64,000 nucleotides of DNA from Alphaproteobacteria bacterium (GTDB taxonomy: Bacteria; Pseudomonadota; Alphaproteobacteria; UBA6615), in assembly GCA_028279245.1 (NCBI GenBank), contig JANQOE010000003.1:1-64000 (forward strand). The letters are read 5' to 3'. The position numbers were made by a program, and so were the translations under genes. Below are positions 1 through 64,000 of this stretch, one piece after another (the first letter of the stretch is position 1; every line of letters begins with the position of its first letter). Below the pieces are notes generated by a model. That model searched no databases. It saw only the letters and a program-made list of their open reading frames with translations, and had not been told where the DNA came from.

Positions 1-250
1 CATAGCGGTGAATGATCAGACTGCCTGACAACGGCCAGCGTTGACGGGCCTCGTCCTCGACCGCCTGCAGCATCTTCTCGGTCATGCCGGGATAATGCTC
101 CAGCGCCATGGTCGTGATCGGCGCGTCCGCCCCGGTGATCTCCCGCACCAGGCCGACAAAACTCACCACCGCGCCGACATCAGCGGCGGTGCCCGTCAAT
201 TCCTCCAGACACGCGCCGACATCGAAGTCTTCGCGTTGCACGACAACCAT
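1..250 (-). CDS. moaE: Molybdopterin synthase catalytic subunit MoaE (C-terminus cut off by window edge)
   Basis: Reverse-strand translation MVVVQREDFDVGACLEELTGTAADVGAVVSFVGLVREITGADAPITTMALEHYPGMTEKM is MoaE-like; lies directly downstream of moaD. Confidence 0.9.
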   Translation of the reverse strand, partial: MVVVQREDFDVGACLEELTGTAADVGAVVSFVGLVREITGADAPITTMALEHYPGMTEKMLQAVEDEARQRWPLSGSLIIHRY

Positions 251-253
251 CGT

Positions 254-505
254 CTATCCACCCGTCACCGGCGGGAAGAACGCCACCTCGTCACCCGCCG
301 AAATCGCCGCATCGGGCTGCGCAAAGTCCTGATTGACTGCGCAACGCACCGCCTTCATGTCGGCGAGGGCCGCCGCATGAGCATCGCTAAGGCCACGCAG
401 ATGGTCGACCAGCTCCGCCACCGTCGTGACCGACGGCGGCAGATCGACGTCTTCCTCGGCGTGGCCGATGCGCGTGCGTAACCAGGCGAAATACAGAACC
501 TTCAT
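254..505 (-). CDS. moaD: Molybdopterin synthase sulfur carrier subunit MoaD
   Basis: MKVLYFAWLRTRIGHAEED...DEVAFFPPVTGG; ubiquitin-like fold with terminal Gly-Gly. Confidence 0.93.
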   Translation of the reverse strand: MKVLYFAWLRTRIGHAEEDVDLPPSVTTVAELVDHLRGLSDAHAAALADMKAVRCAVNQDFAQPDAAISAGDEVAFFPPVTGG

Positions 506-512
506 CGTCGTC

Positions 513-1760
513 CTAGCGCAATGTGGCGAAGGGAATGAAGCCGACACTATCACCCGGGGCCACCGCAACGGTATCCTCCGGCAGCACCACCAGGCCTTCC
601 GAGGCGACGAACGACATCAAATTGCCGGCACCTTCCTGCGGATACTTCACCGCATTGGACATGCCATTGGGACCCGTCGTGAGCCGCGCTCGCACGAACT
701 CGCGACGGCCACCTTTCTTCCGATGCGCAAAGTCCGCCCGCACCGGATGCGCCACCGGCGCCTCGTCCGCCGCCCCGGCCAATCGGAGTATCAGCCGCCG
801 GGCCACCATCATGAAGGTCACCATCACCGCCGCCGGGTTGCCGGGCAGGCCGACCACCGGGGTGTTACACACCTGCCCCATCATCATTGGCCGCCCCGGC
901 TTGATCGCCAGCTTCCAGAAATGCACCGCCCCAAGTTCGCCGAGGGCCGCCGCGACATGGTCCTCCTCACCGACAGACGCCCCGCCGGACGTTAGCAGGA
1001 GGTCGAACCGATCGGCCTGCGCTAGACAGCCGCGCACCGCTTCGGCCCGATCCGGCAGGATCCCCAAGTCCTCGACCGCGCAACCCAGGTCCCGCAGCGC
1101 CCCCATCAGCGCATAGCGGTTCGCATCGAAGATCCCGTCGGCGGCACGGTCGGCACCCGGCTCATGCACCTCGTCCCCGGTCGAGCACAGCCCAACACGC
1201 AGCTGCCGGCGCACCGCCAGAGTGCGCTGCCCAACCGACGCCGCAACGCCAAGGTCCTCCGCCCGCAGCCGCCGGCCCGCCGCCAGCACTTTGTCACCGG
1301 CACGGATGTCTTCGCCCCGGCACCGGCGATTGGCGCCCAGGCGCAAACCAGTCGGTAGCGACACGGTATCACCGTCGGCCCGGCAATCCTCCTGCATGGC
1401 GACCGTATCCAGACCCGCCGGCATCGGCGCACCGGTGAAAATCCGGATAGCCTTGCCGCCGCGCGCCTCGCGACCCAACCCCGCGCCGGCAACAGCGCGG
1501 CCGCCAACCGGCAGCCGCGTGTCCCCATCCGGCTTCAGGTCAGCAAAGCGCACCGCATACCCATCGACCGCCGAATTGTCGTGCGGCGGCACATCGAGCG
1601 TCGCGACGATATCGGCCGCCAGAATGCGCCCGCCCGCCGCCGCCAGCGCCACGGTCTCCACTTCCGTGACCGCGTCCAACCGCGTCCGGATCAGCTCGAG
1701 CGCCTTGTCCAGCGGCAACAGCCCGCCACCATGCGCGAAACAGTCATCCGAAAGCTGCAA
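513..1760 (-). CDS. moeA: Molybdopterin molybdenumtransferase MoeA
   Basis: 415 aa; contains DNSAVDGYAV, FTGAPMPAG, STGDEV and GLPGNPAAV motifs. Confidence 0.95.
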   Translation of the reverse strand: MQLSDDCFAHGGGLLPLDKALELIRTRLDAVTEVETVALAAAGGRILAADIVATLDVPPHDNSAVDGYAVRFADLKPDGDTRLPVGGRAVAGAGLGREARGGKAIRIFTGAPMPAGLDTVAMQEDCRADGDTVSLPTGLRLGANRRCRGEDIRAGDKVLAAGRRLRAEDLGVAASVGQRTLAVRRQLRVGLCSTGDEVHEPGADRAADGIFDANRYALMGALRDLGCAVEDLGILPDRAEAVRGCLAQADRFDLLLTSGGASVGEEDHVAAALGELGAVHFWKLAIKPGRPMMMGQVCNTPVVGLPGNPAAVMVTFMMVARRLILRLAGAADEAPVAHPVRADFAHRKKGGRREFVRARLTTGPNGMSNAVKYPQEGAGNLMSFVASEGLVVLPEDTVAVAPGDSVGFIPFATLR

Positions 1761-1823
1761 GCGGCCTCGCTCTCAACGTCGATCCGTAGCCGAAATATAG
1801 GCCCAATCGCCCGTGCCGGCAGC

Positions 1824-2396
1824 CTAGCTGCTTGAGCCGCCCCGCGGCGACGCCGCGTTGATGTGGCGGAACCCGACCATCAGATAGTCGAATCCGGTCA
1901 CGAGGGTCAGCAGCCCAGCGATCCATAGCATCGCGTCGCCGATCTTCGCCGCGTGCAGTTCGGTCGCCACCGGGCCGATAATGACGAAAGCGATCGCCAC
2001 CAGTTGCACCGCCGTCTTCCACTTCGCCAACCGGCTGACCGGTAACGGCACCCGGCACTCCGCCAGAAACTCCCGCAGGCCGGTGACGACGATTTCCCGG
2101 CACAGGATCAACAGCGCCGGCACCAGCGCCCAGCCCCGCAGATCGTCCGTGCCGGCCAAGGCCAGTAGCACCGCCGCCACCAGGATCTTATCAGCGATCG
2201 GGTCGAGCAGCCGGCCCAGATCGGTCTGGATCGACATCACCCGCGCCAGGTAGCCATCGAAATAGTCGGTGACCGACGCCAGGATGAACAAGCCAAGCGC
2301 GGTCCAACGCGCGGCATCCTGTGGCACGAAGATCAGCGCGACGATCACCGGCACCAGCAGGATGCGGAGAATGGTTAGGGCATTCGGCAGGTTCAT
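1824..2396 (-). CDS. pgsA: CDP-diacylglycerol--glycerol-3-phosphate 3-phosphatidyltransferase
   Basis: CDP-alcohol phosphatidyltransferase motif (TDYFDGYLARVMSIQTDLGRLLDPIADK), MNLPNALTILRI N-terminus. Confidence 0.95.
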   Translation of the reverse strand: MNLPNALTILRILLVPVIVALIFVPQDAARWTALGLFILASVTDYFDGYLARVMSIQTDLGRLLDPIADKILVAAVLLALAGTDDLRGWALVPALLILCREIVVTGLREFLAECRVPLPVSRLAKWKTAVQLVAIAFVIIGPVATELHAAKIGDAMLWIAGLLTLVTGFDYLMVGFRHINAASPRGGSSS

Positions 2397-2405
2397 AACC
2401 AGAAC

Positions 2406-4271
2406 TCAGCTGTCCTCCCGGAAATGATCGTAAACCCGTTTCGCCAGGGCCTTGCTCACACCTTCGACACTCTCCAGGTCGTCCAGACCGGCCCGGGAAA
2501 CGGCCTTGGCCGACCCGAAGTGATTGAGCAGCGCCCGCTTCCGGCGCGGCCCGACCCCAGGGACGGTATCGAGCGGATTCTCTCCCATCGCCTTCGCGCG
2601 CCGCGCCCGGTGTCCGCCAATCGCGAACCGATGCGCCTCGTCGCGCAGGCGCTGCAAGAAGTAAAGGCGAGGATCCCGTTCATCAAGCCGAAAGGGGGAC
2701 TGATCGGGCGGGAAGAAACGCTCCCGCCCGGCATCTCGGTCCGGCCCCTTGGCGATCGACGCCATTGGCACATCTTCGATGCCCAGTTCGGCCATGATAC
2801 CGAGGGCCGCGTTCAATTGACCCTTGCCGCCATCCAGCAGGACCAGATCCGGCCATTGGCCGCCGCTGCGGTCCGGGTCCTCCTTCTGCGCCCGAGAGAA
2901 CCGGCGGGTCAGAACTTCACGCATCATCGCATAGTCATCGCCCGTCACATCGGTCCGGATGTTGAAACGACGGTAGGCATTGCGCATGAACCCATCCGGC
3001 CCGGCGACGATCATTGCACCGATCGGGTTGGTGCCGGAGATATGCGAGTTGTCGTAGACCTCGATCCGCTCCGGCATTGCGTCCAGCCGGAACACCTCCT
3101 GCACACCTTCCAACAGCCGCCGCTGCGAGGAACTCTCGGCCAACCGCCGCCCCAGCGCTTCCCGTGCGTTGCGCAGCGCATGATCGACGATGTTCCGCCG
3201 CGCCCCCCGCTGCGGCACGGTCAGCCGCACCCGCCGTTGCGCCCGCACTGACAGCGCTTCCGCCAGCAGTTCCTGCTGCCGCACCGGGTGACTCAACAGC
3301 ACCTCGCGCGGCGGCGACTTGTTTTCATAGAACTGTCCGACGAACGCCGTCAGCACCTCGGCCGTCTCCAGCCCGCGCTCATGCCGAGGATAGTAGGCCC
3401 GGTTGCCGTTGTTTCGTCCGGCGCGGAAGAAGAACACCTGCACACCGATCTGCCCGGCTTCTTCGTGGGCCGCGATAATGTCGGCATCGACCAGATTTGT
3501 CCCCTCGACATTGATGTCTTGGTGCGCCTGGATCTGCGCCATCGCCCGGATCCGGTCGCGGAAACGCGCCGCCACCTCGAATTCCAACGCATCGCTCGCC
3601 GACTGCATAGCGTTCGCCATCCGGTCTTTGACCGTGTGACTGCGGCCGGTCAGGAAGGACTTCGCTTCGTCGACCAGCGCCGCGTAGTCCCCGTCGGAGA
3701 TGCGGCCGACGCAAGGCGCACTGCAGCGCTTCAGTTGGTATTTGAGACAAGGCCGGGTGCGCGACTTGAACACCGCGTCGGAACAGGTGCGCAGCAGGAA
3801 GGCCCGCTCCAGCGCACTCAGCGTGCGGCGAACCGCGCCGGCCGACGCAAATGGCCCGAAGAACGCGCCCGGCTTGTTCCGCGCCCCGCGGTACATCACC
3901 GCCTGTGGCCAGTCCTGATGGGTTGTCAGTTGGATATAGGGAAAACTTTTGTCGTCACGGAACAGGACATTGTAGCGCGGCTTCAGTTTCTTGATGAGGT
4001 TCGACTCAAGCAGCAGCGCCTCGACCTCGGTTTCCGTGGTCACCACCTCCAGCGACTGCGTCTCCGCCACCATGCGCTGCAGGCGCGGCGGCAGCCGTCC
4101 CGGTTGGGTGTAGGTGACCACCCGGCGCTTCAAGTTGCGCGCCTTGCCGACATAGAGCGCCTCGCCGCCGCGATCGAGCATGCGGTAGACTCCCGGGCCG
4201 CCACTCAAAAGACGTAGCTGTGACTTGATCGCGGCAATTCCGCGCGAAAGGTCGACGGACCCGTCACTCAT
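2406..4271 (-). CDS. uvrC: Excinuclease ABC subunit C
   Basis: GIY-YIG-like N-terminus (GVYRMLDRGGEALYVGKARNLKRRV), UvrC homology region, C-terminal HhH. Confidence 0.97.
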   Translation of the reverse strand: MSDGSVDLSRGIAAIKSQLRLLSGGPGVYRMLDRGGEALYVGKARNLKRRVVTYTQPGRLPPRLQRMVAETQSLEVVTTETEVEALLLESNLIKKLKPRYNVLFRDDKSFPYIQLTTHQDWPQAVMYRGARNKPGAFFGPFASAGAVRRTLSALERAFLLRTCSDAVFKSRTRPCLKYQLKRCSAPCVGRISDGDYAALVDEAKSFLTGRSHTVKDRMANAMQSASDALEFEVAARFRDRIRAMAQIQAHQDINVEGTNLVDADIIAAHEEAGQIGVQVFFFRAGRNNGNRAYYPRHERGLETAEVLTAFVGQFYENKSPPREVLLSHPVRQQELLAEALSVRAQRRVRLTVPQRGARRNIVDHALRNAREALGRRLAESSSQRRLLEGVQEVFRLDAMPERIEVYDNSHISGTNPIGAMIVAGPDGFMRNAYRRFNIRTDVTGDDYAMMREVLTRRFSRAQKEDPDRSGGQWPDLVLLDGGKGQLNAALGIMAELGIEDVPMASIAKGPDRDAGRERFFPPDQSPFRLDERDPRLYFLQRLRDEAHRFAIGGHRARRAKAMGENPLDTVPGVGPRRKRALLNHFGSAKAVSRAGLDDLESVEGVSKALAKRVYDHFREDS

Positions 4272-4611
4272 CGGCGCAAAACTCCACCCGGCCGATTATC
4301 CACGATTCCTGTGGACAAGTTTGTGCAGAAAGTCGCTTCGGGCACCTTAGGACAAGCGCCACCAACCCTTCCGACCCTCTTGCACAAAAAATAGGCAAAA
4401 TCACTAACACATTGATTATATTATATAAACAACAAGTCAACAGCGAACCGATCAGCAAAAAGCGACATGATCGAGGTGTGTGGCGGATTTGTGACACGGG
4501 TCCAGACGCATGTGCAAAACTTGGACTCACGGAGCCCGGCAAACCCCACCTAACCCGTAGAAAGTAAAGTCGATTCCGGTATACCCAAACCGCGCCGCCG
4601 AACCGCCGAGG

Positions 4612-5559
4612 CTACCGGATATTGGAGAACAGCGGCTCGAACAACGTCGCCGAATAGGCCAGATACAACAGTCGCAGTCCCGACGTTTCGACCCGCGACA
4701 GCGGCCGGCTCCCCAGCAACACCAGCAGCACCACAACCGTGACGGCTACCAACACCCAGGTGTCGAACAGCAACAGTTGCGACGTCGCATCCGAACCCAA
4801 CACGGCAACGACGCCAGCATTCAACAACAACGCCGTCACCACATAAGCTAACAAACCCGACGTCTCGTTGGACCACCGGTCGTCGTCAAGTTGCGGCAGG
4901 GCACGCAGCGCCGCGAAGCCGATGGCCGCCGGTAACAGCAACGCGCCCGCTGCACTGGCTTGCAGACCGACATTTGGCGCAAGCAGCGTTGAGCCCCGCA
5001 CCATCAGGACCGACGCAACCAGCAACAGCACCACACCGCCAAGCGGCTGCCATGCGCCGAACAACAACACGCGCCAACGTAATGTCGGGTCCAGTCGGAA
5101 TGTCATGCCCTCGGCCGCCGTGACGACAAGCAGCCAGAAATAGCCGCCCGCGGCGGCAAGCAACAGCACGCCTTCCCAGCGCACCAACGCACCGTCCCGC
5201 GCAAACAGCAACAGCAACAGCGTTGCCGCGATCAGTGCGCCCATGTCGCGCCAGGCGCCCGCCGTCACCCGCGGCGCCTGCTGACCGGACGCGTGCAGCC
5301 CCAAACCGAGCAGCAGCAAAAGCATCTGCACGCCGATGACGGCGCCGCCCGCCATACCCGGCGCGCCGATCAACGCCGCCACCGCCAACAAGATCGCCAT
5401 CGGCGCAGCAAATGCGGTCACCAACACACATGATTGCAGCGGCGCCGGCACCGCGAGCGCCAGCGACACCCGCGCGCTACCGACCAGCAGCCACCGCGCC
5501 CCGTGCAGCAGCAACGCAAACGCCGCCCCAATCTGAATGAGGCCGGCAACCGCTGTCAT
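4612..5559 (-). CDS. Polytopic integral membrane protein of unknown function
   Basis: 315 aa, almost entirely hydrophobic segments, no recognised enzymatic motif; lies between uvrB and uvrC. Confidence 0.7.
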   Translation of the reverse strand: MTAVAGLIQIGAAFALLLHGARWLLVGSARVSLALAVPAPLQSCVLVTAFAAPMAILLAVAALIGAPGMAGGAVIGVQMLLLLLGLGLHASGQQAPRVTAGAWRDMGALIAATLLLLLFARDGALVRWEGVLLLAAAGGYFWLLVVTAAEGMTFRLDPTLRWRVLLFGAWQPLGGVVLLLVASVLMVRGSTLLAPNVGLQASAAGALLLPAAIGFAALRALPQLDDDRWSNETSGLLAYVVTALLLNAGVVAVLGSDATSQLLLFDTWVLVAVTVVVLLVLLGSRPLSRVETSGLRLLYLAYSATLFEPLFSNIR

Positions 5560-5574
5560 GACTCGACGAAACGC

Positions 5575-7713
<2,139 letters not shown>

Positions 7714-7828
7714 GGCGCGAATATAGGGTTCAACCACGGCGCCTGACGAGTCCCGCCCGCAGCTTGCCCGCTTGCCTCCTGACAGGCCCCAGGCTTAGGT
7801 TCTCGCGGACCCAGCAACAGGCAGCTAG

Positions 7829-9034
<1,206 letters not shown>

Positions 9035-9118
9035 CCATGGCCGATTAGCCTGGACTCGGCTCCGCGCTGGTGAAACCATGATGGTCTAAAGATGAACTAA
9101 TCAAAAGGAGGGACCATC

Positions 9119-11146
9119 ATGGCGGATGCAAACGGCGCCCGCTGCGCCGCTCTTGTCGGGCACTATCTCAGCGGCAAAACCACCTTGATGGAGGCTCTCC
9201 TTTATACGGCGAAGGCGGTGACCCGCAAGGGCACGACCAAAGAAGGCAACACTGTCGGCGACAGCAGTCCGGTCGCCCGCGCCCGTGGCATGAGTGTCGA
9301 GTTATCGGCCGCCCAGTGCCAGTTCATGGGCGACGGCTGGACCTTGATCGACTGTCCCGGCTCTATCGAGTTCGCGCAGGAAGCAACCAACGTCTTGCCG
9401 GTCGTCGACGTCGCCGTCGTTGTCTGCGAGGCCGATACCAGCAAGACCCTTGGCCTTGCCCCGCTGTTCAAGTTCCTCGACGACCACAAAATCCCGCACA
9501 TCGTCTACATCAACAAACTGGACCACCCCCACGCGCGCATTGGCGATGTCCTGGAATCGCTGCAGTCCGTGTCCCAACGCCCCTTGGTGCTGCGGCAAGT
9601 GCCGATCCAGGATGGCGATGCGATCACCGGCTACGTCGACCTGATCAGCGAACGCGCCTACTCCTACAAGCCGGGCCAGAGCTCGGCGCTGATCGAAATC
9701 CCCGACAGCATGCAGGACGAAGAACAGATCGCCCGCCAGGAGCTGCTCGAAGCCTTGGCCGATTTCGACGACAACCTCTTGGAACAACTGCTCGAGGACG
9801 TCGTTCCCGAAAAATCCGAAGTCTACAAACACCTGTCGTCCTCGCTTGCCAAGGACAGCGTCGTGCCGGTCTTGCTCGGCAGCGGCGAAACGATGAGCGG
9901 TGTATTCCGTCTCTGGAAATCATTGCGCCACGACACGCCGTCGGTCAGCACCACCGCCGCCAGCCGCGGCTTCAATCCGGGCAATGATGTCGTCGCGCAA
10001 GTCTTCAAGACCCACTACGCCGCCCACACCGGCAAGCTCAGCCTGGCCCGGGTCTGGAGCGGCGCCATTGCCGAAGGCAGCCACCTCGCCGGCTCCCGCG
10101 TCACCGGTCTTTACAGCCTGTTCGGCGAGAAGCACGAAAAGATCAGCAAGGCCGGCCTCGGCGCGGTCGTCGCGCTGGGCCGCTTGGAGTCAGTCGACCG
10201 CGGTGATGTGCTGACCGCCGAAGGCAAGGGCGAAGCCGGTGATCCGCTTCCCGAGCCACTCGAACCGGTATACGGGCTCGCGGTAAACACGGCGAAACGG
10301 GAGGACGAGGTAAAGCTGAGCGGTGCGGTGCAGAAGCTGGTCGAGGAAGACCCGTCCTATCGCATCGAGCACAACCCCGACACCCATGAAATGGTCCTGT
10401 GGGGCCAGGGTGAGATCCACATCGCCGTGGCGCGCGAAAACTTGCAGCACAAATACAATATCGACGTCACCCTGCGGCCGCCGCAGGTGCCCTACAAAGA
10501 AACCATCCGCAAACCGATCGAACAGCATGCCCGCCACAAAAAACAGTCCGGCGGCCACGGCCAGTTCGGTGACGTGAAGGTGGAGATCAAGCCCCTTGCC
10601 CGTGGCGTCGGTTTCGAGTTCAGCAATCGCATTGTCGGCGGCGCGGTCCCCCGCCAGTTCATTCCGTCGGTCGAGGCCGGTGTCCGCGAGTATTTGAGCC
10701 GCGGTCCCCTCGGCTTCCCCGTCGTCGACTTGACCGTCTGTCTATTCGACGGCCAATTCCACGCCGTCGACAGCTCCGACCAGGCGTTTCGCACCGCCGC
10801 GGCCATAGCCATGCGCGAAGGCATGCCGAAGTGCAATCCGGTGCTGCTGGAACCGGTGTGCAAGGTGGAAATCGACGTGCCCAGCGATCAGACCAGCCGC
10901 GTCAACACGCTGATCACCGGCCGTCGGGGCCAGATCCTCGGCTTTGACGCCAAACCGGGCTGGTCCGGCTGGGACACCGTGCAGGCCTATATGCCACGGG
11001 CCGAGATGCATGACCTGATCATCGAACTGCGGTCGCTCACCCAGGGTGCGGGCACCTTCCGGTTTGAGTTTGACCACCTGGCCGAACTCGCCGGGCGTGA
11101 AGCCGATCAGATCGTCGCGGCCCGTCAGGAGGCCCTGGCCGCCTGA
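9119..11146 (+). CDS. Elongation factor G-like (FusA2-type) GTPase
   Basis: 675 aa with EF-G domain order; G1 GHYLSGKTT, G3 DCPGSIEF, G4 NKLD; strong RBS aaaaggaggg upstream. Confidence 0.9.
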   Translation: MADANGARCAALVGHYLSGKTTLMEALLYTAKAVTRKGTTKEGNTVGDSSPVARARGMSVELSAAQCQFMGDGWTLIDCPGSIEFAQEATNVLPVVDVAVVVCEADTSKTLGLAPLFKFLDDHKIPHIVYINKLDHPHARIGDVLESLQSVSQRPLVLRQVPIQDGDAITGYVDLISERAYSYKPGQSSALIEIPDSMQDEEQIARQELLEALADFDDNLLEQLLEDVVPEKSEVYKHLSSSLAKDSVVPVLLGSGETMSGVFRLWKSLRHDTPSVSTTAASRGFNPGNDVVAQVFKTHYAAHTGKLSLARVWSGAIAEGSHLAGSRVTGLYSLFGEKHEKISKAGLGAVVALGRLESVDRGDVLTAEGKGEAGDPLPEPLEPVYGLAVNTAKREDEVKLSGAVQKLVEEDPSYRIEHNPDTHEMVLWGQGEIHIAVARENLQHKYNIDVTLRPPQVPYKETIRKPIEQHARHKKQSGGHGQFGDVKVEIKPLARGVGFEFSNRIVGGAVPRQFIPSVEAGVREYLSRGPLGFPVVDLTVCLFDGQFHAVDSSDQAFRTAAAIAMREGMPKCNPVLLEPVCKVEIDVPSDQTSRVNTLITGRRGQILGFDAKPGWSGWDTVQAYMPRAEMHDLIIELRSLTQGAGTFRFEFDHLAELAGREADQIVAARQEALAA

Positions 11147-11173
11147 CATTTTCCCTTGAATCCCGCTGCCCGA

Positions 11174-11206
11174 CCGCCTAAATTAGAATAATTCTAATTT
11201 AGGCGG
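11174..11206. promoter_or_regulatory. Perfect 33-bp palindrome with Fur/Irr-family-like core upstream of dps
   Basis: ccgcctaaattagaat-a-attctaatttaggcgg: 16-bp perfect arms around a central A; core TTAGAAT-A-ATTCTAA fits a 7-1-7 Fur-family layout and the TTAGAA-N3-TTCTAA Irr/ICE form. Confidence 0.8.
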
Positions 11207-11213
11207 GGTAGAG

Positions 11214-11696
11214 ATGAACCAGACCTCCCAACCGATCGACATCGGCATCGATACAGCGGATCGCGAAGCCATTGCCGCCGGGCTCTCCCGGCTCTTGGCC
11301 GACAGCTACACCTTGTATCTGAAGACTCACAACTTCCATTGGAACGTCACGGGGCCGATGTTCAACACGCTCCACCTTATGTTCGAGACCCAGTATACGG
11401 AGCTGGCGGCGGCGGTGGACGAGATCGCCGAACGCATTCGCGCCCTGGGCCACCCGGCCCCTGGCAGCTATGCGGCCTACGCGAAACTGACGTCGATTAA
11501 CGAGGAAGAAGCCGTGCCGGCGGCTGAAACGATGATCGCCCAACTCGTCGCCGGACAAGAAACGGTTGCTCGCACCGCGCGGGAGGTCTTCCCGACCGCG
11601 GAAAAGGCGGGTGATGAACCGACCGCCGACCTACTAACCCAACGCATGCAGATCCACGAAAAGAATGCGTGGATGCTGCGCAGTATGCTGGCCTAG
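11214..11696 (+). CDS. dps: Dps family DNA starvation/ferritin-like protein
   Basis: [44 protein letters not shown] is the Dps signature. Confidence 0.96.
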
Positions 11697-13111
11697 GCCT
11701 CGACCCAGAAGATCCGCAACAGGTTGGTGGCACCGGGCGTCCCGAACGGAACGCCCGCCGTCACCACCAGCCGGTCGCCCGGCTGCGCGAAATCGAGGGT
11801 CTGGGACAACTCCCCGGCCCGCTCGACCATGTCGTTGATGTTGGTCGCGTCCTCCGTCACCACCGTGTGCACCCCCCAGGCAACGGTGAGCTGCTGCGCG
11901 GTTTTGGTGTTCGGCGTCAAACACAGGATCGGCACGCTCGGCCGCTCGCGCGCCGCCCGCAGCGCGGTCGATCCAGAGGTTGTGTAGGTCACCACCGCCG
12001 CCGCGCGCATCGTCTCGGCCACCTGCCGGGCGGCCGCTGTGATCGCGTCCGCCGCGGTGGCTTCCGGATCGTGCTGCCCGCTATCCAAGAGGCTGCGGTA
12101 GAGCGGATCCTTCTCGACCTGCCGGATGATGCGGCTCATCATTGTCACGGACTCAGTCGGGTACTTCCCGGCAGCCGTCTCCCCGGACAGCATCACCGCA
12201 TCGGCCCCGTCATAGACCGCCGTCGCCACGTCCGACGCCTCCGCCCGGGTCGGCTGTGCCGCGGAGATCATCGAGTCCAGCATTTGCGTCGCCACAACGA
12301 CCGGTTTACCCGCTCGCCGGCTAGCCCGCACGATCTGCTTCTGCACGCCGGGCACCGTTTCCGGCGGCATCTCGACACCCAGGTCACCACGCGCCACCAT
12401 CACCGCATCGGAAAGCTCGATGATCTGCTCAAGATGGTCGATCGCCGACGGTTTCTCGAGCTTCGACATCACCCGCGCCCGGTTGCCGACCAATTTGCGC
12501 GCCTCGGCCACATCCTCGGGCCGCTGCACGAAGCTGAGCGCAATCCAGTCGCACCCGAGATCGAGACCGAACTGCAGATCCCTTCGGTCTTTTTCGGTGA
12601 GAGCCGCCAACGGCAAGATGACATCCGGCACATTGAAGCCCTTGCGGTCGGAAATCTCGCCGCCGACCTCCACCTCGGTCACCGCATAATCCGGCCCCAC
12701 CTCGTCGGCCCGCAGCCGGATGCGGCCGTCATCGATCAGGATCGTGGTGCCCGGCTCAAGCGCCTGGAACAGTTCAGGATGCGGGATGTTGGCCCGTTCG
12801 GCCGTGCCCGGCGCCGGTGACAAGTCGACACGGAAGGACTGCCCAGGTTCCAACGTCGCCTGGCCGCCTTCGAAGACGCCGACCCGCAGCTTCGGCCCCT
12901 GCAAATCGACCAGCACGCCGATGGGATGCTCGAACTCACGCTCCAGTGCCCGGACAGCTTGGTAGCGCTTGCGATGGTCCTCGTGGCTGCCATGGCTGAA
13001 ATTGAACCGGAACACATCGGCGCCCGCTTCGAACAGGCTACGAATGACATCCGGCGTGTCGCTGGAGGGCCCCAGCGTGGCCAGGATCTTGGCGTTACGA
13101 AAGCGCCGCAT
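11693..13111 (-). CDS. pyk: Pyruvate kinase
   Basis: [47 protein letters not shown]. Confidence 0.97.
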
Positions 13112-13235
13112 TTTTGACTCGATTCCCAGGACAGCCCACGGTCTTCATACCGCACCGCAGCCATCGGTCAACCGACAAAGCGTTGGTTTTCGCGGAATCT
13201 GGTTCCGCCCGAAGAGTTATGACTATATTGCCCGA

Positions 13236-14051
13236 ATGCCGGACACCGCCGAGACCAGATCCCATCAAGAGCCGATTCTCGGCCCCAGCGACCCGCCGCC
13301 GTTCGACCATTTCAACTGGGACGGCGGCGCGCCCATCCTCCTACTGTGCGACCACGCCAGCAACCGCATTCCCCAGCGCCTCAACAGCCTAGGCCTCGAA
13401 CACGCCGAATTGCGCCGGCACATCGGTTGGGACATGGGCGCCGCCGAGTTAACCAAGCTGCTGGCCGGCCGCCTCGACTGCCCGGCCTTGCTCGCCAACT
13501 TTTCGCGGTTGGTGATCGACAACAACCGGACCCCCGACGATCCGACATCAACCCCGGAAATCAGTGACGGGGTCATCGTCCCCGGCAACCACGGCCTATC
13601 ATCGGCGGAGCGGCTGGCCCGGCACGATGAGATTTTTCGCCCCTACCACCAGGAAATAGACCGCAAGATCAGCGCCCTGATGGCCGCCGGCACGGTCCCA
13701 ATGGTCCTGTCGATCCACAGCTTCACGCCGATCATGCGGGGCGAGGAGCGTCCCTGGCATGTGAGCGTGCTGTGGCGCACCGATCCGCGCCTCCCCCATG
13801 CCATCCTACGGCATCTGCGGACCAAGCCGGCGGTCTGTGCCGGCGACAACGTCCCCTACTCGGCCCATGACGGTTACGGCTACACCGTGGAGTGCCACGC
13901 CGAGCCCCAAGGCCTTGCCCATGCTTTGCTGGAGGTGCGGCAGGACCTGATCGACACGCCTGCGGGGGTCGAACAATGGGGCAGCTTGCTGAGCGAGGTA
14001 TTGGCCGAGATCGCTACCGATAGCAGCATGCATGAGGCACGGCCCCAATGA
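13236..14051 (+). CDS. N-formylglutamate amidohydrolase family protein
   Basis: LLCDHASNRIP, DMGAAELTKLLAGRL, FSRLVIDNNR, LSIHSFTP are typical of the FGase family. Confidence 0.88.
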   Translation: MPDTAETRSHQEPILGPSDPPPFDHFNWDGGAPILLLCDHASNRIPQRLNSLGLEHAELRRHIGWDMGAAELTKLLAGRLDCPALLANFSRLVIDNNRTPDDPTSTPEISDGVIVPGNHGLSSAERLARHDEIFRPYHQEIDRKISALMAAGTVPMVLSIHSFTPIMRGEERPWHVSVLWRTDPRLPHAILRHLRTKPAVCAGDNVPYSAHDGYGYTVECHAEPQGLAHALLEVRQDLIDTPAGVEQWGSLLSEVLAEIATDSSMHEARPQ

Positions 14052-15187
14052 AGAAGCATCCGCTGACCGTCGGGATCGAGGAAGAATACATGCTGGTCGA
14101 TCCCGACAGCCGCGATCTGGTGGACGACCCGCCGGACGGCCTGTTGCGCGATTGCAAAACAATCGTCAGCAAGCAGGTCGGTGCGGTGGTACCCGAGTTT
14201 CTCCGCGCCCAGGTCGAGGTCGGCACCGCGGTGTGCGAGTCCATCGACGTCGCCCGCGACAAGCTGAAACAACTACGGTTATGCGTCGCCGAGGCCGCCG
14301 AACGCCATGGCCTGCGGCCCATCGCCGCCTCCACCCATCCCTTCGCCAACTGGCAGACCCAACGCCACACCGAGGCCGAACGCTACGACATGCTAGCGGA
14401 GGATCTGCAGGCCGTCGCCCAACGCCTTCTGATCTGCGGCATGCATGTCCATGTCGGCCTCGACGACGACGAAACCCGTATCGACTTGATGAATCAAGTT
14501 GTCTACTTCCTGCCCCATCTCCTTGCATTATCGAGTTCTTCTCCCTTTTGGCAGGCGCGCAACACGGGTCTGATGAGTTACCGGATCAGCGTGTTCGATG
14601 AGCTGCCGCGCACCGGCCTGCCGGAGAAGTTCGACAGTTTCGGCGAATACCTTCGACACGTCGAAGTGCTGAAAAAAGCCGGCATCATCGACGACCCCAG
14701 CAAGCTGTGGTGGGACATCCGCGTCCATCCGAAGTTCCCGACGCTAGAGATGCGCATCACCGACGTCTGCACCCGGCTGGAGGACGGCATTAGCATTGCG
14801 GCACTGTATCTGAGCCTGCTGGCCGCGCTGCTGCGGCTGCGCCGCAACAACCAGCGCTGGCGTGTCTATTCCAACATGCTGATCAACGAGAACCGCTGGC
14901 GCGCCCAGCGATATGGCCTATCTGACGGGCTGATCGACTTCGGCATCGGCGAGGTCGTGCCTTACGCCGACTTACTGGAGGAGATGATCTCGATCGTGCG
15001 CGAGGACGCGGCCGAAAACGGATGTCTGGACTGTGTCGAGCATGCCCGCGACATCGTCAGCCGCGGCACCAGTGCCCAGCGCCAGGTCGCCATCTATCAG
15101 GCGGCGATCAAAGACGGCGCCAGCGAACGGGACGCCCTGAATGCCGTTGTCGATTGGCTGATCGACGAGACCGTCACCGACCTATAG
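14048..15187 (+). CDS. Glutamate-cysteine ligase family 2 (YbdK-type carboxylate-amine ligase)
   Basis: LTVGIEEEYMLVDPDSRDL, GMHVHVGLDD, WWDIRVHPKFPTLEMRI; ATGA overlap with the upstream gene. Confidence 0.92.
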   Translation: MKKHPLTVGIEEEYMLVDPDSRDLVDDPPDGLLRDCKTIVSKQVGAVVPEFLRAQVEVGTAVCESIDVARDKLKQLRLCVAEAAERHGLRPIAASTHPFANWQTQRHTEAERYDMLAEDLQAVAQRLLICGMHVHVGLDDDETRIDLMNQVVYFLPHLLALSSSSPFWQARNTGLMSYRISVFDELPRTGLPEKFDSFGEYLRHVEVLKKAGIIDDPSKLWWDIRVHPKFPTLEMRITDVCTRLEDGISIAALYLSLLAALLRLRRNNQRWRVYSNMLINENRWRAQRYGLSDGLIDFGIGEVVPYADLLEEMISIVREDAAENGCLDCVEHARDIVSRGTSAQRQVAIYQAAIKDGASERDALNAVVDWLIDETVTDL

Positions 15188-15207
15188 CCCTGGAGCAAGT
15201 AGCCGCC

Positions 15208-15504
15208 ATGGACCCAAAGACCCAAACCGAACTGGAAGCCGCCACCTTTCGGCGGCTGGTCGAGCATCTGCGGGAACACACCGATGTGCAGAACATCGAC
15301 CTGATGAACCTGGCCAGCTTCTGCCGCAACTGCCTCAGCAAGTGGTATCGCAGCGCCGCCGAGGAAAAAGGTTTGGAGATGAGCTACGACGATGCCCGTG
15401 AATTGGTCTACGGCATGCCGTACGCCGAGTGGAAATCCAAGTACCAGACTGAGGCATCGGCCGAGCAGCTCGCGACCTTCGAAACGAAGAAGCCCACAGA
15501 CTAG
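15208..15504 (+). CDS. DUF1244 domain protein
   Basis: MDPKTQTELEAATFRRLVEHLREHTDVQNIDLMNLASFCRNCLSKWY resembles DUF1244. Confidence 0.85.
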   Translation: MDPKTQTELEAATFRRLVEHLREHTDVQNIDLMNLASFCRNCLSKWYRSAAEEKGLEMSYDDARELVYGMPYAEWKSKYQTEASAEQLATFETKKPTD

Positions 15505-15587
15505 GCTTGCGTCGCCGAAGCCCCGGCGACTAAAAAGCGCGTTCGCGCAAATCCCGGGCGCCGAGGCCCGGACAGAGGGGAAGTCGA

Positions 15588-15830
15588 ATGCCGGATGTAG
15601 GCGGAATCGCCGCTGACCGTCTGCGCTCGTTCGTTGAGCGCATCGAGAAACTGGAGGAGGAACGGGCCGCCATCGGCGCCGACATCCGTGAGGTCTTCTC
15701 CGAAGCAAAGGGGACGGGCTTTGACGTGAAGACGCTGCGCCAGGTCATCAAGCTGCGCAAAATGGAGCCGGCCGACCGTCAAGAACAAGAAGCGTTGCTA
15801 GAGCTTTACGTACGCGCGCTGAATCTCTGA
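15588..15830 (+). CDS. DUF2312 / GapR-like DNA-binding domain protein
   Basis: LRSFVERIEKLEEERAAIGADIREVFSEAKGTGFDVKTLRQVIKLRKM is the DUF2312/GapR signature. Confidence 0.92.
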   Translation: MPDVGGIAADRLRSFVERIEKLEEERAAIGADIREVFSEAKGTGFDVKTLRQVIKLRKMEPADRQEQEALLELYVRALNL

Positions 15831-15836
15831 CGCAGC

Positions 15837-18800
15837 CTATTCGGCCGCCTGTGCCGTCGGCGTTGGACTACGAAAGGCTGCCAGCAATTCGGCCTCCCGC
15901 GCCTTGGTCGTTTGAACATTCGCCTCTTTGACATGGCCGTAGCCACGGATCCGCTCCGGCAAGCTCGCAATCTCCACCGCGAGACCATGGTTGTCGAAGC
16001 TCAGATCACGGATCAGCGCGCGAACCACTGTTTCGTATTCCTTGATCAAGGCACGCTCGGTGCGCCGCTCCACGGTCCGCCCGAACGGATCGAACGGTGT
16101 GCCCCGCAGGAACTTCAACCGCTTGAGCAGCCGCAGCGCCGGCCACATCCAGGGTCCAAACTCTTTCTTCGCGGGAATGCCGGTAACCGGGTCCTGCGTC
16201 GACAGGACCGGCGGCGCCATATGAAACTTCACTTTGAAGCCGCCCTCGAACTGCGCGTTCAGCCGGTCGAGAAAGCGCCGGTCCGTGTGTAGCCGGGCAA
16301 CCTCGTACTCGTCCTTATAGGCCAGCAGTTTGTAGTAATACCGCGCCACCGCCGCCGCCAAACCGTCGCGGCCCCGCGCCTGACTTTGCTCGGCCACACG
16401 CACCTGCTCCACCAGCGTCACGTATCGCTCGGCATATGCCTCATTCTGGTAAAGCACCAACTCGCCCCGGCGACGCGCCAGCAATTCGTCCAGCGTCGGT
16501 TCAGCCGGCGGATCAGCCACCTCCGAATCATCGGCGATTAGCCGTTCGACTTGCGACAGGTCGGACGCCGCGCAGCGGCCCCACATCAACGCCTTCTTGT
16601 TAAGGTCGACGGCAACGCCGTTGAGTTCCACGGCTTTCAACAAAGCCGCATAAGAGACGGGTACGAAACCCTTTTGCCAAGCGTAGCCTAGCAAAAAGAG
16701 GTTGGCACCGATGCTATTGCCGAGCAGTTTCGTCGCCAGGTGCGTGGCATCGACAAAGACGCTGTCGCCATCGGCGGTCGCATCGGTGATCAGCCGCTGC
16801 ATACGATCGCGCCCGAACACCAGATCCGGATCTTGGGTGAACTCGCCCGTGTAGGTGCGGTGTTGATTGATGATGCAGTGGGTCGCGCCTGCGCGCATCT
16901 TGGCGAGCGCATCGAAGCTGGCCGCCACCATAATGTCGCAGCCCAAAACCAGGTCCGCCGTACCGGCCGCCAACCGCACCGCCTGAATCTGCTCCGGTTG
17001 CGCGGCGATGCGGACATGGCTCGTCACCGCCCCACCTTTTTGCGCCAGCCCGGTCATGTCGAGCACCGAAACGCCCTTGCCCTCGATATGCGCCGCCATG
17101 CCGAGCAGTGCACCAATCGTCACCACGCCGGTGCCACCGACCCCGGTTATCAGGATGTTGTAGGGCTGGTCGGCCATGGCAGGCAGCACCGGCGCCGGCA
17201 GATCGGCGCCACGCGGGTCCAACGGCTCGCTCACATCCGCCTGCGGCCGCCGCAACCGCCCACCCTCGATCGTCACAAAGCTCGGGCAGAAACCCTTCAG
17301 GCAGGAGAAGTCCTTGTTGCAGCTCGATTGATCGATCGCCCGCTTGCGGCCGAACTCGGTTTCCATCGGGATGACCGACAGACAGTTCGATTGCACCGAG
17401 CAATCGCCGCAGCCTTCGCAGACTCGGTCGTTGATGAACACGCGCTTCGGCGGATCGGGATAGAGCCCGCGCTTCCGCCGCCGCCGCTTCTCCGCCGCGC
17501 AGGTCTGGTCGTAGATCAGGATGGTAACGCCCGGGACCTCTCGCAACTCGCGCTGCACTGTGTCCAGTTCGTCCCGGTGCCGCACCGTCACACCATCGGC
17601 AAAGCCTGGCCGAACCCCGTACTTCTCCGGCTCGTCGGTGACCACCACCATCTTGGCGACGCCCTCGGCCGCCAACTGGTTGGTCATCTGTGGCACGGTA
17701 AGCTGTCCGTCGACCGGCTGCCCGCCGGTCATCGCCACCGCGTCGTTGTAGAGCACCTTGTAGGTGATGTTGACGCCAGCCGCGATCGCCTGGCGGATCG
17801 CCAGATTGCCGGAGTGGAAGTAGGTGCCGTCACCCAGATTGACGAACACATGCTCTTCATCGGTGAACGGCGCCTGACCGACCCACGGCACGCCTTCGCC
17901 GCCCATCTGGCTGAAGGTCTCGGTGCGCCTGTCCATCCAGGTGACCATGTAGTGGCAGCCAATCCCAGCCAACGCCCGGCTGCCTTCTGGCACATTGGTC
18001 GAGGTGTTGTGCGGACAGCCGGAGCAGAAGTAGGGAATGCGCTTGGCGTACCCGCCAAGGCTGGCCAGCGCCTCTTCCTTCTCCTGCAGGAACGCTAGCC
18101 GGTCCCGCAGCCGCGCCGACGTGTGGAACCGCTCGATCCGTCCGGCCACCGCCCGGGCGATCGCCGCCGGCGTCAGCTCGCCGGTGGACGGCAGGATCCA
18201 AGTTCCGTCTTCGTCGAACTTGCCGATGACCCGCGGCCGCACGTCTGACCGCCAGTTGTAAAGCTGCTCCTTGAGCTGGTTCTCGATGACCGCCCGCTTC
18301 TCCTCGACCACCAAAACTTCTTCGAGGCCCTCGGCGAACCGCCGGATACCGTCCCGCTCCAACGGCCAGGACATGCCGACCTTGTAAACGACCAGGCCGA
18401 TCTCGGCGGCCAGCTCCTCGTCGATCCCCAGATCGTCCAGCGCCTGCCGCACATCCAGATACGACTTGCCGGTGGTCACGATGCCGAACCGCCGGTGCGG
18501 GCAGTCGATCACCACCTGGTCCAGCCTGTTCGCCCGCGCGAAGGCCAGGGCCGCGTACAGCTTGTACTTGTGCAGCCGGTATTCCTGATCCATCGGCGGG
18601 TCCGGCCAACGGATGTTCAGCCCGCCCTCCGGCAGTTCGAAGTCATCCGGCGTGACGATTTGGATCCGGTGCGGATCGACATAGACCGAGGCCGAACTGT
18701 CGACTGTCTCGGCGATCGTCTTCAGGCCGATCCAGCAACCGGAATAGCGCGACAAAGCAATACCCAGCCGCCCATAGTCGAGGATCTCTTGCACCCCGGA

Positions 18801-19316
18801 CGGATTGAGCACCGGCACCGAAGCATCGATGAAATTGTATTCGGACTGATGCGGCGCCGTGGACGACTTCGCCGCATGGTCGTCCCCCGCCAGCAGCAAC
18901 ACTCCACCGTGTTTGGCGGAGCCCGCCAGGTTCCCGTGTTTGAACACGTCGCCGCTGCGGTCGACACCCGGTCCCTTGCCGTACCACATGCCGACGACAC
19001 CGTCGTAGCGCGCGCCGGGGCCGAGCACCGCCTGCTGCGACCCCCATACCGCTGTCGCGCCCAGATCCTCGTTAACGGCCGGGCGGATCTGAATGTGATG
19101 GCGTTCGAGGAACGGCTTCGCCCGCAGAAACTGCTGATCCAGTCCGCCTAGGGGCGAGCCCCGGTAGCCGGAGACAAAGAAGCCGGTGTTTAGGCCGGCG
19201 GCCTCGTCGATGCGGCGCTGATCCATCGGCAGGCGGACCAGCGCTTGGATGCCGGACAGATATGCGCGCCCGGATTCCAGCGCATATTTGTCGTCGAGGG
19301 AAACCGCCGCCAACAT
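15837..19316 (-). CDS. Indolepyruvate ferredoxin oxidoreductase, fused alpha/beta subunits
   Basis: 1159 aa; TPP-binding region, CSGCPHNTSTNVPEGS, GCGDCSVQSNCLSV, NILITGVGGTGVVTIG C-terminal gamma-like domain. Confidence 0.95.
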   Translation of the reverse strand: MLAAVSLDDKYALESGRAYLSGIQALVRLPMDQRRIDEAAGLNTGFFVSGYRGSPLGGLDQQFLRAKPFLERHHIQIRPAVNEDLGATAVWGSQQAVLGPGARYDGVVGMWYGKGPGVDRSGDVFKHGNLAGSAKHGGVLLLAGDDHAAKSSTAPHQSEYNFIDASVPVLNPSGVQEILDYGRLGIALSRYSGCWIGLKTIAETVDSSASVYVDPHRIQIVTPDDFELPEGGLNIRWPDPPMDQEYRLHKYKLYAALAFARANRLDQVVIDCPHRRFGIVTTGKSYLDVRQALDDLGIDEELAAEIGLVVYKVGMSWPLERDGIRRFAEGLEEVLVVEEKRAVIENQLKEQLYNWRSDVRPRVIGKFDEDGTWILPSTGELTPAAIARAVAGRIERFHTSARLRDRLAFLQEKEEALASLGGYAKRIPYFCSGCPHNTSTNVPEGSRALAGIGCHYMVTWMDRRTETFSQMGGEGVPWVGQAPFTDEEHVFVNLGDGTYFHSGNLAIRQAIAAGVNITYKVLYNDAVAMTGGQPVDGQLTVPQMTNQLAAEGVAKMVVVTDEPEKYGVRPGFADGVTVRHRDELDTVQRELREVPGVTILIYDQTCAAEKRRRRKRGLYPDPPKRVFINDRVCEGCGDCSVQSNCLSVIPMETEFGRKRAIDQSSCNKDFSCLKGFCPSFVTIEGGRLRRPQADVSEPLDPRGADLPAPVLPAMADQPYNILITGVGGTGVVTIGALLGMAAHIEGKGVSVLDMTGLAQKGGAVTSHVRIAAQPEQIQAVRLAAGTADLVLGCDIMVAASFDALAKMRAGATHCIINQHRTYTGEFTQDPDLVFGRDRMQRLITDATADGDSVFVDATHLATKLLGNSIGANLFLLGYAWQKGFVPVSYAALLKAVELNGVAVDLNKKALMWGRCAASDLSQVERLIADDSEVADPPAEPTLDELLARRRGELVLYQNEAYAERYVTLVEQVRVAEQSQARGRDGLAAAVARYYYKLLAYKDEYEVARLHTDRRFLDRLNAQFEGGFKVKFHMAPPVLSTQDPVTGIPAKKEFGPWMWPALRLLKRLKFLRGTPFDPFGRTVERRTERALIKEYETVVRALIRDLSFDNHGLAVEIASLPERIRGYGHVKEANVQTTKAREAELLAAFRSPTPTAQAAE

Positions 19317-19477
19317 GCAGTAATCACTTAACCCCTTGTCTTGACCCGCGGATGTAGGGCCGTTCCAAGGGCAAGTCTATGCGCACCGCAGCAGACGCAA
19401 CAACCGTGCGGCGGCCGCATCTTCGCGTCTTGGGTTATTCCAAACCGCGCAGCCGGCCCGCAACAAAGCAAACTTCG

Positions 19478-20014
19478 CTAGGTTTTGAGATTGACGTGGG
19501 AAACGATGCGTTTCACCCCGGCGGTATCACGAACGACCGACCGCACGCGGTCCAGCTCCGCCTGGTTTTGCGCCAGTCCCATCAGGTAGACGACGCCGCC
19601 GACCGACCGCCAGCGGTAGTTGACGGACTGCACGGCCGAATCCTGCACCAGCTTGGCTTTGATCTTCGTTTCGATCGTCACGTCGCTGGCGGTGACCTTG
19701 AACCCGCCTTCCTCGCCGATCTGCAGCTCGTTAATGACCTCGGAGACACCGTCGATCCCGTTGGCTAGTCGAGTGGCGCGGTCATACGCGTCACGGTCGT
19801 CGACCGACCCGGTCAACATCAGCCGGCCTTCGAACACCGATCCGCTAACATCGACAAACAGGTCGCCCGTCTCCTGGGTGATCAGCACGGTCGACAGCTT
19901 TGCCCGGATGACATTGTCACTGACGACTTCGCCTGCCGTCCGCTCGTCCGTCACCCCTTGCGCCAAATCGCACGCGCCCAGCAACACCAGCACACCGAGC
20001 CAGACAAACCGCAT
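19478..20014 (-). CDS. BON domain lipoprotein
   Basis: Lipobox-like LLGAC near N-terminus; BON-type repeats (VFEGRLMLTGSVDDRDAYDRA; GGVVYLMGLAQNQAELDRV). Confidence 0.85.
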   Translation of the reverse strand: MRFVWLGVLVLLGACDLAQGVTDERTAGEVVSDNVIRAKLSTVLITQETGDLFVDVSGSVFEGRLMLTGSVDDRDAYDRATRLANGIDGVSEVINELQIGEEGGFKVTASDVTIETKIKAKLVQDSAVQSVNYRWRSVGGVVYLMGLAQNQAELDRVRSVVRDTAGVKRIVSHVNLKT

Positions 20015-20030
20015 TGATACCCTCATTCTG

Positions 20031-21827
20031 CTACGCCGCGCGCCCTCGGCCATACAGCCCTTCAAGCTCGCCGCCATACCGTTCCTTGATTTTGTGACGC
20101 CGGATCTTCAGGGAAGGCGTCAGCATCTCGTTTTCCGTCGTAAACGGCTCCGGCGCGATCGAGAAACCACGCACCTGCTCATGCCGCGACAGCGCCTTGT
20201 TGGCCCGGTCGACGGCGGCACCCAGCGCCGCCCGCAACTCGGCTGAATCGACCCCGCCCTTCGCTTTGATCGTATCGGGGTCGGCGACGATCAGCGCCAC
20301 CAGATGCGGCTTCTTATCGCCGTACACCATGACCTGCTCGACCTCCGGCTCCAACGTCAGCACACCCTCGACTCGTTGCGGTGAGACATTGTCGCCACCG
20401 GAGTTCACAATGATGTCCTTTTTGCGGTCGGTGATCTGGATGTAGCCGTCTTCGTCGATCCGCCCGATGTCGCCGGTATGCACCCACCCGTCGCGCAACG
20501 CCTCGGCGGTTTCTTCCGGCCGCCGCCAGTAACCCTGCATCGTCAATTCGCCGCGCACGAGGATCTCGCCGTCGCCGGCGATCTTCACCTCGACGGCGGG
20601 GAACGCCGGCCCGACCGTGTGCATCTTGATGCCGAGCGGCGGATTGCAACTCACCACCGGCGCTGTCTCGGTTTGTCCATAGCCCTGCAGCAACCGCACG
20701 CCGAGCGCATGGAAGAACGTGCCGATGTCATAGTTCAGCGGCGCCCCACCCGACACGAACGCTTTCAATCGTCCGCCGAACCGCGCCGCCACCTTCGCCC
20801 GCACCAGCTTGTCCAGCACCTTGTCCGTCAGCGCATCGAAGAACGAAAGCCCCGCGTTTTCATACTGCTTACGGCCGAGTTCGATAGTCTTGTTGAACAG
20901 CTTCGCGCTCAAACCGCCCTTGCGTTCCACCCCGGTGACGATGCGTTGATACATCGACTCATAGAGCCGCGGCACCGCGGTCATGATCGTCGGACTGACC
21001 TCGGCCATGTTGGCGGACAGCTTGTCGATACTCTCCGCGTAGTAGATCTGCGCACCGATCGACATGGGGAAGAACAGGCCTGCCGTATGCTCATAAGAAT
21101 GACTCAACGGCAGGAAGGAGAGGAACGTCTCGTCGTGCAACTCCAACAGCCCGGAATCGGCGAACAGATGGTAAGCGCCGAAGCTGTTGCAGAGGATCGC
21201 GCCATGACTCAGCATCACGCCCTTCGGCACACCGCCGGTGCCGGAGGTGTAGATGATGCAGGACGTGTCGGTCCGCTTGATGGATTCCGCCATCGCCGCG
21301 GCACTGTCTCCGCCGCCGCCATCCCGGCGCAGCAGCTCGTCCCACCCCTCGACCCGCAGACCGAACCGGTCGATATCACCCCAATCGTCCATCGCGACGA
21401 TCGCCGACAGTTCGCCATAGCGCCGCGCCGCCGGCAGCAGCCGCTTCGCCAGCGCTGGGGTCGAGACGATAGCCAGCTTCGCCCCGCTATCCTGCAGCAG
21501 GTAGAAGTTGTCATCTTCGGTGTTCGTCGTATAGGCAGGTACCGCCACGCCGCCGCCGGCCATGATCGCCAGATCGGCGATCGCCCATTCCGGCCTGTTC
21601 TCGGCGATCAGCAGCACCCGTTCCCCGGGGTCCATGCCGAGTGTCCGCAGGCTGCGGCACAACGCGTCGACTTGCGCACCGGCCTGCTGCCAGGTCATCG
21701 ACTGCCACGTGCCGTTGGATTTGGCCCAGAACAGCGGCCTGTCGCGAAGCTCTTGCCCTTTGTCGAAAAACATGTGCGGCAAGCTTCGCCAGCGGTCATA
21801 CCGTTGGCCGTAGTCGCCAGCGTCCAT
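20031..21827 (-). CDS. AMP-dependent long-chain acyl-CoA synthetase
   Basis: IIYTSGTGGVPKGVMLSHGA, GYGQTETAPVVSCNPP, YIQITDRKKDIIVNSGGDNVSPQRVE. Confidence 0.94.
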   Translation of the reverse strand: MDAGDYGQRYDRWRSLPHMFFDKGQELRDRPLFWAKSNGTWQSMTWQQAGAQVDALCRSLRTLGMDPGERVLLIAENRPEWAIADLAIMAGGGVAVPAYTTNTEDDNFYLLQDSGAKLAIVSTPALAKRLLPAARRYGELSAIVAMDDWGDIDRFGLRVEGWDELLRRDGGGGDSAAAMAESIKRTDTSCIIYTSGTGGVPKGVMLSHGAILCNSFGAYHLFADSGLLELHDETFLSFLPLSHSYEHTAGLFFPMSIGAQIYYAESIDKLSANMAEVSPTIMTAVPRLYESMYQRIVTGVERKGGLSAKLFNKTIELGRKQYENAGLSFFDALTDKVLDKLVRAKVAARFGGRLKAFVSGGAPLNYDIGTFFHALGVRLLQGYGQTETAPVVSCNPPLGIKMHTVGPAFPAVEVKIAGDGEILVRGELTMQGYWRRPEETAEALRDGWVHTGDIGRIDEDGYIQITDRKKDIIVNSGGDNVSPQRVEGVLTLEPEVEQVMVYGDKKPHLVALIVADPDTIKAKGGVDSAELRAALGAAVDRANKALSRHEQVRGFSIAPEPFTTENEMLTPSLKIRRHKIKERYGGELEGLYGRGRAA

Positions 21828-21918
21828 TGGTCTGTTCGCTCCTCTCCGCACACTGACTCGTGCGGTTGTTGGACATCGTAAAGGACCCTATCTCCCACCT
21901 AGATTCAAGGAGTTAAGA

Positions 21919-23697
21919 ATGAGCGAGAATCAGGCAATCGGCGATCTGCCGGAGTGGGATCTGTCGGACCTATACCCGGCAATGGATTCACCGGCGGTCG
22001 AACGCGATATTGAAGCCGCCCGCACCGCAGCCCAAGCGTTCGAGAAACGTCACAAAGGCAATGTCGCGAACTACCCGGGCGCCGATCTAGCCGCCGCGAT
22101 CGCCGAGTACGAGCGTCTGGAAGAGACACTGTCGAGGCTACTGAGCTACGCCGGCCTGCAGCATGCCGGCAACATGAGCGATCCGGAAGTCGCGCGCTTC
22201 TACCAGCACATCCAGGAAAACGTCACTGACATATCGAGTTACCTGGTCTTCTTCACCCTCGAGATCAATCGCATCGACGACGCGGATCTCAATGCGAAGC
22301 TTGAGGTGGTGGGTCTCGCCACCTACGCGCCCTGGCTTCGCGACATCCGTGCACTTCGGCCACACCAGCTCTCCGACGAACTCGAAAGACTGTTACACGA
22401 GAAAAGCGTCACCGGCCACGCTGCCTGGACCCGCCTGTTCGACGAGACCATGGCCAGGCTTCGCTTCCCGCTGGACGGCAAGGAACTAACCAGCGCCGAG
22501 GTGCTGGATCTGCTTTCTGACCCGAACGCCGACAAACGGAAAGCGGCCGCCGCCACCCTCGGCCAGGTCCTCGGTGATAACCTTCACGTCTTCAGTTTCA
22601 TCACCAACACGCTGGCGAAGGACAAGGAGATCGAGGACCGGTGGCGCCGCTTCGCCCGTCCTGTATCGAGGCGCAACCTTGAAAACCATGTCGAGGACGA
22701 AGTTGTGCAGGCCTTGGTGTCGGCAGTAAAGGACGCCTACCCGCGCCTCTCCCACCGCTACTACGCGCTGAAGGCCCGCTGGTTCGGCAAGGACCAACTC
22801 GACCACTGGGACCGCAACGCCCCCATGCCCGACGCCGACGAGGATGTGTTCCCTTGGACCAGGGCCGTCGACACCGTGCTCGATGCCTACAGCCAATTCT
22901 CGCCGCAGCTCGCCGAAATCGGCCAGCGCTTCTTCGACAACCGTTGGATCGACGGCCCGGTCCGCCCGGGCAAGGCGCCCGGAGCCTTCGCCCACCCGAC
23001 CGTGCCCAGCAGCCACCCCTACCTCTTGCTCAACTACCAGGGCAAAACCCGCGACGTGATGACCCTGGCCCACGAGCTAGGTCACGGCGTGCACCAGGTG
23101 CTGGCCGCGAAGCAGGGCCATTTGATGGCCGACACGCCACTGACCCTCGCCGAGACCGCCAGCGTGTTCGGCGAGATGCTGACCTTCCGCAAGCTGCTGG
23201 CCGACACCAAAGACCAACGGCAGCGCCGCAACCTGCTCGCCGGCAAGGTCGAGGACATGCTGAACACCGTCGTCCGCCAGACCGCCTTCTTCGAATTCGA
23301 GGAGCGGGTGCATGACCGCCGCCACAAGGGCGAGCTACTGGCGACCGAAATCTCCGACATCTGGATCGACATCCAGACCGAAAGCCTCGGCCCGGCGATC
23401 CGTTTCGACGAGGGCTACCGGAGCTACTGGTCCTACATCCCCCACTTCATCCACTCGCCGTTCTATGTCTATGCCTATGCGTTCGGCGATTGCTTGGTAA
23501 ACTCCCTTTACGCCCGCTACGAGCAAGCCCATGAAGGCTTCGCTGGACGCTATCTGGAAATGCTGTCCGCTGCCGGTACCTTGCGCCACAAGGAACTGCT
23601 GGCGCCCTTCGGCCTCGACGCATCCCGGCCCGAATTCTGGCAGCAGGGCCTGGCGATGATCGGCGGCTTCATCGACGAGTTGGAGGAGTTGGCCTGA
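21919..23697 (+). CDS. pepF: M3 family oligoendopeptidase F
   Basis: HELGHGVHQ zinc motif and overall PepF-like sequence. Confidence 0.93.
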   Translation: MSENQAIGDLPEWDLSDLYPAMDSPAVERDIEAARTAAQAFEKRHKGNVANYPGADLAAAIAEYERLEETLSRLLSYAGLQHAGNMSDPEVARFYQHIQENVTDISSYLVFFTLEINRIDDADLNAKLEVVGLATYAPWLRDIRALRPHQLSDELERLLHEKSVTGHAAWTRLFDETMARLRFPLDGKELTSAEVLDLLSDPNADKRKAAAATLGQVLGDNLHVFSFITNTLAKDKEIEDRWRRFARPVSRRNLENHVEDEVVQALVSAVKDAYPRLSHRYYALKARWFGKDQLDHWDRNAPMPDADEDVFPWTRAVDTVLDAYSQFSPQLAEIGQRFFDNRWIDGPVRPGKAPGAFAHPTVPSSHPYLLLNYQGKTRDVMTLAHELGHGVHQVLAAKQGHLMADTPLTLAETASVFGEMLTFRKLLADTKDQRQRRNLLAGKVEDMLNTVVRQTAFFEFEERVHDRRHKGELLATEISDIWIDIQTESLGPAIRFDEGYRSYWSYIPHFIHSPFYVYAYAFGDCLVNSLYARYEQAHEGFAGRYLEMLSAAGTLRHKELLAPFGLDASRPEFWQQGLAMIGGFIDELEELA

Positions 23698-25041
23698 GTG
23701 GCTGATCAGGACCCCACAGTCCTCGGCCAGGTCGGCCGCTTCGTCCGCGTCGGCCGGGCCGTCGGCGGCACTGCGGCCCGCCTCGCCGGCAACCGCTATC
23801 TCGGCCTGGATCTCGACCGGGACAAGCATGCCGCCGACTTGAAGCTGGCCCTCGGCGGCTTGAAGGGGCCGTTGATGAAGGCGGCACAAATCCTTGCAAC
23901 GATTCCCGACGCGCTGCCGGCTGAGTACGCGACGGAGCTGAGCCAGCTCCAGGCCAATGCCCCATCCATGGGCTGGCCCTTCGTCAAACGGCGCATGGCG
24001 ACCGAGTTGGGACCCGACTGGCAGGCCAAGTTCAAGTCCTTCGAGCACACCGCCGCCCGCGCCGCGTCCCTTGGCCAGGTCCACCGCGCCACCGATCAGG
24101 ACGACCGGCAACTCGCCTGCAAGCTGCAGTACCCGGACATGGCATCCGCGGTCTCAGCCGACCTCCAGCAGCTTAAGCTGATCTTCGCTATCTACGCGCG
24201 TCGCGACAGCTCCATTAACACATCGCAGATCCACGCCGAGCTGTCAGAACGGCTGCGCGAGGAACTCGATTACGAGCGTGAGGCCAACCACACCCGCATG
24301 TACCGCGAGATGCTCGGCGACGAAGCGAATGTGCACGTGCCGGAGGTCATTGAATCGCTATCCGCCGGACGGCTGCTCACAACGACTTGGTACGACGGCG
24401 AGCCGTTGGCCGCTTACGCCGGGCAGGAAGACGCCGACCGCAACACTGTCGCCTACAACATGTTCCGCGCTTGGTACGTGCCGTTCTACTTCTATGGGGT
24501 CATTCATGGTGACCCTCACCTCGGCAACTACACGGTCCGCCCCGAAGATGCTTCCGTGAATTTGTTCGACTTCGGTTGTATCCGCGTGTTCCAGCCGAAA
24601 TTCGTCGGCGGCGTCATCGACCTTTACAACGCCCTGCGCACCGACGACGAAGCACTGGCCGTGCACGCCTACGAGACCTGGGGCTTCAAGGATCTGAGCC
24701 GCGAAACGGTCCGCGTCCTCAATATCTGGGCGAACTTCGTTTACGCGCCGATCATGGACGACCGTACCCAACGCATTCAGGAATCCGAGTCCGGCCTCTA
24801 CGGCGCCAACATTGCCCACCAGGTGCACCAGGAACTGCGCAGCACCGGCTCAGTGACTCCGCCGCGTGAATTCGTGCTGATGGACCGGGCGGCGATCGGC
24901 CTTGGTTCGGTGTTCCTGCGGCTGAAAGCGGAGATCAACTGGCACCGCTTATTCCATGATTTAATTGATGGTTTCGACTTGGCCGGGTTGGAGCAACGGC
25001 AGGCCGAAATGCTGACCCGCCACCGCCTGCCCCTGCCATGA
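23698..25041 (+). CDS. ABC1/AarF/UbiB family atypical kinase
   Basis: KLALGGLKGPLMKAAQILATIPDALPAEY (KxGQ-like region), YGVIHGDPHLGNYTVRPED, LFDFGCIRVF; GTG start abutting previous stop. Confidence 0.9.
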   Translation: MADQDPTVLGQVGRFVRVGRAVGGTAARLAGNRYLGLDLDRDKHAADLKLALGGLKGPLMKAAQILATIPDALPAEYATELSQLQANAPSMGWPFVKRRMATELGPDWQAKFKSFEHTAARAASLGQVHRATDQDDRQLACKLQYPDMASAVSADLQQLKLIFAIYARRDSSINTSQIHAELSERLREELDYEREANHTRMYREMLGDEANVHVPEVIESLSAGRLLTTTWYDGEPLAAYAGQEDADRNTVAYNMFRAWYVPFYFYGVIHGDPHLGNYTVRPEDASVNLFDFGCIRVFQPKFVGGVIDLYNALRTDDEALAVHAYETWGFKDLSRETVRVLNIWANFVYAPIMDDRTQRIQESESGLYGANIAHQVHQELRSTGSVTPPREFVLMDRAAIGLGSVFLRLKAEINWHRLFHDLIDGFDLAGLEQRQAEMLTRHRLPLP

Positions 25042-25586
25042 GGCCACGCGGCTGGATCCACGCCTTGGCGGCCGCAGCGCTGCTTCTGGGGCTCTCAGCG
25101 ACCTACAGCCAGGCCCAAAACGTCGACCTCGACCACGACACCGCCGTCGAGTTGGCCGCTCTGCCGATCCTCCGCGGCCCCAGTCTCGACCCACAGGCGC
25201 TGCAAACCCGCCCAACCATCGTCGCCTTCTTCGCCAGTTGGTGCGCCCCTTGCCGCGCTGGCTTCGTTGAGTTCCGCAAACTCATTGAGCAGGCCGGGGC
25301 GGACAACCTGACGGTGATCGCCGTCAACTGGCTGGAGGATGCCGGCCACTATCCTGGCGAGAGCTTCCGGCTGCAGCGGTTGCTCGACCGGGTCGCGCCG
25401 CACATCACCGTTCTTGAGGGGAACGACGAGATCAGCGCCCGCTTTGGCGGGGTCGACATTCTGCCGACGCTGTTCGTCTTCGACCAAGCCGGCAACGAGT
25501 CGTTCCGCTTCGTCTACGACGGCGTTTCGCCGCCATCCCACCCCGACGCGGCGGAGCTATTTGAGGCCCTCGTCGCGCATCGGTAG
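25038..25586 (+). CDS. TlpA/thioredoxin-like secreted disulfide reductase
   Basis: N-terminal signal sequence; FFASWCAPCRAGFVEF CXXC motif. Confidence 0.9.
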   Translation: MRPRGWIHALAAAALLLGLSATYSQAQNVDLDHDTAVELAALPILRGPSLDPQALQTRPTIVAFFASWCAPCRAGFVEFRKLIEQAGADNLTVIAVNWLEDAGHYPGESFRLQRLLDRVAPHITVLEGNDEISARFGGVDILPTLFVFDQAGNESFRFVYDGVSPPSHPDAAELFEALVAHR

Positions 25587-25668
25587 CACCCCTTGTCCTA
25601 GCGCGCCTCCCAAGGCAAATTAGCGCCCGTCCAAAATAACTCCTTCTCCGCAATAGCGGATCACATAC

Positions 25669-26886
25669 ATGAAGATCGCCATCCCGAGAGAGCGCCGGCC
25701 GCATGAGCAGCGGGTCGCGGCAACCCCTGAAACCGTCAAGCGGTTTTGCAGCCTTGGTGCCGAGGTCGCTGTGGAGACCGGCGCCGGTGCCGCCGCATCC
25801 TATCTGGATGATGCCTATGAGGAGGCCGGGGCGACCATCGTCCCGGATGCCGGCGGCGCCTTTGCCGACGCCGACCTGGTCCTCAAGGTGCAGCGGCCGA
25901 TGACCGCTGAGGAGGGCCGGGATGAGTTAAGCCAGATCCCCGACGGCACCATGCTCGTCGCCCAGCTCAACCCCTACGGGTCGGAATTTGAGATCGCCCT
26001 GCGCGCCTATGTGCGCAAGCGGATCGATGCTTTCGCCCTGGAACTGACGCCCCGCATCACCCGCGCCCAGTCGATGGACATCTTGAGTTCTCAGTCCAAC
26101 TTGTCGGGCTACCGGGCGGTGCTCGACGCCGTTTACGAGTTCGGGCGGGCAATGCCTATGATGATGACCGCCGCCGGCCGCATCAATCCAGCCAAGGTGT
26201 TCGTGATGGGCGCGGGCGTCGCCGGCCTCCAGGCGATCGCCACGGCGCGCCGGCTCGGCGCCATTGTCTCCGCCACCGACGTCCGGCCGGTCGCCAAGGA
26301 GCAGGTCGAGAGCCTGGGCGCCTCCTTCGTCATGGTTGAGAGCGAGGAAGCGGCCTCCGCCGAGACCAGCGGCGGCTATGCCAAGGAAATGTCCGAGGAC
26401 TACCAGCGCCGCCAAGCCGAGCTAATCGCCGAAACGATCAAGTCCCAGGACATCGTCATCACCACCGCCCTGATCCCTGGGCGTCCCGCACCGACCCTGG
26501 TGACGGAGGAGATGGTGACGACGATGAAGCCGGGTTCGGTCATCGTCGACCTGGCGGTCGAACAAGGCGGCAACTGTCCCCTGTCGAAAGCGGGCAAGAC
26601 CACCCGGGTTCACGATGTGACCATCGTCGGACCGGTGAACCTGCCGTCCCGGCTCGCCGCCGACGCCTCGGCCCTCTACGCCCGCAACGTGCTGAACTTC
26701 GTGACCCCAATGATCGACAAGGAAAACAAGAAGATCGCGGTCGATTGGGAAGATGAAATCATCACCGGCACCTGCCTGACCCGGGGCGGTGACGTCGTCC
26801 ATCCGAACTTCAAGCCAGAGCAGCCGGCGCCTGAACCGGCCCCCGCTGCCCCTCCATCCGAAGACCAAGACCAAGCCGGAGCCTGA
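25669..26886 (+). CDS. pntAA: NAD(P) transhydrogenase subunit alpha part 1
   Basis: MKIAIPRERRPHEQRVAATPETVKRF, VMGAGVAGLQAIATARRLGAIV; followed by pntAB and pntB. Confidence 0.96.
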   Translation: MKIAIPRERRPHEQRVAATPETVKRFCSLGAEVAVETGAGAAASYLDDAYEEAGATIVPDAGGAFADADLVLKVQRPMTAEEGRDELSQIPDGTMLVAQLNPYGSEFEIALRAYVRKRIDAFALELTPRITRAQSMDILSSQSNLSGYRAVLDAVYEFGRAMPMMMTAAGRINPAKVFVMGAGVAGLQAIATARRLGAIVSATDVRPVAKEQVESLGASFVMVESEEAASAETSGGYAKEMSEDYQRRQAELIAETIKSQDIVITTALIPGRPAPTLVTEEMVTTMKPGSVIVDLAVEQGGNCPLSKAGKTTRVHDVTIVGPVNLPSRLAADASALYARNVLNFVTPMIDKENKKIAVDWEDEIITGTCLTRGGDVVHPNFKPEQPAPEPAPAAPPSEDQDQAGA

Positions 26887-26889
26887 CGT

Positions 26890-27318
26890 ATGGACCCAGC
26901 AACTCTTGCGGAGAACGCCGCGGCGCTCGCCAATGAGGCGCAGCGCCTGGCCGGCGAACTCGAAGGCGTCGCCGAGCGGGCAGCGGCCCTGGCCGGTGAG
27001 GCCACCCAGGTGGTCGCCACTTCCGCCGCCACCGGCAGCGACCCGTTCGTCTTCCTGTTCACTGTTTTCGTCCTGGCGGTATTCGTCGGCTACTACGTGG
27101 TCTGGAGCGTCACTCCGGCACTTCACTCGCCGCTGATGGCCGTCACCAACGCCATTTCGTCGGTGATCGTGGTCGGCGCCCTAATTGCCGCTGGCCCCAG
27201 CGACTTCTCTCTTTCCAAATTCTTCGGCTTCTTGGCAGTGGTTCTGGCCTCGGTGAACATCTTCGGTGGTTTCATCGTGACCCAGCGCATGCTGTCGATG
27301 TTCCGCCGCAGCAAGTAG
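26890..27318 (+). CDS. pntAB: NAD(P) transhydrogenase subunit alpha part 2
   Basis: TM protein: [44 protein letters not shown]. Confidence 0.96.
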
Positions 27319-27330
27319 GCGACCAAGTCC

Positions 27331-28725
27331 ATGTCCAGCAGCGTGTCGGCCTTCGCCTACATCATCGCCAGCATTTGTTTCATCATGGCCCTCCGGGGCC
27401 TGAGTTCCCCGGTAACCGCGCGCCGCGGCAATCTGTTCGGCATCGCCGGCATGGCGATTGCCGTGGTCGCTACCCTGGCGCTGCCCCAGGTCATGTCCTT
27501 CGGCACGATCATTGTGGGCGTGCTGATCGGCGGGACAATCGGCACGGTCATCGCCCGCCGCATCGAAATGACGGCCCTGCCACAGCTCGTTGCCGCGTTT
27601 CACTCGCTGGTCGGCTTGGCCGCCGTGTTCGTTGCCGCCGCGGCCTTCTATGCGCCGGAAACGCTGGGCATCGGCACGGCCGACGATATCAAGACCGCCA
27701 GCCTGATCGAGATGTCCATCGGTGTCGCCATTGGCGCCATCACCTTCACCGGCTCGGTCATCGCCTTCGGCAAGCTGCAAGGTATCCTGTCCGGCAAGCC
27801 GGTGGTCTTCGGTGGCCAGCATCTGCTTAACCTAGTCCTCGGCATTGTCCTGCTGTTGCTGGTCGTTTGGTTCGTGACCAGCGAGTCCGGCTTTGTTTTC
27901 TGGCTGATCGTCATTCTGTCCCTGGCCATCGGCATCCTCATCATCGTGCCGATCGGCGGCGCCGACATGCCGGTCGTCGTCTCGATGCTCAATTCCTACT
28001 CGGGCTGGGCCGCCGCTGGGATCGGCTTCACCCTCGAGAACCCGTTGCTGATCATTACCGGCGCCCTGGTTGGCTCCTCCGGCGCCATCCTCAGCTACAT
28101 CATGTGCAAGGGCATGAACCGGTCCTTCTTCAACGTGATCCTTGGCGGCTTCGGCGGCGAAGCGGCGGGTCCCGGTGAGGATATGGGCGACAAGACGGTG
28201 CGCCAGGGCGCGGCCGACGACGCGGCGTTCATCATGTCCCAAGCCAAGTCGATCATCATCGTACCGGGCTACGGCATGGCCGTGGCCCAGGCCCAGCACT
28301 CGCTGCGGGAAATGGTCGACCAGCTCAAGACCCGTGGCGTCGAGGTCCGTTACGCCATCCACCCCGTCGCCGGCCGCATGCCCGGCCACATGAACGTGCT
28401 GTTGGCCGAAGCCAGCGTGCCCTACGATGAGGTGCTGGAACTCGACGAGATCAACCGCGACTTCACCATGACCGACGTCGCCTTTGTCATCGGCGCCAAC
28501 GACATCACCAACCCGTCGGCGAAGACGGACAAGGCGAGCCCAATCTACGGCATGCCGGTGCTGAACGTTGAAGAGTCGGGGACCGTGCTGTTCGTCAAAC
28601 GCTCCCTGGCGTCAGGTTACGCCGGCGTCGACAACTCCCTGTTCTACCGCGACAACACGATGATGCTGTTCGGCGACGCCAAGAAGATGTGCGACGACAT
28701 CATCAAGGCGCTGGAGAATATCTAG
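27331..28725 (+). CDS. pntB: NAD(P) transhydrogenase subunit beta
   Basis: GGADMPVVVSMLNSYSGWAAAGIGF, IVPGYGMAVAQAQH, HPVAGRMPGHMNVLLAEA. Confidence 0.97.
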   Translation: MSSSVSAFAYIIASICFIMALRGLSSPVTARRGNLFGIAGMAIAVVATLALPQVMSFGTIIVGVLIGGTIGTVIARRIEMTALPQLVAAFHSLVGLAAVFVAAAAFYAPETLGIGTADDIKTASLIEMSIGVAIGAITFTGSVIAFGKLQGILSGKPVVFGGQHLLNLVLGIVLLLLVVWFVTSESGFVFWLIVILSLAIGILIIVPIGGADMPVVVSMLNSYSGWAAAGIGFTLENPLLIITGALVGSSGAILSYIMCKGMNRSFFNVILGGFGGEAAGPGEDMGDKTVRQGAADDAAFIMSQAKSIIIVPGYGMAVAQAQHSLREMVDQLKTRGVEVRYAIHPVAGRMPGHMNVLLAEASVPYDEVLELDEINRDFTMTDVAFVIGANDITNPSAKTDKASPIYGMPVLNVEESGTVLFVKRSLASGYAGVDNSLFYRDNTMMLFGDAKKMCDDIIKALENI

Positions 28726-28781
28726 CTGCCCGTATGACGTCTGGCGTGGGCTCCAGCTGGAGACCTGATAGGCGTTAGCCA

Positions 28782-28862
28782 ATGAATAGGAAACAGAGAT
28801 CCACGCTCGCGATCCTCGTCGCGATCGCCGTGGCGGTCTTCGTCGCCGTTACCAACAGTTAG
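28782..28862 (+). CDS. Possible 26-aa single-pass membrane microprotein
   Basis: ATG..TAG reads MNRKQRSTLAILVAIAVAVFVAVTNS; basic N-terminus followed by a hydrophobic helix; GC-rich third positions. Below the ORF-track size cutoff; RBS is weak. Confidence 0.4.
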   Translation: MNRKQRSTLAILVAIAVAVFVAVTNS

Positions 28863-28972
28863 AACAGAGCACGCTGTTTTCGGCCCCGCCGGATCAGCCG
28901 TTTATCGCACAGCTCCACGGTGGCGCTGTGTCGGCGGGCCACCGCGCGACGAGGCGCATCATGCCCGACATC

Positions 28973-28998
28973 AAAAGCGGCGCCCCACTGGAGCGCCG
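28973..28998 (-). terminator. Rho-independent terminator of rpsU
   Basis: Minus strand CGGCGCTCC-AGT-GGGGCGCCG hairpin followed by CTTTT, about 35 nt after the rpsU stop. Confidence 0.75.
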
Positions 28999-29032
28999 TC
29001 ACCAATAATCCGACTTGTCGACTGGGAGAGGC

Positions 29033-29230
29033 TTAGGAGCCTTCTCGTTCCTTCCGCTTGCGGGCCAGCTTCCGCGCCCGGCGGATCGCTTCCGCCTTCT
29101 CGCGCGCACGCTTCTCCGACGGCTTCTCGTAGGAGCGGCGGAGCTTCATTTCACGAAAGATCCCCTCGCGCTGCATCTTTTTCTTCAGCGCCTTCAGAGC
29201 TTGATCGACGTTATTGTCGCGAACGACCAC
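29033..29230 (-). CDS. rpsU: 30S ribosomal protein bS21
   Basis: [58 protein letters not shown]. Confidence 0.97.
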
Positions 29231-29338
29231 CTGGACGATGGCTAGGTCCTCCTAGTAGGCACGAGTACTAACGGGCCGGGAGCACCCAGCCGGGAAGCGC
29301 GCGAAATAGCACATGGCGGTCCGTCTGCCAAGCGGATC

Positions 29339-30235
29339 TTAACGGCGGACCGAGCGGGGATCGATGGCATCCTGCAGGCCGTCCCCCAGGAAATTGAAGG
29401 CCATCACCGTCACAAAAATCATTAACCCTGGGAAAACCGCCAGCCAAGGCGCCGTGGAGATCAGCTCCTGCGCATTGGTCAGCATATTGCCCCAAGAGGG
29501 GATCGGCGGCTGGATTCCGAGCCCCAGGAAACTGAGTACGGCCTCCAGCAGCATGATGGCCCCGATGCTCAGGGTCGTCGCCACCACCACCGGGGAGAGC
29601 ACGTTCGGCAGGATGTGCCGCACCATGATCCGGCCATTGCTCTGCCCCAGCCCCTGCGCTGCCAGCACAAACTCCCGGGTCCGTACGGAGAGGGTCGCCG
29701 CCCGCACCAGCCGCGCGACCGTCGTCCAGCCCACCAGACCAATGATGAAGATGATCCGGTAAAGGCTGACATTCTCGTTCTGGGCCACGGCCGCCGGCAG
29801 CGGCAGCTTGCTGAGGTCGAGCGCCGCCAGCACGATCAGCAGCGGCAGCACCGGTAGCGCGATGACGCCATCAGTGAAGCGCATCAACAACGTATCGAAC
29901 CGCCCGCCATAGTATCCCGCCAGCAGGCCGACCGTCGTGCCGATCACCGCCGCCACTACGGCGGCCACCAACCCAACCAGCAATGACACCCGCCCCCCGA
30001 ACAGCAGCCGCAACAGCACGTCGCGCCCCGCCTCGTCGGTACCGAGCCAATGCTCGGCGCTGGGCGGCGCCAGCCGGTTGAACAAATCAACCCGCGTCGC
30101 ATCCAAACCGAGCGCCGCCTCGATCAACGGGGCCGCCAATGCCGCCGCCGCAATCAGGATGATCAGGCCAGCGCTCACCAGCGCCAATCCATGCTGCCGG
30201 AACCGGTACCAATAGAGCCGCCCGCGGCCGCCCAT
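29339..30235 (-). CDS. Peptide/nickel-type ABC transporter permease (DppC/OppC-like)
   Basis: GTDEAGRDVLLRLLFGGRVSLLVGL, EAVLSFLGLGIQPPIPSWGNML. Confidence 0.93.
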   Translation of the reverse strand: MGGRGRLYWYRFRQHGLALVSAGLIILIAAAALAAPLIEAALGLDATRVDLFNRLAPPSAEHWLGTDEAGRDVLLRLLFGGRVSLLVGLVAAVVAAVIGTTVGLLAGYYGGRFDTLLMRFTDGVIALPVLPLLIVLAALDLSKLPLPAAVAQNENVSLYRIIFIIGLVGWTTVARLVRAATLSVRTREFVLAAQGLGQSNGRIMVRHILPNVLSPVVVATTLSIGAIMLLEAVLSFLGLGIQPPIPSWGNMLTNAQELISTAPWLAVFPGLMIFVTVMAFNFLGDGLQDAIDPRSVRR

Positions 30236-31200
30236 CAGACCTCCCGCCCCCGGTAGCTGATCCGCGGGTCGAGCACGGCATAGCCGATATCGGCGAGGAA
30301 GTTCCCGAGCAATACCACAAACGTCGCCAGCAACAGCGCTACCAGCGCCATGTTGAAATCATTGCCCATGATCGAGTCGAAGATCAGCTTGCCCATACCG
30401 AGATAGGCAAACACCGTCTCCGTCACCAACGCCCCGGAAAACAGCGCTCCAAAGTCGAGCGCCAGGATCGTCACCAGGGGCAGCATCGCATTGCGCAGCG
30501 CGTGGCCATAGATCAGCCGCTTGTTGCTGACGCCCTTCGCCATGGCCGTCCGCACGAAGTCCTGCCGCAAAACCTCGATCATCGACGCCCGCATGAAGCG
30601 GGTATGCCCGGCGAGACTGGCGAGCGACAAAGTCACCACCGGCATGATCAAGAACGGCAGCCGCGCCAGGAACCCGCTATCGTCGACCGGTGCGATACCA
30701 CCCGCCGGCAGGACGCCCCAGGTCACGGCAAACAACAGGATCATCAGCAGCCCGAACCAGAAGGCGGGCACCGAGATCCCGGCAAAGCAGAACAGGTTGA
30801 CGGCATGATCGGTCGTCGAATGCCGGCGCACCGCCGCGATGACCCCCAGCGGGATCGACAACGCGATCGCCAACAGACTGCTCAATCCCAGCAGGATCAG
30901 CGTGTTGCCCAACCGCGGCAGCAGAATGTCGAACACCGGCTGCGTGTAGGTCCGCGAATAGCCGAAATCGCCGCCCAGCGCCGGGATCAGCCAGTTCCAG
31001 TAGCGTTCCCAGATCGGCAAGTCGAGCCCATGCAGGCTGCGCAGGCGATTGGCATCGGCCGGTGTCAAATTCGGATTGGAGGCGACCATCAGGTCGATCG
31101 GGTCACCCGGCATCAGCCCGATCAGGCTGAAGATCACAAACGACATGAGCGCCATCACGACGACCATCTGCGCCAGTCGGCCGATGGCGAACGCGAACAC
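30235..31200 (-). CDS. Peptide/nickel-type ABC transporter permease (DppB/OppB-like)
   Basis: GDFGYSRTYTQPVFDILLPRLGNTL, GHTRFMRASMIEVLRQDFVRTAMAKGVS. Confidence 0.93.
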   Translation of the reverse strand: MFAFAIGRLAQMVVVMALMSFVIFSLIGLMPGDPIDLMVASNPNLTPADANRLRSLHGLDLPIWERYWNWLIPALGGDFGYSRTYTQPVFDILLPRLGNTLILLGLSSLLAIALSIPLGVIAAVRRHSTTDHAVNLFCFAGISVPAFWFGLLMILLFAVTWGVLPAGGIAPVDDSGFLARLPFLIMPVVTLSLASLAGHTRFMRASMIEVLRQDFVRTAMAKGVSNKRLIYGHALRNAMLPLVTILALDFGALFSGALVTETVFAYLGMGKLIFDSIMGNDFNMALVALLLATFVVLLGNFLADIGYAVLDPRISYRGREV

Positions 31201-31252
31201 CGCCTAGCGCCGGCGGCGCCTCAGCGCCAGGTAAGAAGCGACCCTGTGGGGG

Positions 31253-32044
31253 TCAGTGCTGATCCGCCCAGACCTTTCGCTTCACGGCATAGAAAATGCC
31301 GGTCAGAAACAGCAGGAAGATCATGACTCGGAAGCCGAGCTGCTTGCGTTCGGTCGCATGGGGGTCGGAGACCCAGGTCAGAAATGCCGAGACATCCCGC
31401 GACATCTGACTGACGGTCGCCGGCGTACCGTCCACATACTCAACCATATCGTCAAACAACGGGTTAGGCATGCCGATCTGCGAACCGCGGAAAAACGGAT
31501 TGTAGTTCAGCCCGGCTTGCAGTTCGACGTCCGCCGCCGGCTCTTCGTCATACCCGGTCAGGATCGAGTAGACGTAGTCGGCCCCATGGTGACGCTGCTC
31601 GTAAGGCACCCAGCGGGGCGAGAACGCCGGCACAATCAGGCTCATATCCGGCGGCAACGCCCCACCGTTCGCCGCCCGTGCTGCTTCGTCATTGGGGAAT
31701 GGGCTCGGAAAGAAATCCGAGGGCAGGCCCGGCCGTTCGAACGAATCGCCGAACTCGTCGGGACCATCGGTAATCTGGAAGGTCGCGGCCAGCGCCTTGA
31801 TCTGTTCCTCGTTCAGCCCGATGCCCTCCAGATGCCGGAAGGCAATGTACTTCAGCGAATGGCAGGCGGCGCAAACGTCCTGATAGACCTGATAGCCGCG
31901 CTGCAGTTCCTGATTGTCGAACTCGCCGAACAGGCCTTGAAACGACCAATCCTGGATCTTTGGCGGCTTTCCACCCTCCGCCGCCAGCGCCGCCCCGGAG
32001 AAAACGACTGTCGCGGCGACCGCCACCCCTACCAACCGGATCAT
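31253..32044 (-). CDS. petC: Cytochrome c1 of the bc1 complex
   Basis: [15 protein letters not shown] heme-binding motif, C-terminal TM anchor; operon with cytochrome b and Rieske protein. Confidence 0.95.
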
Positions 32045-33360
32045 CGGGCTTTCTCCATCCGTTGTGCAGTCGCGCCGGCCGGGGCACCCCCACCCGCGCG
32101 GTTCGCCGGCAGCACCGCCTCCGAAATACTGGCCGGCAACGGCCGTGGCCGCTCGATCTTGCCGAGCAAAGGCAACAAGATCAGGAAGTGGAAGAAGTAG
32201 TAGAGCGTGCCGATTTGCCCCAAGACGATGAACCGCACACCTAGTGGCGATAGATCGTCAGGCTGATTGCCGCCGACATAACCAAGCAGAATCATATCCA
32301 GCACCAGGATCCAGAAAAACCACTTGTAGGTCGGCCGGAAGCGGCAACTCCGGACCTTCGAGGTGTCGAGCCACGGCAGCAGGAACAACACGAAGATCGA
32401 ACCGAACATCGCCAGTACGCCGGCCAGTTTGGCATCGATGAACAGGATGTCCGGCACCGACCGCAGGATCGCAAAGAACGGTAGGAAGTACCATTCCGGC
32501 AAGATCTCCAGCGGCGTAACCAACGGATCCGCCGGCACGAAGTTCTCCGGCTCGCCGAACCAATTCGGCGCAAAGAATACAAACCCGGCGTAGACCAACA
32601 GGAACACGCAGAGGCCGAAGCTGTCCTTCATCGTGTAGTACGGATGGAACGGCACCGTATCCTGCGGCCCCTTCGGATCGATGCCCAGCGGGTTGTTCGA
32701 GCCATGCACGTGCAGCGCGATCACGTGCAGCACGACCACGCCGACGATCAGGAAGGGCAACAGGAAATGCAGCGTGAAGAACCGGTTCAGTGTCGGGTTG
32801 TCGACGGTGAACCCACCCCACAGCCACGTGACGATCCCGTCACCGACCAGCGGGATAGCCGAGAACAGGTTGGTGATGACCGTCGCGCCCCAGAAGCTCA
32901 ACTGGCCCCAAGGCAGCACGTAGCCCATGAACGCCGTCGCCATCATCAGCAGCAGGATGACGACACCGAGCATCCACAACAGCTCACGCGGCGCCTTGTA
33001 GGAGCCGTAGTAGAGCCCGCGGCCCATATGAATGTAGATCACCAAGAAGAAGAATGAGGCGCCGTTCATATGCAGGAAGCGGAGGAGCCAGCCGAAATTG
33101 ACGTCCCGCATGATCCGCTGCACGGAATCGAACGCCATTTCGGTGTTCGCCGTGTACTGCATCGCCAGCAACAGCCCGGTGGCAATCATCGTCACCAGGA
33201 TGAACATCGCCAGCGCGCCGAAGTTCCACCAGTAGTTAAAGTTCCGCGGCGCCGGGTATTCGCCGTATTCCTTCTGCAGGTAGGAGAAGACCGGCAACCG
33301 GCTGTCGACCCAGTTGACGAAACCGCCCGGTTTGCCTGCCGCGGGTGATCCAGCACTCAT
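32041..33360 (-). CDS. petB: Cytochrome b of the bc1 complex
   Basis: [46 protein letters not shown]. Confidence 0.97.
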
Positions 33361-33372
33361 AACGCGCCTCGC

Positions 33373-33912
33373 TTAACCGATACGGATAGTGGTGTCGTCC
33401 AGGAACGTATATTCGGGAACCGGCAGGTTCGTCGGCGCCGGCCCGCTGCGAATCCGACCCGAGGTGTCGTAGACCGAGCCGTGGCACGGGCAGAACCAGC
33501 CGCCGAATTCGCCGGTCACCTCGCCCGGCTTCTGACCGACCGGAATGCAGCCGAGATGCGTGCAAACGCCCACGACAACCAGCCATTCCGGCTTCTGCAC
33601 CCGCGCCGAATCGGGCTCTGGGTCGGGCAGGTCGTCGAGCGCCGTCGCCTCCGCGTCGGCAATCTGTTCCGGTGTCCGGTGATCGATGAAGACCGGGGAG
33701 CCGCGCCACTTCACGGTCACGCGCTGCCCGACTTCGATGGCGGACAAGTCCACTTCAGTCGATGAGAGGGCCAAGACGTCCTGGGACGGGTTCATAGAGC
33801 TGATGAACGGCCAGACGGTGTATCCCACGCCAACCGCCGAGAATGCGGCTGCCGTCAACATCAGAAAATCACGGCGGCTTTCGCCGTGCTCTCCGTGCGC
33901 CTGATCTGTCAT
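33373..33912 (-). CDS. petA: Ubiquinol-cytochrome c reductase Rieske iron-sulfur subunit
   Basis: [10 protein letters not shown] and [15 protein letters not shown] Rieske motifs; [19 protein letters not shown]-like signal anchor. Confidence 0.96.
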
Positions 33913-34087
33913 AACGATCCCTTCTTCCCGCGGGCCCATCTACAGGGGGAGGAAAGGTGGGTGGCGCCCCAACGGCAATGCGACCCCGTGCCGCACAACC
34001 GACCCCCCTGGCGACTGAAACCGGCGTCCGTATAGTCGAAAAAGAGCGCCCTGCAAAGAGCGCGAGCCTAGGGACCGAATTCATCCG

Positions 34088-34558
34088 ATGCGCCTCGCCC
34101 TGTATCAGCCCGACATTCCGCAGAACACCGGTGCGCTGTTTCGCTTAAGCGCCTGCCTCGGCACCCCGGTCGACGTCATCGAGCCCTGCGGCTTCGTGCT
34201 GACGGATCAGCGCCTACGGCGCACGGTGATGGATTACATGCCCCACGTCGAATGGCGGCGGCACGACTCTTGGTCGACATTTCTGGCCGCGCAACCGGCG
34301 GCGCAGCGTCTTGTGCTACTGACGACCCGGTCGACCGTCCCCCACACAGCGCTCGCTTACCGGCCGGACGACACCTTAGTGTTGGGCCGTGAGTCGGCCG
34401 GCGTACCGGACGAGGTGCACGCCCGTTGCGATGCATCGGTCCGTGTGCCATTGGCAGCGGGTACAAGGTCGCTCAACGTCGTCACCGCCGCAGCCATTGT
34501 CTTGGCCGAGGCCCTACGCCAAACCGATGGTTTCGCGCAACTGGAGGAGCATCCATGA
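34088..34558 (+). CDS. trmL: tRNA (cytidine(34)-2'-O)-methyltransferase
   Basis: [30 protein letters not shown] motifs [29 protein letters not shown]. Confidence 0.94.
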
Positions 34559-35424
34559 CCGGTCCGGACACCGAAGCCCGCAAACAAGAAGCCGCCGCCT
34601 GGTTCGAACAGCTCCGTGACCGGATCTGCGCTGCCTTCGAGGAGCTGGAGGACTCACTTACCGGCACCCACAGCGACCGTCCCGCCGGCCGGTTCGAGCG
34701 CAAGAGTTGGCAGCGCGATACCGGCGGCGATGAACAGGGTGGCGGCGGCACCATGTCGATCATGCGCGGCCGGGTGTTCGAGAAGGTCGGCGTCAACATC
34801 TCGACCGTGTCCGGGACCTTCTCTGAAGAGTTTCGCGCCCGCATCCCCGGTGCTGCCGAGGACGGCCGGTTCTGGGCCAGCGGCGTCTCCCTGGTGGCCC
34901 ATATGTGCTCGCCCCTGGTGCCGGCGGTCCATATGAACACCCGCCACATCGTCACCACGGAATCCTGGTTCGGCGGCGGCGCCGATCTGACACCGATGGT
35001 CCCGGAGGACGAGGACACCGAGACCTTCCACGCCGCCTTTCGCCAGGCTTGCGACCAGCATGACCCCAGCTACTACGAGAAATACAAGAAGTGGTGCGAC
35101 GAATACTTCTATCTGCCCCACCGCGGTGAGCCGCGCGGGATCGGCGGCATTTTTTATGACAATCTGAACACCGGTGACTGGACCGCCGATTTCGCCTTCA
35201 CCCAGGATATCGGCCGGGCCTTTCTGGAGGTCTACCCCAAGATCGCCCGGCGGCGCATGAACGAGCCCTGGACCGAGGCCCAGCGGGAACACCAACTGGT
35301 CCGCCGCGGCCGCTATGTGGAGTTCAACCTGCTCTACGACCGGGGCACCCAATTCGGTCTGAAGACCGGCGGCAACGTTGAGGCTATTCTCATGTCGATG
35401 CCGCCCACGGCCAAGTGGCCTTGA
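34555..35424 (+). CDS. hemF: Oxygen-dependent coproporphyrinogen III oxidase
   Basis: [31 protein letters not shown]-type region, [35 protein letters not shown]. Confidence 0.97.
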
Positions 35425-35463
35425 CCCTCACGCGGCGCCAACAACAAGGGAGAATCCCCCGGC

Positions 35464-36006
35464 ATGCTGCGTCTTTTTCAGGCCGCCTCGCTGGCCGCTT
35501 TCATCCTGCTATGCCCCCTGGGGGCGGCCGCCCAGGATCTGCCGCTCAACACATTCTTCGGTAAATACGCCGGGTCCGGCATTGCCGAAGATGCGGACAG
35601 CCTCTATTTCGGAGTGACCGTCCGCGATCTCGACGTCGACATCGGCCCGGAGGGCGATGGCTTCTACGTCGAGTGGACCAGCGTCATTCGCGCCGGTGGC
35701 GACCCGAGTAATCCGGACGTGCGCCGCCGCACCACCCGCGCCAGCTTCGCCACCAGCAACCGCCCGGGGGTCTATCTGGCGCCGGCCAGCGGCAGCCCGA
35801 TCGATGGAGAACCGGTCAACTGGGCCTATATCAGCGGCAATACGCTATCGGTTAACGTCTTTGTGATACGGGAAGACGGCGGTTACGAGGTCCAGTCCTA
35901 CGATCGGACCTTGACCGGCGGCGGCATGCAGCTTGAGTTCACCCGCATCCGCGACGGTGAAGCGGTGCGGTCCGTCGAAGGCCAGTTGGTCAAAACGGCA
36001 AACTGA
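35464..36006 (+). CDS. Secreted protein of unknown function (tandem paralogue A)
   Basis: Signal peptide; FFGKYAGSGIAED; SGNTLSVNVFVI; DRTLTGGGM. Aligns by eye to the next ORF. Confidence 0.75.
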   Translation: MLRLFQAASLAAFILLCPLGAAAQDLPLNTFFGKYAGSGIAEDADSLYFGVTVRDLDVDIGPEGDGFYVEWTSVIRAGGDPSNPDVRRRTTRASFATSNRPGVYLAPASGSPIDGEPVNWAYISGNTLSVNVFVIREDGGYEVQSYDRTLTGGGMQLEFTRIRDGEAVRSVEGQLVKTAN

Positions 36007-36033
36007 TGCGCCCGGCGCGCAGGAGACACACTG

Positions 36034-36597
36034 ATGAGATATGGCCTGCAGCTTCTCGTCCTGATCTTCGGCCTGACGCTAGGCCAGGTCGCATCGGCAC
36101 AAGCGGCAATCGAACGGTTCTTCGGTGACTATGTCGGCAGCGGTGTCGCCGAGCGTGATGGCGCCGCGACCACCCAGCAGCGCGACATGGATGTCAGCCT
36201 GGAAAGCTATAAGGACAAGGGCTTCACCCTGAAGTGGATTACCGTGGTCCGCGGTAACGATGGCGAACGCACCGGCGACGACATCCGTCGGCGGGAGATC
36301 GAAGAGAGTTTCCTCCCGTCGGAGTCAAACCCGAACCTCTTCATCCTCGCGCCGCGCGGCGGCTTGTTCACCAAGGCAGAGTTACCCAACCCATTGGAAG
36401 GCGACCCCATGCGCTGGGCGACGATCGACGGCGACACCCTGTCCGTCTATTCCCTTGGCATCAACGGTGACGGCCGTTCCGAGATGCAGATCTATCATCG
36501 CACCCTGACCGACAACGGCATGGATGTGAGCTTCCTGCGTCTCCAGGATGAAGAGATCCAGTTGCGCGTCGTCGGTGAGCTCGTAAAGACCAACTAG
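36034..36597 (+). CDS. Secreted protein of unknown function (tandem paralogue B)
   Basis: Signal peptide; FFGDYVGSGVAER; DGDTLSVYSLGI; HRTLTDNGM. Confidence 0.75.
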   Translation: MRYGLQLLVLIFGLTLGQVASAQAAIERFFGDYVGSGVAERDGAATTQQRDMDVSLESYKDKGFTLKWITVVRGNDGERTGDDIRRREIEESFLPSESNPNLFILAPRGGLFTKAELPNPLEGDPMRWATIDGDTLSVYSLGINGDGRSEMQIYHRTLTDNGMDVSFLRLQDEEIQLRVVGELVKTN

Positions 36598-37850
36598 GCG
36601 GACGCCACCCGCGCCCTTAGCCAGTCGAGACACGCCGCCCGGTCCGGCTCGAATCCAGCGCCGATCCACCACTGCTCTGCTTCCTCAAGCAAGTCGCCCA
36701 CCGGCGGCCCCGCCGCCACGCCCAGCGCCAGCACATCCCGCCCTTGCAGCGGAAACTCCGGAACAGTCCAACGTAACGGCAGTGCGAGCGCCGCCCGCCA
36801 CGGCGCTTCGTCGCCCGCCCGGCCCCCAGCGATATGTTCCGCCCATGTCAGCAAGAGCGTGTCGGTGTAGCGCTCGGCGCCGCGGCGGTAGAGCAGCTCT
36901 TTCAGTTGGTTCTCCGTCGCGGTCGCGGCGGACCAGCCAACTGTAACGGCGCCACGCAGCCGGGTCCGTTCCCGGTTCGAAAGACGCAGCCGGTCGGCGA
37001 CCCCGTCGATGCCGGCGCGATCAGTCTGCAGCACTGCGGCCAAACGCCGCAGACCCGAAGACTCCACACCTTCGGATTCCAGCGGCACCAACGCGCGCAG
37101 CCGGTCGCAAGCGCCAGCCTCCGGTAGGATGACCCGCAACACGCCCGTGCGCGCCATCAAGTCGAACGCACCGGCCGGGTCCGGCGCCTGCAGGGTCCGC
37201 AGCACCTCGCCCGCGACCCGCTCGCCGGACAGATCCGGCAACAGGTCCGCCAATGCGGTGCACGCCTCTAACGCGGCAGGGTCGGGTGCCCCTTGGCCGT
37301 AATAGGCATGTAGTCGGAAGAACCGGAGAACTCGCAGCACGTCCTCGCGGATGCGCGCCACCGGCTCGCCGACAAACCGCACCAGACCCGCGCGCAGATC
37401 GGCCAGCCCGCCGACCGGATCAAACACCCGCCCGTCCGCGTCACAGAATATGACATTGATCGTGAAGTCACGGCGCCGCGCGTCTGCCTCCCAGTCATCC
37501 GTGAACGCCACCTGCGCATGCCGCCCATAGGTCTGGACATCGACCCGCAGTGTGGTGATCTCGAAGTGGTCCCAGTCACCGCCGGGTGCTACCGCGGTCA
37601 CCGTGCCGTGCGAGAGGCCCGTCGGCACGGTATGCACGCCGGCCGCTTCGAGTTTTTCGATCACCTGCTCCGGCGGCAACTCGGTCGCGATGTCGATGTC
37701 TTTCACCGGCCGTCCAAGAATCGCATCGCGCACGCAACCGCCGACAAACAACGCGCGCGCACCGTCTCGGTTGAGTGTTTGCATCACCCGCTGCGTCTCG
37801 GCAGCGGTCATCCACGACTGTGGCTGCAGCCGCTCCGCCTCTTGGATCAT
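36594..37850 (-). CDS. cca: CCA tRNA nucleotidyltransferase / poly(A) polymerase family
   Basis: ALFVGGCVRDAILGRPVKDIDIATELPPEQV, RRRDFTINVIFCDADGRVFDPVGGLADL. Confidence 0.93.
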   Translation of the reverse strand: MIQEAERLQPQSWMTAAETQRVMQTLNRDGARALFVGGCVRDAILGRPVKDIDIATELPPEQVIEKLEAAGVHTVPTGLSHGTVTAVAPGGDWDHFEITTLRVDVQTYGRHAQVAFTDDWEADARRRDFTINVIFCDADGRVFDPVGGLADLRAGLVRFVGEPVARIREDVLRVLRFFRLHAYYGQGAPDPAALEACTALADLLPDLSGERVAGEVLRTLQAPDPAGAFDLMARTGVLRVILPEAGACDRLRALVPLESEGVESSGLRRLAAVLQTDRAGIDGVADRLRLSNRERTRLRGAVTVGWSAATATENQLKELLYRRGAERYTDTLLLTWAEHIAGGRAGDEAPWRAALALPLRWTVPEFPLQGRDVLALGVAAGPPVGDLLEEAEQWWIGAGFEPDRAACLDWLRARVASA

Positions 37851-38041
37851 CCGCTTTGCAGGAACGGCAACGAAAACAGGCCGGCGATAACCAGCAACAA
37901 CCCGGCCCCGATCAGCCAGAACCAAGGTCCCTCGTTGAGGTTTGCCAGACCGGGCCGCCCCCGCGTTAGCAGCCGCCAGCCGACATAGATGACGAACGGC
38001 GCCGCGATCGGCAGCACCACCTGCAGCAAGATACGAGTCAT
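37847..38041 (-). CDS. Small two-TM protein, DUF6111-like
   Basis: 64 aa with two hydrophobic segments; overlaps the cca start by 4 nt and sits in the NUDIX-cca operon. Confidence 0.65.
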   Translation of the reverse strand: MTRILLQVVLPIAAPFVIYVGWRLLTRGRPGLANLNEGPWFWLIGAGLLLVIAGLFSLPFLQSG

Positions 38042-38631
38042 GTCTTCAGCACGTCATGCAAGTTGACCAACATGCCGGCAGTCGCCCCCCAGATGTATCG
38101 GTTCTCGTACGGCAGCACATAGTATTCGCGGTTCTGTCCGCGGAACACGCGGCTGTGCCGTTCGTGATTGCTCGCGTCCAACACATAAGACAACGGCACT
38201 TCGAACACCTCCGCAACTTCGAACGCATCGAGGCGTACGGGAAAACCTGGCTGCACGAAACCGACCACGGGCGTTATCTCGAACCCGGTCCGGGTCCGGT
38301 AGGTATCGAGCCGGCCGACCAGTTCAACCTGCTGCGACGGCAACCCGATCTCCTCCTCTGTTTCCCGCAACGCCGTGGCCTCGTGGCTGCTGTCGTGCAA
38401 CTCCACCCGTCCGCCGGGAAAACTGATCTGACCGGCGTGATCGCGCAAATGATTGGTCCGCTGTGTCAACAGCACCGTCGCGCCACTCGCATGTTCGACG
38501 ATCGGCACCAGCACCGCCGCCGGGACCAAGGTCCGGGCGACACCCATGCCGGGGTTGAGGTCATGATCGCCGCGCCGTTGCTGGCCACCGTTGCCGCCCG
38601 AGGCAAGCCGCTGCGCCAAGTCGCGCCTCAT
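38038..38631 (-). CDS. CoA pyrophosphatase (NUDIX hydrolase)
   Basis: GQISFPGGRVELHDSSHEATALRETEEEIGL NUDIX box. Confidence 0.93.
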   Translation of the reverse strand: MRRDLAQRLASGGNGGQQRRGDHDLNPGMGVARTLVPAAVLVPIVEHASGATVLLTQRTNHLRDHAGQISFPGGRVELHDSSHEATALRETEEEIGLPSQQVELVGRLDTYRTRTGFEITPVVGFVQPGFPVRLDAFEVAEVFEVPLSYVLDASNHERHSRVFRGQNREYYVLPYENRYIWGATAGMLVNLHDVLKT

Positions 38632-39203
38632 TCGGCGTCCACCCGGTCGCCGAGCCCGAAGAATTTGCCGTTACTCCACACGCCGAACCTGTCCGCGTTC
38701 TCGTCGCTCCCGTTCTCACCCAGTTCCACCAGCTCATAGTAGACCGGGCGCACGATCAGCGCCTCCAGTCCATCCCTGACCATCACATAGGGTGCGGGTC
38801 CACCCCGGTCAGCCGACCCACCGACGCGCAAGGGATGTTCCATGTCGAGTGGCACCGTTTCGTCCAAATTGGTCAGAAACCGAACGGTCTGCTTGCGACC
38901 GCTGCCGGCAACGGTCAGCGCCACGGCGGTAAAAGGTACGTCATCGACATCGATTCGCCCTTTTTCCACGGGAGTTTGCAGCCAGAATTGTCCCTTCGGG
39001 TCTTTACACAGCACCGAGGCGAACAACTTGACCAAAGCCGGTCGCAAGATGGGTGTGCCGCGATAATGCCATTCACCATCGCGTGTGATACGTATGTGGT
39101 AGTGCCCATGGTCAACCGGCGTCCGTTGAGAGTTATTCGTCGAGCGCTGCAGCCGCTCCGCAATTGCGTCAGGCTGACTGGATTGCCCTGTCATACGCCG
39201 CAT
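38628..39203 (-). CDS. DUF1285 domain protein
   Basis: DGEWHYRGTPILRPALVKLFASVLCKDPKGQFWLQTPVEKGRIDVDDVPF is DUF1285-like. Start at 39203 or 39194. Confidence 0.85.
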   Translation of the reverse strand: MRRMTGQSSQPDAIAERLQRSTNNSQRTPVDHGHYHIRITRDGEWHYRGTPILRPALVKLFASVLCKDPKGQFWLQTPVEKGRIDVDDVPFTAVALTVAGSGRKQTVRFLTNLDETVPLDMEHPLRVGGSADRGGPAPYVMVRDGLEALIVRPVYYELVELGENGSDENADRFGVWSNGKFFGLGDRVDAE

Positions 39204-39225
39204 CCCTAGTCCGAGGAGTAGTCTT

Positions 39226-40254
39226 TTGGTCACAAACGAAATGACTGTCGAGGGCCAGCGTACCGACGACAAGTCCTTTGACAGCCTACTCAATGAAATA
39301 GAGTTGCTCGGCCGGCGCCTGACCGATGTGCGCAGCAGCATTGGCCGCGTCATTTTCGGCCAGCAGGAAGTGATCGACGAAGCGCTGATCACGCTGCTGT
39401 CGGGCGGGCATGTGTTGCTGGTCGGCGTCCCCGGTCTCGCCAAGACGCGGCTGGTCGAAGTGCTCGGCACGGTCTTCGGACTGGAAGATCGGCGCATCCA
39501 ATGCACACCGGATCTGATGCCGGCTGACATCCTAGGCAGCGAGGTGTTGGAGCAAGACGACGACGGCCGCCGCGCCTTCCGCTTCATCAAGGGGCCGATC
39601 TTCACCCAGTTGTTGATGGCCGACGAAATCAACCGCGCCAGCCCGCGCACCCAGTCGGCATTACTGCAGGCGATGCAAGAACATCGGGTGTCGGTCGCCG
39701 GCGACGATCGGCCATTGCCGACCCCGTTCCATGTCTTGGCGACCCAGAACCCGTTAGAGCAAGAAGGCACCTACCCCTTGCCGGAAGCGCAACTCGACCG
39801 CTTCTTCATGCAGATCGACGTGACCTATCCGGACCAGGACGCCGAACGCCAGATGCTGCTGGCGACCACCGGTATCAGTGAGGATCGCGCTGACCAGGTG
39901 ATGGATGCGCAGCAACTGATCAGCGCGCAAAAGATGATTCGCCACATTCCGGTCGGCGAAAGTGTCGTCAACGCCATTCTGCAGTTGGTGCGCGATGCGC
40001 GTCCCGGCGTCTCCCAACGCGACGACATCGTGCGCCACATCGCCTGGGGCCCCGGTCCGCGCGCCAGTCAATGCCTGATGCTCGCCTGCCGCGCCCGCGC
40101 CGTCTTGCAAGGCCGCCTTTCGCCTTCCGTCGACGATGTGCTGGCACTCGCCGGACCGGTGCTGCGGCACCGCATGGCGCTCAACTTCGCGGCGCGCGCC
40201 GACTCCGTGTCGGTCGCCGACGTGATTGAGCAACTGTGTGTCCCGCTGCGCTAG
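39226..40254 (+). CDS. MoxR family AAA+ ATPase
   Basis: LLVGVPGLAKTRLVEVLG Walker A, RIQCTPDLMPADILGSEV, LMADEINRASPRTQSALLQAMQE. TTG 39226 or ATG 39241 start. Confidence 0.95.
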   Translation: MVTNEMTVEGQRTDDKSFDSLLNEIELLGRRLTDVRSSIGRVIFGQQEVIDEALITLLSGGHVLLVGVPGLAKTRLVEVLGTVFGLEDRRIQCTPDLMPADILGSEVLEQDDDGRRAFRFIKGPIFTQLLMADEINRASPRTQSALLQAMQEHRVSVAGDDRPLPTPFHVLATQNPLEQEGTYPLPEAQLDRFFMQIDVTYPDQDAERQMLLATTGISEDRADQVMDAQQLISAQKMIRHIPVGESVVNAILQLVRDARPGVSQRDDIVRHIAWGPGPRASQCLMLACRARAVLQGRLSPSVDDVLALAGPVLRHRMALNFAARADSVSVADVIEQLCVPLR

Positions 40255-40263
40255 CCGCCGTTG

Positions 40264-41172
40264 ATGCCATCGCCGCAACGCCCCGTCGAACGGCACCACG
40301 CTGAAGCCCTCGCGGCGACGCTGCCGCCGCTGTTGGTAGCGGCCGAACGGGTTGCGGCGACGGTCGCCCAGGGCGTGCATGGCCGCCGCCGCGTCGGCCA
40401 GGGCGAAACCTTCTGGCAATACCGCCACTACGAAATCGGCGATCAGCCAAACCGCATCGACTGGCGCCGCTCCGCCCTCGGCGATGAGGTCTTCGTCCGC
40501 GAAACCGAATGGGAGGCGGCGCAGAGTGTCTGGCTGTGGCACGACACCTCCGCGTCGATGGACTACGCCAGCGGCGACTGGCCGGCCAAAGGTCACCGCG
40601 CCGCGTTGCTGACCATCGCCTTGATGGCCTTGCTGGTGCGTGGCGGTGAACGCATTGCACTTCTCGGCGCGGAGGGTCCGCCAAGCAGCGGCAACGCGGC
40701 ACTGCATCGCCTGGCGGAAACGGCAATCCACAGGCTCGTCACCGCCGACGAGGACACCGTCGACAGCCTGCCGCCGTTAACCCCGCTGCCACGCCACGCC
40801 GCGGTCGTGCTGATCGGCGACTTCCTCGCCCGTCCGGAGGACATCGACCGCGCCATCCGCACCATCTCCGGCCGCGGCGTGCGCGGTCATCTGGTGCAGG
40901 TGCTTGATCCCACGGAAATCGAGATGCCGTTTAGCGGTCGCAACCGTTTCCTCGGCCTGGAAGCCGAGGGCGACCTGCTCGTCGGCCGCGCCGAACAATT
41001 GCGGGCGCCTTATCTCGAACGCCTTGCCGAACTCCAGGCCCGTCTCGCCGACCTGGCCCGCCTCGCCGGTTGGACCTTCGCTGTCCACCGCACCGATCAC
41101 ACACCGCAATCGGCGCTGCTTGCCCTATATATGGCGCTAACCGCACCACGCCCCGTGGAGGCTGTGTGTTAG
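40264..41172 (+). CDS. DUF58 domain protein
   Basis: GRRRVGQGETFWQYRHYEIGDQPNRIDWRRSALGDEVFVRETEWEAAQSVWLWHDTSASM is DUF58 core. Confidence 0.93.
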   Translation: MPSPQRPVERHHAEALAATLPPLLVAAERVAATVAQGVHGRRRVGQGETFWQYRHYEIGDQPNRIDWRRSALGDEVFVRETEWEAAQSVWLWHDTSASMDYASGDWPAKGHRAALLTIALMALLVRGGERIALLGAEGPPSSGNAALHRLAETAIHRLVTADEDTVDSLPPLTPLPRHAAVVLIGDFLARPEDIDRAIRTISGRGVRGHLVQVLDPTEIEMPFSGRNRFLGLEAEGDLLVGRAEQLRAPYLERLAELQARLADLARLAGWTFAVHRTDHTPQSALLALYMALTAPRPVEAVC

Positions 41173-43880
41173 CTCTCGGCCCGTTGGCTTTCGTTGCGCC
41201 CTGGTTGCTCACCGCATTGGTGACCTTGCCGGTCCTGTGGTGGCTGTTGCGCGCCGTACCCCCATCACCGCGCCGTCTTCCGTTCCCGGCGATCCGCCTG
41301 CTGTTCGGTTTGGAGCGCACTGAGGAGACGCCCCACCGCACGCCCTGGTGGCTGTTGCTGCTGCGTCTACTGATTGCGGCGCTCCTCATCGTCGGCCTCG
41401 CCCACCCCATCCTCAACCCGAGTGCGCGGCTGCAGGGCAGTGGCCCCTTGCTGCTCCTCGTCGACAACGGGTGGGCGGCGGCCAAAGGGTGGGATATCCG
41501 CCAAGCCACCATCGAGGAACAAATCGACGCGGCCGAACGCGATGGTAAGCAGGTCGTGCTACTGCCCACGGCCATCGAAACCACCCGGACCGCGGCGCCG
41601 CCACCCCGTTTGCTGCGCCCCGCCGAGGCGCGCCGCATCGCCCTCAACCTCTCGCCACGCCCGTGGCCGACTGACCGCATCGCCGCCCTCGACCGTCTGG
41701 AAGAGGTGGCGTTCGAGGGCTCGGTGAACGTCATTTGGATCAGCGACGGCCTCGACGCCGACAACGCGTCGGTGGTTGCCGAACGTCTGCAGCGTCTCGG
41801 CTCGCTGACCGTATTGCGCGACGACCTGTTAACCCAGCCTTTCCTGCTGACCGAGCTAGCCAGCGACAGCACCTCCGGCGCCACCATCACCGCGCGCCGC
41901 GGCATGACCGGCAGCGGCAACATCGCCACTGTCACGGCACTGCGCGAAGATGGCCGCATCGTCGCCAGCGAACAGCTCGAATTCGCGCCGGGTGACGACA
42001 TCGCGACCGCGGACTTCGCCCTGCCGGCGGAACTGCGCAACGACATCGCCAGGTTTGTCATCGAGCGCGAATCCAGCGCCGGCGCCGTGATGCTGGTCGA
42101 CGAAGGCTTCCGCCGCCGCCCCATCGGTCTGGTCTCCAGCGAAACCGCCGAACTCAGCCAGCCGCTGCTTGGCGATCTGTATTACCTGGAACGCGCCCTC
42201 GAGCCCTTCACCGAAGTCCGGCGCGGGGTTTTGGAAGAGTTGCTGCGTCGTGATCTGGCGGTCCTCGCCCTCGCCGACATCGGCCGTCTCACCGATGCCG
42301 AGCTGGTGCGTTTGACCGAATGGGTCGACGCTGGCGGCATGCTGGTACGCTTTGCCGGCCCCCGTCTCGCCGACGGCGAAGGTGATCTGCTGCCCGTCAC
42401 CTTGCGCCGCGGCGGTCGCATCTTCGGCGGCGTCATGACCTGGGAGCAACCGGCGCGCCTCGCCCCCTTCGAGCCCGGTACGCCCTTCGAGGGTGTGCCC
42501 ATCCCGCCGGACGTCATTGTCGGTCAGCAAGTCCTCGCCGAACCGACACCCGACCTCAGCAGCAAGACTTGGGCGCGCCTCGAAGACGGCACGCCCCTTG
42601 TCACCGGCGACCGGTTCGGCGCCGGCTGGCTGGTCCTGGTGCACACCACCGCCAACGCCTCCTGGTCAAACCTGTCTCTGTCCGGCCTGTACGTCGACAT
42701 GTTGCGCCGGCTCGTCAATTTGAGCCAAGGCGTCGAAAGCCAGGAGGAAACCGATCAGCCCGTGCCCGCCTACCGTTTGCTGGACGGTTTCGGCCGCCTC
42801 GGCGAACCGAAGGCCGCCGCCGTCACCGTGCTGGGGGCGGCCTTGAATGAAGCGGCAATCGGCCCGGACCTGATCCCCGGCTTCTACGGCACTGAAACGT
42901 CGCGCCGCGCCGTCAACTTGGGCGATGTGATCAACGAACTCGCGCCGCTCGACGATCTGCCGAGCGGCGTCTCGGTCGACGCATACGGTCCGGCCTCCCA
43001 GTTCGACCTGCGCCCCTGGTTGCTCACCACGGCGCTACTCCTGTTACTGGCCGACTTCATCATCAGTCTCGGTCTGCGCGGCCTTATCCGCCCGAGCTTT
43101 GCCACCGGCGCAGCATTGCTCTTCCTGATCCCCCTCGCCGACCAACCGGCCCACGCCCAGTCCGATGACGAATTCGCCTTGGCCGCGACGCTGCAATCGC
43201 GCCTCGCCTACGTGCTGACCGACGACCGACGCATCAACGACATCAGCCACGCCGGTTTGGCCGGCCTGTCCGAGACCCTGCGGGCCCGCACCTCGGTGGA
43301 ACCGGGCGAACCCCTGGGCATCGACATCGAGGCCGACGAGCTGTCCTTCTTTCCGCTGATCTACTGGCCGCTCATCGAAACCGAACCGGCGCCGTCCGAC
43401 GCCACCGTCGCCCGCCTCAACGAATACCTGCGCAACGGCGGCACCATCCTGTTCGACACTCGCGACCAGCAGTTGGCCATAGGCGGCCGCACCCCCGGCA
43501 ACGCCGTGCTGCAACGGGTCGTCGGCGCCCTCGACGTGCCGCCCCTGACCCACGTCCCGCCGGATCATGTGCTGACCAAATCCTTCTATCTGATGCAGGA
43601 TTTCCCCGGCCGTTGGGCCGGCGGCAATCTGTGGGTGCAGCAGCCCGACAGCCGCGTCAACGACGGCGTCTCGCCGATCATCCTCGGCAGCAACGACTAC
43701 GCCGCCGCCTGGGCCGCCGATGAGTTCGGCCGGCCGCTGTTCCCGGCTGTACCCGGCGGCGAACGCCAGCGCGAGATGGCGCTGCGCTTTGGCGTCAACC
43801 TCGTCATGTATGCCCTGACCGGTAATTACAAAGCGGACCAGGTGCACGTCCCAGCGATCCTCGAGCGGCTCGGCCAATGA
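41166..43880 (+). CDS. BatA-N / DUF4159 membrane protein
   Basis: GTG start overlapping DUF58 stop; N-terminal LALGPLAFVAPWLLTALVTLPVLWWLLRAVPPSPRRLPFPAIRLL (BatA-like), C-terminal DUF4159. Confidence 0.88.
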   Translation: MLALGPLAFVAPWLLTALVTLPVLWWLLRAVPPSPRRLPFPAIRLLFGLERTEETPHRTPWWLLLLRLLIAALLIVGLAHPILNPSARLQGSGPLLLLVDNGWAAAKGWDIRQATIEEQIDAAERDGKQVVLLPTAIETTRTAAPPPRLLRPAEARRIALNLSPRPWPTDRIAALDRLEEVAFEGSVNVIWISDGLDADNASVVAERLQRLGSLTVLRDDLLTQPFLLTELASDSTSGATITARRGMTGSGNIATVTALREDGRIVASEQLEFAPGDDIATADFALPAELRNDIARFVIERESSAGAVMLVDEGFRRRPIGLVSSETAELSQPLLGDLYYLERALEPFTEVRRGVLEELLRRDLAVLALADIGRLTDAELVRLTEWVDAGGMLVRFAGPRLADGEGDLLPVTLRRGGRIFGGVMTWEQPARLAPFEPGTPFEGVPIPPDVIVGQQVLAEPTPDLSSKTWARLEDGTPLVTGDRFGAGWLVLVHTTANASWSNLSLSGLYVDMLRRLVNLSQGVESQEETDQPVPAYRLLDGFGRLGEPKAAAVTVLGAALNEAAIGPDLIPGFYGTETSRRAVNLGDVINELAPLDDLPSGVSVDAYGPASQFDLRPWLLTTALLLLLADFIISLGLRGLIRPSFATGAALLFLIPLADQPAHAQSDDEFALAATLQSRLAYVLTDDRRINDISHAGLAGLSETLRARTSVEPGEPLGIDIEADELSFFPLIYWPLIETEPAPSDATVARLNEYLRNGGTILFDTRDQQLAIGGRTPGNAVLQRVVGALDVPPLTHVPPDHVLTKSFYLMQDFPGRWAGGNLWVQQPDSRVNDGVSPIILGSNDYAAAWAADEFGRPLFPAVPGGERQREMALRFGVNLVMYALTGNYKADQVHVPAILERLGQ

Positions 43881-45973
43881 CCGCCCTGTCCCTCGACTGG
43901 AGTCCGCTGATCCCGCTGTCGCTGTTGATCGGTCTGGCGGTCCTGGTCGGCACCGCCCTGGTCGCCGGCATCCTGCTGCGCGCCGGCGGCATCGCCTGGC
44001 GCACCCTCGCCGCTGCGGCGCTGCTCGTCGCCCTCGGCAATCCGGCAATGGTGGTCGAAGACCGCGAACCATTGACCGACATCGGCGTCGTCATCGTCGA
44101 CGAAACCGCCAGCCAGCGCGTTGGTGATCGCGCGGTCCGCACCGCCACGGCGCTCGAACACATCGAGTCCAGCTATGGCGACGACGACTCCCTCGAATTG
44201 CGTGTCGTCCGCGTCGGCCCCGGCGGCGGTGAGGCCGGCAGCGCCCCGGTCGACGGCACCCGCCTGTTCGGCCCCCTCGACCGCGCGTTGGCCGAAATCC
44301 CGCGTCAGCGATTGGCCGGCGCCTTCCTGATCACCGACGGCCAGGTACACGACGCACCCGCCCAGAACATCGCCTCAGAGATCGGCGCGCCGGTGCACAC
44401 CATGCTCACCGGTGAGCGCAACGAGGGCGATCGCGTCCTAACCGTCGTCGAAGCCCCGAAGTTCGGCCTCGTCGGAGAGATCGCCCGCGTCAATGTCCGC
44501 ATCGACGATCCCGCTGGCACCGGTCTGCGCCAGGCCCGCCTGGCCCTGCGTCGTGACGGCGCCGATACCAGCGAGACCGTCATCGTCCCGGTCGGCATTC
44601 CGCACATGATCGATCTGCTGGTCGACCGCGGCGGCCCCAGCGTGTTCGAACTCGAAGTCGAAGCGGGACCGCAGGAACTGTCCCTCGCCAACAACCGCAC
44701 CGTGGTCGTCGTCAACGGCGTGCGCGACCGGCTGCGCGTGCTGCTCGTTTCGGGACAGCCCCATCCCGGCGAACGCACTTGGCGCAACCTGCTGAAAGCC
44801 GATCCCTCCGTCGACCTCGTTCACTTCACCATCCTCCGCCCGCCGGAAAAACAAGACGGCACCCCGGTCCGCGAACTCAGCCTGATCGCCTTTCCGATCC
44901 GCGAATTGTTCGAAATCAAGCTGCAAGAGTTCGACCTGATCATCTTCGACAACTACCAGCGCCGTGGCGTGCTGCCCCAATTTTATCTCGGCAACATCGC
45001 CAACTATGTCGCGTCCGGCGGCGCACTACTGGAGGCCTCCGGTGAAAGCTTCGCCAGCGCCTTCAGCCTCTTCCGCACGCCCCTCGTCGAAGTACTGCCC
45101 GGCGAGCCAACCGGCGGCGTGCTGGAGCAACCGTTCCGCGCCACAGTCACCGACATGGGCGGCCGTCATCCGGTGACCGCGACCCTCGCCGGTGGCGGCG
45201 ACGATCCCGACTGGGGCCGCTGGTTCCGCCAGATCGAGGTACAGCCTCGGTCCGGCGCCGTGGTAATGGAAGGCGCCGCCAATCAGCCCCTGCTGATCCT
45301 CGACCGCGTCGGCGAAGGCCGGGTCGCCCAATTCGCTAGCGACCACATCTGGCTGTGGGCCCGCAACTACGAAGGCGGCGGCCCATACAACGAACTGCTA
45401 CGCCGCCTCGCCCATTGGCTGATGCGCGAACCTGAGCTGGAAGAGGATCGCCTGATCGGCCAGCTCCGCAACGACCAACTCGAAATCTCCCGCCAGAGCC
45501 TCGAAGAAGACCCGTCACCCGTCACCGTCGAGTTCCCGTCGGGCCGTATTGAAGAGGTCATCCTCTCGCCAGAACGCGGCGGTGTCGACAGTGGCAGCCT
45601 CAGGGTCGACGAAGCCGGTCTCTATCGTCTGACCGACGGCAGCCGCACCGCCGTCGCCGCGGTCGGCACACTGAACCCGCTGGAGTTCACTGACCTGGTG
45701 ACCACCGAGACCCTGCTGCGCCCGGTTGCCGCGGCCACCGGAGGCGGGATCGCCTGGTTGCAAGACGGCGCTCTGCCGGATCTGCGCCGCCTCAACGCCG
45801 GCCGCGACATGGCCGGCAACATCGCCGCCGGCAACCGCCCCTGGCTCGGCCTCCGCCGCAACGGCGAGTTCACGGTGCAAGGTGTCAATCAGGTCTCCTT
45901 ACTGCCCGCCCTGATCACCCTGCTCGTCGGCCTCACCGCCGCCCTGCTCGCCTGGCGCCGCGAAAGCCGGTAG
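43877..45973 (+). CDS. Large membrane protein with VWA/glutamine-amidotransferase-like fold, MoxR cluster
   Basis: 698 aa, N- and C-terminal TM segments, ATGA overlap with DUF4159 gene. Confidence 0.75.
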   Translation: MTALSLDWSPLIPLSLLIGLAVLVGTALVAGILLRAGGIAWRTLAAAALLVALGNPAMVVEDREPLTDIGVVIVDETASQRVGDRAVRTATALEHIESSYGDDDSLELRVVRVGPGGGEAGSAPVDGTRLFGPLDRALAEIPRQRLAGAFLITDGQVHDAPAQNIASEIGAPVHTMLTGERNEGDRVLTVVEAPKFGLVGEIARVNVRIDDPAGTGLRQARLALRRDGADTSETVIVPVGIPHMIDLLVDRGGPSVFELEVEAGPQELSLANNRTVVVVNGVRDRLRVLLVSGQPHPGERTWRNLLKADPSVDLVHFTILRPPEKQDGTPVRELSLIAFPIRELFEIKLQEFDLIIFDNYQRRGVLPQFYLGNIANYVASGGALLEASGESFASAFSLFRTPLVEVLPGEPTGGVLEQPFRATVTDMGGRHPVTATLAGGGDDPDWGRWFRQIEVQPRSGAVVMEGAANQPLLILDRVGEGRVAQFASDHIWLWARNYEGGGPYNELLRRLAHWLMREPELEEDRLIGQLRNDQLEISRQSLEEDPSPVTVEFPSGRIEEVILSPERGGVDSGSLRVDEAGLYRLTDGSRTAVAAVGTLNPLEFTDLVTTETLLRPVAAATGGGIAWLQDGALPDLRRLNAGRDMAGNIAAGNRPWLGLRRNGEFTVQGVNQVSLLPALITLLVGLTAALLAWRRESR

Positions 45974-46006
45974 CCTCCGCCACCACAGCGTCCCATATCT
46001 GCGGGG

Positions 46007-46957
46007 ATGCAACCCACAGCCCGCCGCAAGCTTCACAACGCCCTTCACTCCACCGTGCTGATCGGCGGCATGATGCTCATCGTCAGCGCCTGCACCTGGG
46101 CCGTGGCCGGCGCCACCGGCGTTGTCTGGGCAGCGGCAGGCATTGCACTCGTCCTAGTCCTCTCGCCGTCGATCCCGCCGCACCTCGTGCTGCGCATGTA
46201 TCAGGCGCAGCCGCTTGGCCCACACAGCTTTCCCGAAGGCCACACCATCATGCGGGAGCTCGCGGTGCGCGCCGAACTGCCCAACTTGCCGCAGCTCTAC
46301 TATGTGCCGAGCAACACCCTGAACGCTTTCTCCGTCGGGACGCGCAATGGCGCGGCTGTCGCCGTCACCGATGGCATGCTCCGCGCCCTAACGTTGCGCG
46401 AATTGGCCGCCGTGTTGGCACACGAAATGAGCCACATTGCCAACAATGATCTCTGGATCATGAAGCTAGCCGATGTCATCAGCCGGGCGACGTCATTCTT
46501 GTCCTACTTCGGTATCTTCCTGTTGTTGCTCAACATCCCGCTGATGATGACCACCGCCGCCACCGTGCCGTGGTCGCTCGTGCTCTTGTTCGTCTTCGCA
46601 CCGACCCTGATGAGCTTGTTGCAGTTGGCGTTGTCGCGCACCCGCGAATACGACGCCGATCTCGACGCCGCGCGCCTGACCGCCGATCCCACGGCACTCG
46701 CCAGCGCGCTAGCGAAACTCGAACGCTACCAGGGCCGTTTCTGGGAAGAGCTATTCCTGCCCGGCCGCCGCATCCCCGAACCATCGCTGCTGCGCACCCA
46801 TCCGCCCACCGATGAACGCGTCCGGCGCCTCATGGAACTCGCCGACCAACAGCGCCCCCTCGCCTATCCCCACGAGCCCGACCGGGTCTACGTCCCCGCC
46901 GGGTTCCAGCTTGTGCAGCGCCCGCCCCGCTGGCGCCGCAGCGGCCCGTGGTACTGA
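46007..46957 (+). CDS. M48 family (HtpX-like) membrane metalloprotease
   Basis: VLAHEMSHIANND (HExxH) flanked by TM segments; SRTREYDADLDAARLT. Confidence 0.93.
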   Translation: MQPTARRKLHNALHSTVLIGGMMLIVSACTWAVAGATGVVWAAAGIALVLVLSPSIPPHLVLRMYQAQPLGPHSFPEGHTIMRELAVRAELPNLPQLYYVPSNTLNAFSVGTRNGAAVAVTDGMLRALTLRELAAVLAHEMSHIANNDLWIMKLADVISRATSFLSYFGIFLLLLNIPLMMTTAATVPWSLVLLFVFAPTLMSLLQLALSRTREYDADLDAARLTADPTALASALAKLERYQGRFWEELFLPGRRIPEPSLLRTHPPTDERVRRLMELADQQRPLAYPHEPDRVYVPAGFQLVQRPPRWRRSGPWY

Positions 46958-46961
46958 CCCG

Positions 46962-47510
46962 ATGCATTTGATCCTCGCCTCGCTGATGGCCGTCCTCGCT
47001 TTCGCCAGTGCCGCATCTGCCCAAAGCAACACCACGGTCACCGCCCACGCCTATGCGCCGATCCCCGACGTCGCCGCGGTGACGGTCGTGCCGAAACAGG
47101 ACACGGACCTCAATCAGCGCCTCACCGCCGAGTTCGAACGCACTCTGCAGAACGCCGGATACGTCATCGCACCAGGTGGTATCGAATGGCATTTCGACAC
47201 CACGGTGTCCTCGGCCGCATCATCGGCGCCGCCCATCGAACTCTTCGGCAGTTTCGGCAACCGCAGCGGCTCCGATGATTTCGGCGCCAGCTTCCGCCTA
47301 CCGTTCACCGGACAACCCGCCGATCGCCGCGCCAACACCTTTCGGCTATTGGTGGAGCTGAAAACACCCGACGAAGCACTAGTTTGGGCCGCTGTGATGT
47401 CGTCCAGCATCACCCGGCTAGATCGCTTCAGCCTCGGCCGTCGCATGGTCCCTGAGTTCGTCGCAATCGCCGGCGAACAGCATGACCGCGTCGCCATCAA
47501 CCTCGACTAA
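46962..47510 (+). CDS. Secreted protein of unknown function
   Basis: Signal peptide MHLILASLMAVLAFASAASAQS; starts 4 nt after the M48 protease stop. Confidence 0.7.
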   Translation: MHLILASLMAVLAFASAASAQSNTTVTAHAYAPIPDVAAVTVVPKQDTDLNQRLTAEFERTLQNAGYVIAPGGIEWHFDTTVSSAASSAPPIELFGSFGNRSGSDDFGASFRLPFTGQPADRRANTFRLLVELKTPDEALVWAAVMSSSITRLDRFSLGRRMVPEFVAIAGEQHDRVAINLD

Positions 47511-47525
47511 AGAGATCAGAAGCTT

Positions 47526-48335
47526 TCAGTTTACCGCCGCCGGCCGCGCGATTTCCTCAGCTGTCATCTTCACCTCCATCGCTCCGGTCATGATGGCCAC
47601 CGCCTCAGCCATCGTATGCGACTGCGGTGTCACCACCGCAGCGCGCCGGCCGAGCCGCTGGATGTGAATACGGTCGGCGACCTCGAACACATGCGGCATG
47701 TTGTGGCTGATCAGGATCACCGGCAGCCCTCGGTCCCGCACATCGCGGATCAGTTGCAGCACCTTCTGCGATTCCTTCACGCCCAGGGCCGCCGTCGGCT
47801 CGTCCATGATGACCACCCGTTGCCCGAACGCCGCCGCCCGCGCCACGGCCACGCCTTGGCGCTGGCCGCCCGACAATGTCTCCACCGCCTGATGCATGTC
47901 CTGGATCGTCAACAGTCCGAGCTGACTCAGCTCCCGCTTCGCATCCTCGCGCATGCCTTTGTGGTCCAGCATCCGCAGATACTTCCCGCGCCAGCCCGGC
48001 ACCCGCCGCTCCCGGCCCAGGAACAGGTTCGTCGCAATGTCGAGGGCCGGACAGACCGCGAGGTTCTGGTACACCGTCTGAATGCCGGCATCCTGCGCAT
48101 CCGTCGGTTCGTTGAAATGCACCTTGTCACCGTCGAGCAGAATGTCGCCCCGGTCCGGTACCACGGCGCCGGAGAAGCATTTGATCAGGGTCGACTTGCC
48201 GGCACCGTTGTCGCCGATCACCCCGAGCACCTCGCCGGGATACAGTTCGAAATCCGCGTGGTCGAGCGCCACCACCCGCCCATAGCGTTTGACCAACGAT
48301 GTCGCTTGAAGCACCGGCTGCGGCGCGGCAGTCAT
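47526..48335 (-). CDS. frcA: Sugar ABC transporter ATP-binding protein (FrcA-like)
   Basis: GDNGAGKSTLIKCFSG, LSGGQRQGVAVARA, VVIMDEPTAALG. Confidence 0.88.
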   Translation of the reverse strand: MTAAPQPVLQATSLVKRYGRVVALDHADFELYPGEVLGVIGDNGAGKSTLIKCFSGAVVPDRGDILLDGDKVHFNEPTDAQDAGIQTVYQNLAVCPALDIATNLFLGRERRVPGWRGKYLRMLDHKGMREDAKRELSQLGLLTIQDMHQAVETLSGGQRQGVAVARAAAFGQRVVIMDEPTAALGVKESQKVLQLIRDVRDRGLPVILISHNMPHVFEVADRIHIQRLGRRAAVVTPQSHTMAEAVAIMTGAMEVKMTAEEIARPAAVN

Positions 48336-49390
48336 TTGCCAACCCGCCGGATCCATTGGTCCAACGCCACGGCGACAATCACCAGCACGCCGATGGCGAA
48401 GCGCTGCCACAACGGGTCGAAGCCGGCGATCGTCAAACCGTTCACCGCGGTGCCGACGATCATCGCCCCGAACAACGTGCCCAGCACCCCGCCGCGTCCG
48501 CCGAACAGGCTGGTCCCGCCGATAACCACCGCGGTAATCGATTCCAGATTGGCGATCTGCAGCGATTGCGGGCTAGCGGCGCCGACGCGCCCAATCAGAA
48601 ACCAGGCGCCGATCGCATAGATCAACCCGGCCACCGCGTACACGCTCAGCAGCACGCGGTCGGTGCGGATCCCCGACAACCGCGCCGCATCCGGATCGTC
48701 GCCAATGGCAAAGACGTACCGGCCCCACGCGGTGTAGCCGAGCACGTAGATCATGATCCCGTACATCAGCAGCATGCCGAGCGACCCGAGCGTGAAGCGC
48801 GTGTCGAACAGGGTGATCGGCTGGCCCGGCCACAGCAGCAGCGGGTCCATGTTGGTGCCGCGCACCGTGGCACTGCCGGACACCCAAAGATTGAGCGCGA
48901 AGAAGATACTCAGCGTTCCGAGCGTCACGATAAACGGTGGCATCCGCAGGCGGGTAATCAGCATGCCGTTCAGCAAGCCGCAGGCCGTCCCGAACGCGAA
49001 CCCCATCGGCACCGCCAGGAAGCCGGGAATGCCCAACGCCACATTGACGTTCGCCATGACGATCGACACGAACACCGCGATCGCCCCGACCGACAGGTCG
49101 ATACCGGCGGTCAGAATCACCAAGGTCTGCCCGATGGCCAGCGTGCCGATAACCGTCACCTGGGCGATGATGAGCGAGAGATTGAACGGCCGCAGAAAAC
49201 GGTCCGGCGCCACCAAGCTGAACACCACGACCATGACGACCAGCACCAGGAACGGGCCGAGCGCCGGGTACTTGTGCAGTGTGCGTTGGATGCGCTCCAG
49301 CGGCGATGGCCGGTACCACTCGTCTTCGCCGATTTCGCCGGTGACCGCGCTTGCCACCGCTTCGAAGTTGGCCGCGTTTTCGCTGCTCAT
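48332..49390 (-). CDS. frcC: Sugar ABC transporter permease (FrcC/RbsC-like)
   Basis: IGQTLVILTAGIDLSVGAIAVF, GGTSLFGGRGGVLGTLFGAMIVGTAVNGL. Confidence 0.88.
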   Translation of the reverse strand: MSSENAANFEAVASAVTGEIGEDEWYRPSPLERIQRTLHKYPALGPFLVLVVMVVVFSLVAPDRFLRPFNLSLIIAQVTVIGTLAIGQTLVILTAGIDLSVGAIAVFVSIVMANVNVALGIPGFLAVPMGFAFGTACGLLNGMLITRLRMPPFIVTLGTLSIFFALNLWVSGSATVRGTNMDPLLLWPGQPITLFDTRFTLGSLGMLLMYGIMIYVLGYTAWGRYVFAIGDDPDAARLSGIRTDRVLLSVYAVAGLIYAIGAWFLIGRVGAASPQSLQIANLESITAVVIGGTSLFGGRGGVLGTLFGAMIVGTAVNGLTIAGFDPLWQRFAIGVLVIVAVALDQWIRRVGK

Positions 49391-49439
49391 CCAACCCCAC
49401 CAAGCGCCGTGTCTAAGGCGCCATGTCGATCATGGAAAC

Positions 49440-49461
49440 GGGGTGGCCGGGTGGCCACCCC
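49440..49461. other. Perfect 9-bp-arm hairpin between substrate-binding and permease genes
   Basis: GGGGTGGCC-gggt-GGCCACCCC in the 49390-49492 gap; no U-run. Confidence 0.75.
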
Positions 49462-49491
49462 ACAAGGTTCTGCTTCGGTCAGGGAGGATGA

Positions 49492-50523
49492 TTAGCCCCA
49501 GCAGTTCGCCAGGCCCCAGGCGGTGTCCTTGGACTCGATGCCGTCGACCGGCTTGTCGGTAATCAGCACGACACCGGTGTTGGTGAAGTCCAGACCGTCC
49601 GAAGCCGCCGGCAGTTTGCCGCTAGCAGCGAACTCGACAATGGCTTCGACGCCCTGCTGCGCCATCCGCAGCGGGAACTGCATGGACGTGGCGCCGATCA
49701 CGCCGTCGGCGACGTTTTGTACACCCGGGCAACCACCGTCGACCGACACGATCAGCACGTCGTCGGCCAGGCCGGCAGCCTGGATCGCTTCGTAGGCGCC
49801 GGCGGCGGCCGGCTCGTTGATCGTGTAAACGACATTGATGTCCGGATTGGCGGCCATCAGGTTTTCCATGGCCGTCCGGCCTTTGTCCTGGGCGCCCTCC
49901 GTTGCCGCAAAACCGGCGATCCGCGCGTCGTTCTCGTCACCGATGAACTTGTTATCGACCGGGTCGATCCCAAAGCCGGTCATGAAGCCCTGGTTCCGCT
50001 GCACCTCGGTGGTGATTTGCAGACCGTCCGAAACGTCGAGAAACGCCACCACCGCGTCGTCGGCCGCATCGCCCATCACCGCCTTCGCCCACTCGCCGAT
50101 GAACAGACCGGCCTGGAAGTTATCGGTCGCCAGCGTCGCATCGGCGGCGTCCGACGGGTTGGTCTGGGTGTCGAGTGCGATCACCGGCACGCCTTCTTGC
50201 TGGGCCCGCTCGATCGTCGGCACGATCGCGTCCGGCACGCCGGGCGTCAGCAGAATGCCAGTGGCGCCGGCGGCGATCATGTTCTCAATGCAGGTCGCCT
50301 GGCCTTCATTGTCGGTATCGAAGGCGCCGGCGCAGGAATCGAAGTCGATCCCCATCTCATCCGCCTTCGCCTGGGCGGCGTTGCGCATGGTAACAAAGAA
50401 GGGATTTGTCTCGGTCTTGGTGATCAGGCCGACCTTTACGTCTTGCGCCTGGGCCGCGGCCCCCATTGCGCCAATGGTAAGGGCGGTCGTCGCGGCCAAT
50501 AGACTCAGTCGAGTGGTAGTCAT
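49492..50523 (-). CDS. frcB: Sugar ABC transporter substrate-binding protein (FrcB-like)
   Basis: Signal peptide; VKVGLITKTETNPFFVTMRNAAQAKADEMGI; C-terminus LANCWG. Confidence 0.87.
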   Translation of the reverse strand: MTTTRLSLLAATTALTIGAMGAAAQAQDVKVGLITKTETNPFFVTMRNAAQAKADEMGIDFDSCAGAFDTDNEGQATCIENMIAAGATGILLTPGVPDAIVPTIERAQQEGVPVIALDTQTNPSDAADATLATDNFQAGLFIGEWAKAVMGDAADDAVVAFLDVSDGLQITTEVQRNQGFMTGFGIDPVDNKFIGDENDARIAGFAATEGAQDKGRTAMENLMAANPDINVVYTINEPAAAGAYEAIQAAGLADDVLIVSVDGGCPGVQNVADGVIGATSMQFPLRMAQQGVEAIVEFAASGKLPAASDGLDFTNTGVVLITDKPVDGIESKDTAWGLANCWG

Positions 50524-50588
50524 GTCAGCTGGTTCCTCCTGTCAATCCGCGCTTCCGCTCCCGGAAGCATTCGTCAGATGTCGTGCAT

Positions 50589-50602
50589 TGACAACGTTGT
50601 CA
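50589..50602. promoter_or_regulatory. LacI-family operator candidate O1
   Basis: Perfect 14-bp palindrome TGACAACGTTGTCA in the frcB/lacI divergent region. Confidence 0.75.
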
Positions 50603-50688
50603 GAACCCTACGCGCGTTCTCGGATCGGTGTCAATCCTTGTCGCATTGGCTATCACTGGCTACAGTTGCGCCCAATCGGAGGAACCTA

Positions 50689-50704
50689 TTGACAACGTTA
50701 TCAA
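50689..50704. promoter_or_regulatory. LacI-family operator candidate O2, overlapping regulator start codon
   Basis: TTGACAACGTTATCAA, one mismatch from the O1 palindrome and overlapping the inferred TTG start. Confidence 0.7.
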
Positions 50705-51750
50705 AAAGTGGGGCGAACGGTCCTCGGCGGCGGGCCACAATGCGCGATGTCGCGGCCCTGGCCGGGGTCAGCGTCAAGACCGTCTCGCGCGTGGTGAACG
50801 GCGAACCCGGCGTCTCCCCGAATCTGCTCAAACGGGTTGAGGAGGCCGCGGAACAGCTCGAATTCCGGCCCAACCTCTCGGCGTCATTGCTGCGCCGCAC
50901 CGGGCACCAGACCCGCACCGTCGGTCTGATGCTGGAAGACGTGGCCAACCCCTTTTCCTCCACCATCCACCGGGCCATCGACGAGGCCACAGCCAAACGT
51001 GGCATTGCTGTGCTCGCCACCAGCCACAGCGAGGACGCGGACCGCGAGCGCGAAGTCGCGCGCACCATGATCGTGCGTCGGGTCGACGGGCTGATTATCT
51101 TGCCGACCAGCAGCGATCACAGTTATCTGCTGCGCGAGATCGAGGCCGGCCTGGCCGTGGTCTTTATCGACCGCCCGCCGGCTTTCCTGGACGCCGACAC
51201 CGTCACCGCAACCAACCGGCGCGGCTCCTGCGAAGCGGTCGAGCACTTGATCGCCCGTGGGCACCGCCGCATTGCCTTCCTCGGTGACTCGCCGGACAAG
51301 GCCACCGCCACCGACCGGTACAACGGCTACGCCGAAGCCCTACAAGCCCAAGCCATACCTGTGAACGAGCAGCTCGTACATTGGGACATGAGCGTCCATG
51401 AAAAGGCCGACGCGGCGGTCTCCAACCTCCTACGCCTGCCCACCGGCACCGCACCGACCGCCCTGTTCACGGGGCAGAACATCATCACTGTCGGTGCGAT
51501 CCACGCCCTGCGCCGCGCCAATCTGCAGCGGGCGATCGCCCTTGTCGGGTTCGACGATATCGAACTGGCGGACCTGCTCGAACCGGGCGTCACCGTTGTC
51601 GCCCAGGACCCGTACGAGATCGGCGCCCAGGCCGCCGCCCTGCTGTTCGCCCGCCTCGATGGTAACAGCGACCCCAGCCGCAACGTCAAAGTCCCAACCC
51701 GCCTGATCCCTCGCGGCTCCGGCGAGATCCGCCCCGCTGCACGGGACTAG
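50689..51750 (+). CDS. LacI family transcriptional regulator
   Basis: RRRATMRDVAALAGVSVKTVSRVVNGEPGVSP HTH; TTG start preceded by ggaggaa; periplasmic-binding-like C-terminal domain. Confidence 0.92.
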   Translation: MTTLSKSGANGPRRRATMRDVAALAGVSVKTVSRVVNGEPGVSPNLLKRVEEAAEQLEFRPNLSASLLRRTGHQTRTVGLMLEDVANPFSSTIHRAIDEATAKRGIAVLATSHSEDADREREVARTMIVRRVDGLIILPTSSDHSYLLREIEAGLAVVFIDRPPAFLDADTVTATNRRGSCEAVEHLIARGHRRIAFLGDSPDKATATDRYNGYAEALQAQAIPVNEQLVHWDMSVHEKADAAVSNLLRLPTGTAPTALFTGQNIITVGAIHALRRANLQRAIALVGFDDIELADLLEPGVTVVAQDPYEIGAQAAALLFARLDGNSDPSRNVKVPTRLIPRGSGEIRPAARD

Positions 51751-51952
51751 CGACGCACAAGGCCGGATCGTACAGCCGGAACGACAATGGGTTTCGTCTG
51801 GAGATGGTCGGAATAGGCATTCGGTTGACATGAAATGGCAAGCCTTCATATCTCAGCAGCGACAAGCGGGCGGACGGTTCATTTCGGAATGCCGCACAAG
51901 GGCAACGCAAATACCCCGCCGGCAACTGCACCGGGACGGATTGAGAACGGCG

Positions 51953-52372
51953 ATGGGCCACCTCGATAAGTTGAAAGTAACAAAGCGGGTCATTCCCGCC
52001 GCGCTGCCACGGCGCAAGGTCGAAACGGTCGACTATCGCCGCGACAAGCTGATCGCCAATATCGAGGAACAGATCGAGCTGGCCAACCTGGCGCTGGCAG
52101 AGAAACCGTTGCGGCTGAAGCGAAAGCGCGGACACAGCGTCGTCGAAGTACGCCCGCGCATCTGGTGGAAGACAGGGCCGGACGGCAAGGTGTTGACGGA
52201 GATCCGCTACAACAAGGTGGCATTGAACCTCGGCGGCCGCGGCACGACCATCGAGGTCGGTCCCCTCCACAAGCTCGCGACAATATATCGAACCGTCATT
52301 AGGGCGGCGCGGGTCGGCGAACTTGACCACGCAATCCAAGCGGCCGTTCGCAAATCACGCCCGCGTCACTGA
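51953..52372 (+). CDS. Hypothetical basic protein (possibly DUF6641-like)
   Basis: 139 aa; MGHLDKLKVTKRVIPAALPRRKVETVDYRRDKLIANIEEQIELANLAL; KR-rich. Confidence 0.6.
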   Translation: MGHLDKLKVTKRVIPAALPRRKVETVDYRRDKLIANIEEQIELANLALAEKPLRLKRKRGHSVVEVRPRIWWKTGPDGKVLTEIRYNKVALNLGGRGTTIEVGPLHKLATIYRTVIRAARVGELDHAIQAAVRKSRPRH

Positions 52373-52430
52373 CCTTCCAGTATCGGCAGCCAAACCTAGG
52401 TCCCAAAGACAACATCTATCGAGGACTCCC

Positions 52431-53423
52431 ATGGGCCTACTGGTCGACGGCAAGTGGACAGCGCAGGGCGCCAGTGTCGACAAAAAGAGCGGCAAGTTCG
52501 TGCGGTCCCAAACCCAGTTCCGCAACTGGGTGACGCCGGACGGTAGTCCTGGTCCGACCGGCCGCGGCGGATTCAAGGCGGAGTCCGGCCGGTATCACCT
52601 CTACGTCTCCCGGGCCTGCCCGTGGGCCCACCGCACCGTGATCTTCCGCCAACTCAAGGGCCTTGCGGAGCATATCGGCCTGTCCGTCGTGCACTGGCAC
52701 ATGGACGAGAATGGCTGGGAATTCGCGCCCGGCGACGGCGTCGTCCCCGACACGGTCAACGGCGCTGACTACCTATACCAGGTCTACCAGCGGGCCGACC
52801 CAGCCTATTCCGGCCGCGTCTCCGTCCCGGTGCTGTGGGACAAGCAGACCGGCACCATCGTCAACAACGAGTCTGCCGAAATCATCCGCATGTTCAACTC
52901 GGCCTTCGACCACGCCGGCGCGACCAACCGCGACGACTATTACCCCGCCGACCTGCGCGAAGAACTACGTCCGGTAAATGACTGCATCTACGACACCGTC
53001 AACAACGGCGTTTACAAGTCCGGCTTCGCCCGCAGCCAGGCCGCCTACGAGGAGGCGGTCGCTGCCCTCTTCGAAACCATGGACTGGCTCGATCATCGGC
53101 TGTCCAACCAGCGCTACCTGATGGGCGACCGGCTGACCGAGGCCGACTGGCGCCTGTTCCCGACCATGCTGCGCTTCGACCCGGTCTACCATTTCCATTT
53201 CAAGTGCAACCGCCGCCGGCTGCGGGACTACCCGAACCTCTGGGGCCACACCTGCGAGCTGTATCAGTGGCCGGGCATCGCCGAGACGGTAAATCTGTCC
53301 CACATCAAACAGCACTACTTCGGCAGCCACACCTCGATCAATCCAACCGGGATCGTACCCACCGGCCCCGACATCGACTTCACCGCCCCCCACGACCGGG
53401 ACCGGCTGCCGGCCGTGGTGTGA
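52431..53423 (+). CDS. Glutathionyl-hydroquinone reductase (ECM4/YqjG-type GST)
   Basis: YHLYVSRACPWAHRTVIFRQLKGL, NNESAEIIRMFNSAFD. Confidence 0.93.
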   Translation: MGLLVDGKWTAQGASVDKKSGKFVRSQTQFRNWVTPDGSPGPTGRGGFKAESGRYHLYVSRACPWAHRTVIFRQLKGLAEHIGLSVVHWHMDENGWEFAPGDGVVPDTVNGADYLYQVYQRADPAYSGRVSVPVLWDKQTGTIVNNESAEIIRMFNSAFDHAGATNRDDYYPADLREELRPVNDCIYDTVNNGVYKSGFARSQAAYEEAVAALFETMDWLDHRLSNQRYLMGDRLTEADWRLFPTMLRFDPVYHFHFKCNRRRLRDYPNLWGHTCELYQWPGIAETVNLSHIKQHYFGSHTSINPTGIVPTGPDIDFTAPHDRDRLPAVV

Positions 53424-53450
53424 CCGGCCCAACCGCTCTGTGCGTCGCGA

Positions 53451-54251
53451 TCACCCGGCGCCACGTTTGGCCAATCCATCGCGCAGGGCGTCGCCGGCGA
53501 GATTGATCGAGAGCACGCAGGCCACCACCGCGATCCCGGGCCAGATCATCTGCAGCGGGTCGGAGCGGATGTGCACCCGCGCGTCGAGCAACATCGTGCC
53601 CCATTCGGGGGTCGGCGGCTGCACGCCGAAACCAAGGAACCCGAGGGCCGAAATGCCAAGGATCGCGCGGGCCAGCATGCCGGTCCAGACGACGGTCAGC
53701 GACGGGACCAACGCCGGTAGGTAGTGCCAGCGCGCAATGGCGGGCCGCGAAAGTCCGGCCAGGCTCGCCTGCACCACATGGCCCCGGGTCTTCAGGCTCA
53801 GCCCGACGCCGCGGGCGACCCGGGCGTAGCGCATCCAACCGGTCACGGTGAGGGCAAAAATCAGGCTACTCGTCCCGGCGCCGAGCACGCCGGCGATGAC
53901 AACCGCTGCGACCAGGTCGGGAAACGCCAGAAAGATGTCGGTGGTACGCATCATTGCCCAGTCGGCAAACCGGCCGCCCATTGCCGCCAGCAGGCCGACC
54001 GCAACACCGATCGCCAGGCCGATCGTCGAGACCAGAAAAGCCAGTCCCAGCGACCAGCGCGCTCCATGCAGCAGGCGCGAGAGAATACCCCGGCCCATGG
54101 CATCGCTGCCGAGCGGATAGACCTCGCCCGGCTGGGCGAGGCGATTGGGAATGTCGATCGCGGTCGGATCGTTGGGCGCAATCAGCGGGCCGAACAGCGC
54201 CAAACCGGCGAGCACGGCAACCAGGACCAGGACCGCCCGGAAGTCAGCCAT
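53451..54251 (-). CDS. Nickel/peptide-type ABC transporter permease (NikC/OppC-like)
   Basis: GSDAMGRGILSRLLHGARWSLGLAFLVSTIGLAIG; ISALGFLGFGVQPPTPEWGTML. Confidence 0.92.
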   Translation of the reverse strand: MADFRAVLVLVAVLAGLALFGPLIAPNDPTAIDIPNRLAQPGEVYPLGSDAMGRGILSRLLHGARWSLGLAFLVSTIGLAIGVAVGLLAAMGGRFADWAMMRTTDIFLAFPDLVAAVVIAGVLGAGTSSLIFALTVTGWMRYARVARGVGLSLKTRGHVVQASLAGLSRPAIARWHYLPALVPSLTVVWTGMLARAILGISALGFLGFGVQPPTPEWGTMLLDARVHIRSDPLQMIWPGIAVVACVLSINLAGDALRDGLAKRGAG

Positions 54252-55179
54252 GCCGCTCACCAATCCGCGGGTCGACCAGCCGGTAAAGCAGGTCGATCAC
54301 CAGATTCACTGTCACGAACAGCACCGCAGTCAACATCACGACGCCCTGCACCTTGGGGAAGTCACGCGCGCTGATGGCATCGACCAAGAAGCTGCCGACA
54401 CCGGGGCGGCCGAAGATGACTTCGACCATCACCGCGCCCTCCATCAGAAAGGCAAGTTCGAGACCAACGATCGTCAGAACCGGAATCATCGCGTGCGGCG
54501 CGACATGGGCAACCGCGCGTTCGCGCGAGCCGACGCCGCGGCGGGCAAGCGCCGGCAGGAAGGCGGCGCCTCTGGCTTCAAGCAGGCTCGACCGCAGGAT
54601 ACGCGTCAGCGATGCGCCGGTGCCAAGACCAAGCGTCAACGCCGGCAGCACCAGGCTACTCGCCGACCCCGCGCCGAAGGCGGGAAGCCAATTGAGCTTG
54701 ACCGCAAACACGAGGATCAGCAGCAACGCCAGCCAGTAGGCCGGCATCGCCGCGCCGAAGGACGCCAGCGCGACGGCGCCCCGGTCGATCCAACCGCCGG
54801 GCCGGCGGGCGGCGACAATGGCCAACGGCACCGACAGAGCCAGACCCACCGCCAATCCTAACAGCGCCAACGGTACCGTGAGACGAACCGCATCCAGCAA
54901 CTCGGGCCAGACCTGCCGCCCGGTGACCGACGACTTACCGAAATCCCCACTGAGCAACGGCACAACCCAGTGCGCGAAGCCGGCCCAGAACCCAGCGTCA
55001 AGTCCGGCCTCGGCGCGGATCCGGGCAACGACTTCGTCGGATACGGCCGAGTCAAAGCGGGCCACCGCAATGGAAAGCGCTGGATCCCCCGGCGCATGCC
55101 ACAGCAACGCGAAGGTGACGACCGCTGTACCGGTGAGCACGATGGCAGAGCGCAGAAAAAGCTGCACAACATCGTTCAT
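54244..55179 (-). CDS. Nickel/peptide-type ABC transporter permease (NikB/OppB-like)
   Basis: GDFGKSSVTGRQVWPELLDAVRLTVPLALLGL; EVIFGRPGVGSFLVDAISARDFPKVQGVV. Confidence 0.92.
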   Translation of the reverse strand: MNDVVQLFLRSAIVLTGTAVVTFALLWHAPGDPALSIAVARFDSAVSDEVVARIRAEAGLDAGFWAGFAHWVVPLLSGDFGKSSVTGRQVWPELLDAVRLTVPLALLGLAVGLALSVPLAIVAARRPGGWIDRGAVALASFGAAMPAYWLALLLILVFAVKLNWLPAFGAGSASSLVLPALTLGLGTGASLTRILRSSLLEARGAAFLPALARRGVGSRERAVAHVAPHAMIPVLTIVGLELAFLMEGAVMVEVIFGRPGVGSFLVDAISARDFPKVQGVVMLTAVLFVTVNLVIDLLYRLVDPRIGERHG

Positions 55180-55919
55180 GCCACCCGCCTTTCTAGTGCA
55201 CCGAGGGATGTCGCGGCGGCGACCAGACTGCGGGCATAAGCGCTGCGCGGCACCCGGAAGAAGTCAGCAGCGGGCGCCGTTTCTTCGATCCGGCCGGCAC
55301 GCAGCACGGCCACGGCGTCGGCATGGGCAGCGGCGTAGCCGAGGTCATGGGTGACGATCAGCGCGGCGAATCCCTCCTCGCGCTGCAACGCAGTTATCAG
55401 GCCGGCGGTTTGTTTTTGCGTCACCGCATCGAGCGCCGACAGCGGCTCGTCGAACAACACCAGCGGCGGTGCGGCAATCAACGCACGCAAGATGCCCGCC
55501 CGCTGGGCCTGGCCGATCGAAACGGTGTACGGCTTGCGGTCCAGCATCGCGGGATCGAGCTCAAGGCCGGCGCAGAGCCGGTCGATGCGCGCCGCGTCAT
55601 CGGGCATACCCTGGGCGCGCAGCGGTTCAAGGACCGACCGGCGCAGACTCAGCGCGGGGTTGAAGGCGGCCCGCGGTTCTTGCATGACCAGCGCCGCACC
55701 GCCGCGCCCGAGCGGACGGCCGTCCCAAGTCACCGTGCCAAGTTGCGGCGCCACGAGCCCGAGCGTTGCGGCGACCAACGTCGATTTGCCGGCACCGCTT
55801 TCGCCGAGCACGGCCAGGGTCTCGCCGGGCCCGACCGCGAGTGAGATGTCGGTCAACACGGTCTTGCCACCACGCCGCGCGGTAAGCCCGTCGATCTTCA
55901 ACACGGTGCCGCGGCCCAA
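55176..55919 (-). CDS. Nickel/peptide-type ABC transporter ATP-binding protein (NikE-like)
   Basis: GESGAGKSTLVAATLGL, VSIGQAQRAGILRALIAAPPLVLFDEPLSALD. Confidence 0.92.
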   Translation of the reverse strand: MGRGTVLKIDGLTARRGGKTVLTDISLAVGPGETLAVLGESGAGKSTLVAATLGLVAPQLGTVTWDGRPLGRGGAALVMQEPRAAFNPALSLRRSVLEPLRAQGMPDDAARIDRLCAGLELDPAMLDRKPYTVSIGQAQRAGILRALIAAPPLVLFDEPLSALDAVTQKQTAGLITALQREEGFAALIVTHDLGYAAAHADAVAVLRAGRIEETAPAADFFRVPRSAYARSLVAAATSLGALERRVA

Positions 55920-56581
55920 CTCCGATGCGCGACCAACGCTTGGGCGGCCGCGTTGCGCGGCTGGGCGAGCAATACAGCGGTGTCCGCTTGCTCCACCAGA
56001 CGGCCGTCGTCCATCACCAGAATGCGGTGCGCCCGTGCCGCGGCAAGACCGAGATCGTGGGTGACAAGGACCAGCGTCGTTGCGGTCCCGTCAAGGTGCG
56101 CCTCGATAAGGTCGAGCGTCGTGGCAGCAATGATCGGATCGAGGGCCGAAGTCGGCTCGTCGAGGATCAGCACAGCCGGCCGGGCGAGCAGTGCCATCGC
56201 AACCACGAAGCGTTGCTGCATGCCGCGGCTCCAAGCCCACGGACGAACCTGGAGGCCCCCGCCGTCGAGGCCGAGGGCGCGCAACAGTTCGGCCCGTCTG
56301 TCGGAGTCCGGGGCCAGGCCAAGGGCACGTTCGGCCTGGCGCCAGTGAAAGGCAAGAGACCGCAGGGGGTCGAGCGCCTCGTCCGGACTTTGCGGCACAT
56401 GGGCGACCGCTACGCCATCGCGGCGCAGGCGGTCGACCAAGACGTGACACAGGGTGGACTTGCCCGATCCGCTGGCGCCCACCAGCCCGATCCGTTGCCC
56501 CTCCGGCAGCGAGACATCGGTCGGGTACAGGATGGTCCGGCCCGCCCGCGTCGCGGTCAGGCCGGTGATCGTGCGGGTCAG
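55898..56581 (-). CDS. Nickel/peptide-type ABC transporter ATP-binding protein (NikD-like), noncanonical start inferred
   Basis: Walker A GASGSGKST begins at 56482; in-frame conserved N-terminus LTRTITGLTATRAGRTILYPTDVSLPEGQRIGLV extends up to a CTG at 56581-56579; ILDEPTSALD. Confidence 0.8.
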   Translation of the reverse strand: MTRTITGLTATRAGRTILYPTDVSLPEGQRIGLVGASGSGKSTLCHVLVDRLRRDGVAVAHVPQSPDEALDPLRSLAFHWRQAERALGLAPDSDRRAELLRALGLDGGGLQVRPWAWSRGMQQRFVVAMALLARPAVLILDEPTSALDPIIAATTLDLIEAHLDGTATTLVLVTHDLGLAAARAHRILVMDDGRLVEQADTAVLLAQPRNAAAQALVAHRSWAAAPC

Positions 56582-56582
56582 A

Positions 56583-58106
56583 TCAGTCGGCCCACTTGAT
56601 GCCGGGATGCATCCAATAGGTCATCGACGGGTGAACGGCGAAACCCTCCAACCCGGCCCGCGCCACGCTGACCTGGGAGCCATGGAATACCGGGATCAAG
56701 GGCGCGTCTTGGATGATGATGTCCTGGACCTCGTTGTAAATCACCGCGCGCTCTTCGGGGTCGAAGGTTTGCCGGCCCGCGGCCAACAAATCGTCGAGTT
56801 TGGGATTGGCATAGCCGCCAAGGTTAGAATCGCCGTCCGAGCTCAGCACAACTTCCGGGAAGTAGGACGGGTCGCCCGATGGCGCGACGCTCCAGGCTTG
56901 CAGGTGCAAGTCGGCGGAACCGTCGGCGATGGCGTCGTTGTTCGCGCCCCATTCACCGATGGAAACGCGCGCATCGACGCCGATGGCCAAAAGAAACGCC
57001 TGGATCAATTCGGCTGTCGGCGGCAGGGCGGCGCGGGAAGCATAGGTGACGATGTCGATCCGCAACGGCTCACCGTCGAGCATCCATTGGTCGCTGGTCT
57101 TCACCGCACCAGCCTCGGCAAGCAGCGCCTCGGCTTTGGCCGGGTCGTAGGCCGGTGCAGTGTTCGACGACCATGGCATCATGCCGGGGTAGATGGAGCC
57201 GGCCGCCACACCGCCAATGCCGGAAAGCGCCGCTTCGACAATGCTTTCACGGTCGACCGCAAGCGAAACGGCGCGACGAATGCGGGCATCGCTCAGCGGG
57301 CCGTGGGTAGCATCGATAGCGAGCCAGTAGAACTGGACCGTCGGCGCCGACAGCCCGAGCGCGCCGCTGTCGACAATGCGCTCGTAGTCGGTCTCCGGGT
57401 AGTTGATGACCAGATCCACATCGCCGGCCTCAAACGCCAGGGCGGCAGCCGCCGGGTCGGCAACCTTGACGACCCGAACCTCGGCCACGCCCGGCGCACC
57501 GTCGCGGTAATTGGGATTTGCTTCGACGCGATAAAGCTGCTCCGGGATGGCTTCGCGGAAGATGAACGGTCCGGTGCCGTTGATCGGAAACGCGTCCGAC
57601 GGCGGGCCGAGAACGACCACCCCCGGCTCCGTCAGAATCCAGGGGAACGCCGCGTCCGGCGCTTTGGTGTTGAATATGACGACCCTCTCGCCCTCGGCTG
57701 CCATGCTCTCGATACCCAGCAAGCTGGCATTGCGCGGATGGTGGAGTGGGCTTGTCTCATCGAGGATCGGCGCAATGCTGTCGATGACATGATCCGCGGT
57801 GACGGGCGTCCCGTCGTGAAAGCTCAGTCCATCGCGCAGGGTCAGAGTCCAGACCGTTGGCGCGGTTTGCTCGATCGCTTCGGCAAGGCGCGGGTAGAGT
57901 TCCATCTCCCGCGTCAGGCCCATCAGGGTTTCGGTGACGCCGGTCTGGTTCGACATCCAACCGTTGAACCGCTCGCGTGGATCGGGAACCTCGTTCACCG
58001 GCCCGGTCAGGTAGGCAATGGTGAGGCTGCCCTCTTGCGCCAATCCGGGCGAGGCGAGGCCAAGGAACAGTAGTGCCCCGCAAAGGGTTCTTTTAATGAG
58101 CTTCAT
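56583..58106 (-). CDS. Nickel/peptide-type ABC transporter substrate-binding protein (NikA/SBP_bac_5)
   Basis: Signal peptide MKLIKRTLCGALLFLGLASPGLAQ; family 5 SBP sequence (ETLMGLTREMELYPRLAEAIEQ...LRDGLSFHDGTPVTADHVI). Confidence 0.92.
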   Translation of the reverse strand: MKLIKRTLCGALLFLGLASPGLAQEGSLTIAYLTGPVNEVPDPRERFNGWMSNQTGVTETLMGLTREMELYPRLAEAIEQTAPTVWTLTLRDGLSFHDGTPVTADHVIDSIAPILDETSPLHHPRNASLLGIESMAAEGERVVIFNTKAPDAAFPWILTEPGVVVLGPPSDAFPINGTGPFIFREAIPEQLYRVEANPNYRDGAPGVAEVRVVKVADPAAAALAFEAGDVDLVINYPETDYERIVDSGALGLSAPTVQFYWLAIDATHGPLSDARIRRAVSLAVDRESIVEAALSGIGGVAAGSIYPGMMPWSSNTAPAYDPAKAEALLAEAGAVKTSDQWMLDGEPLRIDIVTYASRAALPPTAELIQAFLLAIGVDARVSIGEWGANNDAIADGSADLHLQAWSVAPSGDPSYFPEVVLSSDGDSNLGGYANPKLDDLLAAGRQTFDPEERAVIYNEVQDIIIQDAPLIPVFHGSQVSVARAGLEGFAVHPSMTYWMHPGIKWAD

Positions 58107-58327
58107 TCTCTCTCCGCTGTTTTTTTGACGGTCCTAAGCCGCACGCCGGGCCGTTCCACCTGTGGCAACACCCTCACTGGCCGGGGCGGCTTGCACCACC
58201 GGGTCTTCACCTCAGTACATCGTGGAAGGTTCACGCGGCGCCAACGCCCCAAGGGCCGTGCGACGCCTCGCCGACATAGCTCCGGGCACCCTGCTTGCGC
58301 AGCCTGCCCCCTCCCGAACACCATTCT

Positions 58328-58342
58328 TGTTATATTATAACA
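58328..58342. promoter_or_regulatory. Zur-box-like operator upstream of the Nik/Opp-type operon
   Basis: TGTTATA-T-TATAACA; on the minus strand GAATGTTATAATATAACA, close to the enterobacterial Zur consensus GAAATGTTATANTATAACATTTC. Confidence 0.6.
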
Positions 58343-58552
58343 TTCGGGCAGGCAAGGCGGCGAACGCCCTGCCCGGGCAGTCACATCGGCCTGGGTGACG
58401 ACGGCTGGGTTGGCTAGCCCATCAGCGCCCCAAAACCCCAGGCATTCGCCCTGCATTGCCCCAATCTCCCAACGGAATATTAACGCCGAAAGCCTAGCGT
58501 TTTCGCCGAACCTAGGGCCATCGCGCGGGCCCCTTCGGGACAATGGCGAACC

Positions 58553-60739
58553 ATGGTTGAGCAGCTGCGGCGGCTTCTTCTCCCGGCTCTATTGTTAGCC
58601 GGCCTGACGGGTACGTCGGTCGCCCAAACGGCACCGAACGCGCACCCATGCCAGGACCAAAGTATCCCGCCCGAAGAAGCCATCGCCCACTGCCAGGACA
58701 TCGTCGCCGCCAATCCGGCCGACGCCACCGCCCAGTACCACCTCGCCGTCCTGCATCTGCGTGCCGGCCAGCCCGCCAAAGCCCGTGCTCTGTTTGTCCC
58801 GCTGGCCGAAGCCGGCATCGCCGCCGCCCAGCTCCACCTCGGCACCTTGCTGCAGGCGGAAGGCGAGGTCGGCCAGATCGAAGCCGCCGGATGGTTCTAC
58901 CAGGCCGCCACCCAGGGCGATCCGGAGGGTCAGTTCGTCATGGGCGACATCCACGCCGCCGGCATCGGCGTCGTGCAGGACGATGCGGTCGCCATCGCCT
59001 GGTTCGAGCTTGCCGCCGCACAGGAACATACCGACGCCATGTACCGCCTGGCCCTCGCCTACCGCGACGGCCGCGGCATCGACCCGGACCCCGCCGCCGC
59101 TACCGCCTGGCTGCTAAGCGCCGCCACCGCGGGCCACCCGCCGGCCATGGCGCTGCACGGCCATGCCCTAGCCACCAACCCAGACAACCCGCAACCGGCC
59201 GAGGGCGCCAAGTGGCTGCGGCAGGCCGCCGACGAAGGCGTGACCGATGCCAAGCTCTGGCTCGCCAGCATCTACCTGAACAACGGCGGCCCCCGGGACG
59301 AGGCCATCCAATTGCTGACCGAAGCGGCCACCGCCGGCCAGGCCGAAGCACAGACCTGGCTCGGCCTGCTGTTGGCCGAGACCGACCCGGAAGCGGCGAT
59401 CCCCTGGCTCGAACGCGCCGCCAACGCCGGCGACGCCGAAGCCGCCTTCCGCCGCGCCGCCTTGGCAATTGTCGCCAACGACCCGGCCACCGCCCGCCGC
59501 TGGAGCGAAGCCGCCGTTGCGCAGGACCATAGCCCGGCGATGCTGTTGCTCGGCCGTCTCCTCGCCGCTTCTCCCGAAGAAGCGGACCAGCAAGATGCCG
59601 TCACCGTGCTACGCCGCGCGCTGCAACAAGGCGAAGCCGACGCCGGCCCGCTGCTCGCCAGTCTCGACACAGTGCACGCTGCCCGCACCGGCGACACCGC
59701 GGCGCAATATGCCTTGGCAAAAGACTCCACCCGCAACGCCGCCGACCGCCGTGACTGGTTGCGTACCGCGGCGTCCGGCGGCCACATCCCGGCGCAATTG
59801 CAACTGGCAGCCCTGCTGCGCACCGCCGGCGATACCGACGCCGCGATCCGCTGGCTGACCGCCGCCGCTGAACAGGACAGTGTCGACGCGCAACGCCGCC
59901 TCGGCGATATCTACAGCGACGCCACGTCAGCACCCACCGACCAACGCCTAGCGAAGCAATGGTTCGCCCGCGCCGCCATCAATGGTGACACCGAATCCGG
60001 TTATCACCTGAGCCGTTCGTACTACGACGGCGAAACCGCCGGCATTGCCGCTGAGAATGCGCGAAAGTGGCTGATCGCCGCAGCGGAAGCCGGCAACATC
60101 GAAGCACAATCCCTGCTCGGCCATTTGCATCGCGACGGCCGCGAAGTACCGGCGGATCAACAAGCCGCCGCGCGCTGGTTGTCACGCGCGGCCGAAGGCG
60201 GCGACGCCGCGGCGCAATTTGCCTTGGCCGACATGGCACGCGCCGGCGAAGCGCGCATCGCGGTCCCCGTCGTCGATCTGCTGCGCACCGCCGCCGCCCA
60301 AGGTCACCTCGACGCCCAATACGAACTCGGCCGCGCGCTGGAAGACGGCGACCTGCTGCCACCCGACGACACCGCCGCCGCCAACTGGTACATCAACGCC
60401 GCCAACGAAGGCCACGCTGAGGCTCAATACCGCCTCGCCCGGCTGTACGGCGAAGGCCGCGGTGTGGGGCAGGATTTCGATGCGGCGCTCCGCTGGTTCA
60501 CCGCCGCCGCGGACCAAGGCCTTGCCCCCGCCGCCACCGACATCGGTGTGCTGTATCAACTCGGCTGGGGCGTCCCGCGCAATCTGGACACCGCCCGCCA
60601 CTGGTACGAAAAGGCCGCCGCGAAGGGTGACTCCCGCGCGCTGCGCAACCTGGCCAACCTGAACCCGGCCCGGCCCAGCGCCCCGGCCACATTGTCGATC
60701 CTACCCGCCGAAGGCGCCCGCCCCGGCAGCCGCTGGTAG
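58553..60739 (+). CDS. Secreted Sel1-like/TPR repeat protein
   Basis: 728 aa; signal peptide; many Sel1-type repeats (AQYRLARLYGEGRGVGQDFDAALRWFTAAADQG). Confidence 0.9.
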   Translation: MVEQLRRLLLPALLLAGLTGTSVAQTAPNAHPCQDQSIPPEEAIAHCQDIVAANPADATAQYHLAVLHLRAGQPAKARALFVPLAEAGIAAAQLHLGTLLQAEGEVGQIEAAGWFYQAATQGDPEGQFVMGDIHAAGIGVVQDDAVAIAWFELAAAQEHTDAMYRLALAYRDGRGIDPDPAAATAWLLSAATAGHPPAMALHGHALATNPDNPQPAEGAKWLRQAADEGVTDAKLWLASIYLNNGGPRDEAIQLLTEAATAGQAEAQTWLGLLLAETDPEAAIPWLERAANAGDAEAAFRRAALAIVANDPATARRWSEAAVAQDHSPAMLLLGRLLAASPEEADQQDAVTVLRRALQQGEADAGPLLASLDTVHAARTGDTAAQYALAKDSTRNAADRRDWLRTAASGGHIPAQLQLAALLRTAGDTDAAIRWLTAAAEQDSVDAQRRLGDIYSDATSAPTDQRLAKQWFARAAINGDTESGYHLSRSYYDGETAGIAAENARKWLIAAAEAGNIEAQSLLGHLHRDGREVPADQQAAARWLSRAAEGGDAAAQFALADMARAGEARIAVPVVDLLRTAAAQGHLDAQYELGRALEDGDLLPPDDTAAANWYINAANEGHAEAQYRLARLYGEGRGVGQDFDAALRWFTAAADQGLAPAATDIGVLYQLGWGVPRNLDTARHWYEKAAAKGDSRALRNLANLNPARPSAPATLSILPAEGARPGSRW

Positions 60740-61324
60740 TCAGGCCGCGACGGGCCTGGCAAATTCCGTTTCGACAAAACGCCGCAGGCCCACCGCACCA
60801 CCAGCGTCATGGCCCGAGCGGCCCATGACGATCAGCCCCTGCGCCCCCGCATAGAGGAAGCGTGCCAAGTCGCGCAAGTTACGCCGCCCCGGCAACTGAC
60901 CGGCCGCGCTGGCGCGTTTCAGTGCGCCATGCAGCGCTTTCTCATGGCGCACGTGATAGACTTGGACCCGCGCGCCGACATCCACATCGACCGCCGCCAG
61001 TTCCAGCGTCGCTTGCTGCATCAAACAGCCATTGGCGCGGCACGCCTCTTCCAACTGCTCGAAGTAGCGGACCACCGCCGCCAATCCGTCGGTAGCGTCC
61101 TCAAGCGGCCGCACCAGTTGCGTGAATTGCTGATCGCGATACCGGTCCAGCGCTTTCAGATACAGCGCCCGCTTGTCACCGAACGTGTCATAGAGGCTGA
61201 ACCGGTTGACGCCCATCCGGTCCACCAGGTCCTGCACCGAGGTCGCGCCATAGCCTTTTTCCCAGAACAGCAGCATCGCCTTGTCCAGGACGACGTCGGG
61301 ATCGAACGCCTTCGGCCTCGCCAT
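60740..61324 (-). CDS. TetR/AcrR family transcriptional regulator
   Basis: MARPKAFDPDVVLDKAMLLFWEKGYGATSVQDLVDRMGVNRFSLYDTFGDKRALYLKALDRY. Confidence 0.94.
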   Translation of the reverse strand: MARPKAFDPDVVLDKAMLLFWEKGYGATSVQDLVDRMGVNRFSLYDTFGDKRALYLKALDRYRDQQFTQLVRPLEDATDGLAAVVRYFEQLEEACRANGCLMQQATLELAAVDVDVGARVQVYHVRHEKALHGALKRASAAGQLPGRRNLRDLARFLYAGAQGLIVMGRSGHDAGGAVGLRRFVETEFARPVAA

Positions 61325-61379
61325 AATCCCGCTGCACTAGAGGCTCGACTCGCCGAGCGTCAATCGGCAGCCCCGCCCT

Positions 61380-61586
61380 TCAGTCCCCCTCCAGCGCCTG
61401 CTGCCCCAGCCTCACCAGGCGCCGGTCGAGTTCCTTATGCAGCCGGTTTCGGCGGAACGGTGAAAGCTTGGCCCAAGCGCGGATCTCATCGGCCGTCCTG
61501 CCGCAGCCCAGGCACCAACCGGACTCCGGGTCGAGACGACAGACGTCGATGCACGGCGACAATGCGCGCTTGCCACGACGTTTCAA
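61380..61586 (-). CDS. DUF1289 domain protein
   Basis: SPCIDVCRLDPESGWCLGCGRTADEIRAWAKLS; TTG start inferred (LKRRGKR...). Confidence 0.85.
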   Translation of the reverse strand: MKRRGKRALSPCIDVCRLDPESGWCLGCGRTADEIRAWAKLSPFRRNRLHKELDRRLVRLGQQALEGD

Positions 61587-61620
61587 GAGGAACCCTCGCC
61601 AACCGTTCCACTGTTCGCGC

Positions 61621-62676
61621 TCACGATGGCGCCCGCCAGTCGGAAAGGCGCAGTCGGGCGACAAAGCCACCCTCGGTACCAACGGCAAGGTGCTGTCCAT
61701 CCGCCGACCAGGCAAGCGCGGTCACAGCCCCCTCGCCCGGTCGTTTGATCAGCACCGGCTGCGGGCGGTCGATCTCCACCAGGATGGCCGCGCCGTCCTC
61801 GTAGCCGGCGGCGATCACCTCATGTTTGGGGTGCGCCGCCACCACCGTCACCACCGCCCCGAACCCCCAGCCGAGATCAAGCGGCGCTTTGCCCATCGGG
61901 CCACCCTTCCCGTGGAACGGCCAACAGACAACTTCCCTGGCGCCGCTCGTCGCCAGGTATCGCCCCTTCGGCAACCAGCTCATCGACTTGACCTTCGCGG
62001 GATAGCCGGACATCCGCATGTCGGCGCTGTCGGCAATACGCCACCCATGCAGCTCATTCTCCTGCATGGCGGACACCAGATACTTCCCGTCCGGGCTCCA
62101 CGTCAGATTGAGGTGCGAGCCTGCCCATTGCAGCCGTTTCGGTTCCTGGCTTCCCGCCTTCGCCCACCACAGACTGACGCCGCCATAGTGCGCGGTCGCG
62201 AGCCGCCGTCCCTTCGGGTCGAACGCCAGTCCACCGGCTGTGTTAGCATGATCGAACGTCGCAACCGCCGAACCATCTTGCGCGAACAGGCGGACCGTCT
62301 TGCCAAACACCGCGGCGGACAGCCCAGACGCCCCGCTGACCGCAATTGGCTCCACCCACTTTCCGGCAACGGCTGCAACCTCGGTGGTCGCGCCGTCCGC
62401 ATCGGTGCTGACCAGCCGCCCATCGTCACCGCCGGTTAGCACGCCCTGCCCCCGCACATCGGCGGCCAGCGAGAGACAAGCCCCGTCATGCACCGAAACG
62501 AAGGACGGCGCATCCGTGTTTTCGCCGCCAATGAACGCGACCCGGCCGTCCCCGAGTGCGGCCGCCAGCAGTCCGTCGCCCAAAAAAGCCGCGCCAACGA
62601 CGTACGCGTCTAGCCCCCAGTCTGTGCCGATGCGCTCATGCAGTGATCTCTTGTCCGGTTCAGCGGACAGACTCAT
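61621..62676 (-). CDS. WD40 repeat protein
   Basis: Repeated WD40-like blades ([47 protein letters not shown]); overlaps CobW gene by 4 nt. Confidence 0.88.
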
Positions 62677-63629
62677 GCGATACAGGCGTCAAACTGCTGG
62701 CGCAGTGCGGCCTCATCGATGTTTCTGCCGATAAAGACCAAGCGGCTCTCGCGGCTCTCTTCCGGGTCCCACCGTCTAGTGAAACTGCCTTCTAACAGCA
62801 TATGGACCGCCTGGACGACGAACTGGTTGTCCTTTCCGGCGATCGACACGATCCCTTTGGTGCGCAGCAGGTCTTGGCCACGCTCGGCCAGCAGGCGCTG
62901 CAACCATCCTGTGAACCGGCCGCCGTCCAACGGCTGATCGGTGCGCAGGCAGACGCTCGTCACCGCATCGTCATGTTCATGGTCGTCTTCCGAAAGAAAG
63001 TCGGGCTCGATTGCCAGGATGCGGTCAAGGTCGAACGCGCGGCGCCCCAGTACCGAGTCAAGTCCCACCTCGCAACGTTCCGTATGATGGATCACCGCCG
63101 TCGGATTGATAGACCGGATCCGCTTTTCCACCTGCGCCAATTCATCAGTCGTCACCAGATCCGTCTTGTTGAGCAGCAGCACGTCGGCAAAGGCAATCTG
63201 TTCCAGCGCCTCATGGCTGTCGTCCAGCCTTTGCACGACATGGCGGGCGTCGACCACCGTCACGATTGAATCGAGCCAGGTCCGCCGCCGCACATCGTCG
63301 TCGACGAAGAAGGTCTGGGCGACCGGCGCCGGGTCGGCCAGACCCGTGGTTTCGATCAGGATGCCGTCGAAGGCCCCCTGCCGCTTCATCAAACCGCCAA
63401 GGATGCGGATCAGGTCGCCGCGCACCGTGCAGCAGATGCAACCGTTGTTCATTTCGAACACTTCCTCGTCGGCATCGACCACCAGATCGTTGTCGATGCC
63501 GATTTCGCCGAATTCATTGACGACCACGGCGTATTTCTTGCCGTGTTGCTCAGTCAGGATGCGGTTCAGCAGGGTCGTCTTGCCGGCGCCGAGATAGCCC
63601 GTCAGGACGGTCACAGGGATCTGATTCAT
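62673..63629 (-). CDS. COG0523/CobW-family GTPase (putative zinc metallochaperone)
   Basis: [35 protein letters not shown] (CXCC motif), LLNKTDLV. Confidence 0.94.
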
Positions 63630-63687
63630 GCGTGTCCTCTCTTGTGGGTTTGCATTGCCTCCCGAGGGATGCGCCGGTACATGAGCA

Positions 63688-63906
63688 TCATTGCTGCTCG
63701 CGCTCGGCCTGTTCGAACCAGGCAATGACCTGCGCCAAATGAGCCTCACCCCAGGTCGCGATGAACTTCTGCGTTCCGTGGTCGGCGGGGTCGCGAAGCG
63801 CTGCCAGGCGTTGCTCGACATAGGCCTGGGTCAGCGGGATGCCGCATAGCGCGGTGATACAGTGCTTCCAATCATCGTAGGTCTTCAGCGACATCAACAC
63901 ACTCAC
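63688..63906 (-). CDS. Small hypothetical protein in CobW/WD40 operon
   Basis: [68 protein letters not shown]; start overlaps the upstream stop. Confidence 0.65.
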
Positions 63907-64000
63907 TCTGCTGCTTCGGTAAGCTGCGACTTGTCGTGACCCTGAACTTCACCCAGTGAAGCTCTGTCGCGAGATGTGGGGCGAAGCGCCTCGGCTTCGA
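63903..64000 (-). CDS. C-terminal fragment of an unidentified protein (continues beyond window)
   Basis: Open minus-strand frame ...[31 protein letters not shown] with 4-nt overlap with the downstream gene. Confidence 0.4.
   Translation of the reverse strand, partial: EAEALRPTSRDRASLGEVQGHDKSQLTEAAE

Follow-up and report, generated by a model that had tools for sequence, protein, structure and literature searches.

An unusually symmetric palindrome over the predicted dps promoter of a poorly studied alphaproteobacterial lineage is most likely an Irr box

A long perfect palindrome lies directly upstream of dps in the 64,000-nucleotide stretch of alphaproteobacterial DNA analyzed here (the window). 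Does it serve as a DNA operator, as an RNA element or as a terminator of the preceding gene, and, if it is an operator, which regulator owns it? The features that bear on this question are as follows.

9119 to 11146, forward strand: EF-G-like gene (PRK12740.1-3 type, from family profile matches), upstream of dps and the source of any read-through RNA
11156 to 11161, forward strand: putative -35 element TTGAAT, at the distance from the box that TTGNAN has in relatives
11174 to 11206, no strand: perfect 33-bp palindrome with arms of 16 and a centre of 1, as read from the sequence
11179 to 11184, forward strand: putative -10 element TAAATT (TATATT or TATATC in relatives), after a 17-bp spacer and overlapping the left arm
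11183 to 11197, no strand: candidate Irr-box/ICE core TTAGAATAATTCTAA (7-1-7), present once in the genome, conserved before dps and a class-wide marker of targets
11205 to 11209, forward strand: putative, weak Shine-Dalgarno-like GGGGT
11214 to 11696, forward strand: dps, encoding a Dps/ferritin-like protein of 160 aa (PF00210, 100 bits), the putative controlled gene

The palindrome, CCGCCTAAATTAGAAT-A-ATTCTAATTTAGGCGG, has arms of 16 nt that are 100% complementary around a single central nucleotide, and 7 bp separate its end from the dps ATG at 11214, both as described in the first-pass annotation of this DNA. The 7-1-7 Fur-superfamily layout that the same annotation had recognized in the core was likewise confirmed. 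Its further proposal, that the core fits the ICE form TTTAGAA-N3-TTCTAAA, holds for 6 of the 7 positions in each half of the window's core and for all 7 in the relatives G004 and G008. The exact core TTAGAATNATTCTAA occurs only once in the whole genome. At the window GC content of 64%, i.e., a probability of 0.27 per symmetric pair, perfect arms of at least 16 with a centre of 0 or 1 nt are expected ~1e-4 times per 64 kb and 0.007 times per 4.34-Mb genome, and the former value rules out a chance palindrome. After this one, the longest perfect odd palindrome of the window reaches arms of only 8 bp, and the nine symmetric pairs added to the 7-1-7 core have a probability of ~7e-6 given that core.

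In order to compare the regions upstream of dps, a check that the first-pass annotation had itself proposed, Dps orthologues were gathered from 24 genomes of the family, with identities of 71-79% in 11 family genomes. The core, with zero to three mismatches, was kept before dps in the window's genome (G000) and in each of the 10 relatives from the family whose close orthologue is intact. The eleventh relative, G012, has a stop in the dps reading frame and a best site with four mismatches, and no core was found upstream of two divergent Dps genes (45-46% identical). Typically, the box of the relatives reads CTATAT, TTAGAATAATTCTAA, A, with the core fused to the -10 element, and most of them carry a TTG ~28 bp before TAGAA at fixed spacing, like the -35 element of the window. 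In a scan of genome contigs, several other alphaproteobacteria, among them Nitrospirillum (L121), also had a box ahead of dps; the beta- and gammaproteobacterial records of that scan yielded no box with zero to two mismatches. Conservation does not extend to the long outer arms, since six to eight symmetric pairs or an imperfect core are found before the relatives' dps. The short symmetric core of the relatives sits farther from the start codon, and their upstream genes differ. A 12-pair version of the palindrome is present in 2 of 385 genomes, i.e., the window's own and G015. As an extension specific to this lineage, the outer arms (CCGCC...GGCGG) are not required for the conserved operator. 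We conclude that positions 11174-11206 hold a true regulatory site that is conserved and is most likely an Irr box. As an element it is of a known kind, notable for its unusual extended symmetry and for the apparent peroxide-defence regulon around it. With regard to gene order, an aminotransferase gene, the EF-G-like gene and dps follow one another at 7832-11696 of the window, and in G022 (L026) dps apparently comes straight after this aminotransferase gene ends; the EF-G-like gene was therefore either inserted in the window lineage or lost in G022.

A plain sigma-70 consensus scan called no promoter at the putative -35 and -10 elements of dps. The predicted start nevertheless falls in the centre of the palindrome, because the conserved -35/-10 arrangement positions it there; this promoter anatomy would place it at ~11190-11192, on the palindrome axis. 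Given that the same geometry is conserved in the orthologues, the promoter and the predicted start overlap the box before this iron/peroxide gene. Our preferred reading, to which we assign a probability of roughly 0.83, is that the palindrome is an Irr operator that covers the -10 element and the start site of a sigma-70-type promoter dedicated to dps, where it would repress this gene. The Irr/ICE operator had been suggested in the first-pass annotation and is strongly supported by the conservation upstream of dps, the promoter geometry, the identity of the other box-bearing genes and the linkage of the box to irr. We infer Irr binding, repression as its sign, and iron/heme and H2O2 as its signals. 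When iron or heme is scarce and peroxide is low, Irr would occupy TTAGAATAATTCTAA and shut out RNA polymerase. A rise in heme or iron, or H2O2, would lead to the inactivation or degradation of Irr and hence to the induction of dps, the ferritin-like product of which would store iron and consume peroxide.

The palindrome had also been proposed to act at the RNA level, with arms that span the ribosome-binding site. This latter claim was only partly right, because the arms do overlap GGGGT, but only by the last two palindrome bases. Positions 11166-11216, taken as RNA, have a predicted fold of -27 kcal/mol (z -7.2) in which the ribosome site is paired via CTGCCC/GGGTAG, as might be expected if a hairpin in read-through RNA hid the dps ribosome site and insulated dps from the EF-G-like operon, a role that could coexist with an operator. 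However, RNA folding is to be expected of any long DNA palindrome, and the predicted native start removes this hairpin. Because that start falls inside the palindrome, the dps mRNA would retain the right arm only, and the transcript from the inferred promoter folds no better than shuffled sequences (z 0.4). Moreover, the arms are not conserved in the relatives, which combine a short core with different upstream genes, and we regard the read-through hairpin as very improbable. It could form only in an EF-G-like read-through transcript; insulation of dps from such RNA in this one lineage is possible but unsupported. A search of Rfam gave no match at the palindrome. A cis-acting RNA switch or thermosensor was rejected as the main role on the grounds of the hairpin missing from the predicted native mRNA, the unconserved arms and the Rfam result. 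The remaining proposal, that the palindrome terminates transcription of the EF-G-like gene, draws on its strong stem and its position 28 bp past the stop of that gene. This GC-rich stem has no U-tract on either strand, the terminator scan called nothing there and Rfam was again empty; a Rho-independent terminator was thus rejected, leaving this explanation with hardly any probability.

To return to the Irr operator, the exact 15-mer occurs in 11 copies among the 24 family genomes, compared with none for the reversed control. Ten of these copies precede dps (3), katG (3), peroxiredoxin (3) or catalase (1), and the eleventh, in G015, has no evident target. Across 190 genomes of the class, the 15-mer was found in 35 and the reversed control in two. 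Its presence followed that of Irr, with 32 of 113 Irr-positive but only 3 of 77 Irr-negative genomes carrying it (Fisher p 7e-6, with kinship ignored). Nine of 39 class-wide sites lie ~10-175 bp downstream of the irr 3' end, and most of those whose context was read are followed by rubrerythrin. Gene context was read for 30 of the sites, and the gene that follows is dps, rubrerythrin, katG, peroxiredoxin, catalase, mbfA or sufB at 23 of them; mbfA (562 bits, cut-off 450) follows one class-wide site. The box is thus shared with other Irr-type targets and conserved over orthologous promoters, consistent with an Irr box/ICE.

The window's genome contains two next-best matches to the core, one between irr and rubrerythrin and the other inside a gene. 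The rubrerythrin-side site (L081:3427-3439, i.e., G000:C1:15926-15938) resembles an Irr box and lies directly upstream of a -35-like TTGACT. Unlike the dps box, it does not cover the -10 element, a layout that is repeated in G011 and G014. Besides this site, there are one near-match with two mismatches and twelve with three, compared with seven for the reversed control; these were rejected as operators, being mostly intragenic or far from plausible targets and likely due to chance. Elsewhere, exact cores in L208, L215, L218, L229 and L230 precede genes for an RpoH-like sigma factor and an ArsP_2 exporter, a PvcA-like gene, and cysteine desulfurase/hydrolase pairs. From their sequence context, these may be new Irr targets or chance matches.

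The window's genome encodes four Fur-superfamily proteins i.e., Fur, two Zur-like proteins and one Irr. The last passes both equivalog cut-offs (NF045678, 203 bits against 150; NF045677, 183 against 170), and its gene lies between fabA/fabB and rubrerythrin. The Zur-like genes are located at G000:C35:67813-68154 and G000:C119:5402-5761, one adjoining a CobW-type GTPase gene and the other an ABC transporter ATPase gene. The presence of Fur and two Zur-like proteins in the same genome, and of the box in three genomes with no detected Irr, counts against Irr as the owner. Another member of the superfamily, either Fur itself or a PerR-like paralogue, might own the operator instead, given that 7-1-7 symmetry is common to Fur and PerR boxes. 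The Bacillus subtilis mrgA(dps)/katA regulon carries the PerR box TTATAATNATTATAA, from which the dps core is one symmetric base apart. However, the presence of the box tracks Irr, boxes adjoin irr and mbfA is among the targets. Furthermore, none of the four Fur-superfamily proteins of the genome reaches the cut-off of a PerR model. We therefore consider another owner within the superfamily to be unlikely.

The assignment to Irr is also consistent with the known systems. Irr of Rhodobacter sphaeroides binds the mbfA promoter, and the start mapped for this gene falls within the Irr box, an arrangement that was read as repressor geometry (PMC3413700). In Bradyrhizobium japonicum, bfr, mbfA and sufA are Irr-repressed (PMC4902296). 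The window resembles the Irr box/ICE systems of R. sphaeroides mbfA and of B. japonicum bfr and mbfA in having an A/T-rich TTTAGAA-N3-TTCTAAA-type palindrome over the start of an iron-storage/export gene, an encoded Irr and repression geometry, with the start in the window being a predicted one. It differs from them in that its box precedes dps and is set within a perfect palindrome with 16-bp arms. It shares with the PerR box of B. subtilis the 7-1-7 symmetry, the dps/catalase/peroxidase targets and the iron-ligand residues common to Irr and PerR. It differs from that system in the G/C that its core has at position 4 in each half, and in its regulator, which belongs to the Irr clade and has no C-terminal zinc-cysteine site. 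All five PerR ligand residues (His37/Asp85/His91/His93/Asp104), with which PerR binds iron and senses H2O2, are kept in this Irr and in all 23 other alphaproteobacterial Irr proteins aligned. The Irr of B. japonicum reportedly has them too, and H2O2 oxidises that protein at the equivalent of PerR His37 (PMC4700492). The heme regulatory motif of the B. japonicum protein, GCPWHD, is absent from Irr of the window's genome.

Peroxide-responsive control of dps and katG is also exerted by OxyR in Escherichia coli and Magnetospirillum, although OxyR is a LysR-type activator and its system has no 7-1-7 palindrome. The OxyR of the window's genome could also act on dps, which is a point against the Irr model. 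Proteins with the OxyR redox motif GHCLRDQ..C are encoded in 4 of the 24 family genomes (G000, G001, G013 and G020), each beside katG/catalase, and OxyR was rejected as the owner of the box on this distribution. The OxyR-type gene of G000 (L199, G000:C81) is divergent from katG, where no Irr box was seen; a second OxyR-like paralogue in this genome (L194, G000:C56) lacks the first redox cysteine. Irr boxes precede katG/catalase in G002, G003, G004 and G008, in which no redox-motif OxyR was found. The mutual exclusion of an adjacent OxyR and an Irr box at catalase/katG is a lead drawn from small numbers and incomplete genomes. Carried further, it would make Irr the main peroxide repressor of the family, with a PerR-like regulon (dps, katG/catalase, peroxiredoxin, rubrerythrin) that swaps with OxyR, catalase having an Irr box in genomes without a true OxyR and none where oxyR adjoins, and with the extended palindrome as a high-affinity box for two or more Irr dimers. 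We offer this wider scheme only tentatively, as it is rather more likely to be wrong than right.

The proposed Irr operator provides dps of a poorly studied alphaproteobacterial lineage with a candidate regulator, a putative promoter and likely signals, and it suggests that Irr, which is known mainly for iron/heme, represses peroxide-defence genes where a lineage has no OxyR. An Irr regulon was reportedly predicted by Rodionov et al. in 2006. Since bfr and mbfA are established targets of Irr, the present case is an extension that was largely to be expected, not a surprise. Its key prediction is that H2O2 relieves Irr binding at the dps, katG, prx and rbr boxes.

An Irr operator alone does not explain why the outer-arm symmetry runs past one dimer site. 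One explanation compatible with such an operator is that a template-switch (quasi-palindrome) mutation made a shorter operator perfectly symmetric and left the outer arms as a by-product that added no function. The relatives' dps, where there is no extension and the right flank is not conserved, agree with this origin, but arms of 13-14 recur at 2 of 41 other boxes (L235 and L189), where the CCTwww flank is similar as well, and this hints that a long form may be preferred. On balance, we place the mutational origin slightly below an even chance. Altogether, arms of 13-16 were found in 3 of 42 distinct boxes i.e., that of the window, L235 before rubrerythrin and L189 without a clear target, and all three carry CCTwww outside the core. 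These are more than would be expected by simple chance, but the -10 element partly fixes the left flank and the numbers are small; a template-switch origin and an Irr site for several dimers are both candidate explanations. The L189 site (also L096; G015:C6:313087-313111) is an extended palindrome, CCTATATTAGAATCATTCTAATATAGG, that lies between convergent genes with no obvious target, and a small gene or RNA at this position is possible.
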